Program-made: the position numbers and the translations under genes | Origin: Candidatus Baltobacteraceae bacterium | GTDB lineage: Bacteria > Vulcanimicrobiota > Vulcanimicrobiia > Vulcanimicrobiales > Vulcanimicrobiaceae | DNA length: 64,000 bases | Assembly: GCA_035502855.1 (NCBI GenBank) | Contig: DATJTX010000031.1 | Coordinates: 124,001 to 188,000, forward strand | Direction of reading: 5' to 3' | The notes under the pieces: generated by a model | Told to the model about the DNA's origin: nothing | Databases searched by the model: none | What the model saw: the letters and a program-made list of their open reading frames with translations, nothing else | Part shown: piece after piece, positions 1 through 64,000 of the stretch | Layout: each line of letters starts with the position of its first letter | Numbering within the stretch: the first letter of the stretch is position 1

Positions 1-114
1 ATCGAAATGCTGATCGATTGCCACCAGAATCACCTGGCCTTTACGCCGGTGACGCACCTCTCGGAAATGCCGTTCACCCACCCCCTGGAGGTGCAGCTGG
101 TCGGAGCCTTCTGA
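1..114 (+). CDS. C-terminal end of an unidentified protein (partial)
   Basis: An open frame enters from the left edge and stops with TGA at 112-114, giving the last 37 residues of a protein whose body lies outside the window. The tail contains DCHQNHLAF and ends PLEVQLVGAF. I do not recognise the family from so short a piece. The next gene is on the opposite strand and its stop codon is 13 bases away, so the two are convergent. Confidence 0.5.
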   Translation: MEMLIDCHQNHLAFTPVTHLSEMPFTHPLEVQLVGAF

Positions 115-126
115 TTTAGCCCGGGC

Positions 127-867
127 TTAGTGCGGCTCGATGATGTCGTTGCTCGCTCGGATGACGCGGTGATAGATGATTTTGACGGGTACCGCGGCGT
201 TTTCGGCCTGAAGTTTGCCGTCGATCGTCAGAGTCGCGTCGAGCGCGAGCAGTAGTGCACCGCGTGCGGCGTAATAGGCCGTCCCGTCCATGTGCATCCG
301 ACCCGAGAGCAGCGCGCCCGGATGTTCGGGGAGCGTGCCGCTCATCGGCCCGTCGGCCTCGAAGCGCACGCCGACGACGGCGAAGCCCTGCACCTTCCCC
401 GGCGGCGCCGAGCGCAAGTACCCGCTTAGTTCCGATCCTCCCAGAGGTGAGGCTGCCCTGAACGGAACCAGGCCGTGCAGATGTTTGAGATCGCGCAGCG
501 TGATCGCGTCGAGCTGCACTGCGAACGGCTGGTTGAGGATCGTGAGAAAATCAGGGTCTTCGTCGCTGCGGTCGTCAAAGGTGCCGTCGCGCTCGAGCAC
601 TTGAACGAATTCGGCATGAACCGATGCTTTGCCCGACTCGCCGGTGCGCGTATAGCTGACGTCGGCAACGTAGCGGCGGCCGCGCCCTTCCGGCATGACT
701 TCGAGGCGCTCGACCCCGCGATACACGATGTGCGTTGCGCGCAGGGTGGTTCCCACGCGATACGTATCCTCTCCCGTGACGCCGTACATCTGTGCGGCGA
801 GCGCGCGAGGAGTGAGCGAAGGGATCAGCGCGCAAACGATGACGGCGATCCTGAGCGAAAAATACAT
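127..867 (-). CDS. Hypothetical secreted protein
   Basis: This encodes about 246 residues. I chose the ATG at 867 because the next 25 residues form a clear signal peptide (positive start, hydrophobic VIVCALIPSL core, ALA-A cleavage site) and because longer starts would run into the upstream gene, which stops at 884. The mature part is soluble with alternating beta-type stretches, and no catalytic motif is recognisable. It is probably exported to the periplasm or envelope. It is transcribed just after a membrane protein gene 17 bases upstream, so the two may be co-expressed. Function unknown. Confidence 0.65.
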   Translation of the reverse strand: MYFSLRIAVIVCALIPSLTPRALAAQMYGVTGEDTYRVGTTLRATHIVYRGVERLEVMPEGRGRRYVADVSYTRTGESGKASVHAEFVQVLERDGTFDDRSDEDPDFLTILNQPFAVQLDAITLRDLKHLHGLVPFRAASPLGGSELSGYLRSAPPGKVQGFAVVGVRFEADGPMSGTLPEHPGALLSGRMHMDGTAYYAARGALLLALDATLTIDGKLQAENAAVPVKIIYHRVIRASNDIIEPH

Positions 868-883
868 CTTCTTTTTAACAGTA

Positions 884-1681
884 TCATTCGCGGCAAGGGT
901 CGCTGGGTTCATAACCGATCGCGTCGAGATAAACGAACGTGCAAAAAGCTTGAACCACCGGCAAGAGAAGCACTTCCGGCAACGCATCCGCCCAAAAAGC
1001 CGCCTGCGCGATGTGGCGAGCGTCTAAGGCGCCTTGGACCAAGTCGGCGGTCGCAGTGGGCAGCAGTACGCTCAGTGCGAAGAGGATCAGCGCGCGCGCG
1101 AAAGAGGCCCCCTGCCAGACCACGGCCATGCTCGCGCCGAACGACCGGGGAACGAGAAGCCACCACGGCTCGGCGTCATCGGCGACGGTCGCGTGGACGT
1201 CCGCAAAGACCATCGAGACGGCGACCAGTGCGACCGCCGTGCCGAGGACTTTTTGCAAAAGATCGGTGCCGGCGATCGAGAGTATCGCGATCCCGGCAAC
1301 CAGTGCGAACACCAGGTCCACCAAGAGCACGGCCCACGAGCGCTCGAGCACGCGCAGCCATGCCCAGGCCGCGCCCTCGCCGCGCACGTCGGCGTATGAA
1401 AACGCATTGACGATTGCGACGAAAAACGGCTGCACCAAGGCTCCCGACACGATCAGCGCGGTATTCGAGTGCCAGTTGAAAACGATCGCAGCCTCGGCGG
1501 CGACGACCACAGCGCCGCCGAGCAGATAGAGTCCGGCGTGACGGGCGAGCGATCGAAACGCGCGCGCCAGTAACGCGATCAGCGAAGCATGGGGCGCGGG
1601 TGTAGGATCTACGGCTGCAGCTCGAGGCCGGCGCGGCTGCGCCGGTTGATGAAGAACCGTACCGACACGGTTCCTTCGCAC
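884..1681 (-). CDS. Hypothetical polytopic membrane protein
   Basis: Up to 265 residues with about five or six hydrophobic segments, for example LYLLGGAVVVAAEAAIVF, VLLVDLVFALVAGIAIL and LILFALSVLL, so it is an inner-membrane protein. The overall plan (long helices separated by short polar loops, no charged catalytic motif) resembles small YciC/DUF-type membrane proteins, but I cannot name a family. The ATG at 1681 makes it overlap the upstream gene by 73 bases. A start nearer 1600 is possible but only through a rare codon, so the start is uncertain. It lies in a minus-strand run of three unknown genes ending at 127. Confidence 0.6.
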   Translation of the reverse strand: MRRNRVGTVLHQPAQPRRPRAAAVDPTPAPHASLIALLARAFRSLARHAGLYLLGGAVVVAAEAAIVFNWHSNTALIVSGALVQPFFVAIVNAFSYADVRGEGAAWAWLRVLERSWAVLLVDLVFALVAGIAILSIAGTDLLQKVLGTAVALVAVSMVFADVHATVADDAEPWWLLVPRSFGASMAVVWQGASFARALILFALSVLLPTATADLVQGALDARHIAQAAFWADALPEVLLLPVVQAFCTFVYLDAIGYEPSDPCRE

Positions 1682-1929
1682 ATGACGACCGCGTCGCCAT
1701 CGCTGAAATGGCGGCCGTCGATGTCGACCGTGAAATCACCCGCTGCCAGACCCGCAAGCGTGCGAACGACGCTGCGCTGGAATTTGTCGTGCGGCGCTCG
1801 CTCGCCGATCGCTTCACGTACGGCCAGCGCGAGGAGTTCGCGAACGCGGAGCGGTGTCGCAAGCGCGAACGCGGCCGAGCCGGCGGCGGCGACGGCGTGG
1901 AGATCGAGCGGCACGCGAACGCGAATCAC
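1609..1929 (-). CDS. Small hypothetical protein, 106 aa
   Basis: A soluble 106-residue protein beginning MIRVRVPLDL, with an alanine-rich helical first half and a beta-type second half (FTVDIDGRHF, VSVRFFINRR). No family recognised. It is the first gene of a minus-strand group and faces the plus-strand gene at 1991, leaving about 60 bases for divergent promoters. Confidence 0.55.
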   Translation of the reverse strand: MIRVRVPLDLHAVAAAGSAAFALATPLRVRELLALAVREAIGERAPHDKFQRSVVRTLAGLAAGDFTVDIDGRHFSDGDAVVMCEGTVSVRFFINRRSRAGLELQP

Positions 1930-1990
1930 GGCAATATCTTTGGCGCATCTTCGAGGAGCCGCCTGCCGTGAGGGAGTACGGTATCATCCG

Positions 1991-2377
1991 ATGCCTCCGT
2001 CTGGGAACGTGCCCGCGCAGACGCTGGTCGACGCGGTCGAAAAGCGCGTCGCGCGTATGGATGACGCCGCTTTGGCCGACGTGCTGCACGGTGGTCTGCC
2101 GTCGATGCCGCACGGCGCGGTTGCTGCGCTCGTTGCGTCGATTTTCGATGCATTCCGCGATCGCGGTGAATCGTCCGAGGATGCAGCCGAAGGCGCCAAC
2201 GCTTCGCTCGATCGGCTCGTGGGTGCGGAACCCCCGGCGGTTGCGGCGCTGGTCGATTACGCTCGCGGCAATGCGGGACTGTTGAAAGAGGCGCTGACGC
2301 ACTACGCCGAGGAGCACGCAGCCCAACTTTCTGGTTTGCCCGCCCCGCTCGTGGCCGGCATCGCGGACTCGCTTTAA
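1991..2377 (+). CDS. Hypothetical soluble protein, 128 aa
   Basis: ATG at 1991 gives 128 residues, mostly helical and acidic, with no signal peptide or membrane segment. It stops only 3 bases before the TTG start of the next gene, so the two are very likely one operon. The longer upstream reading of the same frame overlaps the minus-strand gene and is not used here. I cannot assign a function. The A/L/D-rich helical pattern could be a protein-interaction domain. Confidence 0.6.
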   Translation: MPPSGNVPAQTLVDAVEKRVARMDDAALADVLHGGLPSMPHGAVAALVASIFDAFRDRGESSEDAAEGANASLDRLVGAEPPAVAALVDYARGNAGLLKEALTHYAEEHAAQLSGLPAPLVAGIADSL

Positions 2378-2380
2378 GAA

Positions 2381-3214
2381 TTGAGCGATTACCCGCGGCG
2401 GCGTAGGCTCGAACCCGAACCGCCAAAGCGCGGCGGTATTCCGATCATCCCGCTGATGGTGCTCGTCATCCTCGGCGGATTGTTGCTTGGGGGCCTGCTG
2501 ACGAAATTCTTCGGTACGGGCGGTGCATCTGCCCCGAGCCCGAACCCGACGTTCACACCGCTCCCGGGTTCGACCGCGACCTATGCGCCGAGCGCCGCGC
2601 CGACGCCGGCGAGTACGCCGACTGGGCGTCCTTCGGTAAAGCCGGCGCGTGCCGCCGAGCGGCGCGCGTCACCGCCGCCGAGCGCTTCGGCTTCGCCGAC
2701 CGCTTCGGCGTCACCGAGCGCGCGGCCGAGCCGGAAACCAAAGCCGAAGCTGCGGACGCTCGCGCACCCCTCGCCGTCGCATCTGGCGCCGGTGATCGTC
2801 TTGACGCCGACGCCGGCCGCAACCGTGAGCGCACCGACTCCGACGCCGCCCCCGCCCCCGCCGACCTTGGTTTCGACGCCTCAGCCGATCGTCTCGTCGA
2901 CGCCGGTATTGATCACGGGCGCGAACAATTCCGCGCACGCCGCTGCAATCGTGCGAGCCTACATCGCTGCGCTCGCACGCGGCGACACCGCGACGGCCGC
3001 CGGTTATCTTGCGAGCGGCTTACCGACCGAGACGTTCATCAATCCCAACGTCAGCGTGAACGTGAGCGACCTGCGCGCGAGCCGCAACGACGACGGCAGC
3101 TTCAACGTTACCGTCCAGATCGTCACCTCAAAAGGTAGCTACCTCGCGAGCTTCACGCTGAGCTCGCAGCCGTACGGCTTGCAGATCACGAACCACAGCG
3201 CAACCCGACTTTAA
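2381..3214 (+). CDS. Single-pass membrane protein with Pro/Ser/Thr-rich linker
   Basis: The start is TTG at 2381, 3 bases after the preceding stop. Of 277 residues, a basic N-terminus (about 1-18) is followed by one transmembrane helix rich in I, L and G (about 20-42). Next comes a roughly 130-residue linker dominated by P, S, T and A, and then a folded C-terminal domain of about 95 residues beginning near NNSAHAAAIVRAYIAAL. The topology suggests an anchored protein whose folded domain sits outside the membrane on a flexible arm. The last domain looks like a small alpha+beta (SnoaL/NTF2-like) fold, but that is a guess. Confidence 0.7.
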   Translation: MSDYPRRRRLEPEPPKRGGIPIIPLMVLVILGGLLLGGLLTKFFGTGGASAPSPNPTFTPLPGSTATYAPSAAPTPASTPTGRPSVKPARAAERRASPPPSASASPTASASPSARPSRKPKPKLRTLAHPSPSHLAPVIVLTPTPAATVSAPTPTPPPPPPTLVSTPQPIVSSTPVLITGANNSAHAAAIVRAYIAALARGDTATAAGYLASGLPTETFINPNVSVNVSDLRASRNDDGSFNVTVQIVTSKGSYLASFTLSSQPYGLQITNHSATRL

Positions 3215-3222
3215 ACCAAACC

Positions 3223-4848
3223 CTAGATTTCCGCCCCTAGTCCGGTTGTTGCGCGGACCTGGAGTTGGCTGAACATCGCTTCCGATTCGGGGTCGCGTGC
3301 GATCAGCGTGCCGAGGATAGCGGCGAGGAAGCCGAGCGGGACCGACACGATACCGGGATTGCGCAGCGGGAAGAGTGCATGGTCACCCATGACCTCCGGG
3401 CTGATCGCGATCAGCGCGAGCGACGAAATGAGTCCGGCGAGCATGCCGCAGATCGCGCCGGAGCGCGAGAAGCGCCGCCACGAGAGCGCGAGGATGAGCG
3501 CGGGCGCGTTGGTGCTGGCGGCCACCGCAAACGCCAAGCCGACCAGAAATGCGACGTTGACGGTTCGCAATCCGACCGAGAGTACGATCGAGAGGATCGC
3601 GACGATCACGGCGGCGCTGCGCGCAACAAACGCGTGTTCGCGCTCGCTGCCCTCCCCGCCGCGGACGAGACTATCCCAAATATCGTGTGCGAACGCGGAC
3701 GATGCTGCGATCGTGAGCCCCGCGACCACGGCCAGGATCGTGGCAAATGCCACCGCTGCCACGAAGGCGGTGAGCAGCGGGCCGCCGACGGCGTCGGCGA
3801 GAATCGGTGCGGCGAGATTCGTGTTCTGCTGCGGAACGATGTAGCCGAGCTTCGCGAGTTCGGCGTTATACTGCGCAGCGGTCTCGGGGTGGTGCACGAT
3901 GTACCGAATCGCTTGCGTATCGCGTAGACGTTTGCCGATCTCGTGCTGCCCCACCATCGTTCCCGCGCCCAGGCCCATGATCGCCGTCAAAAGGTAGAAG
4001 ACGCCGATCAAGGTCATCGCCCAGCCCACCGAAATGCGCGCCGCGTGCGCGGACGGAACGGTGAAGAAACGCATCAGCACGTGCGGCAATCCGGCAGTGC
4101 CTAGTACCAGCGCGAGACCGAGCGAGAAAACGTCGAGCGGACCGTTCGGGCCGCTAAAGAACGATCCGGGCCGCAGGAGGTTGATCGTCTGACCGTCGGT
4201 CTTGGCGGCCGATGCCGCCGCGAACAACGAGAAAAGCGAGAAATGGAAGTGCGCCAGCACCAGCAGGCTAAGTGCGATCGAGGTGCCGAGCAGAAGCGCC
4301 GCCTTGATGATCTGGACCCATGTGGTCGCGAGCATCCCGCCGAAGAGCACGTAAATCAGCATCAGGAGTCCGACGACGATGATCGCGAAGGTCTCATTGA
4401 TCCGCTGCACTAGCAGATTGATCAATGAGCCTCCGCCGACCATCTGCGCGGTCATGTAAAACAGGGTGATGATCAGCGTCGTAAGTGCGGCGATCGCGCG
4501 CACGCCGCGTCCGCGCAGCCGGAAAGCGATGACGTCGGCGACGGTATAACGTCCCGTGTTGCGCAACGGCTCCGCCAGCAGAAAGAGCACGGTGAGATAT
4601 GCAACCAGCCATCCGATTGCGTAGATGAAGCCGTCGAAGCCGAAGAATGCGATGAGTCCGGTGATGCCGAGAAACGACGTTGCCGACATGTAGTCGCCGG
4701 CGATCGCCCAACCGGTTTGCACGCCGCTGATCTCGCGGTGCGCCGTGTAGTAGCCGCGACGCGACGTACTCCGACCCGATGCCCAGTAGGTGATGACCAA
4801 TGCCATTGCGACGAAGATCGCGAACATGACGAGCGCGCTTTGATTCAC
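3223..4848 (-). CDS. Sodium:solute symporter, ActP-like (acetate/short carboxylate)
   Basis: 541 residues of the sodium/solute symporter family with about 13 membrane helices. Typical family stretches include GDYMSATSFLGITG near the N-terminus, TGRYTVADVIAFRL, and GTAGLPHVLMRFFTVP. These match the cation/acetate symporter branch, which imports acetate or similar carboxylates with Na+. I use the GTG at 4848 because it overlaps the stop of the DUF485 gene by 4 bases (GTGA). The longer upstream frame runs through that gene. The DUF485-actP pairing is the usual yjcH-actP arrangement, which supports the call. Substrate is inferred from family, not visible directly. Confidence 0.88.
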   Translation of the reverse strand: MNQSALVMFAIFVAMALVITYWASGRSTSRRGYYTAHREISGVQTGWAIAGDYMSATSFLGITGLIAFFGFDGFIYAIGWLVAYLTVLFLLAEPLRNTGRYTVADVIAFRLRGRGVRAIAALTTLIITLFYMTAQMVGGGSLINLLVQRINETFAIIVVGLLMLIYVLFGGMLATTWVQIIKAALLLGTSIALSLLVLAHFHFSLFSLFAAASAAKTDGQTINLLRPGSFFSGPNGPLDVFSLGLALVLGTAGLPHVLMRFFTVPSAHAARISVGWAMTLIGVFYLLTAIMGLGAGTMVGQHEIGKRLRDTQAIRYIVHHPETAAQYNAELAKLGYIVPQQNTNLAAPILADAVGGPLLTAFVAAVAFATILAVVAGLTIAASSAFAHDIWDSLVRGGEGSEREHAFVARSAAVIVAILSIVLSVGLRTVNVAFLVGLAFAVAASTNAPALILALSWRRFSRSGAICGMLAGLISSLALIAISPEVMGDHALFPLRNPGIVSVPLGFLAAILGTLIARDPESEAMFSQLQVRATTGLGAEI

Positions 4849-5174
4849 TTCGCCAGCTCCGAAACGGCACGATCGACCAGTGCCCGCGCGCGCGTATCGA
4901 ACGTCCGCGCCTCGCGCATGTAGAGCGCGAGCAGCAGCCACGCCATCAGGAATTGCGTGAATCCGAACGCGTACGCGAGATTGAGCGATCCCCACACGGG
5001 ACGCTCCATCAGCGCCGGATCATATCCGATACCGGCCAACAGCGCAAAATAGAAGAGTAAAAAAAAGATCGTCGAGGGGACGATGAAACGCCGCCGCGCC
5101 CGCAGCAGCGCCTGAAATTCGGGATCCTTCGCAAGCGCGTCCCATTCACTCGCCGTCAAATGGTGATGCTGCAT
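4845..5174 (-). CDS. DUF485 (YjcH-like) small membrane protein
   Basis: 109 residues with two transmembrane helices (about 31-50 and 68-88) and the DUF485 pattern: an N-terminal DPEFQALLRARRRFIVP segment, then FFLLFYFALL, then the second helix. DUF485 proteins are normally encoded directly upstream of acetate-type symporters and are thought to be accessory to them. Here the stop overlaps the symporter start by 4 bases, so translation is probably coupled. It starts 20 bases upstream of the map position where sufU ends, on the same strand, but nothing suggests a shared role with the suf genes. Confidence 0.88.
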   Translation of the reverse strand: MQHHHLTASEWDALAKDPEFQALLRARRRFIVPSTIFFLLFYFALLAGIGYDPALMERPVWGSLNLAYAFGFTQFLMAWLLLALYMREARTFDTRARALVDRAVSELAK

Positions 5175-5204
5175 CGCGAGAGCATTCGCTGCGCGCCGAG
5201 GCGG

Positions 5205-5594
5205 CTACTCTTCGTCAGGCCAGCCCGCGAGCTCGCCGATTGCGGCGCTCTTGGCGACGCGCAGGCCGAGCATGGCGCACTTCATGCGCGTCGGGCTGAT
5301 GCCGATGCCGACATTCTCCAGCACGACGTCTTTGGAGAGGCGCGCCAGCTCCTCGAGCCGCATGCCCTTGATCGTTTCCGTCAGCATCGAGGCCGATGCC
5401 TGGCTGATGGCGCAGCCCTTTCCCGAGAAGCGAACGTCGCGCACAACGTCGCCCTCGACGTCGAGCTCCATCCGAATCTGATCTCCGCAGAGCGGGTTGA
5501 GATCCTCGGCTACCGCCGCCGGATGCTCGAGGTGCCCGAAATTGCGCGGGTTGCGGTAGTGATCTAGGATGAAATCTCGATAGAAGTCGTCCAT
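5205..5594 (-). CDS. sufU: SufU-type iron-sulfur assembly protein
   Basis: 129 residues of the IscU/SufU family. Three conserved cysteines are visible in NPLCGDQ, KGCAISQ and TRMKCAML, and the spacing between the second and third is long, as in SufU of Gram-positive type. In that family the protein binds zinc and accepts sulfur from SufS, passing it to the SufBCD scaffold. It is the last gene of the sufC-sufD-sufS-sufU run, 15 bases after sufS, which fits the partnership. Starts at ATG 5594. Confidence 0.92.
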   Translation of the reverse strand: MDDFYRDFILDHYRNPRNFGHLEHPAAVAEDLNPLCGDQIRMELDVEGDVVRDVRFSGKGCAISQASASMLTETIKGMRLEELARLSKDVVLENVGIGISPTRMKCAMLGLRVAKSAAIGELAGWPDEE

Positions 5595-5609
5595 TACACC
5601 AATACTGGC

Positions 5610-6848
5610 TTAGACTTTGAAAACACGCGCGGCTTTTTCGATGCCGGCGGCTAGCGCATCGACGTCATCGTGCGAATTGTAGACGTAGAAGGACGCGCGG
5701 GCGGTTGCCGGCCAGCCCATCTTTTCCATCAGCGGCATCGTGCAGTGATGGCCGGCACGGATGCAGATTCCTTCGGTGTCGAGGATCGAGGCCAGATCGT
5801 GCGCGTGCACGTCGGCAAAGTTGAACGAGAGCACGCCGGAGACCAGCGCGGGATCCTTCGGGCCGTAGATTGCCAGGCCGCGTGACTCGAGCGGGGCGAG
5901 GCGTTCGAGCGCGTAGGCGAGTAGCTCACGCTCGTGCGCGCGCACCCAATCCATTCCGAGGTTCGAGAGATAGTCGACGGCGGCGGCGAGACCGATGGCA
6001 TCGGCGATATTGCTCGTTCCGGCTTCGAACTTCCAGGGGAGCTCGTTGAACTCGGTGTGCTCGTATTCGACCTTGCGAATCATGTCGCCGCCGGCCAGGA
6101 ACGGCGGCATCGCTTCGAGCAACGCGCGTCTGCCGTAGAGAACGCCGATGCCGGTCGGGCCGAGCATCTTGTGTCCGCTGAAGGCGTAGAAATCGACGTC
6201 GAGCGCCTTTACGTCGACCGGGAGATGGGGTATGCCCTGCGCCCCGTCGACGAGGATCGTGGCGCCGGCCGCGCGGGCGGCGGGAACGATGCGATCGAGC
6301 GGCGTGATCGTGCCGAGCGTGTTGCTGACGTGCGAGATCGCCAGCAGCTTCGCGCCCTCGAGCAGCCGGTCGAGATGATCGAGCTGGAGCACGCCGCGGT
6401 CGTCGGCAGGGATGAAACGCAGCGTCGCGCCCGTCTTCTCGGCCAAGAGCTGCCACGGGACGAGATTCGAATGGTGTTCGAGCTGCGAGGTGAGGATCAC
6501 GTCGCCCGGCCGCACGTTCTGCAGGCCCCAACTGTAGCCGACGAGGTTGATGGCTTCGGTTGCGTTGCGCGTCCAAATGACTTCGCGGTAGTCCGCATTG
6601 ATGAATCGCGCGACGGTTACGCGCGCCGCTTCGAACGTTTCGGTTGCGCGCGCGGCGATTTCGTAAACGCCGCGGTGGATATTCGCGTTGTACTGCGTAT
6701 AATACGTGACGAGCGTATCGATCACGCTCTGCGGCTTCTGCGAGGTCGCGGCCGAGTCGAGATACACCAGCCGCTTTCCGCGCGAAGTCGGGTGGGAGAG
6801 GATCGGAAAATCGGCGGCGATCGCCTCGGGGCTACGAACGGCAATCAC
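5610..6848 (-). CDS. sufS: SufS-type group II cysteine desulfurase
   Basis: 412 residues. A PLP-dependent aminotransferase class V enzyme that takes sulfur from cysteine as a persulfide. Visible features are the PLP-binding lysine in FSGHKMLGPTG, the histidine in TSQLEHHSNLVPW, and the catalytic cysteine in RAGHHCTMP close to the C-terminus, typical of SufS rather than IscS. The start is GTG at 6848, overlapping the sufD stop by 4 bases. With SufU encoded next it should form the usual sulfur donor pair. Confidence 0.95.
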   Translation of the reverse strand: MIAVRSPEAIAADFPILSHPTSRGKRLVYLDSAATSQKPQSVIDTLVTYYTQYNANIHRGVYEIAARATETFEAARVTVARFINADYREVIWTRNATEAINLVGYSWGLQNVRPGDVILTSQLEHHSNLVPWQLLAEKTGATLRFIPADDRGVLQLDHLDRLLEGAKLLAISHVSNTLGTITPLDRIVPAARAAGATILVDGAQGIPHLPVDVKALDVDFYAFSGHKMLGPTGIGVLYGRRALLEAMPPFLAGGDMIRKVEYEHTEFNELPWKFEAGTSNIADAIGLAAAVDYLSNLGMDWVRAHERELLAYALERLAPLESRGLAIYGPKDPALVSGVLSFNFADVHAHDLASILDTEGICIRAGHHCTMPLMEKMGWPATARASFYVYNSHDDVDALAAGIEKAARVFKV

Positions 6849-7999
6849 GCCGTCACCTTGGCTTGCAGCGCCGCGCGTAGTTCTTCGCGTAGCGATTCGG
6901 TCGGAAAGCGATCGATCGCAGGTTCGAAAAAGCCCAGCGCGATCATCCGCTCCGCCTCGTTGCGTTCGATGCCCCGGCTGGTCATGTAGAAGATGCTTTC
7001 GGGATCGAGCGCCCCGACGGTTGCTCCGTGATACGCTTTGACTTCATTAGCCGCAATTTCGAGCGCGGGAACCGAATCGATATGCGCGGTCTGCGAGAGG
7101 AGTAATGCGTCGTCGCGCAGCGACGCATCGCTATGCTGCGCGTGCGGGGCGATGCGGATGTTGCCGAGATAGCGCCCCTGGCCGCGTCCGGCCGCGGCAC
7201 TCTTGATCAACGTTTCCGACGTGGCGTCGCCGCTGCGATGATCGACGCTGCTTACGATGTCGACGTGCTGCGAGCCGGTTGGAAAGAAGAGCGCGGCGAT
7301 CTTGGCGTCGACGCCGGGCTGCTCGATGGCGACGGTAAGGTCGCTGACCGAGAGTTGCGCGCCCAATTCCGCGCTGGCCCAACTGATCCGCGCGTCACGG
7401 CCCGGGCGAGCGGCCCGGGTAAAGACGATGCGTGCGTCGGGGGGCGCGAACTGCGCCGAGGCATAGGTCACCTCCGCGTTCTCACCGGTCACGACTTCGG
7501 CCACGCCGCAGACGAAGGCGCCGCTCTCGAGATCGAGACGTTCGACGATCGTCACCTGCGCGCCGCGCTCGGCCAACACGACGGTATACGGGAAGATCGT
7601 CCCGCCGGCGGCGGCGCGATACCGCACGACGATCGGATCGTCGAGCGCGCAATCCGCGCAAACGTAGATGAACGCGCCAAGTCCTGCGTGCGCGAGCGCG
7701 AGATGGGCGAATTTGTGTTGGGGTTCGATTGCCCGGCGAAAGGCGCGCGCCAGCAATTCAGCGTGATCGCGCGCGGCAGTCTCTAAGTCGCACGCGATGA
7801 CGCGCGGCGAAGCGCCCTCGATCTCGACTCTGCCCGCAGCTCCGGTCGAACCGTTCGCGCCCGTCTCGAGCGTCTCGAGATCGATCTTCCAGTACCGCCC
7901 GGGCTTTTCGCGTCCGCTGCGCGTACGCGCAAAGGCGCGCAACTCGGTCTCGCGCTCCTGGGCCGACAAAAGATCAGGCAAGTGCGCCGGTCTCCTCAC
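6845..7999 (-). CDS. sufD: SufD-like Fe-S scaffold protein
   Basis: 384 residues of the SufB/SufD family, a beta-helix scaffold that partners SufC. The conserved C-terminal block (HGATVGALDPESIFYM, SRGIERNEAERMIALGFF) is clear and reads as SufD rather than SufB. The GTG at 7999 overlaps the sufC end by 26 bases. An alternative TTG at 7981 has an AGGAG about 10 bases upstream and is equally plausible. No sufB gene accompanies it, so this may be the only scaffold subunit in the locus. Confidence 0.88.
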   Translation of the reverse strand: MRRPAHLPDLLSAQERETELRAFARTRSGREKPGRYWKIDLETLETGANGSTGAAGRVEIEGASPRVIACDLETAARDHAELLARAFRRAIEPQHKFAHLALAHAGLGAFIYVCADCALDDPIVVRYRAAAGGTIFPYTVVLAERGAQVTIVERLDLESGAFVCGVAEVVTGENAEVTYASAQFAPPDARIVFTRAARPGRDARISWASAELGAQLSVSDLTVAIEQPGVDAKIAALFFPTGSQHVDIVSSVDHRSGDATSETLIKSAAAGRGQGRYLGNIRIAPHAQHSDASLRDDALLLSQTAHIDSVPALEIAANEVKAYHGATVGALDPESIFYMTSRGIERNEAERMIALGFFEPAIDRFPTESLREELRAALQAKVTA

Positions 8000-8744
8000 G
8001 TAGAACGTCGTACCCTTCGCTCTCGATCCGCTGCGCCAGATCCGCGCCCCCGGTCTTGACGATGCGGCCGTCGATCATCACGTGCACCACGTCGGGCGTA
8101 ATGTACTGGAGAATGCGCGGATAGTGAGTGATGATCAAAAAGCCGGTATCACGACCCTCGTTGCTTGCGCGCAGTGCGATGATCGTATCGGCGACGTCCT
8201 TGAGCGCGTCGACGTCGAGTCCCGAGTCGGTCTCGTCGAGAATTGCGTACTTCGGCGCGAGCACGGCCAGCTGCAGCATCTCGAGCCGCTTCTTTTCTCC
8301 GCCCGAGAAACCGTCGTTGAGATACCGGCCCAAAAACGACGGGTCCATGCCGAGCACGTCCATCTTTTCGAGCAGCAGCGTGCGGAATTTCGCGGGCGTG
8401 AGCTCGCCCGGACGGACCGCCTGACGCGCGGCGTAGAGAAAGTTGGGAACCTTCACGCCCGGAATCGCGGCCGGATATTGAAAGGAGAGAAAGAGGCCGG
8501 CCCGCGCGCGTTTATCGGAAGCGAGGGCGAGCAGGTCCTCGCCGTCCAGGCTCGCGCGGCCCGCCGTAACGTCGTAATGCGGATGGCCGGTAAGGGAGAA
8601 GGCAAGCGTCGACTTGCCGCTGCCGTTCGGCCCCATGAGGGCATGGACTTTCCCCGCCTCGACCGTCAAGTCGATCCCCTTGAGGATCTCGTTCCCCTCG
8701 ACGCTGACCCGCAGGTCTGAAATCTTGAGCCCTGATTCGGCCAC
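7974..8744 (-). CDS. sufC: SufC, Fe-S assembly ATPase
   Basis: 256 residues of the ABC-ATPase fold. Walker A is GPNGSGKST at about 38-46, the signature is FSGGEKKR, and Walker B is AILDETDSGLD, where the DETDSGLD form is characteristic of SufC. It energises the SufB/SufD scaffold. The start is GTG at 8744 with a strong GGAGGAG 5 bases upstream. It is the first gene of the minus-strand suf operon and faces sufR across a 115-base promoter region. Confidence 0.95.
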   Translation of the reverse strand: MAESGLKISDLRVSVEGNEILKGIDLTVEAGKVHALMGPNGSGKSTLAFSLTGHPHYDVTAGRASLDGEDLLALASDKRARAGLFLSFQYPAAIPGVKVPNFLYAARQAVRPGELTPAKFRTLLLEKMDVLGMDPSFLGRYLNDGFSGGEKKRLEMLQLAVLAPKYAILDETDSGLDVDALKDVADTIIALRASNEGRDTGFLIITHYPRILQYITPDVVHVMIDGRIVKTGGADLAQRIESEGYDVLREETGALA

Positions 8745-8778
8745 GTGCTCTCCTCCGGAGTTAGACTATTGCTCCAGT

Positions 8779-8808
8779 AGCTTAGGCGAGGAGACCAGAG
8801 AAAGTCAA
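8779..8808 (-). promoter_or_regulatory. Putative suf operon promoter
   Basis: On the minus strand TTGACT (8808-8803) is followed after 18 bases by TAAGCT (8784-8779), about 35 bases upstream of the sufC GTG. The -35 box is near-consensus and the -10 box is weaker. It shares the intergenic region with the opposing sufR promoter, which suits joint control by the regulator. Confidence 0.5.
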
Positions 8809-8816
8809 GGATTTAC

Positions 8817-8845
8817 TTTACTATCTTGGGTCTCCGTGATAGGAT
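8817..8845 (+). promoter_or_regulatory. Putative sufR promoter with embedded inverted repeat
   Basis: TTTACT (8817-8822) and TAGGAT (8840-8845) are spaced by exactly 17 bases, 15 bases before the sufR ATG. A perfect 5-bp inverted repeat, CTATC (8821-8825) and GATAG (8838-8842) with a 12-base spacer, covers both promoter boxes. A protein bound there would block transcription, so it is a candidate SufR operator. It does not look like the CAAC/GTTG site described for cyanobacterial SufR. Confidence 0.45.
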
Positions 8846-8859
8846 ACCGTACGAACAGC

Positions 8860-9492
8860 ATGCAGGTCGACCGCTTTTTCCAGACCACCCGCGGCAAGAT
8901 CGTCGCCGAACTACGCGAGCGCGGAAGCGCCTGCGCGGCAGAGCTCGCCGCGTGCTTCGGCCTCTCGCCCAATGCTATTCGTCAGCAGTTGGTCGTGCTC
9001 GAGCGGGATGGCCTGGTGGAGGAGCGCGCGGTACGCCGCGGACCGACGAAGCCGACGCTCGAGTTCTCGCTGACCTCCAAAGCCGACTCGCTCTTTCCGC
9101 AGCAGTACGATAAGATGCTCGCGGCGGTTCTGCGCGAGGTCAAAGAGCAGTTCGGGAAGCCGGCGGTCGAGCAGATCTTCGGCCGGATCGCGGAGCGCGC
9201 CGTCGAGCGGACGAAAGCGAAGGTGACGGCGCCGGACACCGAGGGTAAAGTCGCGCAGCTCACACAAGTTCTGCGCGATCGCGGCGTGGTCGCCGAATAC
9301 AGTTTGGTCGACGGCGGGTTCTTGCTGCAGGAGCACACCTGTCCGTATCTCGGCGTGGTGAAAGAGCATCCGGAGGTCTGTTCGGTGATCCATCAGGTGA
9401 TCGACGAGACGATCGGCGGCGAACACGAGCAGATCGAGTCGCTCGCGACCGGCGGAAAGAGCTGCTCGTTTCAATTAAAAGGGGTTAGCTAG
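8860..9492 (+). CDS. sufR: SufR-type Fe-S sensing transcriptional regulator
   Basis: 210 residues from ATG 8860. The N-terminal winged helix (about 8-60, LSPNAIRQQLVVLERDGLV) is DeoR/ArsR-like. The C-terminal half carries C161, C174 and C202, a C-X12-C-X27-C arrangement that fits the cysteine ligands of the SufR 4Fe-4S cluster with one of four positions absent. SufR proteins repress suf genes when cluster-loaded. Position supports this: it is divergent from sufC with shared promoters. The following NifU-like gene begins 5 bases after its stop. Confidence 0.88.
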   Translation: MQVDRFFQTTRGKIVAELRERGSACAAELAACFGLSPNAIRQQLVVLERDGLVEERAVRRGPTKPTLEFSLTSKADSLFPQQYDKMLAAVLREVKEQFGKPAVEQIFGRIAERAVERTKAKVTAPDTEGKVAQLTQVLRDRGVVAEYSLVDGGFLLQEHTCPYLGVVKEHPEVCSVIHQVIDETIGGEHEQIESLATGGKSCSFQLKGVS

Positions 9493-9497
9493 CAACC

Positions 9498-9980
9498 GTG
9501 GATTTTGCCAAATTTCAGCGATTGGTCGAGGCGCGCCCGGGTTTCCAGACGATGGAATCACCCACGGCGAGCGGCGAGTACTTCAGTGACTCGTGCGGCG
9601 ACATGTACAACTTCTTTTTGAGAGTCGGACCGGGAGCGGTGATCGAGGACATCTCGTACTTCACCACCGGCTGCGGCTTCGGTACCGCCACGTGCAGCCT
9701 GGTCGTCGAACTGGCGAAGGGCAAGACGATCGAGGAAGCGGCGTCGATTACGAACGCGGATATCGAGGCACAGCTCGCCGGTTACCCCGAGAAGAAGAAA
9801 GATTACCCGGAACGCGCGCTCGAGGCGCTCAAAGTCGCGATCGACGACTATCGTGCCAAGGTCGCGAGCGGTTCGGTACCGGATTACGGTGCGATGTCCG
9901 CGCCGCCGCGGCCGGTGGTGGCCTCGGCGCCGGCGGCGCAAACGCCGTCCAACGGCAAGATCACGATCTCGCTGCGCTAA
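9498..9980 (+). CDS. NifU N-terminal/IscU-like protein lacking the third cysteine
   Basis: 160 residues, GTG start at 9498, 5 bases after sufR. The first about 120 residues align with the IscU/NifU-N scaffold fold: SCGDMYNFF (C33), TTGCGFGTATCSLV (C59 and an extra C66), and the conserved LAKGKTIEEA helix. The third ligand cysteine, normally in an HCS-like motif before the last helix, is replaced by KKDYPERAL. The last 40 residues are a Pro/Ala-rich tail. It probably handles Fe-S clusters or their metal, but with altered chemistry compared with a classic scaffold. Its last 20 bases overlap thpR on the other strand. Confidence 0.82.
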   Translation: MDFAKFQRLVEARPGFQTMESPTASGEYFSDSCGDMYNFFLRVGPGAVIEDISYFTTGCGFGTATCSLVVELAKGKTIEEAASITNADIEAQLAGYPEKKKDYPERALEALKVAIDDYRAKVASGSVPDYGAMSAPPRPVVASAPAAQTPSNGKITISLR

Positions 9981-10509
9981 GATCGTAGCGCTCGCGCACT
10001 TCGTAACGCGTCGATCCCGCGTGCGCGAGCGACTCGAACATCACCAGCTGCGCGACCCGCAGCGTCGCAGGCGCCACATCGAGCATCGGTAACGGTTTCG
10101 AAGAGCCGCCCTTTACGCGGGCGATCGTCACGTGCGCCACGGCATCGGCCTCGAACGAGAAATCGCGATCGCGGTACGCATCGCGGAGGTGTTGGCTCAA
10201 CGTTCGAAACTCTGCACCGGCTTCATAGCAGCCGACGTAGATGATCCGCGGGCGGCGCGTGTTCGGAAACGCGCCGAGTCGATCGAATGGGATTTCGAAG
10301 GGCGTATGCCGGGCGGCGGCGTCGCGCAGCACGTCGTTCACGTCGTCCCGGCGTTCCGCTTCGATCCGGCCGAGAAAGGCGAGCGTCACGTGCAGCTTTT
10401 CGGCCGGCTCGTAGCGTGCATCGACATTTGCCGCGCGAAGGCGGTTCTGCGCGTTCACGCAGGCGGCCCGTACCGTGTCGTCCAGCTCGATGCCCGCGAA
10501 CAGCCGCAC
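9961..10509 (-). CDS. thpR: RNA 2',3'-cyclic phosphodiesterase (ThpR/LigT family)
   Basis: 182 residues of the 2H phosphoesterase family, with the two HxTx catalytic motifs visible as HVTLAF (near residue 40) and HVTIAR (near residue 127). The N-terminal MRLFAGIELDD is typical of ThpR. The family opens 2',3'-cyclic phosphates on RNA ends and can ligate tRNA halves in vitro. It is convergent with the NifU-like gene and overlaps it by 20 bases. It ends a four-gene minus-strand run (12224 to 9961). Confidence 0.9.
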   Translation of the reverse strand: MRLFAGIELDDTVRAACVNAQNRLRAANVDARYEPAEKLHVTLAFLGRIEAERRDDVNDVLRDAAARHTPFEIPFDRLGAFPNTRRPRIIYVGCYEAGAEFRTLSQHLRDAYRDRDFSFEADAVAHVTIARVKGGSSKPLPMLDVAPATLRVAQLVMFESLAHAGSTRYEVRERYDLSAARS

Positions 10510-10516
10510 CGAGCGG

Positions 10517-11158
10517 CTACCTTCCGCGCAAATAAGGATTGCTCGCGCGTTCGGTTCCGATCGTCGTGAACGCGCCGTGTCCGGGAACGACGTGCGTTGC
10601 GTCGGGATAGTCCATCAGTTTGCGCTCGATCGATTGCACGATGTCTTCCATCGACGTGCCGCCGAGATCCCAGCGGCCGATGGAACCGGCGAAGAGCGTA
10701 TCACCGGTCAGGAGGATTGCCGTCTCGCCGTTGCCGAGCGCGAAACACACACTACCGGGCGTGTGGCCGGGCGTGTGCAGCACCTCGCACGTTACGGCTC
10801 CGACGGTGAGGCGGTCGCCGTCGCTCAGATCGCCGTCGAGCGCGACCGGTTCCGGAATCGGCGGCAGGCCGAAGAGCTTGACCAGCCGCGGCTGATCGTG
10901 ATAAATAGGCAGATCGGCGTGGTGCAGCAGCGCAGAAGACCGCGTCGAGGCGCGCAAGCGGCCAACGTCCGCAATGTGGTCGAAGTGCGCATGGGTGTGG
11001 ATCAGGTAGCGAGCCCGCAGGCCGAGCTGTTTCAACCTCGCCAGCACGTCGTCGACACCGTCGCCGCCGTCGACCACGATTGCTTCGCGCGTGTCTTCAT
11101 CACCGACGATGGTCGCGTTACACGCCAGCAATCCCACCGGAAACGTCTCGACGATCAT
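10517..11158 (-). CDS. Metallo-beta-lactamase fold hydrolase (glyoxalase II-like)
   Basis: 213 residues from ATG 11158, which overlaps the upstream stop by 4 bases. The metal-binding motif THAHFDHIAD (HxHxDH), the later HTPGHTPGS, the GDTLF aspartate and the final PGHG histidine are all present, as in YcbL/GloB-type hydrolases that cleave thioesters such as S-lactoylglutathione. Exact substrate is unknown. The longer upstream reading runs through the flavin reductase gene and is not used. Confidence 0.9.
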   Translation of the reverse strand: MIVETFPVGLLACNATIVGDEDTREAIVVDGGDGVDDVLARLKQLGLRARYLIHTHAHFDHIADVGRLRASTRSSALLHHADLPIYHDQPRLVKLFGLPPIPEPVALDGDLSDGDRLTVGAVTCEVLHTPGHTPGSVCFALGNGETAILLTGDTLFAGSIGRWDLGGTSMEDIVQSIERKLMDYPDATHVVPGHGAFTTIGTERASNPYLRGR

Positions 11159-11646
11159 GCTTCCCCCAGCTCGAAATCGCGGAACGCGCTCTCGTAATAG
11201 CCGAGCGGGCGTCCCGGGCGCGAGGCGCACGAGAGCACGCGCCCGATGAAGATCGAGTGCGAACCGACGTGGTGCTCGGCTTCGACCACGCAATCGAAAT
11301 ATCCGATCGTCCCCTCGAGCACCGGCGCGCCGGTCACGTCGGTCGTGTAGGCGATCTTCTCGAACTGGCGCTCTTTGATCCCGCTCGAGAAGCGCAGGGC
11401 GAGATCCCGCTGTTCGAGCGCTAACAGATTGACGCAGAATGCCCGCGAACTCGAGATGTATAGGTAGCTGCGCGCCTCGCGATTGACGCAGATCAACACC
11501 GTCGGCGGGTCGGCGCAGACGCTCGCGAACGCGTTGATCGTGATGCCGCGCGGCTCGTCCTCGCGCAGCGAGGTCACCACGGTGACGCCGGTCGGATTAC
11601 GGCGCATGACCGTCTTGAACGCGGCCGGTGCAGCCGCAGGCTTCAC
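11155..11646 (-). CDS. Flavin reductase-domain protein
   Basis: 163 residues of the FMN-binding flavin reductase family (HpaC/RutF type). It shows RRNPTGVTVVTS near the N-terminus, AFASVCADPPTVLICVN in the middle and the late HSIFIGRV block. These enzymes reduce FMN or FAD with NAD(P)H, usually to feed a separate monooxygenase. None is adjacent here. It overlaps both neighbours by 4 bases, so it is translated in one unit with the O-methyltransferase upstream and the hydrolase downstream. Confidence 0.88.
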   Translation of the reverse strand: MKPAAAPAAFKTVMRRNPTGVTVVTSLREDEPRGITINAFASVCADPPTVLICVNREARSYLYISSSRAFCVNLLALEQRDLALRFSSGIKERQFEKIAYTTDVTGAPVLEGTIGYFDCVVEAEHHVGSHSIFIGRVLSCASRPGRPLGYYESAFRDFELGEA

Positions 11647-12224
11647 TTGATACGTGCTCCGATGCCCGTGCCGTTGCCGATCGGCAGGATCGTCGCATCG
11701 AGGGCAGGATGGGAGAGAAAGTAGGCGTTGAACTCGTCGAGCCCGCCCACCAAACAGTCGTCGATTACGACGATTCCCGAGAGCTTGAGCATCGGAATTG
11801 CCAATTCCAGGTATTCGCGGTAATGCTCGCGGTCGGCGTCGATGAAGACGATATCGAGGTTGCGTACCTGGAAGCTGTTCATGAGCTCCAGCGTATCCTG
11901 ATTGAAGATCGTAATATAGTCGTCTTCACCCGCACGCTGAAAATACGACAAGGCCACGCTGGTGCGTTCGCTGTCCGGATCGATCGTCCAAATTCGTCCG
12001 AGCTGCGGCTGAGCGAGCGCCATCCATAGCGTCGAATACCCGTACCCCGTTCCGATTTCGAGGATCCGGTTGGCTTGCATCATGTGGACCATGACGGAGA
12101 GAAAGCGTCCGGTCTCCCGCGAGACGATGGGAACGCCGTCCTTACGGCCGTGCTGCTGCAGTTCGAGCAACAGCGGATGCTGCTCGGGGTGCAGGCCGTC
12201 GAGATAGCGCATCAGGTCTTCCAT
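11643..12224 (-). CDS. Class I SAM-dependent O-methyltransferase
   Basis: 193 residues of methyltransferase family 3 (catechol/caffeoyl-CoA O-methyltransferase-like). The SAM-binding motif I is ILEIGTGYGYSTLWMA, motif II gives TIDPD, and metal and catalytic positions are suggested by DIVFIDADREHY and VVIDDCL. It should methylate a hydroxyl on a small acceptor, which I cannot identify. First gene of the minus-strand run down to thpR. The opposite-strand LON-domain gene starts 58 bases away. Confidence 0.9.
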   Translation of the reverse strand: MEDLMRYLDGLHPEQHPLLLELQQHGRKDGVPIVSRETGRFLSVMVHMMQANRILEIGTGYGYSTLWMALAQPQLGRIWTIDPDSERTSVALSYFQRAGEDDYITIFNQDTLELMNSFQVRNLDIVFIDADREHYREYLELAIPMLKLSGIVVIDDCLVGGLDEFNAYFLSHPALDATILPIGNGTGIGARIK

Positions 12225-12282
12225 CTACGCTCTCCAGTTAGCGGGGAACCCTCACCGACCTGCTCGAAAGATATCGGCCTCT

Positions 12283-12999
12283 ATGGCCCGGCGTTTACGC
12301 CTCTTTCCGCTGAACTCGGTGCTCTTTCCGGGGGCCGTGCTGAATTTGCACATCTTCGAGCCGCGCTACAAACAGATGATCAACGAATGTTTGGAAGCGG
12401 GCGAAGGTTTCGGCGTTGCCTTGATTGCGGAAGGGGCGGAGGCGGGTGATCCCAACGTCCTTCCGCACGACGTCGGATCGATTGCGGAGATCGTCGACGT
12501 TCAACCGTTGCCGTTCGGCCGGTACTTCATCTCGACGGTCGGCCGCAATCGCTTTCGCATTCGCGAAGTCGTCAGCCGCGAACCCTACCTCGTTGCCGAC
12601 GTCGACGTGATCGAAGAACCGGAAGTGCCTTCCGATCGCGAAGTCGAAGAACTCATGCCCGCGGTGTGCGCGCTCTTCGAACAATACATCGATCTGCTGG
12701 TCGAATTCTCGGGCAGCGAGGGCAGCGTCGATCTTCCCGAGGATCCACAAAGCACCTCGTTTCTGATCGGCGACATGCTCCAAGTCGCCGAACGCGTCAA
12801 ACAGCGTCTGCTCGAGGTGGCCGACACCAAATCGCGTCTGCGCGCCGAGCACGACTTCCTCGAACGCCTGCTCCCGCAATTGCGAAAACTACTCGAACGC
12901 CGCGAGACGGAGTTACACGAACGCCGCGAACGCGGCGAAGAGGATAGCTATCGCGGGACGCAAGAGAAATACTTCGGGAGATTCTTTTCGCAGAATTGA
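12283..12999 (+). CDS. LON N-terminal-domain protein
   Basis: 238 residues containing the LON substrate-binding domain without the ATPase or protease parts. LRLFPLNSVLFPGAVLNLHIFEPRY is the classic opening (about 5-29), and QPLPFGRYFISTVGRNRFRI follows. The second half is an acidic helical region with coiled-coil character. Such stand-alone proteins are widespread and their role is unclear. The last 28 codons lie inside a 324-bp inverted repeat (12916-13239), so the C-terminal HERRERGEE tail may derive from a repeat. Confidence 0.88.
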   Translation: MARRLRLFPLNSVLFPGAVLNLHIFEPRYKQMINECLEAGEGFGVALIAEGAEAGDPNVLPHDVGSIAEIVDVQPLPFGRYFISTVGRNRFRIREVVSREPYLVADVDVIEEPEVPSDREVEELMPAVCALFEQYIDLLVEFSGSEGSVDLPEDPQSTSFLIGDMLQVAERVKQRLLEVADTKSRLRAEHDFLERLLPQLRKLLERRETELHERRERGEEDSYRGTQEKYFGRFFSQN

Positions 13000-13239
13000 G
13001 GCGACGCTCGGAGCGGGCTGCATCGTGCATCGGAGCCGCTCACGATTTTTCCATCCGTGGAAAAATCGCTGCTGCCTTTCTCGCGCCTCTCGCCATCCTG
13101 GCTCCGGCGCTCGTACAGAGCCTCCTCCGCACGACGCAGCCCGCTCCTCGCTCGCATAACATGCAAGACAACGCCCAAGCACCGTCACCAACGTCGCGCG
13201 AGCAGCGTGTGTCGATTCGCCGCGTTCGCGGCGTTCGTG
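12916..13239. repeat. 324-bp palindromic element with 24-bp perfect inverted ends
   Basis: The outer arms 12916-12939 and 13216-13239 are exact reverse complements over 24 bases. A second concentric pair, 13010-13028 and 13129-13147, matches over 19 bases with one mismatch, and both pairs share a centre near 13078. Sequence between them is also loosely complementary. Inside lies a separate perfect hairpin, 13043-13053 with 13058-13068 (11-bp stem, 4-base loop). The left arm is coding (end of the LON-domain gene) and the right part is noncoding. No target-site duplication is obvious. It is either a decayed MITE or an inverted duplication. Confidence 0.7.
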
Positions 13240-13240
13240 C

Positions 13241-13402
13241 GTTGAATTGAATTGAATTGGATGGGATGGAAGGGTCCGACGACCGGGCGAACGGGTTACG
13301 CGAGCGGCGAGCACCCTGACATTAACTGTGCGAGACGCGAGCGTCTTAGAGAGCCCGGTTGTCGGACCAAGAACATCCCATCCAAAAGCGATTCAATTCA
13401 AC
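13241..13402. repeat. Long imperfect inverted repeat at the folD 3' end
   Basis: Four perfectly complementary blocks nest around one centre: 13241-13252 with 13391-13402 (12 bp), 13258-13268 with 13374-13384 (11 bp), 13273-13280 with 13361-13368 (8 bp) and 13282-13288 with 13353-13359 (7 bp). They enclose a 64-base loop that itself has a small hairpin (AGACG/CGTCT). The right arm contains the folD stop codon (13393-13395). Transcribed from either side it would form a roughly 160-nt rod, possibly a bidirectional terminator or processing signal. It starts one base after the preceding palindrome. Confidence 0.7.
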
Positions 13403-14280
13403 AATGCAAGCCCGCTCAAACGTTCGGCGGATTTGACCACGTTGCGCAGAAGCGCGACGTTGGTGACGGGGCCCACACCCCCGGGGACCGGCGTAATCGC
13501 GCCGGCGACTTCGCGCGCCGATTCATAATCGACGTCGCCCTTGAGCACGCCGTCGACGACGGTCGTGCCGACGTCGATCACGGTCGCGCCGGGCGCGATG
13601 TCGGCGCCGCCGATCAGTCCGGGCACGCCGGTGGCGACGACGACGACTTCCGCCATTCGCACGTACGGCTGAAGGCTCGTGCTCTCCTTATGCAAGACGG
13701 TGACGGTGGCGTCTTGCGCGAGCATCAGCATCGCGACCGGTGCACCAACGACGATCGAGCGTCCGATCATCGCCGCGCGGCGCCCGCGCAGCGGCCAATG
13801 CGGGCTGCGCTCGAGCAGGAGCATTACGGCGGCGGGCGTTGCCGGCGCAAACTCGGCGCCGCTCCCGAACGCCAGGTGTCCCTGGTTCGTCGGATGCGCG
13901 CCGTCGACGTCCTTGTGTACCGGGATCGCATCGGCGATCTCGCGGACCGCCAAGTGCGGCGGCAGCGGCTGCTGGAGCAGGACGCCGTGCACCGACGGAT
14001 CCTCGTGCAGCTGCTCCAGACGCGCGCGCAGGTCGAGAGAAGTCACACGTTCGGGCAGGCGGTCGACCAGGATCTCGATGCCCACGCGCTCGCCGGTTTT
14101 GACCAGGTTGCGAACGTAGGCGACGCTCGACTCGTTCTCTCCTACGAAAACGACGACCAGCTTGGGATGAATCCCCGCTTCGCGTAGCGCACTCGTACGA
14201 GCAAGCAGCTCGATACGCAGCTCTGCGGCAAGAGCACGGCCATCGAGAACCATAGCGGACACGCGGACGCGGTTCGCCAT
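13393..14280 (-). CDS. folD: FolD bifunctional methylene-THF dehydrogenase/cyclohydrolase, catalytic Lys replaced
   Basis: 295 residues from ATG 14280, or 286 from ATG 14253; neither has a strong ribosome site. FolD hallmarks are GVLLQQPLP, HKDVDGAHP, IGRSIVVGAP and the C-terminal TPVPGGVGPVT. The enzyme interconverts methylene-, methenyl- and formyl-tetrahydrofolate using NADP. The catalytic YxxxK motif reads Y55-VRN-L59, so the conserved lysine is leucine (codon CTG). A lysine is present two residues later. If aligned correctly, cyclohydrolase activity may be impaired. Much longer readings of this frame are antisense to the next operon and are not used. Confidence 0.9.
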   Translation of the reverse strand: MANRVRVSAMVLDGRALAAELRIELLARTSALREAGIHPKLVVVFVGENESSVAYVRNLVKTGERVGIEILVDRLPERVTSLDLRARLEQLHEDPSVHGVLLQQPLPPHLAVREIADAIPVHKDVDGAHPTNQGHLAFGSGAEFAPATPAAVMLLLERSPHWPLRGRRAAMIGRSIVVGAPVAMLMLAQDATVTVLHKESTSLQPYVRMAEVVVVATGVPGLIGGADIAPGATVIDVGTTVVDGVLKGDVDYESAREVAGAITPVPGGVGPVTNVALLRNVVKSAERLSGLALLN

Positions 14281-14305
14281 AGAGGAGGAGAGGACCCTGG
14301 AACGC

Positions 14306-14581
14306 GTGCGGCGCGAGGTGCGCCTTGGCTCGAACTTTGCACCCGATGCGTTCGAGCGGGCTTTCGACCGATTCGTGCAGACGTATAATGTGATGCCCGA
14401 GCTTGCGCATTGCAGTCCGGACGTGCTCGAGCGGTATTGCCGGCTCTTCGAATCGGGCGTCGATGCGCCGCGCCGGCGCGAGGTTCGATTTCGGAACATA
14501 CCGCTCTTTGCGGCGGTCCTTCCGCGCGGAACGATCGCGTTCGAGGGGGAGGTCGATCCCGACCGGATGGGCGACTGGTGA
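14306..14581 (+). CDS. Small hypothetical protein, 91 aa
   Basis: From GTG 14306, with a purine-rich GGAGGAGAGG at 14284-14293. The frame is also open back to a CTG at 14297. The protein is soluble, about 91 residues, with no known motif. Its TGA overlaps the GTG of the thioredoxin-like gene (GTGA), so it is the first gene of a coupled three-gene operon. Divergent from folD with only 25 bases between starts. Confidence 0.6.
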   Translation: MRREVRLGSNFAPDAFERAFDRFVQTYNVMPELAHCSPDVLERYCRLFESGVDAPRRREVRFRNIPLFAAVLPRGTIAFEGEVDPDRMGDW

Positions 14582-15111
14582 GACTTCCCGCCCGCACGAT
14601 CTTGATTCTGGCCGCGATCGCGATCGCGGTGGTGATCTTGGTGCCGCTCTTCCGCACGCAAAACGCGGCGGCGGTTGGTCCGTCGGCGATGGTCGGTCAA
14701 ACGGCGCCGGTTCTCGATTTGCGTGACGATCATGGGAACGCGGTCTCGCTCGCGCAGTATCGCGGCAAGGTCGTCGTGATGAATCTCTGGGCCTCGTGGT
14801 GTCCTCCGTGCCGTGCCGAGTTGCCCGATCTGCAGACCGTGGCGCAAGAATACGCCAAGGACGGCGTCGTGATCGTGGGCGTCAATCAGGGCGAATCCCC
14901 GCAGCGCGCAGCCGCGTTCGCGCAATCGCTCGACATTCATTTCCCGATTTGGATCGATGACGCGCAGCGCTACGGCCGCGTCTACGCGGCGCTCGGCTTG
15001 CCCACCACCGTCGTAATCGATCGCCTCGGCGTCGTTGCCCGCGGCTTCGACGGACCGCTCACCATCCAGCAGATGCGTTCGGCCATCGCGGGCGTGCTTC
15101 GCGCCACGTGA
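14578..15111 (+). CDS. TlpA/ResA-like thiol-disulfide oxidoreductase
   Basis: 177 residues from GTG 14578. An N-terminal signal-anchor helix (about 6-25) is followed by a thioredoxin fold of the AhpC/TSA-Redoxin type. The active site WASWCPPCRAE has C75 and C78, and the cis-proline loop is GLPTTVVID. Such proteins reduce disulfides outside the inner membrane, most often for cytochrome c maturation or envelope proteins. It overlaps both neighbours by 4 bases, so the membrane protein downstream is a likely partner. Confidence 0.92.
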   Translation: MRLPARTILILAAIAIAVVILVPLFRTQNAAAVGPSAMVGQTAPVLDLRDDHGNAVSLAQYRGKVVVMNLWASWCPPCRAELPDLQTVAQEYAKDGVVIVGVNQGESPQRAAAFAQSLDIHFPIWIDDAQRYGRVYAALGLPTTVVIDRLGVVARGFDGPLTIQQMRSAIAGVLRAT

Positions 15112-15971
15112 ACGGGCCCGCTCTCGGTGCTACGCTCGTCGTCATCGCAGTGGTTTGTCAAGTGCTGCTGCCCGGCCGCGCCGTCTATCACGCCGGCTGG
15201 TACAGCGTCGTGCTGGCGGCGATTGCGATATGGAGCATGGTGCGCCTGGGCCGATCGCCGCTGATTGCATTCGGGCTTGGTGCGATCGCGTTTGCCGGTA
15301 TTGCGAGCGGATTGCTCGGCCCCGACACGCGGACGGTGCTGGGTGCGCCCGGAACGAGCGTACGCGTCGATGAGTTGGGCGCAAGCCTCGCTTTTCCCCT
15401 CTTACAACACGGTGACGCGCCGGTTGGGCTCGTGCGTGGAAACAGCGCGCAGCCGATCGACACGCAGCGGTACACGTCGACCGTGCTGCTGCGCGCGGTA
15501 ACCCGTACCGTTGTCGCCATCGAGGCCTTGGATCGGCGCGGTGCGCATCTGACGATCACGCAGCCAACCGGGATCGCGTTTCTTTCGCCGGTGCTACTGA
15601 TGCAAGATCAGCAAACGATCGCGGGGCTCACCCTGCCGTATGACTCGTTTGCGGTGCCGGCGGCGCATCGTATCGTAAAGACCGTGCTCTTCACCGCCCG
15701 AGAGGCGGAATCGCTGCCTGCGCTGGCTTCGCTGCATGGGCCGGCGGTGCTCTTCGACGTCGAGGACGACTCCGGCGCGTCGATTCCGCATGGCATCAGC
15801 GTTGCCGCCGGCGGCGGAGAGGTGGAGGTGGCCGGATTGCGTCTGCATCCCACCGTGCTCGACTATCCGGCGATCGAGATGATATCGATCCCGGATCTGG
15901 CCGTAGTCGCTGCCGGGCTCCTTGCAATTCTCATCGGCTTGCTCTTGACGCGCCGCCGCAAGCCGGGGTAA
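15108..15971 (+). CDS. Membrane protein with large extracytoplasmic domain
   Basis: 287 residues from GTG 15108 (GTGA overlap). About three N-terminal helices (LGATLVVIAVVCQVLL, WYSVVLAAIAIWSMV, LIAFGLGAIAFAGI), a beta-rich domain of about 170 residues, then a last helix (LAVVAAGLLAILIGLLL) with a basic RRRKPG tail. The layout recalls ResB-like cytochrome c biogenesis proteins, but no diagnostic residue is visible, so I leave it unnamed. Linkage to the TlpA-like gene suggests an envelope redox or assembly role. Confidence 0.72.
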   Translation: MNGPALGATLVVIAVVCQVLLPGRAVYHAGWYSVVLAAIAIWSMVRLGRSPLIAFGLGAIAFAGIASGLLGPDTRTVLGAPGTSVRVDELGASLAFPLLQHGDAPVGLVRGNSAQPIDTQRYTSTVLLRAVTRTVVAIEALDRRGAHLTITQPTGIAFLSPVLLMQDQQTIAGLTLPYDSFAVPAAHRIVKTVLFTAREAESLPALASLHGPAVLFDVEDDSGASIPHGISVAAGGGEVEVAGLRLHPTVLDYPAIEMISIPDLAVVAAGLLAILIGLLLTRRRKPG

Positions 15972-15974
15972 GAT
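15945..15974 (+). promoter_or_regulatory. Promoter of the proC leader
   Basis: TTGACG (15945-15950) and TAAGAT (15969-15974) are 18 bases apart, giving an expected transcript start near 15981, only about 3 bases before the leader-peptide ATG. It overlaps the end of the upstream gene. This would make proC separately transcribed from the thioredoxin operon. Confidence 0.55.
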
Positions 15975-15983
15975 CGGCCAACG

Positions 15984-16046
15984 ATGTTGAACGTGTACGT
16001 TCTGCCGTGCCCGCCGCAGCCGCATCAGGAGATGCCGGTCCGGTAG
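15984..16046 (+). CDS. Proline-rich leader peptide, 20 aa
   Basis: A 20-codon frame with ATG at 15984 and TAG at 16044-16046. Five codons are proline, all CCG, at positions 8, 10, 11, 13 and 18, in the stretch LPCPPQPHQEMP. There is no strong ribosome site, and the predicted transcript start lies about 3 bases upstream, so translation may be leaderless. It sits just upstream of an intrinsic terminator and then proC, the last proline-biosynthesis gene. That arrangement is expected of a leader peptide sensing charged tRNA-Pro. Its reality is inferred from context. Confidence 0.6.
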   Translation: MLNVYVLPCPPQPHQEMPVR

Positions 16047-16090
16047 CGCGCGTCGTCAAGCAACTGCAACGAGCCGCTCCGTTTACCGGA
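16039..16090 (+). promoter_or_regulatory. Putative antiterminator pairing of the proC attenuator
   Basis: Bases 16039-16046 (TCCGGTAG, including the leader stop codon) can pair over 8 bp with 16083-16090 (TTACCGGA), ending in one G-U pair. This uses the loop and first right-arm bases of the terminator, so the two folds exclude each other. A ribosome waiting at Pro codons 8-13 would leave 16039-16046 free. One that reaches the stop would cover it. Confidence 0.5.
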
Positions 16091-16105
16091 GCGGCTCGTT
16101 TTTTT
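16070..16105 (+). terminator. Rho-independent terminator/attenuator before proC
   Basis: A perfect 12-bp GC-rich stem, 16070-16081 with 16087-16098 (CGAGCCGCTCCG and its complement), has a 5-base TTTAC loop and is followed by seven T (16099-16105). It ends 13 bases before the proC ATG, and the proC ribosome site (GAGGG, 16110-16114) lies after it. proC mRNA carrying that site must therefore read through or start inside the hairpin. Confidence 0.9.
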
Positions 16106-16118
16106 ATTCGAGGGCATC

Positions 16119-16853
16119 ATGCGAATCGGAATCATCGGCCGTGGAACCTTGGGCAGCGCACTCGAGCGAGGCTTCGAGCGTCATCCGCACGTGCGCGCGA
16201 TCGATGGGACCACGCGTGCTTCCTCGGCGCGCAATCGGGACGTCGCGGAGGCGAGCGACGTGGTCGTTGTCTGCGTCAAGCCGCGTGACGCGGCCGAGGT
16301 CTGTACCGGGATCGCGCCGGTCCTGCGCAACGATCAGGTGTTGGTCTCCGCCGTCGCAAGCGTCGATACCGCGGCCCTGCACTGCTGGACCGGCCGCCGT
16401 ACACGCATCGTGCGGGTGATGCCCAACACGCCGGCGCGGGTTACCTCGGCGATGACCGTTCTCGCCCGCACCCACGAAAGCTGCGAAGAAGCGCTCGAAC
16501 AGACGCGCGAGCTTTTCGAGAAGTGCGGCCGTACGCTGGTCCTCGACGAATCGCTGATGGACGCGGTCACCGCGATCAGCGGCTGCGGTCCCGCCTTCAT
16601 CTTCGTTGCAATCGAGGCGCTGATCGACGCCGCGATCGCGCTCGGCATTCCCTACGAACACGCCCGCGTGCTGGTCGCTCAAACCGTGCTTGGTTCCGGG
16701 CGGCTCGTCTTGGAGGGCGACGCGCATCCCGGCGCACTCAAACACGAAGTCACCACGCCTGCCGGCCGCACGATCCGCGGTCTCCTCGAATTGGAAGACG
16801 GCAAACTCCGCGCGACCTTGATGAAAGCCGCAATCGCCGCGGCTCAGCGCTAG
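16119..16853 (+). CDS. proC: Pyrroline-5-carboxylate reductase
   Basis: 244 residues. It catalyses the last step of proline synthesis, reducing pyrroline-5-carboxylate with NAD(P)H. The N-terminal Rossmann motif is GIIGRGTLGSAL, followed by VMPNTPARV, SGCGPAFIFV, and the C-terminal HEVTTPAGRTIRGL. This is slightly short for the family (usually about 260-275) but complete. ATG 16119 has GAGGG 4 bases upstream. Immediately preceded by a terminator and a Pro-rich leader frame, so expression is probably controlled by attenuation. Confidence 0.95.
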   Translation: MRIGIIGRGTLGSALERGFERHPHVRAIDGTTRASSARNRDVAEASDVVVVCVKPRDAAEVCTGIAPVLRNDQVLVSAVASVDTAALHCWTGRRTRIVRVMPNTPARVTSAMTVLARTHESCEEALEQTRELFEKCGRTLVLDESLMDAVTAISGCGPAFIFVAIEALIDAAIALGIPYEHARVLVAQTVLGSGRLVLEGDAHPGALKHEVTTPAGRTIRGLLELEDGKLRATLMKAAIAAAQR

Positions 16854-16977
16854 CGCGAGAGTCCGCTCTGCGTTCGTCGGCGAAGAGGGTGGCACCCAAT
16901 TTGGTTGTCGACATCCTAGGTGCCGCTCGGATCAGCGGCCTGAGGACCTCGGATAAGCGACGGCCAATTGTCCGGCC
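16854..16977. other. Short intergenic stretch before the AlbA-type gene
   Basis: 124 bases without a gene. It contains an inverted repeat GGCACC (16893-16898) / GGTGCC (16919-16924) and a GGCCAATTGTCCGGCC segment just before the ATG at 16978. No convincing promoter or terminator. It may mark the left junction of an acquired gene, because base composition changes immediately downstream. Confidence 0.3.
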
Positions 16978-18384
16978 ATGACCACCGTGGCCCAGATCGA
17001 CCTGTGGCGGCAAGAACCGTCCGAGCATCAGCAGCTCGAATTCAAAGAGGCGAAGAACCAGTACGAGAGGCGAAAGCTATATGAATACTGTGTCGCAATT
17101 GCTAATGAGGGTGGTGGCAAGCTTTTGCTCGGCATTGCGAACGGATCACCGCGAACGGTAGTCGGAACAAAAGCATTCGTAAATTTGGTAAGCATTGCGG
17201 AGGACATTTTTCAAAACGTTGGGTTTCGTGTTGATGTCGAGGAGGTGGGTCATCCTGACGGTCGTGTCCTCGTGTTCCATATTCCCTCGCGAATGCAGGG
17301 CAGCGCATACCACCTCGATGGGAAATATCTAATGCGATCGGGTTCCAGTCTTACCGCGATGTCTGAGGATCGCTTGCGCGCGATTTTCTCCGAAGGTCAA
17401 CCACATTGGGCCGAACAATTCACGCGCCAAGAGCTTACAGCCGAACAGGTAATTACGCTGCTTGACACGCAAACGTTCTTTGAACTGCTCAAGCAGCCAT
17501 ACCCGACCACTCAAGACGCAGTTCTCGAACGACTTGTTGCTGAGCATTTGATCGATGAGAGTGCGTCCGGCTATGCGATCCGTCGGCTCGGAGCGCTACT
17601 CCTCGCCAAACGATTAAGCGAATTTCCTGAGATCGCCAGGCGTGCTCCTCGGGTGATCGTCTACAACGGGATATCTAAGACCGATGTTAGGCTGGATCAG
17701 ACCGGCGAGCGTGGTTATGCAGTTGGGTTTCAGGGGATCGTTGATTTTGTCGTGTCACAGTTGCCGCAAAACGAGATCCTTGAGCAGTCGCTACGGAGGA
17801 AGATTAGACTGTTACCGGACGACGCGGTTCGCGAACTAATCGCCAATGCGCTTATTCATCAGGACCTTACGCTTACAGGCATGTCTCCAATGGTTGAAAT
17901 CTATTCAAATCGCATTGAGATATCGAACCCTGGTATGCCCGTGCTTCCCGTTGAACGTTTCATTGATGGGTACCAGTCGAGGAACGAGCGATTAGCGGAT
18001 CTTATGCGCCGCATGTCAATCTGTGAAGAACGCAGCAGCGGGGTCGACCGAGTCGTTATGGCGGTGGAAATGCATCAGCTTCCAGCTCCGTACTTTGGCG
18101 CCATTCATCAACGGACGCTCGTTACGATCTATGGACCAAGGTCATTTGATGATATGGATCGGGATGATCGGACTCGTGCTTGTTATCAGCACTGCGCTCT
18201 CAAATGGGTCATGTCGGAAAGAATGACGAATCAGTCGTTGCGTGAGCGATTTGGCTTGCCCGACGGTAAGCAGGCGATCGTTTCGCAAATCATAAAAGAT
18301 GCGATTGACGCCAAGCTAATCAAACCGGATGAGAGTGCCGGCGATTCGCGTCGGTACGCCCGCTACCTGCCCATTTGGGCCTGA
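16978..18384 (+). CDS. AlbA_2/Schlafen-type putative DNA-binding regulator with GHKL-like ATPase domain
   Basis: 468 residues. The N-terminal AlbA_2 (Schlafen-like) domain is marked by HQQLEFKEAKN and IANEGGGKLLLGI. The middle contains the HATPase_c_4-type block VRELIANALIHQDL, then VEIYSNRIEISNPG. The C-terminal part looks like a winged helix. Relatives are often annotated as RecG-like or transcriptional regulators and are frequent in mobile islands and defence neighbourhoods. The gene is clearly less GC-rich than its neighbours and stands alone, pointing to horizontal acquisition. Cellular role unknown. Confidence 0.85.
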   Translation: MTTVAQIDLWRQEPSEHQQLEFKEAKNQYERRKLYEYCVAIANEGGGKLLLGIANGSPRTVVGTKAFVNLVSIAEDIFQNVGFRVDVEEVGHPDGRVLVFHIPSRMQGSAYHLDGKYLMRSGSSLTAMSEDRLRAIFSEGQPHWAEQFTRQELTAEQVITLLDTQTFFELLKQPYPTTQDAVLERLVAEHLIDESASGYAIRRLGALLLAKRLSEFPEIARRAPRVIVYNGISKTDVRLDQTGERGYAVGFQGIVDFVVSQLPQNEILEQSLRRKIRLLPDDAVRELIANALIHQDLTLTGMSPMVEIYSNRIEISNPGMPVLPVERFIDGYQSRNERLADLMRRMSICEERSSGVDRVVMAVEMHQLPAPYFGAIHQRTLVTIYGPRSFDDMDRDDRTRACYQHCALKWVMSERMTNQSLRERFGLPDGKQAIVSQIIKDAIDAKLIKPDESAGDSRRYARYLPIWA

Positions 18385-18428
18385 TTTTCATTTAATTGCA
18401 AACCCCGAGCGGTCGTGAAATGGTCCCA

Positions 18429-18459
18429 AAACCCCGTATTTTGTTGGGGTTTCTTATTT
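18429..18459 (+). terminator. Probable terminator after the AlbA-type gene
   Basis: AAACCCC (18429-18435) pairs with GGGGTTT (18446-18452) across a 10-base T-rich loop and is followed by CTTATTT. The T-tract is interrupted, so strength is uncertain. The remaining bases to 18635 hold no gene that I can support. A palindromic GTAGGCCTAC occurs near 18540-18550. Confidence 0.5.
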
Positions 18460-18635
18460 AAAAGCAAAACCGCGGAGGGAAAGGCCCTGGAATGGTGCCG
18501 GCTAGCTGGATACGCGAATGCGAATCGACCGCTAGGCGCGTAGGCCTACGGGCAAAGGTTAGCTCGTTGCGCGTCCACTTTTCCTAGAGCGGGCGATGCT
18601 CGTGAGATCACAGGGCTCACCGTGTCCAACAATGG

Positions 18636-19967
18636 CTAAAATTCGGTTGTGCTGGTGAAGGTGAAGCTGTCGATTTTTGCGGCAGGGACGACGAGTGCGT
18701 AGCTGTACTGTCCGGTGCGCCGCGGTTCGTTCGAGAACTCGACGCTACCGAGCGCGTTCACGATGCTCTGATTGAAGCGCAGGTTGCGCACGCCGCCGGT
18801 GATCTTGCCGCCTTCGATCAGAAAGGTGCCGTCGCGGGTCATGCCGGTGACGATGGCGCGCTTTTGATCGACCGTGCGGATGTACCAAAAACGCGAGATC
18901 AGCAGGCCCCGTTTCGTGTTTGCGATCAGCTCGGCGGTGCTGCGCTCGCCGGGTGCGATCACGATGTTCAGCGGTTGCGGTCCCCATGAGTTGGGCGCCG
19001 GCAGCGCGTGCCCGGTGTTCGCGCGATTCAGTTTTTGCGCGTAATAGCTATCGGTCACGACGTTACGCACGACGCCCGCTTCGACCAGTGTCACACGCGA
19101 CTTCGGTTGGCCTTCGTAATCGAAGGGCATCGAGGGCGCGAGCGGATTCGCGTAGTCGTCGTAGACGGAAACGGTTTGATCGAAATAGGAACGATCGAGT
19201 CCGTCCGAGCAGAACGAGGATCCGTCGCTGAAACTCTGCGCCGAGAAGTGCGCGGCCAGGTAGGTGAAGAGCTCGCCCAGCGCCGGCGGCTGCAGAATCA
19301 CCGTCCAGTTCCCGGGTTCGACTTCGCGGGGTGCAGCGCTGCTGCGGGCGAGTTCGACCGCGCGTTCGCCGAGCGCGTTGCCGTCGAGTTCACGCACGTC
19401 GGTCACATAGTGCTCGGCGAAGCCGGTGGAATCGGGCGCGGTGGCTTTGGCGTTGACCTGCGCGTCGGTTCCGTCGAAGGATGCCAGCGCCCCCGACGAG
19501 TTCGCGATCGTCACGCCGCTGCTCGCGGTCGAGGCATAGCCGGCGCACCAGTAGCCGGCGCCCTCGGCGCGGCGCATGATCGCATCGCACACGGCCGCGC
19601 GCGCGTCCGGCTCGGCGTCTGCCGTCGCCTCGATGTAACAATTCGGCGGAGCCTCGCTCGGGCCGCCCGCGGGCAGCGGGCCGCGCATCTCGTCGCGCGG
19701 CGCGAATGAGGCCATCTCGCACGCGCGCGCAACCAAGGCATCGATCGAGGCCGCGGCCGAATCGTCCGAACTCGCGACGCCGGTGCGTCCGTCGACGATT
19801 GCACGCACCGAGACCGTCACGTCGTCGGCGGCCACGTTTTGGTTCGAGATGCCGCGCGTGAACCGCGTCAGCGCGGTGTCGGCGCTGCTCACGAGCACCT
19901 CGGTCTGATCGGCCCGCGAACGTTCGACCGCGCGACGCGCCAGAGCTTCGCGTTCTCGAGCGGTCAC
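18636..19967 (-). CDS. pmbA: PmbA/TldE-family protein (modulator of DNA gyrase/metalloprotease partner)
   Basis: 443 residues of the TldD/PmbA (U62) family. The subunit lacks the HExxxH metal site, as expected for TldE, and carries family stretches such as SDGSSFCSDGLDRS, MPFDYEGQPKSR and the C-terminal GGVRNLRFNQS. In known systems TldD and TldE form a heterodimeric protease that trims unfolded peptides, for example microcin precursors. Overlaps the tldD stop by 4 bases, so the pair is translationally coupled. Confidence 0.9.
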   Translation of the reverse strand: MTAREREALARRAVERSRADQTEVLVSSADTALTRFTRGISNQNVAADDVTVSVRAIVDGRTGVASSDDSAAASIDALVARACEMASFAPRDEMRGPLPAGGPSEAPPNCYIEATADAEPDARAAVCDAIMRRAEGAGYWCAGYASTASSGVTIANSSGALASFDGTDAQVNAKATAPDSTGFAEHYVTDVRELDGNALGERAVELARSSAAPREVEPGNWTVILQPPALGELFTYLAAHFSAQSFSDGSSFCSDGLDRSYFDQTVSVYDDYANPLAPSMPFDYEGQPKSRVTLVEAGVVRNVVTDSYYAQKLNRANTGHALPAPNSWGPQPLNIVIAPGERSTAELIANTKRGLLISRFWYIRTVDQKRAIVTGMTRDGTFLIEGGKITGGVRNLRFNQSIVNALGSVEFSNEPRRTGQYSYALVVPAAKIDSFTFTSTTEF

Positions 19968-21412
19968 TGGTATCCGACTCCGACGTTCACGTTGCGAAAA
20001 CGTGCGGGCGCGGCGGCCTGCGTGGTTCGACCGGTTTGCATCGGCTCGCCCTTACCGCAGTTCGGCGTGCCCCAAGCATTCCACGACGCGGTATCGGCGA
20101 TCGCGTCGCATGCGTTCCAGAACTGCGGCGTCATGCCCGCGTAGGTCGGATTCTTGACCATGCGTCCGCGCTTTCCGTTTTTGATCTCCCAACCGATTTG
20201 GCAGCCGAATTGGAAGTTCAAACGCCGGTCGTCGATCGACCACGAGCGGTTGCTCTCCATGTAGACACCGTCGCGAACGTCATCGAAGAGCGCATCGAAC
20301 GGAAGATCGCCCGGCAATAGATTCAAATTGCACATGCGGATCATGGGAACGAACTCCCAGCTCTGCGCGCGGACGCAGCCGTTGCTCGTGCGCCCGATGG
20401 CCCGTGCCGTATCGTTGCTCATCTCGTAGCCGCGCAGAATCCCGTCGCGGACGATGTCCGACGTTCCCGACTTCGTGCCCTCGTCGTCGTAACCGCAGGT
20501 CGACATGCCGAAAGGCATCGTGTTGTCGACGACGATCGTGACGAGCGGCGAGCCGTAGCGCAACTCATCGAGCTGCGCGACTTCGAGAAAACTCGTTCCC
20601 GAAAAATTCGCCTCCCAGCCCATCACGCGGTCCAATTCGGCCGGGTGTCCGCACGATTCGTGTATCTGTAATGAGACCTGCGAACCACCCAGGATCACGT
20701 CGAACGTTCCGCTCGGACACTGCGGCGCGGTCAAGAGCGCCGTCGCTTCCTCGCCGATTCGCTGCGCGTTCGCGACGAGCGCGGCTTCTTCGACGATCTC
20801 CCAGCCGCCGCTCTTGTAGAGCCCCACGTCGCCCGGATAGGTGCGGGTCTGCACGTCGCCCTCGCCGACTGCCATCGCCTGCACGCCGCTGCCGGTTTGA
20901 ACGATGATCTGCTCGATCGCCGACCCGATCGTACTGAAGAACGATTTCTCCGTGCGCCACAGATCGAGCCAAGCGCGCGCAACCGCAATTTGCGGCGTTG
21001 CGTGCGCGAGCTTTTCGGCCTCCAGAAGCAGCGCGACGCGCTCACCGAGCGGAACGTCGAGCGGATCGCGGAGCACCGGGGTTTCATACCGATCCGCGTA
21101 CGCGCGCGGTGGAACCGCGCCGAAGGGCTCGCGCGCGATCGCCGCGCTTGCTTTTGCGATCGCGACGGCGCGCGCCGCGGTCCGGTCGATGCCCGCAGCG
21201 GTGAGATCGTTGCTGGCCGCGAAGCCCCACGCGCCGTCAACCAACGCGCGAATGCCGTAGCCGCAGCTGCGGCTGTCGGCTAGACCTGCAACCACGCCGT
21301 TACGCACCTCGATCCGCTCGCTGCGCACGTTTTCGAACCGGATGTCCGCGTAGCGGGCGCCGCGAATGCTCGCCGTGTCAAAGGCTCGGCGCGCAAGGTC
21401 TTCAAAACCCAT
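19964..21412 (-). CDS. tldD: TldD family metalloprotease
   Basis: 482 residues from ATG 21412. The longer upstream frame has no family similarity. The metal-binding HESCGHPAELDR (HExxxH type) identifies the catalytic subunit, and MPFGMSTCGYDDEGT and NLNLLPGD are family blocks. With PmbA encoded directly after it, the expected product is the TldD/E heterodimer. It starts 11 bases after the stop of the phosphodiester glycosidase gene, so transcription may continue from there. Confidence 0.93.
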   Translation of the reverse strand: MGFEDLARRAFDTASIRGARYADIRFENVRSERIEVRNGVVAGLADSRSCGYGIRALVDGAWGFAASNDLTAAGIDRTAARAVAIAKASAAIAREPFGAVPPRAYADRYETPVLRDPLDVPLGERVALLLEAEKLAHATPQIAVARAWLDLWRTEKSFFSTIGSAIEQIIVQTGSGVQAMAVGEGDVQTRTYPGDVGLYKSGGWEIVEEAALVANAQRIGEEATALLTAPQCPSGTFDVILGGSQVSLQIHESCGHPAELDRVMGWEANFSGTSFLEVAQLDELRYGSPLVTIVVDNTMPFGMSTCGYDDEGTKSGTSDIVRDGILRGYEMSNDTARAIGRTSNGCVRAQSWEFVPMIRMCNLNLLPGDLPFDALFDDVRDGVYMESNRSWSIDDRRLNFQFGCQIGWEIKNGKRGRMVKNPTYAGMTPQFWNACDAIADTASWNAWGTPNCGKGEPMQTGRTTQAAAPARFRNVNVGVGYQ

Positions 21413-21423
21413 TGCTGCGGTGG

Positions 21424-23508
21424 TTAGGGTCGATTCGGCCCGGAGCCTGCCACGACGGCGTGAAGATTCTTGACCGTAATCGTGCCTTGGATGGTGGCCG
21501 ACGCGTTCGCGCCGATGACGTAGATTGCCACCAAGCGAGCCGGTTGCGCGAGCCCTTGCGGCAGACGAACGGCGACCTCGCGCCAACCCGGATGGTCCAT
21601 CGGCGCGACCGGCAAGAGCACTTCTTCGTTTATCGCATTGCGCAGCGCGAGCTTGAGCAGCGCACCCTGACCGTCGTCATCGACGTCGAAGGCGATTCCG
21701 ACGCTGCGCGCCGGAAGCGTTACGCCGGTGACCAGATACGCGGCGCGCTCGCCCGGCCCGAGCGCGTATTGCAGTTGCGCGCAATCCTCGCAGCCGGGAA
21801 CGGGCTGCACCGAGCCCTCTCCGCCCTTCGGCTGCGTCATGAACGAAGGCGTCGTCGGCAATGCAACGTCGTGAAAGCCGACCGTCACGTGCGCATTTGC
21901 CAGGTGATCGCCGAGTAATAGAGAGACCAGCGCGTCACTCACGCCGGCCGTCAAAGTGCCGCCGCCGTCGATCGACGCGTTCTGGGCACGCCAGGGGAGT
22001 GTGGCAGGGAGCGCGATCGCATACCCTTGCGCGTCATAGGCGCGCGCTTGCAGCGTGAGCCGTCCGTTCTGCGCGACGCTGGGGTCCTCGGGTAAGATCG
22101 CCACGCGCGCGGGATCGTCGTAGACCCGGATTGGTACGCGCAGCATCATCGCGCCTTCACGCGCAACCAGCGATCCCTCGCCCGACGCCGCGGCGGTGAA
22201 CGTTCCCTGGCGATAGGTGCCGAGCCCAGAGGGCTCGACGCGGACGTCGATCGGAAGCGCGTCGGCGACGACATGGTCGGCGGAGTCGGCCGCAGCGAAA
22301 CGGACGTTGATGCTCGCACCGCGCAGCGCTCGCACCGCGACCGGCTGCACGAGCAGTTGCGTCGCCGGCCCGACCGGCGCCGTATCGTACACGAAGAGGC
22401 CGTCGGCGACCTTACGTTCGTGTCCGTCGGAGGGCGTGTTTACGAGCTGCGCATCGGAATCGGCGGGGATACGCGCCACCAGTTCCGAGGAGCCGCCGCC
22501 GTCGAACGCCATGCCGCGCACCGCGCCGAAGGCGAGCATCAATGCCGCGAATTCCGGGCGCGTAATACCGACCGAGAGTTCGGGCTGACGCCCGTCGACT
22601 TCCAGCAAGTAGAGCGTTCCGTCGGCGCCGATCGCGGCGCCGCTGCACGGAATCGGTCGATCGAATTCACCGCCGCTGGGCCCGTTGGGATCGTCGACCC
22701 ATGCGCCGTTATCGAGGATCAGCGGACCGCCTCCCACCGCAGCGACCAGATCGCCGAGTGCGACCGGAGAGAGATCGCCATGGGCCGCGATCGTATCGCC
22801 GACGTTGGGGACGCCCGCGGCCGCGTACGCGTTCATTCCGATCGCGACATAGTAGCCCGGCGGTTGACGTACCGTGTTGTCGGGAACGGTGGTGACGCGG
22901 TAGGTTGCGAACGGCGGGGTGCCGTCGGTCGGATCGAGCGCGACCAGCGTCAGATCGTCGTTCGGCGGCACCGGTCCGAACGCGGGCGTGAGCAGCGAGA
23001 CGCCTCCGCCCGGGGGCGGAAACTCGTTGACGGCGTCGAGCGTTACGGTGCGGTCGGCCAATTGCAGCGTTCCCGCAAACTCGACTTGCGAAATTTGTGG
23101 GGTTCCGTCTTGCGTAACGAGCAGGGCGTAGCGCCGGTCGGGCGTTCGCAGCAGCTCGTCGTCGTGCACGACGACGTTGGTCGGCGCGTTCGTATTCCCG
23201 ATGTCGAAGTAGTCGCCGTTGATTCCGGCGATCGCGCCGGTGCGCTGCGCCATCGACGAGACCGTCTCCCCCGGCGAGGTGAGCGCGTCATCGGCGAGCA
23301 CCGTATTGAGTTCGATGCCGGGAGCATGCGGAGCAACCGCGATCACGTGCACGACGATCGGTCCTTCGCCGGTGACCAAATCGTATTCGCCGTATTCGAC
23401 TCCCGGCGCGATCGTCTCGATCGTCGGTGCGTCGAATGCGACGGGCGGAAAGGGAGGGCCCAGATCGAGATGCGCGGGTAAAAGCGCGAGGAGAAGGGCT
23501 ACCAGCAT
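21424..23508 (-). CDS. Phosphodiester glycosidase (NAGPA) domain exoprotein
   Basis: 694 residues with a short signal peptide (LLLALLPAHLDLG). The first about 380 residues match the NAGPA/DUF2233 fold, in which AGINGDYFD, AVGGGPLIL and the strong AFDGGGSSELVAR block are characteristic. The rest is beta-sandwich, including an Ig-like segment near 380-520 and a jelly-roll-like end. It probably cleaves a sugar-phosphodiester on the cell surface or in secreted glycans. It overlaps the beta-propeller gene upstream by one base. CxxC (CEDC) occurs in the last domain. Confidence 0.82.
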   Translation of the reverse strand: MLVALLLALLPAHLDLGPPFPPVAFDAPTIETIAPGVEYGEYDLVTGEGPIVVHVIAVAPHAPGIELNTVLADDALTSPGETVSSMAQRTGAIAGINGDYFDIGNTNAPTNVVVHDDELLRTPDRRYALLVTQDGTPQISQVEFAGTLQLADRTVTLDAVNEFPPPGGGVSLLTPAFGPVPPNDDLTLVALDPTDGTPPFATYRVTTVPDNTVRQPPGYYVAIGMNAYAAAGVPNVGDTIAAHGDLSPVALGDLVAAVGGGPLILDNGAWVDDPNGPSGGEFDRPIPCSGAAIGADGTLYLLEVDGRQPELSVGITRPEFAALMLAFGAVRGMAFDGGGSSELVARIPADSDAQLVNTPSDGHERKVADGLFVYDTAPVGPATQLLVQPVAVRALRGASINVRFAAADSADHVVADALPIDVRVEPSGLGTYRQGTFTAAASGEGSLVAREGAMMLRVPIRVYDDPARVAILPEDPSVAQNGRLTLQARAYDAQGYAIALPATLPWRAQNASIDGGGTLTAGVSDALVSLLLGDHLANAHVTVGFHDVALPTTPSFMTQPKGGEGSVQPVPGCEDCAQLQYALGPGERAAYLVTGVTLPARSVGIAFDVDDDGQGALLKLALRNAINEEVLLPVAPMDHPGWREVAVRLPQGLAQPARLVAIYVIGANASATIQGTITVKNLHAVVAGSGPNRP

Positions 23509-24743
23509 TATCCGTTATGCGCTGCTCCGTACCAGACCGCCACGGCGAGCGGATAGCCCCCGGTCGCAAAGGGAGCCCCGGCGGTGCGCCGCAGCGTGGC
23601 CGTGTTAAAGACGTCGACGCGATCGCTGCGCGCGCACGGGACGAACAGCAGCCCGCGCTCGAGCGACGGTTTCCACGGAGTTTCGCACGTCTTGAGCGGC
23701 GCGTGGACGGCACGCAGCGTGCGCGCATCGAGCACGTAGATCGAATCGGCTCCCTCGTCGGTCACGTAAAGGCGATCGTGCGCCCCATCGTATGCGATAC
23801 CGATCGGAAAACCGAGCCGCGTGCTGTGTGCGACTTCGCGCGCGGCATTGCCCGCGACATCGTACGCGACGACGCTGCCGGCTGCAGCGAACGGAGAACT
23901 CAGGCTCTCGTTCGAGACGGCGAAGAGCCGTGATCCGTCGCGCGAGAGTGCGAGCGAGAAGACGCGATCGACGGCATGGAAGCGCCGCAACTCGACCATC
24001 GTGCGCGCATCGACGATCGAAATGGTGCCGTCATTCACGTTGGCGACGTAGACGCGCTGGCGCGCGGGATCGATCGCAAGTCCCTCGGCGGTAAGCCCGA
24101 GTACCCGCTGCGAAACGATTCCGTCGGCGGAGATTCGCGTGAGCGCCCCGGCGCCGCCGACGTCACGGTTCGTGACGAAGAGCGCTCCGCTGCGCGCGTC
24201 GAATGCGACTTCATCGCCGAACGGAACGCCGTCATAGCGCCGCACCGCCCATGGATCGAGATCGGCAATCGTCGCGCTCGTTCCCTCGGTCGCAGCCGTG
24301 CCGAGCCTCCCGTGCTCGTCGATGGCGACGTCGCCCGGCGCGCCGTCGATGCCGAGCGCCGAACGCGCGCGATACGGCGGCGTTGCATCGTGCAGGATGA
24401 TGCCGTCGTCGTAGCTCGCGACCGCGATGAACGGCCGGCTGGGATCGGGGGTGGGCGCGACCTCGAGCGTTTGTACGGCCAGCCCGTGCACGCTCGCCGC
24501 GATGAGCGTGCTCGCGTCGCCGCCGGCCCCGACACGATAGCGGTCGCCGTTGATCGCGCCGCTCCCGTTGACGAAGAGTCCGTAGGGTCCGTCGAACCCG
24601 TTCACCCGAATCGGAATCGTACTTCCCGGCAAGTACGCAAGCGCAGCGACGGCGATCGAGCCGGTGGCGCGCGTCGTGACCGCCGGGCGGGGAGCGGCGG
24701 CGCTTACGAGCGCAGCGAGAAGGAGGGCGCCCCAGGTTTTCAA
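23508..24743 (-). CDS. Secreted YVTN-type beta-propeller protein
   Basis: 411 residues, with a signal peptide ending near AAPRPA. Repeated blades are recognisable from motifs such as RVYVANVNDGTISIVDARTM, RLYVTDEGADSIYVLDARTL and RVDVFNTATL, typical of YVTN/NHL propellers with about seven blades. Such proteins usually bind partners at the surface; no enzyme signature. It ends one base into the glycosidase gene and begins in a 4-base overlap with the DUF4337 gene, so all three are one operon. Confidence 0.82.
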   Translation of the reverse strand: MKTWGALLLAALVSAAAPRPAVTTRATGSIAVAALAYLPGSTIPIRVNGFDGPYGLFVNGSGAINGDRYRVGAGGDASTLIAASVHGLAVQTLEVAPTPDPSRPFIAVASYDDGIILHDATPPYRARSALGIDGAPGDVAIDEHGRLGTAATEGTSATIADLDPWAVRRYDGVPFGDEVAFDARSGALFVTNRDVGGAGALTRISADGIVSQRVLGLTAEGLAIDPARQRVYVANVNDGTISIVDARTMVELRRFHAVDRVFSLALSRDGSRLFAVSNESLSSPFAAAGSVVAYDVAGNAAREVAHSTRLGFPIGIAYDGAHDRLYVTDEGADSIYVLDARTLRAVHAPLKTCETPWKPSLERGLLFVPCARSDRVDVFNTATLRRTAGAPFATGGYPLAVAVWYGAAHNG

Positions 24744-25237
24744 TGCGCTTGCAGATATCCGACGACGCCGAGCACGAGGCCGATCGCCGTGAGCGCCGCA
24801 CCGGCGTAAAGGATCATTCGCGAATCGGTCAGTGCGGCGATCGACGCAAAGGCGATCGATATCTCGAAAAGGGTGGTTGCGATTTCAAGCGTTTCGAACG
24901 ACGTCAGATAGGATTCGGAATGCTTTTGTTCGTCTTCCGCCTGCGTCTCGAGCGCCTTTGCCTGCGCGTAGATCGCGAGAGAGGTCCGCTGTTCTTCCGC
25001 CACACCGCTAGGCCGATTGAGCGCCTGGTAGAGCGTGACCTTCAATTGTTTGGTTTGATAATAGCCGTATTGATCGGAGGCTTTCACGGTCGCGAGCACG
25101 GCGTCGTTGCGCAACGAAAGCGCCTGAATCGAGCGATGATGGGCGAAGAGCGTACCCAGTGCCGCAAGAACGGCGACGATCGCGGTGAAGAACGGAACGA
25201 AACGATCGTGCGACGGAGCGGCGGCGTGCGCGCTCAC
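24740..25237 (-). CDS. DUF4337-like membrane protein
   Basis: 165 residues. An N-terminal helix (FFTAIVAVLAALGTLF), a central helical segment containing KASDQYGYYQTKQLK, and two C-terminal helices (ISIAFASIAAL, ILYAGAALTAIGLVLGVVGYL) match the DUF4337 pattern of two or three membrane spans with a coiled segment on one side. Function of the family is unknown. It overlaps both neighbours by 4 bases. Confidence 0.75.
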   Translation of the reverse strand: MSAHAAAPSHDRFVPFFTAIVAVLAALGTLFAHHRSIQALSLRNDAVLATVKASDQYGYYQTKQLKVTLYQALNRPSGVAEEQRTSLAIYAQAKALETQAEDEQKHSESYLTSFETLEIATTLFEISIAFASIAALTDSRMILYAGAALTAIGLVLGVVGYLQAH

Positions 25238-26535
25238 GAAACGCTTGCCTGCGGACGCGAGATCGCGGCCACGAGTTCGATGCCGGCGGCGACGTCGGTT
25301 CCGGGGGCAACGAGCGTCTGCGCGGTGCGCGCGGGATCGAGCCCGAAACTCGCCAGGGCATATCCCTCGAACGTGCCGGCGATGATGCTTCCGTCGGGAT
25401 CGATCGCATACGCCCGGTGCGCCTCACGATCGAACACCACGACGTACAGACGCAATTCTGCCGCCCGGGCGCGCGCGATCCGTTCGAGCCACGGATGCGC
25501 GGAAGAGGCATCGAGAACGGCGATGCGATAGCCGGCGCGACGATACGCAACCAGCAGCCCGGGATCGAATGCCGCTCGCGCGTCGAGCCGCACTGCTGCC
25601 AGTAGCCGATCGAGTGCGTCGAACTGATCGGGACCGCTTGCAGCCAGCCCGAGATCGGCTTCGAGCACGCGCAGGCGTGCGGCGAGATCGGGCGGTAAGG
25701 AGTCGGCGGCGATCGCGATCCGCAGCGCGCGCCCGGGTGCGGTCTCGCGCTGCGGCGGTGCGGCAACGGCTGCGCGATACGGATGCGGCGCCCCGATCGC
25801 GATCGTAGCGCTCAACACCTCTTCCTGCGTCTGCGAACCCATGACCGCGACCTCTCCGCCGGCGTCCACGATCTGCGATTTGCCGCAATACGCCACCATC
25901 CCGAGTTCGAAACCGCATTTGTTTGCGGCAACGAACGGCACGCCGTTTTCGAACGCGCGTACCCGTGCCAGCAAATCGGCTTGAAGATTCTCGAGGTGGC
26001 GGGGATCGCGTCCGGACGTAACCCAGGCCGTCGGCATGACGAGCAGCTCGGCGCCGCGGTCGACGAGTTCGCGCGCGATGCCCGGCATCCGGCCGTCGGC
26101 GCAGATCAGCACGCCGAGCCGTCCGATCGACGTCGTTACCGGGGCGATCGAGGATCCCGGTGCGAACCATTGCCGGTCGAAGTGCCAAAGAAAAATCTTC
26201 TCGGCGCTGCCGGCGAGGGTCCCGTCGCGATCGATCACGACGGCGCTGTTGTGCAGCGCGCCGCCCCGATGTACTGCGGCTCCCGCGACGATTACGCAGC
26301 CCGCGGCACGGGCGATGCGCGCGAGCTGCTCGGTCGCGTCTTGGACCGAGCGTTCCTCGACGTTGGCATCGCCGAGCACATAGGCCGGAAAGGTTCCCTC
26401 GGGCAGCACCAGCAGATCGTGATTCGCTGCAGCCCGCTCGATGCGTCCGATCATCGATTGGTGCAGACGCTCGTAATCGGCACGATCGTGCGCGCGTAGT
26501 TGAAGCGCGGCAAGGCGAAGTGGTCGAGACGGCAC
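25234..26535 (-). CDS. Tandem carbon-nitrogen hydrolase (active domain plus degenerate copy)
   Basis: 433 residues from GTG 26535; an ATG at 26589 is possible but overlaps the opposing gene. Domain one (about 1-240) is a nitrilase-superfamily enzyme with the Glu-Lys-Cys triad in LPEGTFPAY, AEKIFLWHF and LICADGRMP. It should hydrolyse an amide or nitrile. Domain two (about 250-430) resembles the same fold, ending in DPDGSIIAGTFEGYALASFGLD, but has no visible catalytic set. First gene of the minus-strand operon running toward pmbA. Confidence 0.82.
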   Translation of the reverse strand: MPSRPLRLAALQLRAHDRADYERLHQSMIGRIERAAANHDLLVLPEGTFPAYVLGDANVEERSVQDATEQLARIARAAGCVIVAGAAVHRGGALHNSAVVIDRDGTLAGSAEKIFLWHFDRQWFAPGSSIAPVTTSIGRLGVLICADGRMPGIARELVDRGAELLVMPTAWVTSGRDPRHLENLQADLLARVRAFENGVPFVAANKCGFELGMVAYCGKSQIVDAGGEVAVMGSQTQEEVLSATIAIGAPHPYRAAVAAPPQRETAPGRALRIAIAADSLPPDLAARLRVLEADLGLAASGPDQFDALDRLLAAVRLDARAAFDPGLLVAYRRAGYRIAVLDASSAHPWLERIARARAAELRLYVVVFDREAHRAYAIDPDGSIIAGTFEGYALASFGLDPARTAQTLVAPGTDVAAGIELVAAISRPQASVS

Positions 26536-26563
26536 GAGCGACTCTTCTACACGGGAGCTGCTC

Positions 26564-27322
26564 GTGGCCTTGCGAATATCCGACCTCATGAGACGTCGCC
26601 TACTCCATATCGTCGCCGCGTTCGCCGTGCTGGCGGCAATGCTGCCTAACGTTCCTTCGGATGCCGCGGCCAAGCCGGCCGTCACGAAAGCGCGAAAAGA
26701 TCCGTGCTTGAGCAAGCCGAGCAAGTGGGCTCGGCAAGAATGCGAGGAGTACAATCACTCTGCGCCCGGTGATGAGTACTTCGGCCGCATGAAGCTCAGC
26801 TATCTCGGCATCAACAATACGTTTCACGACGAAAACGTTCGCGCCGGCGCTTACACGACCGATTCCGGGATCATCTCGAAGGTCGGATTTGCCGACGAAG
26901 CGCTCGAAGCGTGGGCGCACAAGTATCCCGGCGATCCGCAACTCGCACGCAGCTACTTTCTCGCGATCGCGATGTACAAGAAGATCTACACGCGCGACGC
27001 GCAGCAGAAGGCGTGGACCTACATGCACGTACTGACCGCGCGCTTCGCGAATACCTACTTCGGCAGGCTCGAACGCGCCGATCTTTCGCGCGGTTTCACC
27101 GAGCACTATTTCGCCAACCCGCAGCTTTGCCCGACACCTCTTCCGAGCGGCGTGATGCCCGAGGAAACACCGGCTGCGAGCCCCACTCCGTCACCGCAAC
27201 CGGGGCAACCCAAGATCGATATCATCGTGCCGCCATGCGTGCAGCCCTCGCCGATTCCGACGCCGATGGAATCGGAGCTGCCCTTGGAATCGGCCTCGCC
27301 GATGCCGACGCCGCGGCTCTAA
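26564..27322 (+). CDS. Secreted protein with Pro-rich tail
   Basis: 252 residues from GTG 26564, which has GGGAG 6 bases upstream. An ATG at 26588 would begin directly at the signal peptide (RRRLLHIVAAFAVLAAMLP, cleavage near DAAA). The mature protein has a helical domain of about 120 residues and a C-terminal tail of about 60 residues with repeated P, T and S. Four or more cysteines suggest disulfides. No family recognised. Divergent from the nitrilase gene with 28 bases between starts. Confidence 0.65.
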   Translation: MALRISDLMRRRLLHIVAAFAVLAAMLPNVPSDAAAKPAVTKARKDPCLSKPSKWARQECEEYNHSAPGDEYFGRMKLSYLGINNTFHDENVRAGAYTTDSGIISKVGFADEALEAWAHKYPGDPQLARSYFLAIAMYKKIYTRDAQQKAWTYMHVLTARFANTYFGRLERADLSRGFTEHYFANPQLCPTPLPSGVMPEETPAASPTPSPQPGQPKIDIIVPPCVQPSPIPTPMESELPLESASPMPTPRL

Positions 27323-27328
27323 AAGAGA

Positions 27329-27354
27329 AGAGCCTCCGGTTTCCCGGAGGCTCT
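27329..27354. terminator. Strong hairpin, probable (bidirectional) terminator
   Basis: A perfect 11-bp stem, 27329-27339 with 27344-27354 (AGAGCCTCCGG and complement), has a 4-base loop, 6 bases after the stop of the secreted-protein gene. On the plus strand only CCCCTTT follows. On the minus strand the tail is TCTCTTTT, so it may work better for transcription arriving from the outer-membrane gene. Confidence 0.65.
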
Positions 27355-27372
27355 CCCCTTTGGAACGATCCT

Positions 27373-27476
27373 GGAAAGTTCTACATGTCGTCCAGGTCGA
27401 GGAAGCGAGGTCCGACGTTTGCTACGGCAATCGAGGACCTCGCTGACGAAGAGATGGGCTACATGTAGGACTTTCC
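27373..27476. repeat. 104-bp nested inverted repeat ending in a UACG tetraloop
   Basis: Outer arms 27373-27388 and 27461-27476 are complementary over 16 bases with one G-T pair. An inner perfect 10-bp pair is 27404-27413 with 27435-27444. The apex TTGC-TACG-GCAA (27419-27430) forms a UNCG-type tetraloop in RNA. The right arm touches the stop codon (27476-27478) of the minus-strand outer-membrane gene. The whole folds into one long rod on either strand. Confidence 0.7.
27385..27468 (+). CDS. Possible 27-aa small protein inside the hairpin
   Basis: ATG 27385 to TAG 27468 with GGAAAG six bases upstream of the start. The peptide has a basic, Ser/Arg-rich first third (SSRSRKRG) and an acidic end (EDLADEEMGYM). 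Both start and stop codons are embedded in the outer arms of the hairpin, so initiation would require opening it. I do not recognise it, and chance cannot be excluded at this length. Confidence 0.3.
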   Translation: MSSRSRKRGPTFATAIEDLADEEMGYM

Positions 27477-28795
27477 TAGAACTTGATTCCGAGGCCGACG
27501 TAAGGTCCGAAGTTGCTCGCATCACCCGGGGCGTTGATCTTGTTCTTGAGCGACTCGCCGAGGACGCCGCCTTCAACGAAGAGCGGGCTTCCCTGGAACG
27601 AGTAGGTCAAGCCGAATTGCGCCTTGATGATGTTGTATGCGAGTTGGTACGTGGTGCCTGACGGATCGGTGAAGTTGCCCTTGACGTTACCGTAGTACCA
27701 CACGCTTCCGTACACCGAGAACGGATGGTTGAGGTCGGGCAGTTTCTCGATGCCGAAGCCGACGTTCGAGATACGCGGATATCCGACGTTGTTTGCGCGC
27801 CAGATGTAGCCCACGCCGATGTAGATCCGCGGATCGGCGACCTTGATGGCCAGACGTGCATCCAGATCGTAGCTGCGAACGATGAGCGCGGGAACGGCTG
27901 TCGAGCCGGCTCCGCCGATCGTCGTCACGTAGCAGTCCGGCGTCGGTGCGGCCAGACCACCCGCACAGGTGTGCGGATAGTTTATCGAACGCCAATCGCC
28001 TTCGACCATCCACGGGATGTCGAAGAGATCGAACTCCGCGGCGCCGCGAATGGCGTACGGGAATCCGTTTTGATTGGTGCTCGTGTTGCCGGGGCTGAAT
28101 TCGTCGTAGACTTTCGCTGACGCGATGTAGTCACCGGCGATGAAGAGATCGTGGTAGGGTGTTGCGGCCGGTGCCGGGGTCGGCGTCGGCGGCGCAGTTT
28201 CCACCGGGGCCGGCGGTGCCGGCGTCGGGGTCGGCGGCGGCGTCGGCGGAATATAGCGCACGACGACGATCTGCCGATCGGGCACCCATTGGACGTACGC
28301 TCCCATGCCTTCCGAAATCACGCGGACCGGAACGAGAACGTGTCCGTGCCACATCATCGGCGGCACGTCGAGGGGACGCGATTCACCGTTGATGACGACC
28401 TCGGGCTTGCCGACGGTCACTTTCACGTCGGCGCCGGGTTTACTAACGTCCACCGTCTTGCTGGCCGGGTCGTACGACACGGTTGCGCCCATCTGTTCGA
28501 ACATCGAACGCAGCGGGATGAGCACGGTGCCCCCACGCACGAGCGCGGCGAGCACGCGGCCCTGCCTCAGCGTGTCGGGCTTGGCATAGACATGGTGGTC
28601 GTTGAAGAGAATCGGGTATTGCCCCGACGGCGGGGAACCGAAGTTCGCCGGCGGAGCCATGGTACCACCCTGGTCCTGCGCGATCACGTTGGTTCCGATG
28701 TTTCCATGCGATGCGAGGGTCGGGGCGGCGACCGCGTTAAGTCCGAAACCGGCTGCCAGCAGCGCGGTGAGGACTCCGGTGCTCAGTCGCTTCAA
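27476..28795 (-). CDS. Putative outer-membrane beta-barrel with copper amine oxidase-like N-terminal domain
   Basis: 439 residues. The start is TTG at 28795 with a strong AGGAGG 5-6 bases upstream. Signal peptide (about 1-24), then a copper-amine-oxidase-type stalk domain (about 75-185, GGTVLIPLRSMFEQMGATV and GHVLVPVRVISEGMGA). Next is a Pro/Thr linker, then about 220 residues of alternating beta strands ending in phenylalanine (GPYVGLGIKF), as in outer-membrane barrels. It is likely an envelope anchoring protein or porin-like structure. The barrel assignment is inferred from strand pattern and terminal F. Confidence 0.75.
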   Translation of the reverse strand: MKRLSTGVLTALLAAGFGLNAVAAPTLASHGNIGTNVIAQDQGGTMAPPANFGSPPSGQYPILFNDHHVYAKPDTLRQGRVLAALVRGGTVLIPLRSMFEQMGATVSYDPASKTVDVSKPGADVKVTVGKPEVVINGESRPLDVPPMMWHGHVLVPVRVISEGMGAYVQWVPDRQIVVVRYIPPTPPPTPTPAPPAPVETAPPTPTPAPAATPYHDLFIAGDYIASAKVYDEFSPGNTSTNQNGFPYAIRGAAEFDLFDIPWMVEGDWRSINYPHTCAGGLAAPTPDCYVTTIGGAGSTAVPALIVRSYDLDARLAIKVADPRIYIGVGYIWRANNVGYPRISNVGFGIEKLPDLNHPFSVYGSVWYYGNVKGNFTDPSGTTYQLAYNIIKAQFGLTYSFQGSPLFVEGGVLGESLKNKINAPGDASNFGPYVGLGIKF

Positions 28796-28958
28796 TGTTT
28801 CCTCCTAGAAATTGAGTTTTATGAATCCACGAGTTGCATCAGGGGCTTGCAGCCCAAAAAAAGGCATGGGCCACCAAGACAATCCTTCTTAATGGTGTTC
28901 GGGGAGCCGTTTGCCCCCCCTGCAGTAGAACCCGAGCCCGTCCCGGGTTTCTTTAACC

Positions 28959-29360
28959 CTAGCCCGAGGCGAGCTTTTCTTCAAGCTTTGCGAGGAATTT
29001 CGAGCGCTCGATCAGATACCGTTCGTGCGTCCCTTCCGCGACCGCCTCGCGCTCGTCGAAGACGGCGACCGCAAAACTCAAGCGCGGCCCATCGACCATG
29101 ACGATTTCGACCTCGGTGCGGACGATGAATCCAACCGGCACCGGTTTGTGATGTTCGATATCGACATGGGTTCCGAGCGAGACGAGGTCCGGACCGAGCA
29201 CGGGCTCGATGCAGGCCACCGCCGCGCTCTCGACCAGCTGGACCAGCATGGAGGTCGAAAGAACGTCGACGCCCTTGTTCCCCGCCTTTTCGGCGGTCAT
29301 CCACTCCTCGACCCGGGTTTGAAGGCTATACGCGCGGCCGATCTCCAGTTTCGCGCTCAT
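28959..29360 (-). CDS. Hotdog-fold thioesterase (fluoroacetyl-CoA thioesterase-like)
   Basis: 133 residues of the hotdog superfamily. The block VDVLSTSMLVQLVESAAVACIEPVL, then SLGTHVDIEHHKPVPVG, matches the FlK/thioesterase-like group, with the conserved Thr, Glu and His in those stretches. It should hydrolyse a short acyl-CoA. It stands alone. The 163 bases on its left to the outer-membrane gene hold a hairpin-like AACCCG/CGGGTT near 28930 but no gene. Confidence 0.82.
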   Translation of the reverse strand: MSAKLEIGRAYSLQTRVEEWMTAEKAGNKGVDVLSTSMLVQLVESAAVACIEPVLGPDLVSLGTHVDIEHHKPVPVGFIVRTEVEIVMVDGPRLSFAVAVFDEREAVAEGTHERYLIERSKFLAKLEEKLASG

Positions 29361-29475
29361 GCCGGGGGAGAATACGGGAGATTGTCAGGAATTCCATCCA
29401 AGATCGTGAATCAAAGCGGGCCGGTCGCTCGTATCCAGCTTGAAAGCGCGACCCGCCGGACAAAAAGGAAGAAAC

Positions 29476-30738
29476 ATGTATCACCAGCGAGCTGCCGTTT
29501 ATGCGTTGGGCGCGACCCTGATGCTATGCGCATGCGCTCACGCGCCGCAGCAGCAAGCACCGGCGCTCAGCGTCGACGTTGCCGCCGCGAAGCGGCAAAA
29601 TATCGCGACCTACGTGTCGCTCGACGGCCAAGTGGCGCCGCTCGAACAGTCGATCCTTGCCTTTCAGCAGAGCGGCACGATCACGTCGATCGCCGTGAAC
29701 GTAGGAGATCACGTCCGCGCGGGTCAGCCGTTGGCCGAGATCGACGGCTCGGTCTTGCGCGCGCAATACGCACAGGCGCAAGCTGAGGCGAAGCAGCAAT
29801 CGGCTACGGCTTCGGGATCGCAAGTCGGCCTGCCGGTTCAAATCGAAACGAATCAAGCGACACTGCAGACGAATGAAGCCGCGCTGCGCAACGCAAAACT
29901 GGTCTACGATCAGGACACTGCGCTCTACAAGAACGGCTACGTTTCGCAGGCGCAGCTCGAAGCCGCGCATGCGGCCTACGTGCAGGCGGAGAGCGCATAC
30001 AATACCGCGCAGATCGGCTTGCGAAACAACGTCGTGAGCGAAGAAAACACCAAAGCTGCGCTTGCCGCTGCCCAAGCCGCCGCGGCCAACGCGCGGACCC
30101 TGGGCACGCAGGTGGCACAAACCACGATCTACGCTCCCTATGACGGCGTAATCACGCAACGCCTGCTCGATCCGGGTGCGTACGCCGGACCGCAGGCGCC
30201 GGTCCTGGGGATCTCGCGTATCAACACGCTTTGGATCAACATCAACGTGCCCGACACCGACTTGCGGTACGTGCAGCCCGGATCGCTCGTGAGCTTTACT
30301 TCGAGTTCGCTGCCCGGACGAACGTTCTCGGGACGCATCGCGACGGTGAACGCGGTGCCCACCAGCGGAACGCTTTCCTACTTGGCGCGGATCGAGATGC
30401 CGAACCGGGGCGAGCTGCTGCGCGGCGGCATGCTGGTTACGGCCACGGTTCCGCAAGAATCTCATAACAACGCGATCGTCGTGCCGCGATCTGCCATTGC
30501 GCAGACGCAGAGCGGTTTTGCGGTCTACGTGGTCGGACCCGATCAGAAAGCACAAGAGGTGCCGGTGCGTCTGGGCGTGCAAACGGATACGCTCTCCGAA
30601 GTGATCTCACCCAAAGTGCAACCCGGAACCCAAGTGATTACGACCCGACCCGACACGCTCAAGGACGGCAGTATCGTCGCCATCAACTCGACCGGCGGAA
30701 GCTCGAATTCCGCCAAGGGGGGAACCACCTCGCAATGA
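29476..30738 (+). CDS. Efflux periplasmic adaptor subunit (RND/HlyD type)
   Basis: 420 residues from ATG 29476, with AAGGAAG just upstream. The N-terminus is a lipoprotein signal (GATLMLCACAH). Then come lipoyl-like half-motifs (ILAFQQSGTITSIAVNVGDHVRAGQPLAEID), a long alpha-hairpin (about 80-190), YAPYDGVITQRLLDPGAY, and a beta-barrel with GRIATVNAVPTSGTLSYLARIEMPN. The adaptor normally joins an inner-membrane pump to TolC. The TolC-like gene follows with a 4-base overlap, but no pump is encoded. Confidence 0.92.
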   Translation: MYHQRAAVYALGATLMLCACAHAPQQQAPALSVDVAAAKRQNIATYVSLDGQVAPLEQSILAFQQSGTITSIAVNVGDHVRAGQPLAEIDGSVLRAQYAQAQAEAKQQSATASGSQVGLPVQIETNQATLQTNEAALRNAKLVYDQDTALYKNGYVSQAQLEAAHAAYVQAESAYNTAQIGLRNNVVSEENTKAALAAAQAAAANARTLGTQVAQTTIYAPYDGVITQRLLDPGAYAGPQAPVLGISRINTLWININVPDTDLRYVQPGSLVSFTSSSLPGRTFSGRIATVNAVPTSGTLSYLARIEMPNRGELLRGGMLVTATVPQESHNNAIVVPRSAIAQTQSGFAVYVVGPDQKAQEVPVRLGVQTDTLSEVISPKVQPGTQVITTRPDTLKDGSIVAINSTGGSSNSAKGGTTSQ

Positions 30739-32216
30739 CCCTGCCTCGCCGTTTTCTGGCGCGATCGCTCCTCGCCGCGTTCGCGCTCGGTTTGTGCGTG
30801 CCGCTCGGCGTGCGCGCGCAGCCGCAACCGTCGCAGGCCCCGATTCAGGTTCCTACGCCGGCTCCGATGCCGACCATCACCGGCACGCCGCTGCCCTATC
30901 CGGCATACGGATCGCCGGCGCCGGACGTCGCCGCGCAAAAACAGCGACCAGGGATTCCTGTCACGGTCTCATTGAAGCAAGCGATCGACATCGCTGCCGC
31001 GCAGTCGCCCGCGTTCGCGTCCGAGCGCGCCGCCTATCGCGCGATCGCGGCAAAGTACGGCGCCGAGAAAGGTGCGCTGCTCCCCGCCATTTCGGGCAGC
31101 GCCTCGATAACGCGCGATTACGGGTCCAACTCCAGCCGCGGAGCAACGCCCCTGCCGTCGAGTTCTCCGGGCAACGTGGGTTACACGACGACCGAAAGCG
31201 CGGGCCTCACGCTCTCCGAATTGATTTACGACGGCGGTCAAGTGATCGCGGGAATCCGCAGCGCAAAGGAAGCCGACATCGCCGGACGCGACACGCTTCT
31301 GCGTGAACTGCAGACGCTGGCGTTCAATGTCGCGACCGACTATTACGCGCTGCTCGAAGACAACGCGAGCGTCGCTTCCGACGCTGCACTGGTGCGCGAG
31401 TTCGTGACCAACGAACAGTACGTTTCGGCGGAGATTCGAACCGGCGCGGCGGCACGGTCGGATCTGGCGGCTGCGCAGTTCGAGACGGCCCAGGCGCGCG
31501 GTGCGCTGGTGACGGCGCAAGGCGCCGCGATTCAAGCGCAGGCAACCTTCGCAACCGTCCTCGGCCTCGACGCCGACACGGCAATTTCGCCGCAGGTTCT
31601 CGGCACCTCGCCGCCGCAAGCGCGTCTGCTGAGCTACTCGCAAGCGTTACAGCTGGCCTACACGCTGCGGCCCGACTTTCTCGCCGCCGAGCACACGGTC
31701 GAATCCGATAAGGAAGGGTTGCGCTTTGCCAAGTTGGCGCGCTTTCCGTCGCTAACGGCGAATGCGAGCACCGGCACCGCACGCGAGCAGGTTCCCGGTT
31801 ATCAAACGCCATTTGCGAGCACGTCGTCGATCGGCGCGACGCTGACCGTGCCGATCTACGATCAAGGTCTAACCAACTATAATGTCGCCGTTGCGGCCGC
31901 GACGCTGGACGAGGCCAGCGCGGCGATGACGACGGAGCGCCTGACCGTGCAGTCCGACGTGCGCGGCGGCCTGGCAAATCTGATCTCGGCGCGTGCGAAT
32001 CTCGTGCAGGCGCAGGCCGAGGTAACCAGCGCAACGGTGAGCCTGCAGGCGACACAGGCGCAGTATAAAGTCGGTGCGTCGACGATTACGGCGATCGTGA
32101 CGGCAGAAGCCAATCTGGCGACTGCGCAGACGGCGTATGTGGCGGCGCTCTACGGCGAACGCCAAGCCGAAGCCCTGTACTCCTATGACCTAGGGGCAAG
32201 CGACCTAAGCCTGTAA
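30735..32216 (+). CDS. TolC-family outer-membrane efflux protein
   Basis: 493 residues with a signal peptide (LLAAFALGLCVPLGVRA), a Pro-rich segment, then two repeated outer-membrane efflux domains. Helical stretches such as LRELQTLAFNVATDYYALLEDNASV and the duplicate SVSLQATQAQYKVGASTITAIV-like block near the end are characteristic. It should form a trimeric channel through the outer membrane and periplasm. It overlaps the adaptor gene by 4 bases, and the next gene starts 9 bases after its stop. Confidence 0.92.
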   Translation: MTLPRRFLARSLLAAFALGLCVPLGVRAQPQPSQAPIQVPTPAPMPTITGTPLPYPAYGSPAPDVAAQKQRPGIPVTVSLKQAIDIAAAQSPAFASERAAYRAIAAKYGAEKGALLPAISGSASITRDYGSNSSRGATPLPSSSPGNVGYTTTESAGLTLSELIYDGGQVIAGIRSAKEADIAGRDTLLRELQTLAFNVATDYYALLEDNASVASDAALVREFVTNEQYVSAEIRTGAAARSDLAAAQFETAQARGALVTAQGAAIQAQATFATVLGLDADTAISPQVLGTSPPQARLLSYSQALQLAYTLRPDFLAAEHTVESDKEGLRFAKLARFPSLTANASTGTAREQVPGYQTPFASTSSIGATLTVPIYDQGLTNYNVAVAAATLDEASAAMTTERLTVQSDVRGGLANLISARANLVQAQAEVTSATVSLQATQAQYKVGASTITAIVTAEANLATAQTAYVAALYGERQAEALYSYDLGASDLSL

Positions 32217-32225
32217 GGAAGGCTC

Positions 32226-33383
32226 ATGTCCTCGCAGCCTACGGTTCCCGCGTCGATTTCCGATCCGGTCAATGCCGCGATCTTGGCGGTCTCCGAAGAC
32301 CGCCTCGCCGGTTTTCAGGAGGATCCGTTCGGAGAAATCGCCGCGCGCAGCGGCATCGAACCGGAGATCGTGCTCGAGCGGGTGGTGGCGATGCTGCGTG
32401 CCGGCACGATCCGCCGCGTCCGTCAGACCTTGATGTCGACCAATCTCGCCCGCGGCGCACTCTGCGCTTGGCAGGTCCCGCCTGATCGGCTCGACGCTGC
32501 CTTCGCGTACATGTACGACGAGGATCCGTTTTCGGGTCACGTCGTGATTCGCTCGACCGACGCGGTGACGCCCGGAAGCACGTACCGTTTGTGGACGACG
32601 CTGAAGGTTCCGCAGGGCTATTCGTTGCCGAAGCACGCCGCGTTTCTGGCGCGCCGTATCGGCGCGGAATACTTCCGATTGATGCCGGCCAAAATGGTCT
32701 TCACGCTCGGCGTGGGACACGTGCGCCGTCGCGGGCTGGAACCGGGTGCACGCGCGGATCAGCCGGCCGAGCCCGCCGACACGGCGATCGTCGAGCTTTC
32801 GGAACTCGAGTGGTGCGTACTCACCGCGCTCAAGCGCGAGTTCGCACCGGATGAAATCGTGCGCGACCTTTGGCGAGCCCGCGCGCGTGAAGCCGGCGTG
32901 AGCGACCAAGAGTTCGCGCGGGTCGCGCGTGAACTCAACGCGCGGCGCGTGATCGGGCGCTTTTCGACGTTCCTCGAGCACGTCAAAGCTACCGCGAACG
33001 ACGAGCGGGTGACGCGCTACAACGCGCTCTTCCACTGGGCCGTTCCGCCGGGCCGGGAGATCGATGCGGGGCGTGAAGTCGGACGGCACTACATCATCAC
33101 CCACGCGTATTGGCGCGAAGGGGGACCGGAATTCAAGGACGTGAACGTCATGGCGGTCGCCCACGGTATGGAAAAGGAGGTCGTGTTGGCGCATAAGGCG
33201 GCGATCGACCGGCATCTGCGCGAAGCGGGCATCGACTTCGCCTATACCAACGTTTTTTGGGGCGGCCGCAGCGAGATCAAACCGTCGGAAATCGCTCCAG
33301 GGGCCTATCGCGAGTTTTGCGTCCGCGAGGGGATCGATCCCGAATCGATGGCGGACGAAGGCTCTTGCGAAGCGGCGCGTTAG
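32226..33383 (+). CDS. Fused AhbA/AhbB-like siroheme decarboxylase (Lrp/AsnC-type, two domains)
   Basis: 385 residues with two AsnC/Lrp-like units. Unit one (about 15-165) has PFGEIAARSGIEPEIVLERVVAML and AGTIRRVRQTLM; unit two (about 190-365) has LSELEWCVLTALKREF and RVIGRFSTFLEHV. This pattern belongs to the siroheme decarboxylase family (AhbA/AhbB, NirD/L/G/H), which removes carboxylates from siroheme on the alternative heme or heme d1 route. The usual heterodimer would here be one chain. It could instead be a regulator of similar fold. Embedded in an operon with transport genes. Confidence 0.75.
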   Translation: MSSQPTVPASISDPVNAAILAVSEDRLAGFQEDPFGEIAARSGIEPEIVLERVVAMLRAGTIRRVRQTLMSTNLARGALCAWQVPPDRLDAAFAYMYDEDPFSGHVVIRSTDAVTPGSTYRLWTTLKVPQGYSLPKHAAFLARRIGAEYFRLMPAKMVFTLGVGHVRRRGLEPGARADQPAEPADTAIVELSELEWCVLTALKREFAPDEIVRDLWRARAREAGVSDQEFARVARELNARRVIGRFSTFLEHVKATANDERVTRYNALFHWAVPPGREIDAGREVGRHYIITHAYWREGGPEFKDVNVMAVAHGMEKEVVLAHKAAIDRHLREAGIDFAYTNVFWGGRSEIKPSEIAPGAYREFCVREGIDPESMADEGSCEAAR

Positions 33384-35023
33384 CACTTGCGCTCGCGCTG
33401 ACCGCCGTCTGCGCAAACGGGTGCATGCGCGTGCAGCCGGCGGGCTCGGGCGAAGCGCATGCGTGGACGAAGCCGGGCGTTCTGCGAATCGGCGAAGCGT
33501 ACGACGTTCGCTCGCTCAACCCCGCCCTCGATAACAGCGCGATCACGCTCGATCTCTCGATGTTCGTCTTCTCCTACGCCGTGCGGTACGACGGGAAAGG
33601 CAATCCGGTGCCGGACGCGTTGCGCGAGGTTCCCACCATCGCGAACGGCGACGTGAGCAAAGACGGGCGCACGCTGATCTACAAATTACGCCCGAACATC
33701 CGCTGGCAGGACGGCAAAGCACTGACCTGTGCCGACTTGAGGTTTACGTGGCGTTACGTGATGGACCCGAAGACGAACGTTTCCATCACCGACGGCTACC
33801 GCGACATCGGGTCCATCGACTGCCGCACACCCGACGTCGCCGTCATCCACATGAAGCGCCTGTATGCACCGTTTCTCGAGCAGCTCTGGGGCGTCAACGG
33901 CAGCACGCCGATTCTGCCGGAGCACATTCTGGCGCCGTACGTTGCAGCGGGAACGCAGAATTCCGCGCCTTTCAACGCGATGCCGATCGGCAGCGGGCCC
34001 TTCCGGGTGATCCAGTGGGAGCGCGGCACGGTCATTCGGCTCGCGGCGAACCCCGCGTATTTTCTGGGCAAACCGAAGCTGAACGAAGTCGACGTCTACT
34101 CCGAACCCGACGAGAACACGCTCGAGACGCAGCTTCAGACGCATGCGCTCGACATGGTCGCGCGCGGGACGGCGATCAACTGGCCGCGCTATCAGGCCTT
34201 GGCCGCAAACCCGGCCAACGGTTTGCGCGCCATCACCACCGATTCGTATGCGTACGATCACATCGACTTCAACCTGCACAATCCGATTCTCGCCGATCTG
34301 ACCGTGCGGCGCGCGCTCGCCTACGCGACCGATCGGCCGGAAATCATCGCGAAGATCATGCACGGCGCCGAAACGCCGTCGGATGGTCCCGAGAACCCGG
34401 AGCTCTCCTGGGCGTATACCGCCGACACCGTCCACTATCCGTACGATCCCGCCAAAGCACGGGCGCTGCTCGAAAGCGACGGCTGGCATGCCGGTCCGGG
34501 CGGCGTGCGCGTCAAGAACGGGCGGCGGCTCGAATTCAACCTCAGCACGCAGACCGAAGCGACGATGGGCAAGGCGATTCAAGAGGTCGTGCAGCGCGAG
34601 TGGCACGACGTCGGCGTGCAGGCCGATGTCAAGAACTATCCGACCGCCGAGATGTTCGCGAACGGTCCCGATTCGGTGCTCTTGGGCGGCCATTACGATG
34701 CGGCGATCTTCGGCTGGTTCGGCGCGCCGGATCCCGACCTCGATCCGCTCTACTCGGCCGACAACCTCGCGCCGCGCGGGCAGAACTCACTTTTCTGGGT
34801 CAATCCGCTCGCAACGAAGGCGCTGGAAGACGCGCTGACGACGATCGACCAGAGCAAGCGCAAGGCGGACTACGTCATCTTTCAACAGCAGCTCGCGCTC
34901 GACGTTCCGACGATCATCATCGGATTCCGCAAGCTGCCCTATGCGTACAACACCGACCTGCAGGGCTTCGATCCTTCGCCCGTGATCTCACCGTTCTGGA
35001 ACCCGTGGGAGTACTCCATATGA
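33365..35023 (+). CDS. ABC transporter family 5 substrate-binding lipoprotein (first copy)
   Basis: 552 residues from TTG 33365, with GAAGG just upstream and a short overlap with the preceding gene. Lipoprotein signal LALALALTAVCANGC. The SBP_bac_5 fold is clear: VLRIGEAYDVRSLNPAL, YKLRPNIRWQDGKALTCADL, GSGPFRVIQWERG, RRALAYATDRPEII. The family binds peptides, nickel, sugars or heme at the membrane for an ABC importer. No permease or ATPase is in the window. It shares the layout of the next gene, indicating an old duplication. Confidence 0.92.
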   Translation: MRSGALALALALTAVCANGCMRVQPAGSGEAHAWTKPGVLRIGEAYDVRSLNPALDNSAITLDLSMFVFSYAVRYDGKGNPVPDALREVPTIANGDVSKDGRTLIYKLRPNIRWQDGKALTCADLRFTWRYVMDPKTNVSITDGYRDIGSIDCRTPDVAVIHMKRLYAPFLEQLWGVNGSTPILPEHILAPYVAAGTQNSAPFNAMPIGSGPFRVIQWERGTVIRLAANPAYFLGKPKLNEVDVYSEPDENTLETQLQTHALDMVARGTAINWPRYQALAANPANGLRAITTDSYAYDHIDFNLHNPILADLTVRRALAYATDRPEIIAKIMHGAETPSDGPENPELSWAYTADTVHYPYDPAKARALLESDGWHAGPGGVRVKNGRRLEFNLSTQTEATMGKAIQEVVQREWHDVGVQADVKNYPTAEMFANGPDSVLLGGHYDAAIFGWFGAPDPDLDPLYSADNLAPRGQNSLFWVNPLATKALEDALTTIDQSKRKADYVIFQQQLALDVPTIIIGFRKLPYAYNTDLQGFDPSPVISPFWNPWEYSI

Positions 35024-36651
35024 AGCGTTTTGCCGCCGCGCTCATCTCGAGCGCACTGCTGTTGTGTGCCTGTACCAAAGTCTCGCAGACGGGAGAGGGA
35101 GGACGCGCTAACTCGTGGACCGTGCCGCACGTGCTGCGCTACGCCGATGCCGCCGACGTCGATACGCTCAACCCGATGTTCAGCCAGGAGTTGACCGTCG
35201 GCTACATGTCCTCACTGACCGCCGCGTGGCTGGTCAAATGGGATGAACACAACCTGCCGTATCCGGAGCTGGCGACCGAGGTCCCGACGCAGGCGAACGG
35301 CGGGGTGAGCAAAGACGGCCTTACCATTACCTACCACCTGCGCAAGGGGTTGCGCTGGTCGGACGGTGCGCCGCTGAACGCCGATGACGTCGTGTGGACG
35401 TATCACATGATCATGAATCCGGCCACCAACGTCGAGAGCCGCACCGGTTGGGACCGGATCGTCAAGGTCGACGAGCCCGACAAATACACCATCGTCTTTC
35501 ACCTGAGCAAGCCGTACGCGCCGTTCGTGGTCACGTTCTTTTCCAGCACCGGCGGCAACCCGTCGATCCTGCCGAAGCATCTGCTGGCGAAGTATTCCAA
35601 TATCAATCACGTGCCGTTCAACGCGCTGCCGGTCGGCGCCGGCCCGTTCAAATACAAGGAGTGGCTTCGTTCGCAGCGCGTGGTGATGGTTCCGAACCCG
35701 TACTATTTCCGCGGCCGGCCGAAGCTCAAGGAAATCGACTTCGAGATCATCCCGAACCGCGATACGATCTTCACCCAGCTCTCGGCTCACGAACTCGACA
35801 TGTGGGTGCATGTCGGCGGCGCGTACTACGCGCGCATGAACGAGTTGAGCGGCTTCGCCGCGCTGCGCCAGCCGACGTATCAGTGGGGGCACATCGACTT
35901 CAACCTCACCCGTCCGGCACTGGCCGATCCGGTCGTGCGTCATGCCATCGAATTGGCGACCGATCGAAAAACGATCATCCAGAAATTTGCGCGCGGCGTC
36001 GGCATCCTGCAAGAAGGCGTCGCTCCGCAGATCGCGCCGTACTACGATCCGAACATTCCGCTGGTGCCGTACGATATCGCGCAGGCAAACAAGCTGCTCG
36101 ATGCCGACGGCTGGAAACGCGGATCCGATGGCATCCGCGAGAAGAACGGGGTCAAGCTCGACCTCACATTCGCGGCGATCGTGGGGTTGGTCAACGTTGA
36201 CCACATCATCGAATATCTGCAGTCGACGTGGAAGCAGATCGGCGTTGGGATCGAAGTACGGCATTATCCCGATCCGATGTTCTTTGCGCCGTACGCCGCC
36301 GGCGGCATCCTCTATAACGGCAAGTGGGACATCACGCTCTTCAACTGGGTCGACGATCCGATCGGCGATTTCTCGTTCGAATACGGCTGCGATCAGATTC
36401 CGCCGGCGGGGCAAAACGATCTGCACTGGTGCGATCCCAAGGCGAACGCCGCGATCCATGCGCTGTACGGCCATTACGACCAGGCGCAGCGCAACGCCGA
36501 CGACCGGATCGTCTTCGAACAACTCGCCAAAGACCGGCCGCAGATCACGCTCGAAGGCGTTCAGGAAGTCTACATCTACAACAAAGACCTAAAGGGCTTC
36601 CACCCCAACGGCGTCTCGCCGTTCGACAACTTCATGAACGTCGACATCTGA
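35020..36651 (+). CDS. ABC transporter family 5 substrate-binding lipoprotein (second copy)
   Basis: 543 residues from ATG 35020 (ATGA overlap). Lipoprotein signal ISSALLLCACTKV. SBP_bac_5 features are HVLRYADAADVDTLNPMF, LRKGLRWSDGAPLNADDVVW, VGAGPFKYKEWLRS and RHAIELATDRKTII. It is similar in length and order of motifs to the upstream gene but well diverged, so ligands may differ. Its 3' end overlaps the opposing membrane-protein gene by 63 bases. The operon running from 29476 ends here. Confidence 0.92.
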   Translation: MKRFAAALISSALLLCACTKVSQTGEGGRANSWTVPHVLRYADAADVDTLNPMFSQELTVGYMSSLTAAWLVKWDEHNLPYPELATEVPTQANGGVSKDGLTITYHLRKGLRWSDGAPLNADDVVWTYHMIMNPATNVESRTGWDRIVKVDEPDKYTIVFHLSKPYAPFVVTFFSSTGGNPSILPKHLLAKYSNINHVPFNALPVGAGPFKYKEWLRSQRVVMVPNPYYFRGRPKLKEIDFEIIPNRDTIFTQLSAHELDMWVHVGGAYYARMNELSGFAALRQPTYQWGHIDFNLTRPALADPVVRHAIELATDRKTIIQKFARGVGILQEGVAPQIAPYYDPNIPLVPYDIAQANKLLDADGWKRGSDGIREKNGVKLDLTFAAIVGLVNVDHIIEYLQSTWKQIGVGIEVRHYPDPMFFAPYAAGGILYNGKWDITLFNWVDDPIGDFSFEYGCDQIPPAGQNDLHWCDPKANAAIHALYGHYDQAQRNADDRIVFEQLAKDRPQITLEGVQEVYIYNKDLKGFHPNGVSPFDNFMNVDI

Positions 36652-37998
36652 GGCTCGTGCGAGCAGCGCGAAGAGCAGCGCGCAGCCGGCGAGCGGGATG
36701 CAGCGCAGCAACGCGCTGACGGGGTTTGGCGAAAGTAATCCCGTTGCGGCGAGCTCGGCGTGCCAAACGACCGCGGCGGTGCCCGCTCCACGCCCGGCGA
36801 GGCCCGGAAAATCGTCGGGCCAGTTCGGGATCGGATGCGTCGTACCGAGCCACGCGGCGATGGCAACCAACGCGACGCTCGCGACCGCGACCAGCATCAC
36901 GCGCGCATCGATGCGCGGGAGGATGGCGAGGCAAACGGCGATCAGCGCGCAGCCGAGCACGACGTCTTGAGCGTAGGCGTGTGGGGCTTGCGCGAAGTCG
37001 AGCCAGTTGGCGCCGATCGCGACCGTCGCGGCGAGCGCCGCGCCGCGCAGCCGTGCATGCACGCCGCGCAGCACGATCATCGCCGGCGCGAAGAGTGCGG
37101 CGAAATCGTGCCCGTGAAAGTAGCCGCACGCGAACGGCAACGCGCACGAGATCGCGACAAAGCCGAACCGTTGGTCGCGCGCGCGCCATGCTAGAACGAT
37201 CGCCGCTGCGGCGGCAACGACCGCGGCCGCGATTGCGATCGCATGCGCCGCCGGCGCGCTCGCGCCGAAGCCGGCCGCGATCGCCGCGGGCGTGAACTGC
37301 AGGACCGAATCACGTTCCGCTGCGGATTGCGCTGCGAGCAGATGCGCGTAGAAGAGCGGCCAACGCGGTCCACGCACGATCGCGCCGCATGCGTAGAGCG
37401 CTGCGATCCCGAGCGCGAGCCACCGCGCGCCGCGGCGGAACGCGGCGAATAACCCGAGGGCGGCGTTCGGCTGAAATGCCAGCGCGACGAACGAGCCCGC
37501 GGTCAACGCCGCCGGCGTACGAAGAGCGAGCGCCAGCGCCGCGGCCGCAGCCCCGGCGAGCGCGGTTTGGCCGAGCGCGATCGCGCTCGTAATCGGCGTG
37601 AACGCGAGCGCGGCGAGGGCGACGCAGAGGAAATCGAAGGGAGCGCGCACGCGCGCGAGCATCGTCGAGCCCACCGTGAGCGCGAGCAGCGCGAAAATCA
37701 GGAGCGAACGCCAGAGCGCGTTCGCCGCCGGTTCCGGCAAGCGTGCCAAAGCGAGCCAGAACGGGAGCGCGGGCGGCATTCCCACGAACGGCATCATCGC
37801 ACCGCGCGGCAGTGCGTTCTCATGCGCGGCAATCGCAGCGGAGTACGGATCGCGCCCGTCGAGCCGGGTTTCGCCGGCGGCCCGGAAGACGCCGAAGTCG
37901 CGCAACGCGCCGCCCGTGCTCTCGGCCGGCCGCAGCGCCATCAGCCCGATCGCGATCAGAGTCGCGGCCAGCGCGGCGCAGCCGATGCGAACGTTCAC
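36589..37998 (-). CDS. GT87-like (DUF2029) polyprenol-dependent glycosyltransferase
   Basis: 469 residues, strongly alanine-rich, with about ten to twelve membrane helices. The N-terminal loop RDFGVFRAAGETRLDGRDPY resembles the DF.vY..a...l..G.dpY signature of GT87/mannosyltransferase-like GT-C enzymes, with the catalytic Asp in the first extracytoplasmic loop. These transfer a sugar from a polyprenyl carrier outside the membrane. The gene overlaps the last 63 bases of the binding-protein gene tail to tail, and its ATG overlaps the next minus-strand stop by 4 bases. Confidence 0.75.
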   Translation of the reverse strand: MNVRIGCAALAATLIAIGLMALRPAESTGGALRDFGVFRAAGETRLDGRDPYSAAIAAHENALPRGAMMPFVGMPPALPFWLALARLPEPAANALWRSLLIFALLALTVGSTMLARVRAPFDFLCVALAALAFTPITSAIALGQTALAGAAAAALALALRTPAALTAGSFVALAFQPNAALGLFAAFRRGARWLALGIAALYACGAIVRGPRWPLFYAHLLAAQSAAERDSVLQFTPAAIAAGFGASAPAAHAIAIAAAVVAAAAAIVLAWRARDQRFGFVAISCALPFACGYFHGHDFAALFAPAMIVLRGVHARLRGAALAATVAIGANWLDFAQAPHAYAQDVVLGCALIAVCLAILPRIDARVMLVAVASVALVAIAAWLGTTHPIPNWPDDFPGLAGRGAGTAAVVWHAELAATGLLSPNPVSALLRCIPLAGCALLFALLARASDVDVHEVVERRDAVGVEAL

Positions 37999-38552
37999 TC
38001 GCGCAGCGTGTAGAGAGCCAGCCGTTCGATGACGCCGTCGTTGCCCATCGCGTAGGCTGCGCCGCCGGGAAAGCGCGCTTCGAACATCTCGGCGTAGGGT
38101 CCGATGCGCGTCGGCATGCCGGCCATGTGCCCGAAATGCTCCGGCAGCGCGGTAAGCTGCATGCCGACTTCGATCTCGCCGGGAATCAGGCGAAAGTGCG
38201 CGTCCTGCGGCTCGAGCTTGGGCGCGCGGTCGACCTTGGGGAGATAGAGTTCCGCCGACGCGAGCCGTTGCTTCGAATAAAAGATGCTCAAGAGCAAACG
38301 TGCGCCGTCTCGGCCGCGCACGCCGTACGTGTGCCAGCCTCGCGTCGGGTAACTGAAAGCGATCCCGAGTTGCCGCTCGACCATCACTTTGGTCGTGGTG
38401 TTGACGTCGAGCGCCAGCGATTCGCTGAACATGAGGATCGGTTTATCGGCCGGCGGCGGCGGCGCGTGCTCTTTCTGATGCTGCCGTTCGTAGATATTGG
38501 CAAGGATTTCGACCGCGCGCTGCATCGCGAAATCCGGCGGTTTCTCGCTCAT
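37995..38552 (-). CDS. Hypothetical protein, 185 aa
   Basis: From ATG 38552 (GGAA upstream), overlapping the M50 protease stop by 4 bases. Soluble, with no signal peptide. It begins with a helix (FAMQRAVEILANIYERQHQ) and continues as alternating strands (LSIFYSKQRLASAELYLPKV). Not recognised. Coupling to a site-2 protease and a GT-C enzyme suggests a shared operon, but nothing shows its job. A longer upstream frame lies antisense/out of frame over the protease gene and is rejected. Confidence 0.65.
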   Translation of the reverse strand: MSEKPPDFAMQRAVEILANIYERQHQKEHAPPPPADKPILMFSESLALDVNTTTKVMVERQLGIAFSYPTRGWHTYGVRGRDGARLLLSIFYSKQRLASAELYLPKVDRAPKLEPQDAHFRLIPGEIEVGMQLTALPEHFGHMAGMPTRIGPYAEMFEARFPGGAAYAMGNDGVIERLALYTLRE

Positions 38553-39415
38553 AACGTTCCGGTCGAAGGCGGCGCGGTTGAAGGTAGCGCGGTTGAAGGA
38601 AGCGCGGTTGAAGGAAGCGCGGCGTGCGCCTGTCCGAGCACGTAGAGCAAACCGAGGACGGTGGCGAGGTACCAGAGTCCCACCCGCGCCCGCGCGGCGT
38701 TGGTCATCGCCGCGGCGCGCGGATCGGGTTTGCCGCGCAGCGCGGCGATCATCACGGGAAATCCGAGCAGCGCGATGAGCAGCACGAAGATGATCGGAAC
38801 GTGAAGGAAAACCGCGGCAGCCACGAATGCGAGCGCTCCCGCGATCCACAGCGGCGGCCACACCGCGCCGATCACGCGGCCGCCGTCGAACGGCGGCACC
38901 GGCAGCATGTTGAACAGATTGAGGAACGCGCAGATATCGGCGCTCGCAAACCAGAATCGATCGTCATTTGCAAGCCCGACGGCGTAACAACAACCCGCCA
39001 GGACCAGACCGGTGACCGGCCCTGCGAGCGCGATGTACGCGTCCGATTCGAGATCCGGGGCGAGCGCACCGGCCGTGTATGCACCCAGAAAGGGTACGAA
39101 CACCGGTGCGCGCACCGGCAGTCCATAGGCGCGATAGGCGAAGTAGTGCCCGAGCTCGTGTGCGGCGATCACCAGCACGAGCACGATGCCGATGCGCCAG
39201 CCGAAGAATGCGACGTAAAGCAAGAGCGAGAGTATGAACGTCCAGCTCAGCGCGAAGAACTTCAAACCGACGAGCAAGAATTTGAACTTGAGCGCGAGCG
39301 CGGCGATCGTCGCGGCCGTGGCGCCGAGCGCGCCGGCTCGGCGCTGCTTGCGCGGCTGAGCCGGTTCTGGCTGCGGCGGTTCATACTCGCCCTCGAGGGG
39401 TTCGCGCTCGTGCAT
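38549..39415 (-). CDS. Site-2 protease family (M50) metallopeptidase
   Basis: 288 residues from ATG 39415. An acidic/proline N-terminus is followed by about six membrane helices. The zinc site AAHELGHYF (H86, E87, H90) and the third ligand motif NMLPVPPFDGG (D177) are present. This protease class cuts within membranes, often releasing anti-sigma factors or processing signal remnants. The C-terminus carries four ALPST/APPST-type pentapeptides encoded by a 15-bp tandem repeat (38561-38620). Confidence 0.92.
   Translation of the reverse strand: MHEREPLEGEYEPPQPEPAQPRKQRRAGALGATAATIAALALKFKFLLVGLKFFALSWTFILSLLLYVAFFGWRIGIVLVLVIAAHELGHYFAYRAYGLPVRAPVFVPFLGAYTAGALAPDLESDAYIALAGPVTGLVLAGCCYAVGLANDDRFWFASADICAFLNLFNMLPVPPFDGGRVIGAVWPPLWIAGALAFVAAAVFLHVPIIFVLLIALLGFPVMIAALRGKPDPRAAAMTNAARARVGLWYLATVLGLLYVLGQAHAALPSTALPSTALPSTAPPSTGTL
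38561..38620. repeat. 15-bp tandem repeat, four units, in the M50 gene
   Basis: Units begin at 38561, 38576, 38591 and 38606. The last two are identical (GGTTGAAGGAAGCGC) and the first two differ by two to four bases. Read on the minus strand it encodes Ala-Leu-Pro-Ser-Thr repeats at the protease C-terminus, just before the next start codon. Copy number could vary between strains without frameshift. Confidence 0.85.
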
Positions 39416-39422
39416 GACGGGC

Positions 39423-40439
39423 CTAGATCCAGACCTCGCACGACCCTTCGTACACGTGATCGTAGAGCGTCTTCGGATCGGGTGAAGGTTCGCGCTCGAC
39501 CGCGTCGGTCGCAGCATTGACGCGGGCTGCAATCGCCGCGCGCATTTCCTCGATGCGCTCGCGGGTGATGATGCCGAGACCGATCAGGCGCGCCTCGAAC
39601 CGCGGCACCGGATCGTTGACGCGCTGCTCCGCTACCTCTTCGCGCGTGCGATACGTGCGTTCGTCGTCGTCGGTCGTGTGCGAAAGAAATCGGTAGCACA
39701 TCGCTTCGACGATCGTCGGGCCCCCGCCGGCGACCGCCTTCGCGCGAGCGCGCCGTACCGCGTCGTAGACGGCTACCGGATCGAATCCGTCGACCACCAC
39801 GCCTTCGATGCCGTAACCTTGAGCGCGTGCCGCGACGCTGGGATTGGCCATCTGCTTCGAAATCGGGGTCGAGATCGCCCATTGATTGTTCTCGCAGAGA
39901 AACACGACCGGCACCTGGTGGATCGCCGCGAAGTTGATCGACTCGTGCCACTCGCCCTCGCTGGTCGAACCCTCGCCGAATTGGCAGAGCACTATCCGGT
40001 CGCGCTCGCCGCGATGCTTGATCGCATAGGCGGCGCCGACCGCATGCGGACACTGCGCGGCAAGAATCGAAGAAATCGTCGCGATGCCCTTCGCCTTGTC
40101 GGTCACGTGATTGATGATCGACTTCCCGCCGGTCGTGTCGGTCGCGCGGGCAAACTGCGAACGAAAGATATCTTCCAGCGCAAACCCGCAGGCAAGCGTG
40201 ATGCCGGTGTTGCGGTAATACGGGTAAAGCAAATCTTTGCCACGCTCGAACGCCATGCCGGCGCCGGCCTGCACCGCCTCGTGGCCCTCCGATCCCATCG
40301 CGATTCCGATCTTGCCTTGGCGATTGAGTTGGAAGCCGCGCGTATCGACCGCGCGCTGCAAGAGCATATTGGAAAGCAGCGTCACGAGTTGCTCGCTCGC
40401 GAGCGAGTCCGCAGCGGCTGCGGGACGAGTGGAAGCCAT
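39423..40439 (-). CDS. 2-oxoacid (branched-chain type) dehydrogenase E1 alpha subunit
   Basis: 338 residues of the TPP-dependent E1-alpha family. The TPP/Mg site is FGEGSTSEGEWHESINFAA with a GEG start, as in branched-chain 2-oxoacid dehydrogenases, followed by CENNQWAIS. The phosphorylation-loop-like YRFLSHTTDDDERTYR is also present. It oxidatively decarboxylates a 2-oxoacid together with an E1-beta. No E1-beta, E2 or E3 gene is adjacent, so partners must be encoded elsewhere. Its start is only 17 bases from the divergent TetR gene. Confidence 0.88.
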   Translation of the reverse strand: MASTRPAAAADSLASEQLVTLLSNMLLQRAVDTRGFQLNRQGKIGIAMGSEGHEAVQAGAGMAFERGKDLLYPYYRNTGITLACGFALEDIFRSQFARATDTTGGKSIINHVTDKAKGIATISSILAAQCPHAVGAAYAIKHRGERDRIVLCQFGEGSTSEGEWHESINFAAIHQVPVVFLCENNQWAISTPISKQMANPSVAARAQGYGIEGVVVDGFDPVAVYDAVRRARAKAVAGGGPTIVEAMCYRFLSHTTDDDERTYRTREEVAEQRVNDPVPRFEARLIGLGIITRERIEEMRAAIAARVNAATDAVEREPSPDPKTLYDHVYEGSCEVWI

Positions 40440-40456
40440 GGCTGAACTCGTTAGGG

Positions 40457-41032
40457 ATGGAAGCGCGGCGCCCCTACGATATCGATTCGGTCACCGACGT
40501 GGCTTTTCGCATCTTCGCCGAGCGCGGCTTCGATGCGGCGTCGATGGAAGACGTCGCCCGCGCCGCCGGGATCACCAAGGCGAGCATCTACCACCACGTC
40601 CCGAGCAAAGAGGCGCTGCTCGCGCGCGGGCTCGATCGCGCATTGACCGCGCTCTTTGCCGTACTCGAGGAACGGGACGCGCGCGAAGGTGCACCGCGTT
40701 CGCGCCTGGCGGCGATCGTTCGGCGCGCAGCCGAAATCACGATGTCGATGCGGGCGGAGGTCAGCGTGCTCTTCCGCGTGCGCGGCAATTCCAAGACCGA
40801 GCGTGAGGCCATGGAGCGGCGCCGCGCCTTCGACGCCTGCGTGGCCGAGTTGGTGCGCGAGGCCCAGGCGGCGGGCGAGGTGCGCGCCGATATCGAGCCG
40901 GCGATGATCGTGCGCTTGATTTTCGGGATGTCGAACTCGCTGGTCGAGTGGTACCGGCCGGGCGGTCGCACGCCTGCCGCCGCGATCGCGGCGGCCGTGG
41001 AGCGAATCGTTTTCGAAGGAATTGACGGCTGA
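40457..41032 (+). CDS. TetR-family regulator, probable repressor of the paa operon
   Basis: 191 residues. The N-terminal TetR helix-turn-helix is clear (VAFRIFAERGFDAASMEDVARAAGI, then TKASIYHHVPSKEALLARGL, about 12-57). The C-terminal ligand domain is helical. It ends 70 bases before paaZ, and a 16-bp palindrome overlaps the paaZ transcription start, so it is a PaaR-like candidate releasing DNA on phenylacetyl-CoA. The link is positional inference. Confidence 0.85.
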   Translation: MEARRPYDIDSVTDVAFRIFAERGFDAASMEDVARAAGITKASIYHHVPSKEALLARGLDRALTALFAVLEERDAREGAPRSRLAAIVRRAAEITMSMRAEVSVLFRVRGNSKTEREAMERRRAFDACVAELVREAQAAGEVRADIEPAMIVRLIFGMSNSLVEWYRPGGRTPAAAIAAAVERIVFEGIDG

Positions 41033-41051
41033 GACGCCCCGAAGGTAGAAT
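41022..41051 (+). promoter_or_regulatory. Promoter of the paa operon
   Basis: TTGACG (41022-41027) and TAGAAT (41046-41051), 18 bases apart, match sigma70 boxes at 5/6 each. The predicted start near 41058 lies just before the palindromic operator. The -35 box overlaps the last codons of the TetR gene. Confidence 0.65.
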
Positions 41052-41060
41052 TTAGGCTGA

Positions 41061-41076
41061 CCTACCGTTCGGTAGG
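41061..41076 (+). promoter_or_regulatory. Palindromic operator for the TetR/PaaR-like regulator
   Basis: CCTACCG-TT-CGGTAGG has perfect 7-bp arms with a 2-base centre. It lies at about +3 to +18 of the predicted paa transcript, where a bound TetR dimer would block initiation. The form is typical of TetR-family operators. Confidence 0.65.
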
Positions 41077-41102
41077 GCGGGAGGCGGAAGGCGGAAGGCG
41101 CA

Positions 41103-43157
41103 ATGAAACTTCGCAGCTATGTTGCCGGAGCCTGGTACGAGGCGCCGGACGGGTACACCGAGGTCGTCTCGGCGGTCGACGGGCACACGGTTGCCCAGGT
41201 CTCGAGCCGCGGAATCGATTTCCAGCGGGTACTCGACCACGCGCGGCGCGTCGGCGGACCGGCTGTGCGTGCGCTGACCTTCCACCAGCGGGCCGATCTG
41301 ATCAAACGCCTCGCCCTTCATCTGAACGAGCACAAGGAACGCTTCTACGAGCTTTCCTTCGATACGGGCGCGACCCGCAAGGACGGTTTCGTCGATATCG
41401 ACGGCGGCGTGATGACCCTCTTCTCGTTCGCGTCGAAGGCACGGCGCGAACTTCCCGACGGACGCGTCGCGGTCGACGGTCCGGTCGAGCCGCTCTCGAA
41501 AGGCGGCACGTTCGCCGGTCGTCACATCATGACGCCGCTGCGCGGCGCGGCCGTGCACATCAACGCCTACAATTTCCCGTGCTGGGGCATGCTCGAAAAG
41601 CTCGCGCCCGCGATTATCGCGGGCGTTCCGGCGATCGTCAAACCCGCCACGCAGTCGGCGTACGTCGCCCACGCCGTCTTCGAAGAGATCGTCGCGTCGG
41701 GCGTTCTGCCCGAGGGAAGCGTGCAGCTCGTCGCCGGCAGTCTCGGCGACCTGCTCGAGCGGCTGACCGGTCAAGACGTCGTTTCGTTCACCGGCTCCGC
41801 GCAGACGGCGGTGAAATTACAGCAGATTCGCGCGATCTCGGAGAACAGCGTGCGCTTCATCGCCGAACGCGATTCGCTCAACGCGGCGATTCTCGGCTCG
41901 GACGTGACGCCGGATGCGCCCGAGTTCGACCTGTTCGTGAAAGAAGTGGCGCGCGAGATCACGACCAAAGCCGGTCAGCGCTGCACCTGCATCCGGCGCG
42001 CGATCGTGCCGCGCGCATTGATGGACGCGGTGCAGAGGGCGCTTGCGGCGCGGCTCGATCGCGCCGTGCTCGGTGATCCGCGCAGCGAACGGGTGACGAT
42101 GGGAGCGCTGGTGAGCCGCGGACAGCGCGACGACGTGCTCGCCGCGATAAAAGAACTCGCGCAAGAAGCGCTCGTCGTCTACGGCGACCTCGATGCAGCG
42201 CCGCCGGTCGTCGATGCCGATGCGCAAGTCGGCGCATTCCTTTCGCCGGTGGTGCTGCGGTGCGACCGTCCACTGCAATTCCGGCGCGTGCATAGCGTGG
42301 AAGCCTTCGGACCGGTCACGACGCTGATGGCCTACGACACGCTCGACGAGGCGATCGAAATCGTCAACCGCGGCGAAGGCAGCTTGGTCGCGTCGGTGTT
42401 TTCCTACGATACCGCGACCGCGGATGCGCTGGTGCTCGGCATCGCGCCGTTCCACGGACGCGTGCTCGTGGTCGATCGGGATGATGCGAAGGAGCAGACC
42501 GGTCACGGCTCACCGCTTGCGCCGCTCGTGCACGGCGGTCCGGGCCGCGCCGGCGGCGGCGAAGAGATGGGCGGCATTCGCGGCGTCTTCCATTACATGC
42601 AGCGCACCGCCGTGCAGGGCACGCCGCAGCGACTCGCAACGGTCAGCGGCGTCTGGAATCCGGGCGCGGCCGAAACGCAAACCGCAAGTCATCCGTTCGA
42701 GCACGCGTTCGAAGATCTGAACGTCGGTGAAACGTTCTACACTGGGACCCGTGAGATCACGCTCGCGGACATCGAGCGCTTCGCGGAGTTTACCGGCGAT
42801 GCGTTCTACGCCCACATGGACGAGGCGGCGGCGAAGGCCAGCCCCTTCTTCGAAGGGCGCGTGGCGCACGGCTACCTCGTGCTCTCGTTCGCGGCAGGTC
42901 TGTTCGTGCGGCCGCAGCTCGGCCCGGTGCTCGCCAACTACGGACTCGAAGACCTGCGCTTCCTCAAGCCGGTGTACCCCGGCGATGCGATGCGCGTGCG
43001 ATTGACGGTCAAAGAGAAGACGCCGCGCAAACCCGAGTACGGCGAAGTCCGCTGGTCGGTGACCGTCTTCAATCAAAACGACGAAGTCGCCGCCACCTAC
43101 GATTTGCTCACGATGAACGCGACCCGCGCGCACGTGCCCGCACTCGAGGTCGTGTGA
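41103..43157 (+). CDS. paaZ: PaaZ, oxepin-CoA hydrolase/3-oxo-5,6-dehydrosuberyl-CoA semialdehyde dehydrogenase
   Basis: 684 residues, the normal length of the two-domain protein. Residues about 1-520 are an aldehyde dehydrogenase ([11 protein letters not shown] glutamate region; catalytic Cys in [11 protein letters not shown]). About 535-684 is a MaoC-type hydratase ([10 protein letters not shown] with the D-x4-H dyad, [11 protein letters not shown]). The hydratase opens the oxepin ring and the dehydrogenase oxidises the aldehyde. The first gene of the operon, with a purine-rich GGAGG-containing leader. The next start overlaps its stop. Confidence 0.96.
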
Positions 43158-44146
43158 TGTACACCTCCATTTCCGACGGCATCGTGGGCGGAGCCGGTCA
43201 GAGCGACGAGCGCGAAGGCGCATTCAACGAGCGGCTCGATCGCAGCGTCAAAGTCGAACCCAACGATTGGATGCCCGAGGCGTACCGTAAGACGCTCACG
43301 CGCCAGATTTCTCAGCACGCGCATTCCGAGATCGTCGGCATGCTGCCGGAAGGCAACTGGATCACGCGTGCGCCCTCGCTGCTGCGCAAGCTGATCTTGC
43401 TCGCCAAGGTGCAAGACGAAGCCGGGCATGGCCTCTATCTCTACAGCGCGGCCGAAACGCTCGGTACGGCGCGCGATGCGATGGTCGAAGCGCTGCTGAA
43501 CGGCAAGGCGAAATACTCGAGCATCTTCAACTATCCGACGCTGACCTGGGCCGACGTCGGCGCGATCGGCTGGCTGGTCGACGGCGCCGCGATCATCAAC
43601 CAGATTCCGCTCACCCGCTGCTCGTACGGTCCCTACGCCCGCGCGATGGTCCGTATCTGCAAAGAAGAAAGCTTCCATCAGCGCCAAGGCTTCGACGTGA
43701 TGTGGAAACTCGCGCACGGCACGCCCGAGCAGCACGCGATGGCGCAGAACGCGCTGGACCGCTGGTGGTGGCCCTCGGTGATGATGTTCGGGCCGCCCGA
43801 CTCGGCTTCGCCGCACAACGAGCAGTCGATGCGTTGGAAGATCAAGCTCTTCACCAACGACGAACTGCGGCAGAAGTTCATCGACCAAACCGTGCCGCAG
43901 GCGGATCGGTTGGGTTTGACGATTCCCGATCCCGATTTGCGGTGGAACGAGGAAACGAAGCATTACGAGATCGGCGCGATCGACTGGGACGAGTTCTACC
44001 GCGTGATCAAGGGCGAAGGACCGTGCAACCGCGAGCGGCTGCAGGCGCGGATCGACGCGTGGGAAGAGGGTGCTTGGGTGCGCGAAGCCGCGGCCGAGCA
44101 CGCGCGTAAGCGTGGGAATACCCACGCCGCGGGTATTCCCGCGTGA
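43157..44146 (+). CDS. paaA: PaaA, phenylacetyl-CoA epoxidase catalytic subunit
   Basis: 329 residues from ATG 43157, overlapping the paaZ stop by one base (a GTG 3 bases earlier is possible). This is the ferritin-like di-iron subunit of the PaaABC(E) monooxygenase. Iron-ligand helices with the carboxylate/His pattern are seen in [13 protein letters not shown] and [12 protein letters not shown]. The complex converts phenylacetyl-CoA to the 1,2-epoxide. It overlaps paaB by 4 bases. Confidence 0.96.
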
Positions 44147-44427
44147 GCACGCCGTGGCCGCTCTGGGAGATCTTCGTGCGCAGCGAAAACGGCCTCGCCC
44201 ACAAACACGTCGGCAGCCTGCACGCACCCGACGCGGAGATGGCGGTGCGCAACGCGCGCGATCTCTACACGCGCCGCAATGAGGGCGTGAGCATCTGGGT
44301 CGTGAAGTCGAGCGACATCGTCGCGACCGACCCGGCCGAGAGCGAGGCGCTCTTCGAGCCCTCGGAAGACAAGGCGTATCGCCACGCGACCTTTTACAAA
44401 GTCCCCGAGGGGGTGAAAAACCTCTGA
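44143..44427 (+). CDS. paaB: PaaB, phenylacetyl-CoA epoxidase subunit
   Basis: 94 residues from GTG 44143. It matches the small PaaB subunit ([45 protein letters not shown]) that bridges PaaAC units. Its stop shares one base with the paaC ATG. Normal length. Confidence 0.95.
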
Positions 44428-45203
44428 TGGGTCATCCTGAGGTGCGAGCGGAGCGAGCCTCGAAGGGCGAATATGTCCTGCGTTTCGGCGACTCGGCGCT
44501 GGTGCTGGCGCAGCGCTGCGCTGCCTGGGTTGCGCACGCACCGGTCATGGAAGAGGATGTCGCGCTGGCCAACGTCGCGCTCGATCTGTTCGGTCAAGCC
44601 AAACTCTGGCTCGAGTACGCGGCCGAGATCGAGAACCAGGGACGCGACGCCGATGCGCTGGTTTTTCAGCGCGACGCGGGCGATTATCGTAACGCGCTGC
44701 TCGTTGAGCAACCCAACGGGAACTTCGCCGACACGATCGTGCGGGGATTTTTCTACGACGCCTGGGCCGCTCTCGCACTCGGTGCGCTGGCGCGATCGAA
44801 CGACGAACACATCGCCGCGATCGCCGTGAAATCGGCGAAGGAAACGGCCTATCACCTGCGGCGCAGCGAGGATTGGCTCGTGCGGCTCGGCGATGGGACC
44901 GAGCTCAGCCACGCGCGCGCACAGCACGCGGTCGACGCGTTGTGGCGCTTCACCGGTGAGCTCTTCATCGGCGACGATCTCGACGCCGAGATGACGCAGC
45001 GCGGCATCGGGTTCGATCCGGCGCCGCTGCGTGAGGCGTGGCTGGCCTACATCGCCCCGGTTTTCGCGAGCGCGACGCTGACGCGGCCGGGCGACGGTTG
45101 GATGCAGCGCGGCGGCAAGCAAGGGCGTCATACCGAAGCGTTGAGCTATCTGCTGGCCGAGATGCAAGTGCTCCCGCGTAGCTTCCCGGGTGCGACATGG
45201 TGA
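44427..45203 (+). CDS. paaC: PaaC, phenylacetyl-CoA epoxidase structural subunit
   Basis: 258 residues. The ferritin-like structural partner of PaaA: DSALVLAQRCAAWVAHAPVMEEDVALANVALDL is the family opening. The first 16 residues ([16 protein letters not shown]) are not typical. They are encoded by DNA that resembles a dispersed bacterial intergenic repeat (44429-44470), so the extension looks repeat-derived. Overlaps paaD by 7 bases. Confidence 0.93.
   Translation: MGHPEVRAERASKGEYVLRFGDSALVLAQRCAAWVAHAPVMEEDVALANVALDLFGQAKLWLEYAAEIENQGRDADALVFQRDAGDYRNALLVEQPNGNFADTIVRGFFYDAWAALALGALARSNDEHIAAIAVKSAKETAYHLRRSEDWLVRLGDGTELSHARAQHAVDALWRFTGELFIGDDLDAEMTQRGIGFDPAPLREAWLAYIAPVFASATLTRPGDGWMQRGGKQGRHTEALSYLLAEMQVLPRSFPGATW
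44429..44470. repeat. Dispersed-repeat-like sequence inside the paaC 5' end
   Basis: The stretch starting GGGTCATCCTGAGG and continuing GCGAGCGGAGCGAGCCTCGAAGG has the form of the widespread GTCATCCTGAG...CGAAGGA intergenic repeat seen in many bacterial genomes (from memory, not searched). It is in frame and codes for the N-terminal 14 residues of PaaC. Only one copy was noticed in this window. Confidence 0.55.
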
Positions 45204-45676
45204 CGTCGCCGGCGCGGTTGTGGGAATTGCTCGATGCGGTTCCCGATCCCGAGTTGCCCGCGGTCACGATCACCGATCTCGGCATCGTGCGCGAGATCCG
45301 CGAGGATGCAGGCGAGGTGGTCGTGGCGCTGACACCGACCTATTCGGGCTGTCCGGCGACGGCAATGATCGAGGAGAGTGTCCGCGACGCGCTGCACGAG
45401 CGCGGCGTCGATCGCGTGCGCATCGAGCGCCGCCTCGCACCCGCGTGGACGACCGATTGGATCACCCCTCGCGGCCGCACGCGCTTGCACGAACACGGCA
45501 TCGTCCCTCCCTCGGGGACCCTCGCCGACGGCCCGATCGTAACGGCGATCGTGCGCTGTCCGCAGTGCGCGTCGACCAACACGAGCGAACTGAGCCGCTT
45601 CGGCTCGACGCCGTGCAAGGCGCTCTATCGCTGCAACGATTGCCGCGAACCCTTCGACTACGTGAAGCCGCACTAA
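45197..45676 (+). CDS. paaD: PaaD, phenylacetate pathway Fe-S/metal assembly protein
   Basis: 159 residues. The N-terminal MIP18/DUF59 domain (VPDPELPAVTITDLGIVREI, TYSGCPATAMIEESV) is followed by a C-terminal zinc-ribbon-like CPQC...CNDC. PaaD is needed for the epoxidase, probably for Fe-S cluster maturation of PaaE. Overlaps paaC by 7 bases and is 3 bases from paaE. Confidence 0.95.
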   Translation: MVTSPARLWELLDAVPDPELPAVTITDLGIVREIREDAGEVVVALTPTYSGCPATAMIEESVRDALHERGVDRVRIERRLAPAWTTDWITPRGRTRLHEHGIVPPSGTLADGPIVTAIVRCPQCASTNTSELSRFGSTPCKALYRCNDCREPFDYVKPH

Positions 45677-45679
45677 AAC

Positions 45680-46765
45680 ATGGAGTTCTACCGTCTGCCG
45701 GTGTGGCACGTTCGCAAGGACACACGCGACGCGGTCGTGGTGGAATTCACCGTGCCCGAAGATTTGCGTGAGACGTTCGCGTTCACGCAGGGGCAGTACC
45801 TGACGCTGCGCGCCGCGATCGGCGACGAGGAGCATCGGCGTTCGTATTCGATCTGCGCCAACCCGCGCTCAGGACGGTTGCGCGTGGCGATCAAACGCGT
45901 CGATGACGGCGTCTTCTCGAGCTGGGCGCACGGATCGTTGCAGGTGGGCGATGAGCTCGAAGTCGCTGCGCCGCAGGGCCGCTTCTTCGTTCCGCTCGAC
46001 GCGCAGGCGCAGCGCAGCTATCTGGCGGTCGCGGCCGGCAGCGGCATCACGCCGGTGCTCTCGCTGATCGAGACGACGCTCGAGTGCGAACCGCACAGTA
46101 GCTTCACGCTCGTGTACGGAAACCGCTCGGCGTCGACGACGATGTTTCGCGAGGAGCTGCAGCGTCTCAAGGACCGCTACCTGGATCGTCTCGCGCTGAT
46201 CTTCGTGACCAGCCGCGAGCGGCAGGATATCGACGCATTCAACGGCCGCATCGATCGCGAGCGGATGCTCACGCTCTGCCGCGGCTGGATCGATCTCGAC
46301 GCGACCGACTACGTCTTCATCTGCGGACCGGAATCGATGATGGAGGGGGTCGTGGCGGCGCTGGACGAACGCGAGTTTCCGCGCGAGCGCACGATCGTGG
46401 AGCGCTTCGCAACCGACGGCGCCGCCGCTCGGGAACGCCGCGAACGGGCGCGCAATCAGCCCGAGCGAATCGTGCACGCCAGCGTCGTGCTCGACGGAAC
46501 GGCGCGGACATTCGAGATCCGCAAGGATACGGAAACCGTGCTCGAAGCAGGCTTGCGGCAAGGGATCGACTTGCCGTTTTCGTGCAAGGGCGGCGTCTGT
46601 TCGTCGTGCCGCGCGCAGCTGACCGCGGGAGAGGTGGATATGGACGTGCATTTCGCGCTCGAAGACTACGAAGTGCGCAGCGGGGTAATTCTGATGTGCC
46701 AGAGCCATCCGGTCTCGGAGGAACTCACGCTCGACGTCGACGCGATCGCGGCACAGCTCGTATGA
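45680..46765 (+). CDS. paaE: PaaE, phenylacetyl-CoA epoxidase reductase
   Basis: 361 residues. FAD-binding (EEHRRSYSICANP), NAD(P)-binding (AAGSGITPVLSLIETTL; FICGPESMM) and C-terminal plant-type ferredoxin domain with four cysteines (CKGGVCSSCRA and a later MCQ). It passes electrons from NADPH to the PaaA di-iron centre. Its stop overlaps the paaG ATG by 4 bases. Confidence 0.95.
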   Translation: MEFYRLPVWHVRKDTRDAVVVEFTVPEDLRETFAFTQGQYLTLRAAIGDEEHRRSYSICANPRSGRLRVAIKRVDDGVFSSWAHGSLQVGDELEVAAPQGRFFVPLDAQAQRSYLAVAAGSGITPVLSLIETTLECEPHSSFTLVYGNRSASTTMFREELQRLKDRYLDRLALIFVTSRERQDIDAFNGRIDRERMLTLCRGWIDLDATDYVFICGPESMMEGVVAALDEREFPRERTIVERFATDGAAARERRERARNQPERIVHASVVLDGTARTFEIRKDTETVLEAGLRQGIDLPFSCKGGVCSSCRAQLTAGEVDMDVHFALEDYEVRSGVILMCQSHPVSEELTLDVDAIAAQLV

Positions 46766-47538
46766 GCGCCGTGCAAGTCGCGCGCGACGCCGGCATCCTG
46801 CGCGTCACGCTGAATCGCCCCGAGAAACTCAACGCGATCGACGCGGCGCTGGCCGGCGAACTGCGCGCGGCGTTCGAGCAAGCCGCGGGCGAGGCGAACG
46901 TGCGCGTCGTGCTCTTGACCGGCGCGGGACGTGCGTTTTGTGCGGGGCAGGATCTCGCGGATCCGGGTGTCGCGCCGGGGAGCGATTTGGGCGCGACGAT
47001 CGAGCGCTGCTACAATCCGGTCGTCCGCGCGATGCGCGCCTTGCCCAAGCCGATCCTCGCGCGGGTGAACGGCGTCGCTGCGGGCGCCGGCGCGAACCTC
47101 GCTTTCGCCGCCGATATCGTCGTGGCGGCGCGCTCGGCCTCGTTCATCGAGTCGTTCTCGCGGATCGGCTTGCTGCCGGATTCGGGCGGCACTTGGATGC
47201 TGCCGCGCCTCTTCGGACGGGCGCGCGCGGTCGCGCTCGCAATGCTCGGCGAACGGATCAGCGCGGAGCAGGCCCACGCATGGGGCGCGATTTGGTCGGT
47301 GGTCGACGACGCCGAATTGGACGAAACGTGCGAGATGCTGGCGCGTACGCTCGCGCAGGCGCCGACCGCCGCGCTCGGTGCGATCAAAACGGCGATCGAC
47401 GCCGGCGCGGGTTCGACGCTCGAGGCCGCGCTCGAACGCGAATGCGGGCTGCAGCGCGTGCTGGGCGCAACCGGCGATTATCGCGAAGGCGTCGAGGCCT
47501 TTGCCGCCAAGCGCGCGCCGCAGTTCCAAGGCCGATGA
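46762..47538 (+). CDS. paaG: PaaG, 1,2-epoxyphenylacetyl-CoA isomerase
   Basis: 258 residues from ATG 46762. Crotonase fold with GAGRAFCAGQDL, VNGVAAGAGANLAFAADI and the PaaG-specific LLPDSGGTWMLPRLFG, followed by SAEQAHAWGAIWSVVDD, which closely matches PaaG of enterobacteria. It turns the epoxide into oxepin-CoA. The same gene may also serve as the only enoyl-CoA hydratase here, because no paaF is present. Confidence 0.93.
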   Translation: MSAVQVARDAGILRVTLNRPEKLNAIDAALAGELRAAFEQAAGEANVRVVLLTGAGRAFCAGQDLADPGVAPGSDLGATIERCYNPVVRAMRALPKPILARVNGVAAGAGANLAFAADIVVAARSASFIESFSRIGLLPDSGGTWMLPRLFGRARAVALAMLGERISAEQAHAWGAIWSVVDDAELDETCEMLARTLAQAPTAALGAIKTAIDAGAGSTLEAALERECGLQRVLGATGDYREGVEAFAAKRAPQFQGR

Positions 47539-47981
47539 GCGTCGAGGAAGCGCAAGATTTGGCCGAACGCTGCGCGCAAGCGATGTTCGCGCGCGATCGC
47601 GCCTCGCACGCCGCGGGGATGACGATCGACGCGGTTGCACCGGGTTACGCGAAGCTTTCTATGACGCTGCTGCCGGAGATGATCAACGGCCATCAGACCG
47701 CGCACGGCGGCGCGATCTTCACCCTGGCCGATTCGGCGTTTGCGTTCGCGTGCAATTCGCGCAACGTCGCGTCGGTTGCGCAGCACTGCTCGATCTCCTA
47801 CCTCAGCCCGGGACGGGAGGGTGAGCGGCTGGTGGTCGAATGCCGCGAAACGAATCTGACCGGACGGTTCGGCATCTACGACGCGACGATTACCGGCGGC
47901 GACGGACGCGTGGTCGCCATTTTTCGCGGTTATTCGGCCGCGGTTCGCGGCAACGTGCTCGAGAGAGGGGAACCTTGGTGA
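47535..47981 (+). CDS. paaI: PaaI, hotdog acyl-CoA thioesterase
   Basis: 148 residues from ATG 47535. The signature NGHQTAHGGAIFTLADSAFAFA contains the HGG and catalytic Asp of PaaI thioesterases, which hydrolyse stalled ring-hydroxylated or epoxide CoA intermediates to spare CoA. Overlaps both neighbours by 4 bases. Confidence 0.94.
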   Translation: MSVEEAQDLAERCAQAMFARDRASHAAGMTIDAVAPGYAKLSMTLLPEMINGHQTAHGGAIFTLADSAFAFACNSRNVASVAQHCSISYLSPGREGERLVVECRETNLTGRFGIYDATITGGDGRVVAIFRGYSAAVRGNVLERGEPW

Positions 47982-49183
47982 ACGGGACTTCGGCTTTTAT
48001 CTGCGACGGCGTGCGCACGCCGATCGGACGCTACGGCGGCAGTCTGGCCGCGGTGCGGACCGATAATCTTGCGGCGCTTCCGATCGTCGCGCTGCTGGAG
48101 CGCAATCAGCTGCTCGATCCCGCTGCCATCGATGACGTGTACATGGGATGCGCCAATCAAGCCGGTGAGGACAACCGCAACGTCGCGCGCATGGCCGCGC
48201 TGCTCGCCGGCCTGCCCGAGCGCGTTCCCGGAGCGACGATCAACCGGCTGTGCGGTTCAGGCATGGACGCGGTCGCGTGCGCGGCGCGCGCGATCGCCGC
48301 GGGTGACATCGATTTGGCGATCGCGGGCGGCGTCGAAAGCATGACGCGCGCGCCGTTCGTTATGCCCAAGTCCGCGGCGCCGTTCACCCGCGAGAACGCG
48401 CTGTTCGATACGACGATCGGCTGGCGCTTCGTCAATCCGGCGATGAAGGAGCGCTACGGCATCGACAGCATGCCCGAGACGGCCGAAAACGTCGCTGCCG
48501 AATTCAACGTGAGCCGTGCCGATCAAGACGCGTTCGCCCTGCGCTCGCAGCAGCGCGCGGCTGCCGCCATCGACTCGGGGCGGCTGGCTCGCGAGATCGT
48601 CGGCGTTGCGGTGCGAAACGGAAAAGCGACGGTGATGGTCGAGCGCGACGAACATCCGCGCGAAACCTCACTCGAGAAACTCGCGGCGCTGCCGGCGCCC
48701 TTTCGCCCCGGCGGGACGGTGACCGCCGGCAACGCGTCCGGCATCAACGATGGAGCGGCGGCCTTGATTATCGCCTCGGAACGCGCCGTCGAGCGCTTCG
48801 GGTTGAAGCCGCGCGCCCGCGTCACGGCCGCGTCGACGGCCGGCGTGGCGCCGCGCGTCATGGGCATCGGTCCGATTTTCGCAACCCGGAAATTGCTTGC
48901 GCGGACGGGTCTGACGCTGAGCGACTTCGACGTCATCGAACTCAATGAGGCCTTTGCCGCGCAAGCACTCGCGACGATGCGTGAACTGGGCTTGCCGGAC
49001 GATGCCGAGCACGTCAATCCGAACGGCGGTGCGATCGCGCTCGGTCATCCGCTGGGCATGAGCGGCGCGCGTCTGGTGCTGACCGCAACGCTGGAACTGA
49101 CGGAACGCGGCGCGAAGCGCGCGCTCGCGACGATGTGCATCGGCGTCGGCCAAGGCATCGCGCTCGCCGTGGAGCGCGTGTGA
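47978..49183 (+). CDS. paaJ: PaaJ-type 3-oxoadipyl-CoA thiolase
   Basis: 401 residues from GTG 47978. Thiolase catalytic residues are visible: nucleophilic Cys in INRLCGSGMDAV, His in NPNGGAIALGHPLGMSGAR, and the second Cys in MCIGVGQG. It cleaves 3-oxoadipyl-CoA and dehydro-3-oxosuberyl-CoA to acetyl-CoA and succinyl-CoA. Assignment to paaJ rests on context, since thiolases of the same type also serve fatty acids. Confidence 0.92.
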   Translation: MNGTSAFICDGVRTPIGRYGGSLAAVRTDNLAALPIVALLERNQLLDPAAIDDVYMGCANQAGEDNRNVARMAALLAGLPERVPGATINRLCGSGMDAVACAARAIAAGDIDLAIAGGVESMTRAPFVMPKSAAPFTRENALFDTTIGWRFVNPAMKERYGIDSMPETAENVAAEFNVSRADQDAFALRSQQRAAAAIDSGRLAREIVGVAVRNGKATVMVERDEHPRETSLEKLAALPAPFRPGGTVTAGNASGINDGAAALIIASERAVERFGLKPRARVTAASTAGVAPRVMGIGPIFATRKLLARTGLTLSDFDVIELNEAFAAQALATMRELGLPDDAEHVNPNGGAIALGHPLGMSGARLVLTATLELTERGAKRALATMCIGVGQGIALAVERV

Positions 49184-50475
49184 GCGCAGCGGAACTCGAA
49201 CCGATCGAGCGCGCAAGCCGCGACGAACTCGCGGCGCTGCAGCTCGAGCGACTGCGCGCGGCGGTGAGAGGCGCCTACGAACGCGTGCCGTTCTACCGCG
49301 AGGCCTTCGAGCGCGCGGGCGCGCACCCGCACGACCTGCGCGCGTTCGGCGATCTCTCGCGCTTCCCGTTCTTGGAGAAGAAGCATTTTCGCGAGCACTA
49401 TCCCTTCGGGCTCTTCGCCGTGCCCCGCGAGCAGATCGTCCGTCTGCATGCTTCGAGCGGTACGACCGGTAAAGCGACCGTGGTCGGGTACACGCGCGGC
49501 GACATCGAGACATGGACCAATCTGATGGCGCGTTCGATTCGCGCCGCCGGCGGGCGTCCGGGCGATGTCGCGCAGGTATCCTACGGCTACGGCCTCTTCA
49601 CCGGCGGACTGGGCGCTCATTACGGCGCGGAGCGGCTCGGCTGTACCGTGATTCCGATCTCGGGTGGACAAACCGAACGGCAGGTGCAGCTCATCGCGGA
49701 TTTGCAGCCGCGCATCATCTTGGTGACGCCGAGCTACATGCTCGCGATCGCGGAAGAGATGGTGCGGCAAGGACTCGACCCGCACGCCTGCAGTCTCGAG
49801 ATCGGCATTTTCGGCGCGGAGCCGTGGACGCTCGAGATGCGCGCGCAGATCGAGACGCTCCTCGGGATCGACGCGGTCGACATCTACGGGCTCTCCGAGA
49901 TCATGGGACCGGGCGTTGCGGTCGAATGTATCGAGACCAAAGACGGACTCACGCTCTGGGAAGATCATTTCTATCCGGAAATCATCGATCCCGAAACCGG
50001 CGCGGTCCTTCCCGAGGGCGCGTTCGGCGAACTCGTGCTAACCACGCTGACCAAAGAGGCGTTGCCGGCGATTCGCTACCGGACCCGTGATCTGACCCGG
50101 CTCTTGCCGGGAACGGCGCGTCCGGGAATGCGCCGGCTGGAACGCATCACCGGACGCTCGGATGACATGCTGATCGTGCGCGGGGTCAACGTCTTTCCCT
50201 CGCAACTCGAAGAACTGGTCGTGCGCGACCCGCGGCTCTCGCCCCATTACCAGATTCACCTCACCCGCAGCGGCGCACTCGACGAAGTCACGCTGCGGGT
50301 CGAGGTGCAAGCCGGCGTGCCGCAGGCGCATCATGCCGAATGTGCGCGCGCGCTGGCGGCGACGATCAAGGCGTATGCCGGCGTGACGATGACGATCGAC
50401 GTGCTCGAACCGGGTACGATCCCGCGCTCGCAGGGGAAAGCGGTGCGCGTCGTCGATCAGCGCAAACGGGCGTAA
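49180..50475 (+). CDS. paaK: PaaK, phenylacetate-CoA ligase
   Basis: 431 residues from GTG 49180, overlapping the thiolase stop by 4 bases. Adenylate-forming enzyme with the loop HASSGTTGKATVVGYT, YGLSEIMGPG and GRSDDMLIVRGVNVFPSQ, the form typical of PaaK. It activates phenylacetate to phenylacetyl-CoA using ATP. Last gene of the plus-strand operon, with the convergent P450 gene ending 4 bases later. Confidence 0.96.
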   Translation: MSAAELEPIERASRDELAALQLERLRAAVRGAYERVPFYREAFERAGAHPHDLRAFGDLSRFPFLEKKHFREHYPFGLFAVPREQIVRLHASSGTTGKATVVGYTRGDIETWTNLMARSIRAAGGRPGDVAQVSYGYGLFTGGLGAHYGAERLGCTVIPISGGQTERQVQLIADLQPRIILVTPSYMLAIAEEMVRQGLDPHACSLEIGIFGAEPWTLEMRAQIETLLGIDAVDIYGLSEIMGPGVAVECIETKDGLTLWEDHFYPEIIDPETGAVLPEGAFGELVLTTLTKEALPAIRYRTRDLTRLLPGTARPGMRRLERITGRSDDMLIVRGVNVFPSQLEELVVRDPRLSPHYQIHLTRSGALDEVTLRVEVQAGVPQAHHAECARALAATIKAYAGVTMTIDVLEPGTIPRSQGKAVRVVDQRKRA

Positions 50476-50479
50476 ATCG

Positions 50480-51478
50480 TCACTGCGCGAAGCGGGGAAT
50501 CCGGACGTTCAGCGAGCGATGAAAGCCGTCGCGCTTGAGCGCGGCGATCTCGAGACCGGACGCATGCACGCGCGCTACGGCGAATGCGGCGAGTTCGGTC
50601 GCGAGCTGCGCCGCGATGCACGCGTGGATGCCGAGGCCGAACGTGCAGCCCGCGGCGGCGAGCAGTACGAGGATCGTCTCACCGCCGGGTATCGCCGTTC
50701 CGTCGATCACCGTGTCGCCGGCCGCAAAGCGCCGCGTATTGTGGACCGGCGGGTCGAGCCGGAGCACCTCGGCGACGAACCGCGCGAGCGTCGTTCGATC
50801 TCGCAACGCCTCCTCACGCACCTCGGGCGAGGCAACGCACAGCTGATATAGCGTGTTGCCGATCAGGCCGGCGGTCGCGTCATAGGTTTGAAACAGCAAT
50901 CCGATTGCATTGGCACGTTCGTTTTCGTCGTGAAAGCGCGATGAGAACACGACGTGCAACGCTTCGACCGAGGCGTCGGCCCGCTGCACGTCATGCAATT
51001 GCGCGTTCGGAGCAATCGCGCGCGCAAGGGCGCGGGCGTGGGCGGCGATTCCTCGCTGCTCTTCGCGCGGAACGCCGAGCATCGAAGCGACGACATGAGT
51101 CGGATATTCGAACATCCACGTGTGCAGGAGATCGGAATCCGTCCGGGGCTCGCCGCCCGCGAGCGCACGCTCCGGCTCTTCGATCATGCGCCTGACGACG
51201 AGCCGCATCGCGTCGTGGCGAGCGCCGTCGTTCATGCGAACCATGCGCGCAAAGACCTCGCCGAGCGCGCTTCCCCGCATGATCGCGGGGATGGGCTCGC
51301 TCACCGGCCGGACGCGAAGCACGTCGTTGCTCAATACGGCGTCGACGACGGCCATGCTCGAGGCGACCCATGTCCGCAGCTCGTCGTCGTAATAAAACGG
51401 CCGTTCTTCAACCAGCCGCGCATAATAGGGATACGGGTTTTCTGCGAGGACCGCGGTGATCGGCGTCAGTCCCTCCAC
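50480..51478 (-). CDS. Short, atypical cytochrome P450
   Basis: 332 residues from GTG 51478 (start uncertain), well below the usual 400. The heme loop TFGLGIHACIA with C287 and the K-helix E237-VL-R240 are present. From R240 to C287 is only 47 residues, against about 67 in P450cam, so most of the meander is missing. In the I helix the usual conserved threonine is alanine (TYDAT, 198-202). It may be a peroxygenase-like or decayed P450. It overlaps the upstream regulator gene by 13 bases, suggesting regulator-enzyme coupling. Confidence 0.8.
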   Translation of the reverse strand: MEGLTPITAVLAENPYPYYARLVEERPFYYDDELRTWVASSMAVVDAVLSNDVLRVRPVSEPIPAIMRGSALGEVFARMVRMNDGARHDAMRLVVRRMIEEPERALAGGEPRTDSDLLHTWMFEYPTHVVASMLGVPREEQRGIAAHARALARAIAPNAQLHDVQRADASVEALHVVFSSRFHDENERANAIGLLFQTYDATAGLIGNTLYQLCVASPEVREEALRDRTTLARFVAEVLRLDPPVHNTRRFAAGDTVIDGTAIPGGETILVLLAAAGCTFGLGIHACIAAQLATELAAFAVARVHASGLEIAALKRDGFHRSLNVRIPRFAQ

Positions 51479-52182
51479 GTCAACCCAAAATGCGCTTCGA
51501 GCGCGTGACGTCCTTCGGGCGTGACGCGCAGCGAACGTTCGGAGGAGCTGCGCGTCACCCACGAATTGCGCAGAAAGAGATCGAAGACCGACGCGCCGAG
51601 GCTTCCGGCCAAGTGCGGCCGGCGCTGCGTCCAGTCCAGACAGGTGCGCGCAAAGCTGCGCCGCTGTGCGCGCGCGCGCTCGACGTCGATGCCGAATTCG
51701 TGCAGCAGCCGCTCTCCGCTCGGGGTGAGTTCGAACGCGCTGCCGCGATTGACGATGGCGCCGCGCTCGATGAAGCGGTGGGTTACGCCGACGCCGAGTT
51801 CGCCGGCCAGATGGTCGTAACACGAGCGCGCGCGCCGCAGGCGTTCGAGCGCAGTGCTCTGCCCGAGGGCAACGATGCGCGCCGGCGGTGCGATCGCCGC
51901 CAGCCCCTCGACCGCGTGGCCGACCTCCGCCGAACCGATCCGAAAGAACCGATTTCGGCCGGCGGGACGGACGGCCAACAGTCCGGCGGCAGCGAGTTTT
52001 TTCAAATGCGCCGTGGCCGCTTGCGGCGACATTCCGGCGCGCAGGGCGAGCTCCGAGGCGGTCAGTTCCCGCCCGTCGAGCAGAGCCATCAGCATCGCGG
52101 CGCGTCCGCGCTCACCGATCAGCGCGGCGATCTCGGCGATGTCGGGGTCGGCAGTCCGTTGCAGGCAGTAGCCGGTCTTCAT
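51466..52182 (-). CDS. ArsR-like winged-helix regulator
   Basis: 238 residues. The N-terminal winged helix (about 20-75: RAAMLMALLDGRELTASELAL, MSPQAATAHLKKLAAAGLL) is ArsR-like. A second segment (about 140-238) repeats a winged-helix-like pattern (FELTPSGERLLHEFGID; LRVTPEGRHALEAHFG). It probably controls the P450 gene that overlaps its 3' end, and perhaps itself. An inverted repeat lies directly before its start codon. Confidence 0.82.
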   Translation of the reverse strand: MKTGYCLQRTADPDIAEIAALIGERGRAAMLMALLDGRELTASELALRAGMSPQAATAHLKKLAAAGLLAVRPAGRNRFFRIGSAEVGHAVEGLAAIAPPARIVALGQSTALERLRRARSCYDHLAGELGVGVTHRFIERGAIVNRGSAFELTPSGERLLHEFGIDVERARAQRRSFARTCLDWTQRRPHLAGSLGASVFDLFLRNSWVTRSSSERSLRVTPEGRHALEAHFGLTWRD

Positions 52183-52184
52183 GC

Positions 52185-52202
52185 CTTCAAGATAGCGTGA
52201 AG
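52185..52202 (-). promoter_or_regulatory. Inverted repeat before the ArsR-like gene
   Basis: CTTCA (52185-52189) and TGAAG (52198-52202) separated by 8 bases lie 3 bases upstream of the regulator ATG at 52182. Placement suits an autoregulatory operator. Arms are short, so chance is possible. Confidence 0.3.
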
Positions 52203-52227
52203 ACGGTTCAATGTGACGTGAAGTGAA

Positions 52228-53052
52228 CTAGGCCAGCGCGCCGAGGCGGAAGGTGGCGACGAACGCTTTGAAGATCGTGTGGATGTCGTCGTCGACGAAA
52301 CGGACTTCGCGCGAGCCGCTGCGCTCGAAGCCGGGGATGATCGCAACGTAGTCGGCTTGCTCCGTCTTGGCGAGCGTCACGCGCATCTCGATGGGTGAGG
52401 CAAGGACGAACGGCTTCGCCTTCCCGGCGTTGGCGAGTGCGTACGCGGCGCCGTCGGCGATCGCGCGCTGCGCGGCGGCCGGCGAGAGCGAATCGGCGCT
52501 GAACGTGCCGATCGATTCCTTGACGATCACGCCGTGCACCCACGGCATCTGCGCCTGCACGCCTTCGACCGTCGTACGGTCGCCGGTGATCATCAGCAGC
52601 GGCACGCTCTCCGCGCCGAGCAGTGCGGCATTGATCGTCGCTTCGCTGCAGCGCACGCCGTTCAGCCGCAATTCGTAGATCACCGCGGGGGTATACGTAT
52701 GGCAGAGCACCGCGTCGGCCTCGCCGATTCCGCCGTGGTAGCCGACGAAGAACGCCCCGCCGAACCCCGAATTCGCGTCTTGCACCATCGAATACGGTTT
52801 GCGATTGCCGAAGATCACGCGAACGTCGTCCGGCAAGTCGTCGAAGAGCAGATTGCGCATCGGGCCGTGCGAATCGTTGACCAGGACCTCGCCGGCGCCC
52901 GCCCGGCGCGCGCCCTCGATCGCGGCGGCGACTTCGAGGGTGTAGTAGCGGCGGTAGAGCGCGTACTCGGGATGCGGCGTGCGCGCGTCGACTTGCTGCC
53001 AGGCGCAGACGCCGGCGACGCCTTCCATGTCGGTCGAGAGATAGAGCTTCAT
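52228..53052 (-). CDS. M55 family D-aminopeptidase (DppA-like), copy 2
   Basis: 274 residues from ATG 53052, overlapping the first copy by 4 bases. Metal-binding and family motifs STDMEGVAGV, NDSHGPMRN, VGYHGGIG and SEATINAALLG match zinc D-aminopeptidases of the DppA family, which release D-amino acids from small peptides, often from cell-wall turnover. Related to the gene just upstream by tandem duplication. Confidence 0.92.
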   Translation of the reverse strand: MKLYLSTDMEGVAGVCAWQQVDARTPHPEYALYRRYYTLEVAAAIEGARRAGAGEVLVNDSHGPMRNLLFDDLPDDVRVIFGNRKPYSMVQDANSGFGGAFFVGYHGGIGEADAVLCHTYTPAVIYELRLNGVRCSEATINAALLGAESVPLLMITGDRTTVEGVQAQMPWVHGVIVKESIGTFSADSLSPAAAQRAIADGAAYALANAGKAKPFVLASPIEMRVTLAKTEQADYVAIIPGFERSGSREVRFVDDDIHTIFKAFVATFRLGALA

Positions 53053-53882
53053 GCCGGCTGATTCGCCGCGCTGCCGATGCGCATCGCGGCTAAAAACGCG
53101 CGAAAGACGGTGAGATAGTCGTCGTGCCGAAAGCGGATCGCCCGCGCGCCGATGCGCTCGATGCGCGGGAGCAGTTCCATGAAATCGGCTTGCTCGACCT
53201 TGAGGGTCTCGATGACGAGTTCGATCGGCGGATCGAAGGTGAACGGCTTGGCGTGCGGCAGCCCGGCAAGCGCTTCGCGCGCACCGTCCCGTATCGCCGC
53301 GCACGCTGCCGCCGGCGTGAGTGAATTGGCGCTGTAGTAGCCGATGGCGTCCTTCACCGCGACGCCGGTGATCCACGGCAGCGCGGCCCTGACCGACTCG
53401 ATCGTTGCGCGATCGCCGGTCACCAGAACGACCGGTGTGTCGTAGAGACCCAGGATTGCCGCGTTGAGCAGCGCTTCGGTGCACGGCATTCCGTTGACGC
53501 GCACGTCGTAGAGCGTGGCGTCGCTGTAGGTGTGCGCGAGCACGGCGTTGGCCTCGCCGATCCGGGCGTGGTACCCGGTGAAGAAGGCGGCGTCGAATCG
53601 CTGCTCGGCCCCTTGCGCCATCGAGAACGGCTTGCGCGCACCGGAGATCACGCGCACGTCGGGCGGAAGCTCGTCCCAGAGCAGGTTGCGCATGTCCCAG
53701 TGCGAGTCGTTGATCAAGAACTCGCGCGCGCCGGTCTCGCGCGCGCCGTCGATCGCGGCGTGCACTTCGCGCGTCATGTAGCGGCGATAGATGGGATACT
53801 CGTGCGCGTTCGACGGATCGACCTGCGCCCACGAGCAGACGCCGGCGGTTCCTTCCATGTCGGCGCTGACGTAGATTCTCAC
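53049..53882 (-). CDS. M55 family D-aminopeptidase (DppA-like), copy 1
   Basis: 277 residues from GTG 53882 (GTGA overlap with the TPR gene). Same motif order as its neighbour: SADMEGTAGV, NDSHWDMRN, TGYHARIGEA, CTEALLNAAIL. Both copies keep the metal-ligand motifs, so both may be active, perhaps on different peptides or as a hetero-oligomer. No dpp transport genes are adjacent. Confidence 0.92.
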   Translation of the reverse strand: MRIYVSADMEGTAGVCSWAQVDPSNAHEYPIYRRYMTREVHAAIDGARETGAREFLINDSHWDMRNLLWDELPPDVRVISGARKPFSMAQGAEQRFDAAFFTGYHARIGEANAVLAHTYSDATLYDVRVNGMPCTEALLNAAILGLYDTPVVLVTGDRATIESVRAALPWITGVAVKDAIGYYSANSLTPAAACAAIRDGAREALAGLPHAKPFTFDPPIELVIETLKVEQADFMELLPRIERIGARAIRFRHDDYLTVFRAFLAAMRIGSAANQPA

Positions 53883-54301
53883 GGTTGCGTTTCGCGCAGG
53901 CTCTCCTGCGCTTCGGCTAGTCCCGTTTGTGCCGCGACGTTCTTCGGGTTGACCGCGAGCGCGCGCCGGTAGAGTGGAATCGCCTGGGCGAATTTTCCCG
54001 CTGCCAGGTACTCGTCGGCGAGTTGCGTGATCGCGACGTCGTCGCGGGGATGCGTCGCGATCCGCGCGCGCAGCGTCGCGAGCTGCTCCATCACGGCGGG
54101 CGGCGGGCCGCCGCCTTGCACGTTGTCCGCTGAACCTTGTACGACCGACGCGGCGTTGCCGCTCTTGCCGAAAACCGAACCGGTCACGCCGAAGCCGAGG
54201 GCGACCAAATAGCCCATGAGGCCCAGGAAGAGGACCGCGATCACCACGACGATGGGGAGGTAGATGCGCGGAGGAAGCCCGCGCCGGCCTTGATCTGACA
54301 C
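53879..54301 (-). CDS. Membrane-anchored TPR protein
   Basis: 140 residues from GTG 54301. One N-terminal membrane helix (IYLPIVVVIAVLFLGLMGYLVALG, about 13-36), a short G/S/P linker, and about 60 residues of TPR type (LADEYLAAGKFAQAIPLYRRALAVNPKNV). Likely an adaptor for other envelope proteins. First gene of the operon with the two aminopeptidases. Confidence 0.8.
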   Translation of the reverse strand: MSDQGRRGLPPRIYLPIVVVIAVLFLGLMGYLVALGFGVTGSVFGKSGNAASVVQGSADNVQGGGPPPAVMEQLATLRARIATHPRDDVAITQLADEYLAAGKFAQAIPLYRRALAVNPKNVAAQTGLAEAQESLRETQP

Positions 54302-54338
54302 GAAGATTCGTTTGGACGCAGGGCGAAGCGATTCATTT

Positions 54339-54887
54339 GTGACCCCGAGTGAAGCCGATCTCCAACTCCTCTTTGCTCGTCTGAACTACGAGCATTTCAA
54401 CGGCGAGATCCCGGACTGCCGCATCCGCTACAACGCGCGTTTCTCGAATTCGGCTGGGCGGATTACCTATTCCGGCCATCCGCTGCTGATCGAACTCTCG
54501 CCCAAACACTTTCGCAAGTATCCGCAAGCGCTGGAAGAAACGTTGCTCCACGAGATGGTCCACGCGTGGTGCTACGCACGCTGGCGCGATACCGGTCACG
54601 GCGCGCGTTTCAAGAAGAAGATGCGCGAGTGCGGGCTCACCTCGATCTACCATGACCTCGGCAACGTGCGCCCGCTCAACGAGTCGAGTAAACGCTACAT
54701 CCTGCGCTGCGAGCAGTGCGCCTTCGAAGTGCTGCGGCGCAAGCGCCCGGGAAAACCGGCGAGTTGCCCCCGCTGCGACAAACGCCGGTTCAATCCAAAA
54801 TTTCCGCTCACGATTTACGAGATCACCGGCATGGAGGCAATCGGCTCGACGCTCGACGCGGCAAAAGCTGCGCGGCGCGGCTGGTAG
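54339..54887 (+). CDS. SprT-like zinc metalloprotease-domain protein
   Basis: 182 residues from GTG 54339; a TTG at 54312 would add 9. The SprT-like domain shows the HEMVHAWC zinc motif (HExxH), and a C-terminal zinc ribbon has CEQC and CPRC. Relatives include SprT and eukaryotic SPRTN, which degrades DNA-protein crosslinks; the bacterial role is poorly known. Convergent with the TetR gene, 3 bases apart. Confidence 0.88.
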   Translation: MTPSEADLQLLFARLNYEHFNGEIPDCRIRYNARFSNSAGRITYSGHPLLIELSPKHFRKYPQALEETLLHEMVHAWCYARWRDTGHGARFKKKMRECGLTSIYHDLGNVRPLNESSKRYILRCEQCAFEVLRRKRPGKPASCPRCDKRRFNPKFPLTIYEITGMEAIGSTLDAAKAARRGW

Positions 54888-54890
54888 CGC

Positions 54891-55508
54891 TTACATCAGC
54901 GCGAGCGATTCCTCTTTCCACGAGGGTTCGCACAGTACCGACTCTACCACGCGTTCGAGGCGTTCGGACATCGCCTCTTCGCGGGTTCCGGGAAAGCCGA
55001 GATGATCGTAAAAGATAACCGCCGTGAAGATGGCGCCGAAGAAAATACGGACGCGCAGGAATGCGACTTCGAATGATAAGCCGGTCTGTTTGGAGAGCGC
55101 CTGCGCGAGCGTCTTGTGCCCGGCGGTGAGGAAGTGCGGCAGCGAATCGCGATAGGGCTCGATCAGCTCCGGGCACATCATCCACGTCATGAAAAATCCG
55201 CGCTTCTTGTCGAGCATGGCGACCAGCGCCTCGCCAACGTGGCGTAAGAGCTCATGCGGGTCATCGATCGTCGCCGAGTCCGCGCGCAAGATCGCAACGA
55301 ACGCATCGATCTCGTCGATCGCCTGTTCGACGAACGCCGCGATGATCGACTCTTTGGTAGGGAAATATTTTTGCAGGAGCGAGGCCGTCATGCCGGACGC
55401 GCGCGCGATCATCCGCAGGGACGTACCGTAATAGCCGCGATGCTCGAAGAGTTCAGAGCAGGCCGCAAGGATTACGCTGCGACGGGAGGGAGCCAAAGGC
55501 TCGTGCAT
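54891..55508 (-). CDS. TetR-family regulator
   Basis: 205 residues. Helix-turn-helix in about 10-55 (SVILAACSELFEHRGYYGTSLRMIARASGM, LLQKYFPTKESIIAAF). The C-terminal ligand domain is helical and of unknown specificity. No obvious target gene adjoins it: the toxin-antitoxin pair starts 128 bases away on the other strand and has its own operator. Confidence 0.88.
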   Translation of the reverse strand: MHEPLAPSRRSVILAACSELFEHRGYYGTSLRMIARASGMTASLLQKYFPTKESIIAAFVEQAIDEIDAFVAILRADSATIDDPHELLRHVGEALVAMLDKKRGFFMTWMMCPELIEPYRDSLPHFLTAGHKTLAQALSKQTGLSFEVAFLRVRIFFGAIFTAVIFYDHLGFPGTREEAMSERLERVVESVLCEPSWKEESLALM

Positions 55509-55593
55509 CTGTTCCAGTGTGCGGTCGAACCCCGTGCGCGGAGAGTACGACGATTATACATCGGTGCGGAGCCGGGCATGAGAGGCCGGCCTG

Positions 55594-55630
55594 CATACAC
55601 CTTGCCAACTTGATGTATATGGTGTATGTT
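55594..55630 (+). promoter_or_regulatory. Autoregulated promoter of the toxin-antitoxin pair
   Basis: TTGCCA (55602-55607) and TATGTT (55625-55630) are 17 bases apart. Perfect 8-bp inverted repeats CATACACC (55594-55601) and GGTGTATG (55621-55628) flank or overlap the boxes, a good site for a ribbon-helix-helix antitoxin. The predicted start coincides with the ATG at 55637, so the mRNA may be leaderless. Confidence 0.55.
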
Positions 55631-55636
55631 TGCCGT

Positions 55637-55894
55637 ATGAGACGGACGCAAATCTACCTCGACGAGGACCAGAAGAAGGCGCTGCGGACGCTAGCCGCCG
55701 ACCGGGATTCTTCCGTTTCCGACCTCGTTCGCGAGGCGATCGATCGACTGCTGCGCGAGGAGTTCGCGCGTGGCGATTGGGCTGCCCGGCTGGGGGAGTG
55801 GCAGCAGCGAGTTCATCAGCGGCTGGGCGATGTTCCGGAGAGCCGTGTTGATGATGCGCTCCGCAGCGTTCGTAGAGGCGGGAAGGCCCATTAG
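55637..55894 (+). CDS. Ribbon-helix-helix antitoxin
   Basis: 85 residues from ATG 55637. The N-terminal MRRTQIYLDEDQKKALRTLAADR, SVSDLVREAIDRLL is a ribbon-helix-helix DNA-binding domain. The C-terminal half is charged and helical and would wrap the toxin. The toxin gene begins 2 bases after the stop. There is no visible ribosome site, in keeping with a leaderless start. Confidence 0.85.
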   Translation: MRRTQIYLDEDQKKALRTLAADRDSSVSDLVREAIDRLLREEFARGDWAARLGEWQQRVHQRLGDVPESRVDDALRSVRRGGKAH

Positions 55895-55896
55895 CA

Positions 55897-56523
55897 ATGA
55901 TCCGTCTTAGGGTTGTGCTCGACGCAAACGTGCTCGCTCCCGGACTCGTAAGCCGGCGCTCGTCTTCTGCCGAGATAGTACGACTTTGGCGCCTCGGATT
56001 ATTCGAGGTGCTGGTGACGGGAAAGCTGATCGGTGAAACTGCCGAGACGCTCAAGGCGCTCGGTCTCCAAGATTACGAGGTCGTAGAGCTGGTCGAAATC
56101 ATTGCCTCTAACCCCGACGCGATTGTCTTTCTGAAACATCAGGTTTTCGGATGCGTTGACCCCGCAGACGATTATCTCTTCGAAACGGCGATCGTGGGGC
56201 AGGCATCGATTATCGTGTCCCGTGACATGGACTTGCAAGCGTTACCAAAGCCGCTCCAACACCAGCTGAATCTTCATCACGTACGCGTCATGACCGACCT
56301 GGAGTTCCTGGCCTACCTCCGCCGCCATATCTTTTCACCCCTTGCTTTCGATCCACGGTTCGTCAGCTTCGATGACCTCCAGGGCCCCCTGAAGGAGGTA
56401 TCTTGTGTCGTGTGCCGCCACGGATTCCATTGGGACTTTCCGTGTGGGCAGACCTATGCGGATGAAAGCGGAGCGCCGTGGCTCTGCGAGTGCCCGCTCA
56501 AGGCTGGTCTTCAGCCGGCATAG
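55897..56523 (+). CDS. PIN-domain toxin with C-terminal Cys/His-rich extension
   Basis: 208 residues. About 1-140 is a PIN_3-type ribonuclease domain (VVLDANVLAPGLVSRRSSSAEIVRLW, and the acidic DPADDYLFETAIVG). It probably cleaves RNA when free of its antitoxin. The last about 60 residues form an unusual tail with CVVC, two His (HGFH), and CxC near the end, resembling a zinc-binding module. Typical PIN_3 toxins end near 140-150. Context: directly after the antitoxin, in slightly less GC-rich DNA. Confidence 0.85.
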   Translation: MIRLRVVLDANVLAPGLVSRRSSSAEIVRLWRLGLFEVLVTGKLIGETAETLKALGLQDYEVVELVEIIASNPDAIVFLKHQVFGCVDPADDYLFETAIVGQASIIVSRDMDLQALPKPLQHQLNLHHVRVMTDLEFLAYLRRHIFSPLAFDPRFVSFDDLQGPLKEVSCVVCRHGFHWDFPCGQTYADESGAPWLCECPLKAGLQPA

Positions 56524-56595
56524 GTTCGCCTCGTTCTGAACTTGCGACCTAGGTCAGGGCAGAGATGGGCTTCGCTCGTCGAAGATAGATAGGCC

Positions 56596-58029
56596 ATGAC
56601 GACTGTAAGCAGCACCGCCAACGGGGCAGTCAAAACGCGCGTCGAGTCGGACTCGATGGGCAAGATCGAGGTTCCCGCGGACAAGTACTACGGCGCGCAA
56701 TCGGCGCGTTCGCTCATCCATTTCGACATCGGTGAAGGCAGCTGGCCGAAGGACCGCATGCCCAAGCAAGTGATCGTTGCGATGGCGCAGCTCAAGAAGG
56801 CAGCGGCGCTGGTCAACCACGATCTCGGCAAGCTCGACGACGAGAAGACCAAATTGATCGTGCAGGCCGCCGACGAAGTGATCGCCGGCAAACTCGATGC
56901 CCACTTCCCGCTGCGCATTTGGCAGACCGGCTCGGGCACGCAGACCAACATGAACGTGAACGAGGTCATTTCAAACCGCGCGATCGAGATCGCGGGCGGT
57001 GAGATGGGTTCGAAAAAGCCGATTCATCCGAACGATCACGTCAACATGTCGCAGTCGTCGAACGACACGTTCCCGACCGCGATGCACATGGCGGCCGCGG
57101 AAGCCGTCGTCAACATGCTGCCCGCCGTGCAGAAGCTCCGCGACGCGCTCGACGTCAAAGCCAAGCAGTGGAAAGGCATCGTCAAGGTCGGCCGCACTCA
57201 TCTCCAAGATGCGACGCCGCTCACGCTCGGTCAAGAGTTTTCAGGCTACGTGACGCAGTTGGACCGCGCAATGGTCGCGATCAAAGAATCGCTCAACCAT
57301 CTCTACGATCTTGCGATCGGCGGAACGGCAGTCGGCACCGGGCTCAACGCACACCCCGAATTCGCCGAGCGCATGGCCAAGAAACTGAGTGAGCTGACGG
57401 GGCTGCCGTTCCGCTCGCATCCCAACAAGTTCACCGCGCTCGCTTCGCACGACGACTTCGTCTTCGCCTCGGGTGCGCTCAAGACGCTCGGTGCGGCGTT
57501 GATGAAGATCGCCAACGATGTTCGCTGGCTAGCATCGGGCCCGCGCGCCGGAATCGGGGAGCTGATTCTGCCGGAGAACGAGCCGGGCAGCTCGATCATG
57601 CCGGGCAAGGTGAATCCGACGCAATCCGAAGCGATGACGATGGTCGTGGCGCAGGTCTTCGGCAATGACGTGGCGATCAGCTTCGGCGCCTCGCAGGGAA
57701 ACTTCGAACTGAACGTCTTCAACCCGGTGATGATCTCGAACTTCCTGCACAGCAGCAATCTTCTGCGCGATACGTGTACGATGTTCCGCGAACACGCGGT
57801 CGAGGGACTGCAAGCCAACGAGCCGGTGATCGCCAAGTACTTGGCGCAGTCGCTGATGACCGTTACCGCACTCGCGCCGAAGATCGGCTACGACAAAGCG
57901 GCGGAGATCGCCAAGAAGGCGCACCACGAAGGGACGACGCTCAAAGACGCAGCGCTTGCGCTCGGCCACGTGAGCGCGCAAGACTTCGATACGTATGTGG
58001 TCCCCAAAGACATGACCTATCCGAAGTAG
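56596..58029 (+). CDS. fumC: Class II fumarate hydratase
   Basis: 477 residues of the aspartase/fumarase family. [31 protein letters not shown] and the signature [16 protein letters not shown] identify FumC, the oxygen-stable fumarase of the TCA cycle. Slightly long for the family (usually about 465). It stands alone, preceded by 72 bases without a clear promoter and followed by convergent PilZ genes 2 bases away. Confidence 0.95.
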
Positions 58030-58031
58030 GC

Positions 58032-58697
58032 CTATTTATTGGTTAGATGAGCGTCAACGTAGCGCGCGAGTGCATCGCGCGCTGCGTTGCTTATGTCGTA
58101 GAACGCGAGGTTGTAGCTCGTGGTGTCCGCTTGATGCGCGACGATTCGGCCGTGGAGGCGGGTCATCTCTTGCCCGAGCGGGAGGCGAAGCTCGAGCGCC
58201 GCGCCGACGGCCAGCCTCTCGTGCGAATTCATGAGCAGTCCGCCGGTCGAGAGGTTCGTTGCCCGCGCCACCCCTTCGCTTCCGGCCTGCGCGTAATGGA
58301 ACGCGAAATCGACCGGAACGCGTACGCTGGAACGCGTCAGCCCGTTTCCGGTGTGCACCTCGGGCGCATGCGGCTGCGAGCGCGCCCGTGCGATTCCGAC
58401 GGCACGGGCGATCGCGTACGCTTCCCGCACCGTCGATTCCAGAACGACGACGTAGGCCAAACGCGAACCGTTCCGTGTCGCCGACGCGATCGTGCCGCGG
58501 AGCGGGATCGGCGCGGAGCCGTGGAGGACGACGCTGAATTCCACGTCCGCTCCGCTGGCAAAAAAATTTACCGATCGCATCCGGCACTCGGCTGCGCTGA
58601 TCTCTTCGATGATCGCCATCACCGGCGCTTTACCGCCGGAACTGACCATCGTCGGGGCCTCCAAAGAGACGAGCGATGCGGGGTGCTCACCGGCCAT
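58032..58697 (-). CDS. PilZ-domain protein, copy 2
   Basis: 221 residues. An N-terminal beta-rich domain (about 1-105) is followed by a PilZ domain with the c-di-GMP motifs RSSVRVPVDF (RxxxR) and NLSTGGLLMN (N-x-S-x-x-G). It should bind c-di-GMP and respond in motility, adhesion or export; partner unknown. Very similar in layout to the gene immediately upstream, 24 bases apart. Confidence 0.88.
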   Translation of the reverse strand: MAGEHPASLVSLEAPTMVSSGGKAPVMAIIEEISAAECRMRSVNFFASGADVEFSVVLHGSAPIPLRGTIASATRNGSRLAYVVVLESTVREAYAIARAVGIARARSQPHAPEVHTGNGLTRSSVRVPVDFAFHYAQAGSEGVARATNLSTGGLLMNSHERLAVGAALELRLPLGQEMTRLHGRIVAHQADTTSYNLAFYDISNAARDALARYVDAHLTNK

Positions 58698-58721
58698 GCG
58701 CGATGCGATATCCGAAAAGAG

Positions 58722-59390
58722 CTACGTGACGAGACGTGAGTCGATGTAGCGCTCGATGCGTTCGCGCGCTTCATGCGTCACGTCGTAGAAGGCGATGTTG
58801 TAATTCGGGCTGGCTGCTTGATGCGCGACGACTCGTCCGTGCACGGCTACCGGCTCGTTGCCAATCGGAAGCCGCAGCTCGAGAGACGCGCCAACGGGGA
58901 ACGTGTGGTTCGAGTTCATCAAGAGGCCGCCGCTCGAGAGGTCCGTTGCCCGCACGGCGTAGTCCGCCGCAGCGTGCGTGCAGCGAACCTCGAAATCGAC
59001 CGGGATGCGAACGCTCGTGCGGGTCAATCCATTGGTGCTCGGCACGTCCGGCACGCTGACCGGCGCCGGACCACGCGATCGAGCGGCGGCAACCGCGCGC
59101 AAGATCGCCTCGCCTTGCTCGGTCGTCGTGTCGAGCCCTACGACGTACGCGTAACGCGCGCCGTTCTGTTTGTGCGAAGCGATTACGCCCACCAGTGGAA
59201 TCGGCTGCGATCCGGATAGCACCGCGTTGAACTCGATCCGTGCTCCGAAATCGAAAAGCTTGACCGAACGCATCCGGCACTCGGAGGCGCTCAAGTGTTC
59301 GATGATTGCCATAACAGCCGGTGCGCCGCCGATAGTAACCATCGTCGGTGCTTCCAGCGACGCCAAGCCCGCAGCCTGATCGTTGGACAT
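58722..59390 (-). CDS. PilZ-domain protein, copy 1
   Basis: 222 residues with the same plan as its neighbour. SLEAPTMV and SECRMRSVKLF occur in the N-terminal domain. The PilZ motifs are RTSVRIPVDF and DLSSGGLLMN, the latter in the more common D-x-S-x-x-G form. A tandem duplication is evident. It faces the amidase gene with 82 bases between. Confidence 0.88.
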   Translation of the reverse strand: MSNDQAAGLASLEAPTMVTIGGAPAVMAIIEHLSASECRMRSVKLFDFGARIEFNAVLSGSQPIPLVGVIASHKQNGARYAYVVGLDTTTEQGEAILRAVAAARSRGPAPVSVPDVPSTNGLTRTSVRIPVDFEVRCTHAAADYAVRATDLSSGGLLMNSNHTFPVGASLELRLPIGNEPVAVHGRVVAHQAASPNYNIAFYDVTHEARERIERYIDSRLVT

Positions 59391-59472
59391 TCCCTATCTC
59401 TTCGGCTGCTTGCCGGGCGTTCCTTAGCGCAATGCGGCAGGGAAGCGTCAGGACGCGTGGCAAGAGCCGCTG

Positions 59473-60939
59473 ATGAGTCTGTCCGGCTTCTACGATCGCA
59501 GTGACGCGACCGAGATCGCGCGAGCCGTCTGCGCCGGTGAAGTCACGGCGGGCGAGGTGCTGGACGAAGCGATCGCGCGCGCCGAGCGCGTGAATCCGAG
59601 CCTCAACGCGATCGCCTCGCGCCGCTACGATCAGGCGCGGGAAGAAGCGCGCACCGCCGCGCGGGAAGGCGTCTTGGCCGGGGTCCCGCTGGTGGTCAAG
59701 GATCTCGGACCCGAGCTTGCGGGGCTGCCGATGACGATGGGCAGCCGCTACTTTGCGGACTATGTGCCCGTCCGGGATCACGAATTCTTCGTGCGCGCCA
59801 AACGGGCGGGAGCGATCGTCGTTGCCAAGTCCACGGCGCCTGAGTTCGGCTTGGTGCCGTACACCGAGAGCGCGCTGTTCGGGGCTACGCGCAACCCATG
59901 GGACCTTTCGCGTACGCCCGGCGGCTCGAGCGGCGGGAGCGCGGCGCTCTGCGCGGCGGGCGTGGTGCCGATCGCGCACGGCAACGACATGGGCGGCTCG
60001 ATTCGCATTCCCGCCAGTTGCGTCGGGCTGTTCGGGATGAAGCCCAGCCGCGGGCGCGCGCCGACGACCGGCGGCATCATCGGCGCCGCGAACGTCGACC
60101 ACGCGATCACGCGAACGGTGCGCGACAGCGCCGCGTTTCTCGATGCCGTTCGCAACGACGCGGGGCCGCCGTTTGCGCCGGAGGCAACGCGCGATCCGCG
60201 ACCGCTGCGCATCGCGGTGGTGCGCGGACCCATGCTCGGGCACGGCATCGCAAGCGAAGTGCGCGCGGCGCTCGACGAAACCGCCGCGCTCTGCGCTTCA
60301 TTGGGCCACGCGGTCGTCGACGACGAACCGCGCGGAATCGACTATCCCGCGCTCTCGTATTCGCTCTTGCTGTTCTTTGCCAGTCAAATCGGATGGCATC
60401 TGGGCGCAGGGAATCCGACGCCGGAACGCCGTGTGCGCGGCGGTGACATCGAACCGGCGTCGTCGGCAATGCTCGCGATTTCGCGCGTGCTCCCGCTCGA
60501 CGAGCTCACGACCGCCGTCGTGTGCCAGCGCGCGCTGCGCGCGGCCTTCGATACGTTCATGGAACGCTATGACGTGGTGCTCTCACCGACACTCTCGGCG
60601 CCGCCGATTCGTATCGGCGAACTCGCGCTCAGCCGGGCCGAGCGGCTGCAAGTCGCCGTGCTCACCCGCGTGCGCGCGCCGGCGCTCATCGGAAAAGCGG
60701 CACGCGACATCGCTGCGCGCATGTTCGACTGGTTGCCCTACACGCCGGTCTTCAACTTGACCGGAGCGCCGGCGATGTCGGTGCCCTTGCATTGGACGCA
60801 AGACGGTTTGCCGGTGGGGATGCACTTCGCAGGGAGATTCAACGATGAGGCGACGCTGTTTCGATTGGCCGGACAGCTCGAGCGCGCGCGTCCGTGGCGC
60901 GACCGGCGTCCGCCGGTCTGGAGCGGCGTCAGCGTCTAA
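59473..60939 (+). CDS. Amidase signature family hydrolase
   Basis: 488 residues. The amidase-signature catalytic triad is visible: Lys in LVVKDLGPEL, Ser in RTPGGSSGGSAALCA and the Ser in NDMGGSIRIPAS. Family members hydrolyse amides, including GatA of the tRNA amidotransferase, but there are no gatB or gatC neighbours, so this is more likely a stand-alone amidase. Its stop overlaps the TauE gene by 4 bases, tail to tail. Confidence 0.9.
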   Translation: MSLSGFYDRSDATEIARAVCAGEVTAGEVLDEAIARAERVNPSLNAIASRRYDQAREEARTAAREGVLAGVPLVVKDLGPELAGLPMTMGSRYFADYVPVRDHEFFVRAKRAGAIVVAKSTAPEFGLVPYTESALFGATRNPWDLSRTPGGSSGGSAALCAAGVVPIAHGNDMGGSIRIPASCVGLFGMKPSRGRAPTTGGIIGAANVDHAITRTVRDSAAFLDAVRNDAGPPFAPEATRDPRPLRIAVVRGPMLGHGIASEVRAALDETAALCASLGHAVVDDEPRGIDYPALSYSLLLFFASQIGWHLGAGNPTPERRVRGGDIEPASSAMLAISRVLPLDELTTAVVCQRALRAAFDTFMERYDVVLSPTLSAPPIRIGELALSRAERLQVAVLTRVRAPALIGKAARDIAARMFDWLPYTPVFNLTGAPAMSVPLHWTQDGLPVGMHFAGRFNDEATLFRLAGQLERARPWRDRRPPVWSGVSV

Positions 60940-61709
60940 TGGATAACGTGACGGAGCGCGAGCGAACCGGCCACGCAAACCAACGCGATGCCGACGATCA
61001 CGAGGAGCTGCGGCGAGCGCAAGCGCAGCGAGAGATGCGCGCCGATCGGCCCGCCGCACAAACCGCCCGCCACCAGCGGAATCACGTCGGCAAGACGAAT
61101 GTCGTGTTGGAAGGCGTGCACGATCAGGCCGGTCGGAGAGGTGAGGATCAGCACGAAGTGTGAGGTCGCCGCTATCGCGTGCGCCGGAAGGTTCGAGAGA
61201 TAAAGCAGCGACGGAACCACGACGACCCCACCGCCGATTCCAAAGAGACTCGAGATTACCCCCACCACGAAGCCGAGCGCGACGGCGATGCGGTACGACA
61301 TCGGCTTGCGCGTGCCGTAGGTTTCTTCGGAGCGCGATTCGAGTCGTTTGCGCGCGTTGAGGATCATGTCGGCGGCGACGATCAGCAGAAACGCGCCGAA
61401 AGCCCAGTCGTAGGTTTCGGCCGAAATGTGCTTGACTAAAACGGCGCCCGCGATGCTGCCCGGCAGCCCGCCCACCGCGAAGAGCAGACCCAAGCGAACG
61501 TTGACGCGCTTCTGCAGGAGATACGTGAACGCCCCGGCCCCGCTGTTGGCGGTGACGAGCACCAGCGACGTGCCCGCCGCGTCTGCCGGATCGAGGCCGA
61601 ACGCCAAACGGAGGATCGGGACGAAGATGAAGCCGCCGCCCAATCCCACCATCGAACCGAAGACGCTCGCCGCGAAAGCGGCGCCGAAGAGTTCTAAGCC
61701 AAGGCGCAT
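60936..61709 (-). CDS. TauE/SafE-family membrane transporter (sulfite/organosulfonate exporter type)
   Basis: 257 residues, about eight membrane helices. The family motif GSMVGLGGGFIFVP near the start and the repeated SSLFGIGGGVVVVPSLLYL in the second half are characteristic. It may export sulfite, sulfoacetate or similar anions; substrate is not visible here. It starts 7 bases downstream of the cyclase gene stop, so co-transcription is likely. Confidence 0.9.
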   Translation of the reverse strand: MRLGLELFGAAFAASVFGSMVGLGGGFIFVPILRLAFGLDPADAAGTSLVLVTANSGAGAFTYLLQKRVNVRLGLLFAVGGLPGSIAGAVLVKHISAETYDWAFGAFLLIVAADMILNARKRLESRSEETYGTRKPMSYRIAVALGFVVGVISSLFGIGGGVVVVPSLLYLSNLPAHAIAATSHFVLILTSPTGLIVHAFQHDIRLADVIPLVAGGLCGGPIGAHLSLRLRSPQLLVIVGIALVCVAGSLALRHVIH

Positions 61710-61716
61710 CGCCTTA

Positions 61717-63672
61717 TTATGCGGGAGTGGGTTCTTTGGCTAAAGCACCATTGGTCGCAGGTTCGGGCGCCTCTTTGACGTCGCGGATGTTGTAGATCCG
61801 GATCGGGTCTTTCTTACCCTTCACCAGCACCGGCTCGAGTTCGTCGGCGACCACGAAATCCTTGACCTCTTGATAGGTGTAATCGCTGATGATGATCTCT
61901 CCGGCTTTCGCAACGTTGTAGAGTCGTGCCGCCAGGTTCACGTTGTCGCCGATAACCGTGTAGTTCATGCGCGAGCTCGCGCCCAGATTTCCCATGACCA
62001 CGTCACCGGTGTTGACGCCCATGCCCACCGTGAACTCGCGCTTGCCGAGCGCTTTCCACTTCTCGGCGAGTTCGAGGATCTTTTTCTGCTGCGCGACGGC
62101 GGCGCGCACCGCATTCGCCGCGTCATCGGGCGTCTGGTACGGAGCGGAGAAAACCGCCATGACGCAGTCACCGATGAACTTGTCCACGTAGCCGCCGTAT
62201 TGGAAGATGATCGCACACATCTCTTCGAAGTATTCGTTGAGCTGGGTATAGATCTCTTCGGGTGTCATGTTTTCCGACATGGCGGTAAAGCCGCGGATGT
62301 CGCTGTAGAAGATCGTCGCCTTCACCTTCTTGCCCTTGAGCGCCAGCGCGTTGCGCGGATCTTCGTGTGAAAGAATGTCGGTGACGATCGCCGGGCTGAC
62401 GTGCATTCCGAAGAGATTGGTGACCATCCGTCGCTGCGCGCCCTCGTGGAGCACGCGATAGAGGCCGACGAAGAGCGTAGCCAGCACCATCGCGAGCACC
62501 ACGTGCACCAGGTCGACCCACATCAGCTTCTCGACGAAGAGCGCAACGTTGATATACGCGTAGACGACGGTGGTCGCGAGGGAGATCACGATCGCGAGGG
62601 TGGTGCTGCGCATCAGACTGAACGAGAGCGAGACCAGCAGCGGCAGCGCAAAGATCAGCAGCACATTGAGCCATTGCGGGGCCGGCTGCATGTAGATGTG
62701 GCGCAGCAGCTGATCGGCCAAACGTGCGTTGGCGAAGAGTCCGGGCGTATTGGCCTGCCGTGCGGTTTGTACGAAGTCGCCTTGAGCCTGCGCCGTGTCA
62801 CCGATGTAGATCAACCCGCCTTTGGCGAATTGGGCCAGGTCGGGAATCGATTCGGAGTACGCGTCCGAAAACGAGAGCACACCGCGCCCCGGAAACTCCG
62901 CCGCGTGTTCCTCGACGCGGTTGCCGGAATCGGTCGTGAACTGTTGCGTCTCAAAGCGCGGCGCGACGAGGAGGAACGTTCCGTTGTCGTCGCGCGGCAG
63001 GGCCGCGAAATCGAGCGGTTTGCCGGTATAGTTCTGCGCGGCCGCCGCCGCGAGCGCATAGAAGGTTGCGTTATTGTTCGCCCCGCCTCCGCTGGTGCGG
63101 ATGCGCATCGGCTGGCCGAGAAAAATGCCGCCGGGCTCGTCGACGGTGGTGTACCCGCTGCCGGCGCTGGACGAAGCGAGCGACGGCGTCGGTGGCGAGA
63201 TCCCGAGATTGCCGTTCGCGGTCGTATTGATCGTGTAAGCGAGAATCGTCGGAACCTTTTTCATCGCCGCCGCGAATGCGGTATCCCAACTCGGAACGGG
63301 CGCCGGGTCGAGGAAGTCGATATCGAAGACCACGGTCTTCGCGCCGGCCTTGGCGAGATGATCGAGCAGCGTGGCATACACGGTGCGCGCGAACGGAAAC
63401 TGGTGCAGCGCCTTGACGTTGCTGCCGTACGTCAGCTCGTCGATGCGGATGATTCCGAGGTTGGGATCCTTGTCGTTGTTGCTATCGTAGGCGGGACGGC
63501 CCAGGCCGAGGTGCTCCGACTGATCGAGCGCCGCGTAGTGCGCTTGCAGATCGGTAACGCGGTGAACGAGCGGAATGGAGTCGTTGTCGATCAGCAGCAG
63601 GGTCGCGCCGATGCCGCTTGCGACCAGGCCGAGTGCGACGGCGATGAGTAAGGTTCGCAATCGGGTGCTCAT
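61717..63672 (-). CDS. CHASE2-domain adenylate/guanylate cyclase
   Basis: 651 residues from ATG 63672, with GGGAGG upstream. An N-terminal helix, then an extracytoplasmic CHASE2 sensor (about 35-330, GAKTVVFDIDFLDPAP), three helices (about 335-410), and a class III cyclase domain (about 440-630). The metal-binding motif YSDIRGFTAMSE and GDCVMAVFSAP are present, followed by ASSRMNYTVIGDNVNLAARL. It should turn an outside signal into cAMP or cGMP. The NTP specificity is not decided from sequence. Confidence 0.92.
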   Translation of the reverse strand: MSTRLRTLLIAVALGLVASGIGATLLLIDNDSIPLVHRVTDLQAHYAALDQSEHLGLGRPAYDSNNDKDPNLGIIRIDELTYGSNVKALHQFPFARTVYATLLDHLAKAGAKTVVFDIDFLDPAPVPSWDTAFAAAMKKVPTILAYTINTTANGNLGISPPTPSLASSSAGSGYTTVDEPGGIFLGQPMRIRTSGGGANNNATFYALAAAAAQNYTGKPLDFAALPRDDNGTFLLVAPRFETQQFTTDSGNRVEEHAAEFPGRGVLSFSDAYSESIPDLAQFAKGGLIYIGDTAQAQGDFVQTARQANTPGLFANARLADQLLRHIYMQPAPQWLNVLLIFALPLLVSLSFSLMRSTTLAIVISLATTVVYAYINVALFVEKLMWVDLVHVVLAMVLATLFVGLYRVLHEGAQRRMVTNLFGMHVSPAIVTDILSHEDPRNALALKGKKVKATIFYSDIRGFTAMSENMTPEEIYTQLNEYFEEMCAIIFQYGGYVDKFIGDCVMAVFSAPYQTPDDAANAVRAAVAQQKKILELAEKWKALGKREFTVGMGVNTGDVVMGNLGASSRMNYTVIGDNVNLAARLYNVAKAGEIIISDYTYQEVKDFVVADELEPVLVKGKKDPIRIYNIRDVKEAPEPATNGALAKEPTPA

Positions 63673-63715
63673 GGCCAGGCCTCCCGCGCCGATTCGGCGC
63701 TTTCTCGTTCGAGCG

Positions 63716-64000
63716 TTAGCTATTGACCCGTCCGATATATCGCCGATCGCGCGTATCGATCCGAATCATGTCGCCGGGATTGACGAAGAGCGGCACGTTG
63801 ACCGTGGCGCCGGTTTCGAGCTTGGCCGGCTTGCCCGTGTTGGTCGCCGTGTCTCCCTTGAAGCCGGGATCGGTCTCGACGACCTTCAGCTCGACGTGCG
63901 GCGGAAGGTCGACGCCGATCGGAACGCCTTCGTGCAGCTGCACGTCGACGACCATCCCGTCTTTGAGGAAATCCGCCGGATCGCCGATCAACTCCCGCTG
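63716..64000 (-). CDS. efp: Elongation factor P, C-terminal part (cut by the window edge)
   Basis: The frame stays open to the right edge and ends with TAA at 63716-63718, giving about 94 residues. ELIGDPADFLKDGM, PPHVELKVVETDPGFKGDTATN and NVPLFVNPGDMIRIDTRD are the EF-P middle and C-terminal OB domains. EF-P relieves ribosome stalling at polyproline. The 5' part with the modifiable residue is outside the window. It lies upstream of the cyclase gene, 43 bases apart. Confidence 0.95.
   Translation of the reverse strand, partial: QRELIGDPADFLKDGMVVDVQLHEGVPIGVDLPPHVELKVVETDPGFKGDTATNTGKPAKLETGATVNVPLFVNPGDMIRIDTRDRRYIGRVNS

Follow-up and report, generated by a model that had tools for sequence, protein, structure and literature searches.

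The well-known leader-peptide attenuators sense tryptophan, histidine, leucine, threonine, phenylalanine or the branched-chain amino acids. Systems of this ribosome-mediated kind (trp, his, leu, thr and pheA type) share with the locus described here a leader peptide with codons for the pathway product, three mutually exclusive RNA structures and a terminator placed before the gene. In Firmicutes, proline genes are preceded by tRNA-Pro T-box leaders, in which uncharged tRNA-Pro causes antitermination. Both this input and this outcome match those proposed for the proC leader, but a T-box binds the tRNA directly, without translation.

Proline codons inside an attenuator are found in the Salmonella leaders mgtP (mgtCBR) and mgtL (mgtA), which are induced as charged tRNA-Pro falls and lose this response when the Pro codons are replaced (PMC3641672). 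These leaders differ from the proC leader in controlling Mg2+ transport genes and are unrelated to it in sequence; mgtP also has a Shine-Dalgarno-like site. Mycobacteria have leaderless polycysteine attenuators, according to a citation in PMC13236596; in the way proposed for the proC leader, these short ORFs start without a leader, carry codons for the pathway product and act as attenuators. They differ in preceding cysteine genes and in having no conserved terminator hairpin in their leaders (PMC1262725).

The word “proline” does not occur in the attenuator survey PMC2965389 or in the actinobacterial attenuator survey PMC1262725. Our search of the open-access literature turned up no report of proline-sensing attenuation at a proline-synthesis gene, in agreement with the initial annotation of this DNA, which named no such case for proC. 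We report a leader, in a member of the Eremiobacterota, in which translating ribosomes very probably attenuate proC transcription in response to proline. Its mechanism would work like trp/his-type attenuation; it differs from those systems in its Pro codons before a proline gene, its predicted near-leaderless ORF and its host, and the Pro leader on a proline gene appears to be the new part.

Organization of the proC leader

The window, i.e., the whole 64-kb stretch of DNA analysed, comes from a host genome of 3.33 Mb in 39 contigs. The following features were located in it:

15945..15950, + strand: -35 box TTGACG (sequence; TTGAC at the same place in most proC leaders)
15969..15974, + strand: -10 box TAAGAT (sequence; TA...T conserved in the proC leaders of relatives)
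15984..16046, + strand: leader peptide ORF MLNVYVLPCPPQPHQEMPVR followed by a stop codon, 20 codons, near-leaderless (sequence; Pro conservation in 21 leaders)
16006..16052, + strand: hairpin 1:2, covering the Pro codons as well as the TAG stop (folding, covariation)
16035..16089, + strand: antiterminator 2:3, 16035-16056 with 16069-16089, 18 pairs (folding, swap test, compensatory changes)
16068..16105, + strand: intrinsic terminator 3:4 with seven T (sequence, folding, covariation)
16110..16114, + strand: proC ribosome-binding site GAGGG (read from the sequence), 3' of the terminator
16119..16853, + strand: proC, pyrroline-5-carboxylate reductase, 244 aa (PF14748; TIGR00112)

The promoter boxes, separated by 18 bases, the 20-codon frame with five CCG codons (four of them within codons 8–13), the terminator and a proC ribosome site lying only beyond it had all been proposed in the initial annotation, and each was located again here. 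The CCG codons are numbers 8, 10, 11, 13 and 18. The leader ORF begins with an ATG at 15984, 9 nt past the -10 box and about 3 nt past the predicted transcript start, and ends with TAG at 16044-16046. Between it and the proC start codon (ATG at 16119) stands the terminator, whose G+C-rich core is a perfect 12-bp stem (16070-16081 with 16087-16098; 14 bp when two A-U pairs are counted), with the seven T directly 3' of it at 16099-16105. The gene was identified as proC by TIGR00112, at 215 bits against a cut-off of 196.75, in addition to the PF14748 match. An upstream ORF at 15108-15971, without a Pfam match, reaches into the promoter, a feature absent from the initial annotation: the -35 box sits within its 3' end and the -10 box overlaps its stop codon. 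Directly 3' of proC, an ORF at 16978-18384 (+) combines Schlafen AlbA_2 and RecG-C-terminal-like domains and is a putative regulator.

We screened the window, blind to amino acids, for units of a TA...T motif 6–11 nt before an ATG or GTG, an ORF of 8–40 codons, a terminator and a gene. Across both strands of the 64 kb, a single unit was recovered, and it was the proC leader. Four Pro codons within six codons occurred in only 2 of the window's 245 ATG ORFs of 15–30 codons. The leader RNA folds at -66.4 kcal/mol, compared with -51.4 kcal/mol for shuffled sequences (z = -3.9; none of 200 shuffles as stable).

Conservation and distribution of the leader

ProC was present in 34 of 99 genomes of the family, both by protein search and by Pfam, and about 20 family genomes from many related genera share the same leader architecture. 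Eighteen of them have the identical order of promoter, start codon 9–10 nt past the -10 box, Pro-rich ORF of 20–22 codons, terminator, ribosome site and proC; divergent forms occur in G048 (MITLRRPQFPPCWKERVPQG) and G047 (MFCAAALRQLPPPPYHPVRRRIALSAT). The leader was missing in 11 of 31 assessable proC-bearing genomes, three further genomes being too fragmentary to score. On the ProC tree, the leader label required 4 changes, as against 10.7 with shuffled labels. A ProC search of assembled contigs gave only two distant relatives, both without a leader. Two genomes contain more than one unit: G078 carries a second proC with a g11-type leader beside its own different one (G078:C211 L049; G078:C160 L016), and G033 has three proC-leader units (C11, C35, C157), for which transfer, duplication and contamination are all possible.

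A covariance model built from the 18 leaders was run on 149 genomes of the phylum. It returned 21 matches at 70–124 bits, which include the 18 source sequences by construction, and every one lay directly upstream of proC. Nothing scored between 70 and about 33 bits in the 149 genomes (next best 32.5); among the matches below this, those whose loci were retrieved were read one by one and comprised many unrelated terminators or coding stretches and several of the sister leaders described below.

To compare leaders across genomes, codons were numbered backward from the stop codon. Codon -10 is Pro in all 21 leaders (CCG in 10, CCT in 9, CCC and CCA in one each); Pro also stands at codons -8 and -13 in 19 leaders and at codon -11 in 15, so that the cluster of four Pro codons seen at codons 8–13 of the window leader is conserved across the set. 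N-terminal codons vary freely. Since Pro is invariant through all four synonyms, which RNA structure alone would not predict, the ORF is most probably translated. The initial annotation had named, as evidence that would tell against an attenuator, relatives that keep the terminator and lose the reading frame or its Pro codons; every promoter–terminator–proC unit keeps a short ORF with at least three Pro codons. The distance from the -10 box to the start codon is 9–10 nt in typical proC leaders and 6 nt in the divergent G047, and the proC leader ORF is essentially leaderless with respect to the transcript start predicted from this spacing.

Three mutually exclusive RNA structures

Hairpin 1:2 and the terminator were supported by covariation across the 18 sequences: 95.5% of cells were paired, compared with 39–50% when partners were slid. 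Two-sided changes were found in 13 of 26 pairs, and the covariation score exceeded that of all 500 shuffles. Covariation was present in the terminator stem itself.

The antiterminator is built from the segments CCGGU/ACCGG, CGG/CCG, AGCG/CGCU, GC/GC and UCGU/ACGA, and in folding calculations it forms when the 5' part of the leader is hidden and the 3' arm of the terminator is incomplete. Its pairing explains the conservation of GTAGCGC at and after the stop codon. The initial annotation had placed the alternative structure in an 8-bp pairing of 16039-16046 with 16083-16090. This pairing is present, including one G-U, but the 18-pair structure is favoured over it, and we retain the shorter pairing only as an alternative register.

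Compensatory changes across genera were seen in the antiterminator at -5 (U-A to C-G), -4 (U-A to A-U), -3 (C-G to A-U or G-C) and -1 (G-C to A-U). Cognate antiterminator partners had a mean of -21.5 kcal/mol, compared with -18.2 kcal/mol for partners swapped between genera. With nine genera, a fraction of 0.00025 of the permutations did as well as the cognate pairing, and with seven genera a fraction of 0.006; both values are approximate because the compared sequences are related. Column counting in alignment A2 gave only one antiterminator pair with a two-sided change, since indels in the loop misalign the columns; the antiterminator claim therefore rests on the swap test, column counting being weaker. 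As judged by this comparison of predicted structures, the three mutually exclusive structures are conserved, all with compensatory changes, and the antiterminator is exclusive both with the terminator and with the hairpin over the regulatory codons. The alignment of relatives suggested in the initial annotation thus shows both conserved Pro codons and compensatory changes in the structures.

Stalled-ribosome folding and the proposed mechanism

In the folding model, the ribosome footprint was removed from the RNA and 7 nt of the terminator 3' arm were taken as transcribed. For the window leader, the terminator probability was 0.00–0.02 with the A site at codons 7–15 and 0.77–0.99 elsewhere, including at the stop codon and with no ribosome. 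The expectation of the initial annotation that stalling at Pro codons would free the antiterminator is supported by this result and by the covariation. Of the five Pro codons, numbers 8, 10, 11 and 13 fall within the modelled antitermination window, and Pro18 lies outside. The antitermination window coincides similarly with the Pro cluster in G056, G035 and G078. The pattern was robust to footprints of 10–16 nt and narrowed as more of the 3' arm emerged, and dinucleotide-shuffled versions of region 2 attained the observed antiterminator score in 0–2% of trials for six leaders. In total, 18 of 22 leaders switched in the model, from the antiterminator with a stall on the regulatory codons to the terminator with the ribosome at the stop codon. 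No switching was observed at the modelled snapshot in the other four: G001 (the nearest relative), G053, G048 and G047.

We propose that transcription starts about 0–3 nt before the ATG, so that the ribosome would load on a transcript with almost no leader. With ample charged tRNA-Pro, translation would proceed to the stop codon or the ribosome would leave; either the ribosome would then cover region 2 or hairpin 1:2 would sequester it, and the terminator would form before proC. Hairpin 1:2 would thereby keep region 2 from the terminator in the absence of a stalled ribosome. If charged tRNA-Pro runs low, a stall at codons 8–13 would hide the 5' arm of hairpin 1:2, and the freed region 2 could pair with the terminator 5' arm, the loop and the start of the 3' arm, allowing read-through into proC. 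The attenuator interpretation is strongly supported by comparison, and proline supply is the signal that the codons point to.

Alternative explanations

The Pro-rich ORF might sense slow Pro-Pro bond formation, as under EF-P shortage, polyproline arrest or low Mg2+, and not proline supply. PP does occur in most leaders, and an influence of EF-P is known for the Pro-rich leaders of mgtA and mgtB (PMC6460261, PMC5299641). However, the G078 leader MFARFSPAPAPTPHRRMPVR (PAPAPTP) has no adjacent prolines while keeping alternate Pro codons and both pairings, the controlled gene makes proline, and the codons of sister leaders (Trp/Tyr, Thr or Phe) fit the pathways that they precede, so we consider this explanation unlikely. 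An RNA sensor that needs no translation, be it a riboswitch, a T-box or a protein-bound leader, could also act here, with the ORF incidental; the nucleotides near the hairpin and the stop codon are indeed strongly conserved. These bases are, however, accounted for by pairing and codons, and Pro encoded through four synonyms needs translation. No Rfam family reached its gathering score in the window; the weak matches were unrelated sRNAs far below their cut-offs, and no T-box was found among Rfam matches up to E = 1. Such a sensor therefore seems very improbable.

The terminator could also simply end the transcript of the upstream gene, with the proC promoter beyond it and the ORF there by chance. 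The upstream ORF does stop only 98 nt before the terminator, and two other proC genes (L025, L027) have a promoter directly upstream. Yet here a conserved promoter precedes the leader ORF, conservation extends jointly to the ORF, the hairpin, the antiterminator and the terminator, and the roughly 13 nt from the T run to the proC start are too short for a promoter, leaving this explanation with almost no likelihood. On this evidence, T-box, riboswitch, polyproline arrest and plain end-of-gene terminator were rejected in favour of the proline-responsive attenuator.

Proline metabolism in the family

At the cut-off used, ProA was missing in the host genome and in 97 of 99 family genomes (present in two), and ornithine aminotransferase was present in the host genome. 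Judging from gene content, ornithine appears to be the main source of proline in this family. Among genomes without proC, 47 of 65 have an ornithine cyclodeaminase; among those with proC, it occurs in 7 of 11 without the leader compared with 3 of 20 with it (Fisher P 0.013 for the latter two groups). This gene content suggests that most genomes with the switch probably depend on ProC, supplied from ornithine, as their sole proline route.

Sister leaders for other amino acids

Similar near-leaderless ORFs precede genes of other amino-acid pathways:

L053, L054, L060, L061, L096, L105, L107, L191-L193, L195-L209: aromatic leaders before DAHP synthase
G000:C37:33291-33332 (L129), minus strand: Thr leader MISMFVSTTTTTTTTTTVVRCRVDVG, 26 codons, near-leaderless, in the same genome as the window

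ORFs rich in Trp, Tyr and Phe were found in 18 of 20 DAHP synthase upstream regions from family genomes, with clusters such as YSYWWY, WWW and YWYWF; the distance from the -10 box to the start codon is 7–10 nt, their 5' ends being predicted from this spacing. In most of them, antitermination in the model falls in a window that overlaps the aromatic codons or borders on them. The aromatic leaders span many genera of the family, and terminator-like hairpins are present in most. The Thr leader has ten consecutive Thr codons, followed by a terminator-like hairpin and then by thrC, identified as threonine synthase by TIGR00260 above cut-off. In another family of the order, a near-leaderless Phe leader, MIVQRERFARFFFGRRPRTPVG, precedes pheA (L104, G130), and a similar ORF with fewer Phe codons occurs at L212 (G128); no such leader was found at the pheA upstream regions sampled in the host family (f1). 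A possible Cys-codon leader, MISLAVRACASCLRIDPDTA, lies before a cysH-like gene in G086 (L057, G086:C1:51007-51129); the cysH frame appears shifted near its start.

Because the codons of these sister leaders follow the pathway, they lend independent support to the proC leader as a proline sensor. It is reasonably likely that in the Vulcanimicrobium family (Eremiobacterota) one design, a leaderless pathway-codon leader peptide (Pro, Trp/Tyr/Phe, Thr, Phe, perhaps Cys) with a terminator, controls much of amino-acid synthesis; the proC switch would be the first attenuator specific for proline on a gene of proline synthesis. The family includes a cultured relative, Vulcanimicrobium alpinum WC8-2, and the set is directly testable. 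An attenuator that senses proline and controls a proline gene would fill a gap among these systems, in a phylum about whose regulation very little is known. The predicted near-leaderless start, common to the proC leader and the sister leaders, suggests that attenuation can be driven by ribosomes initiating right at the transcript end, a point of interest for transcription–translation coupling in this phylum.
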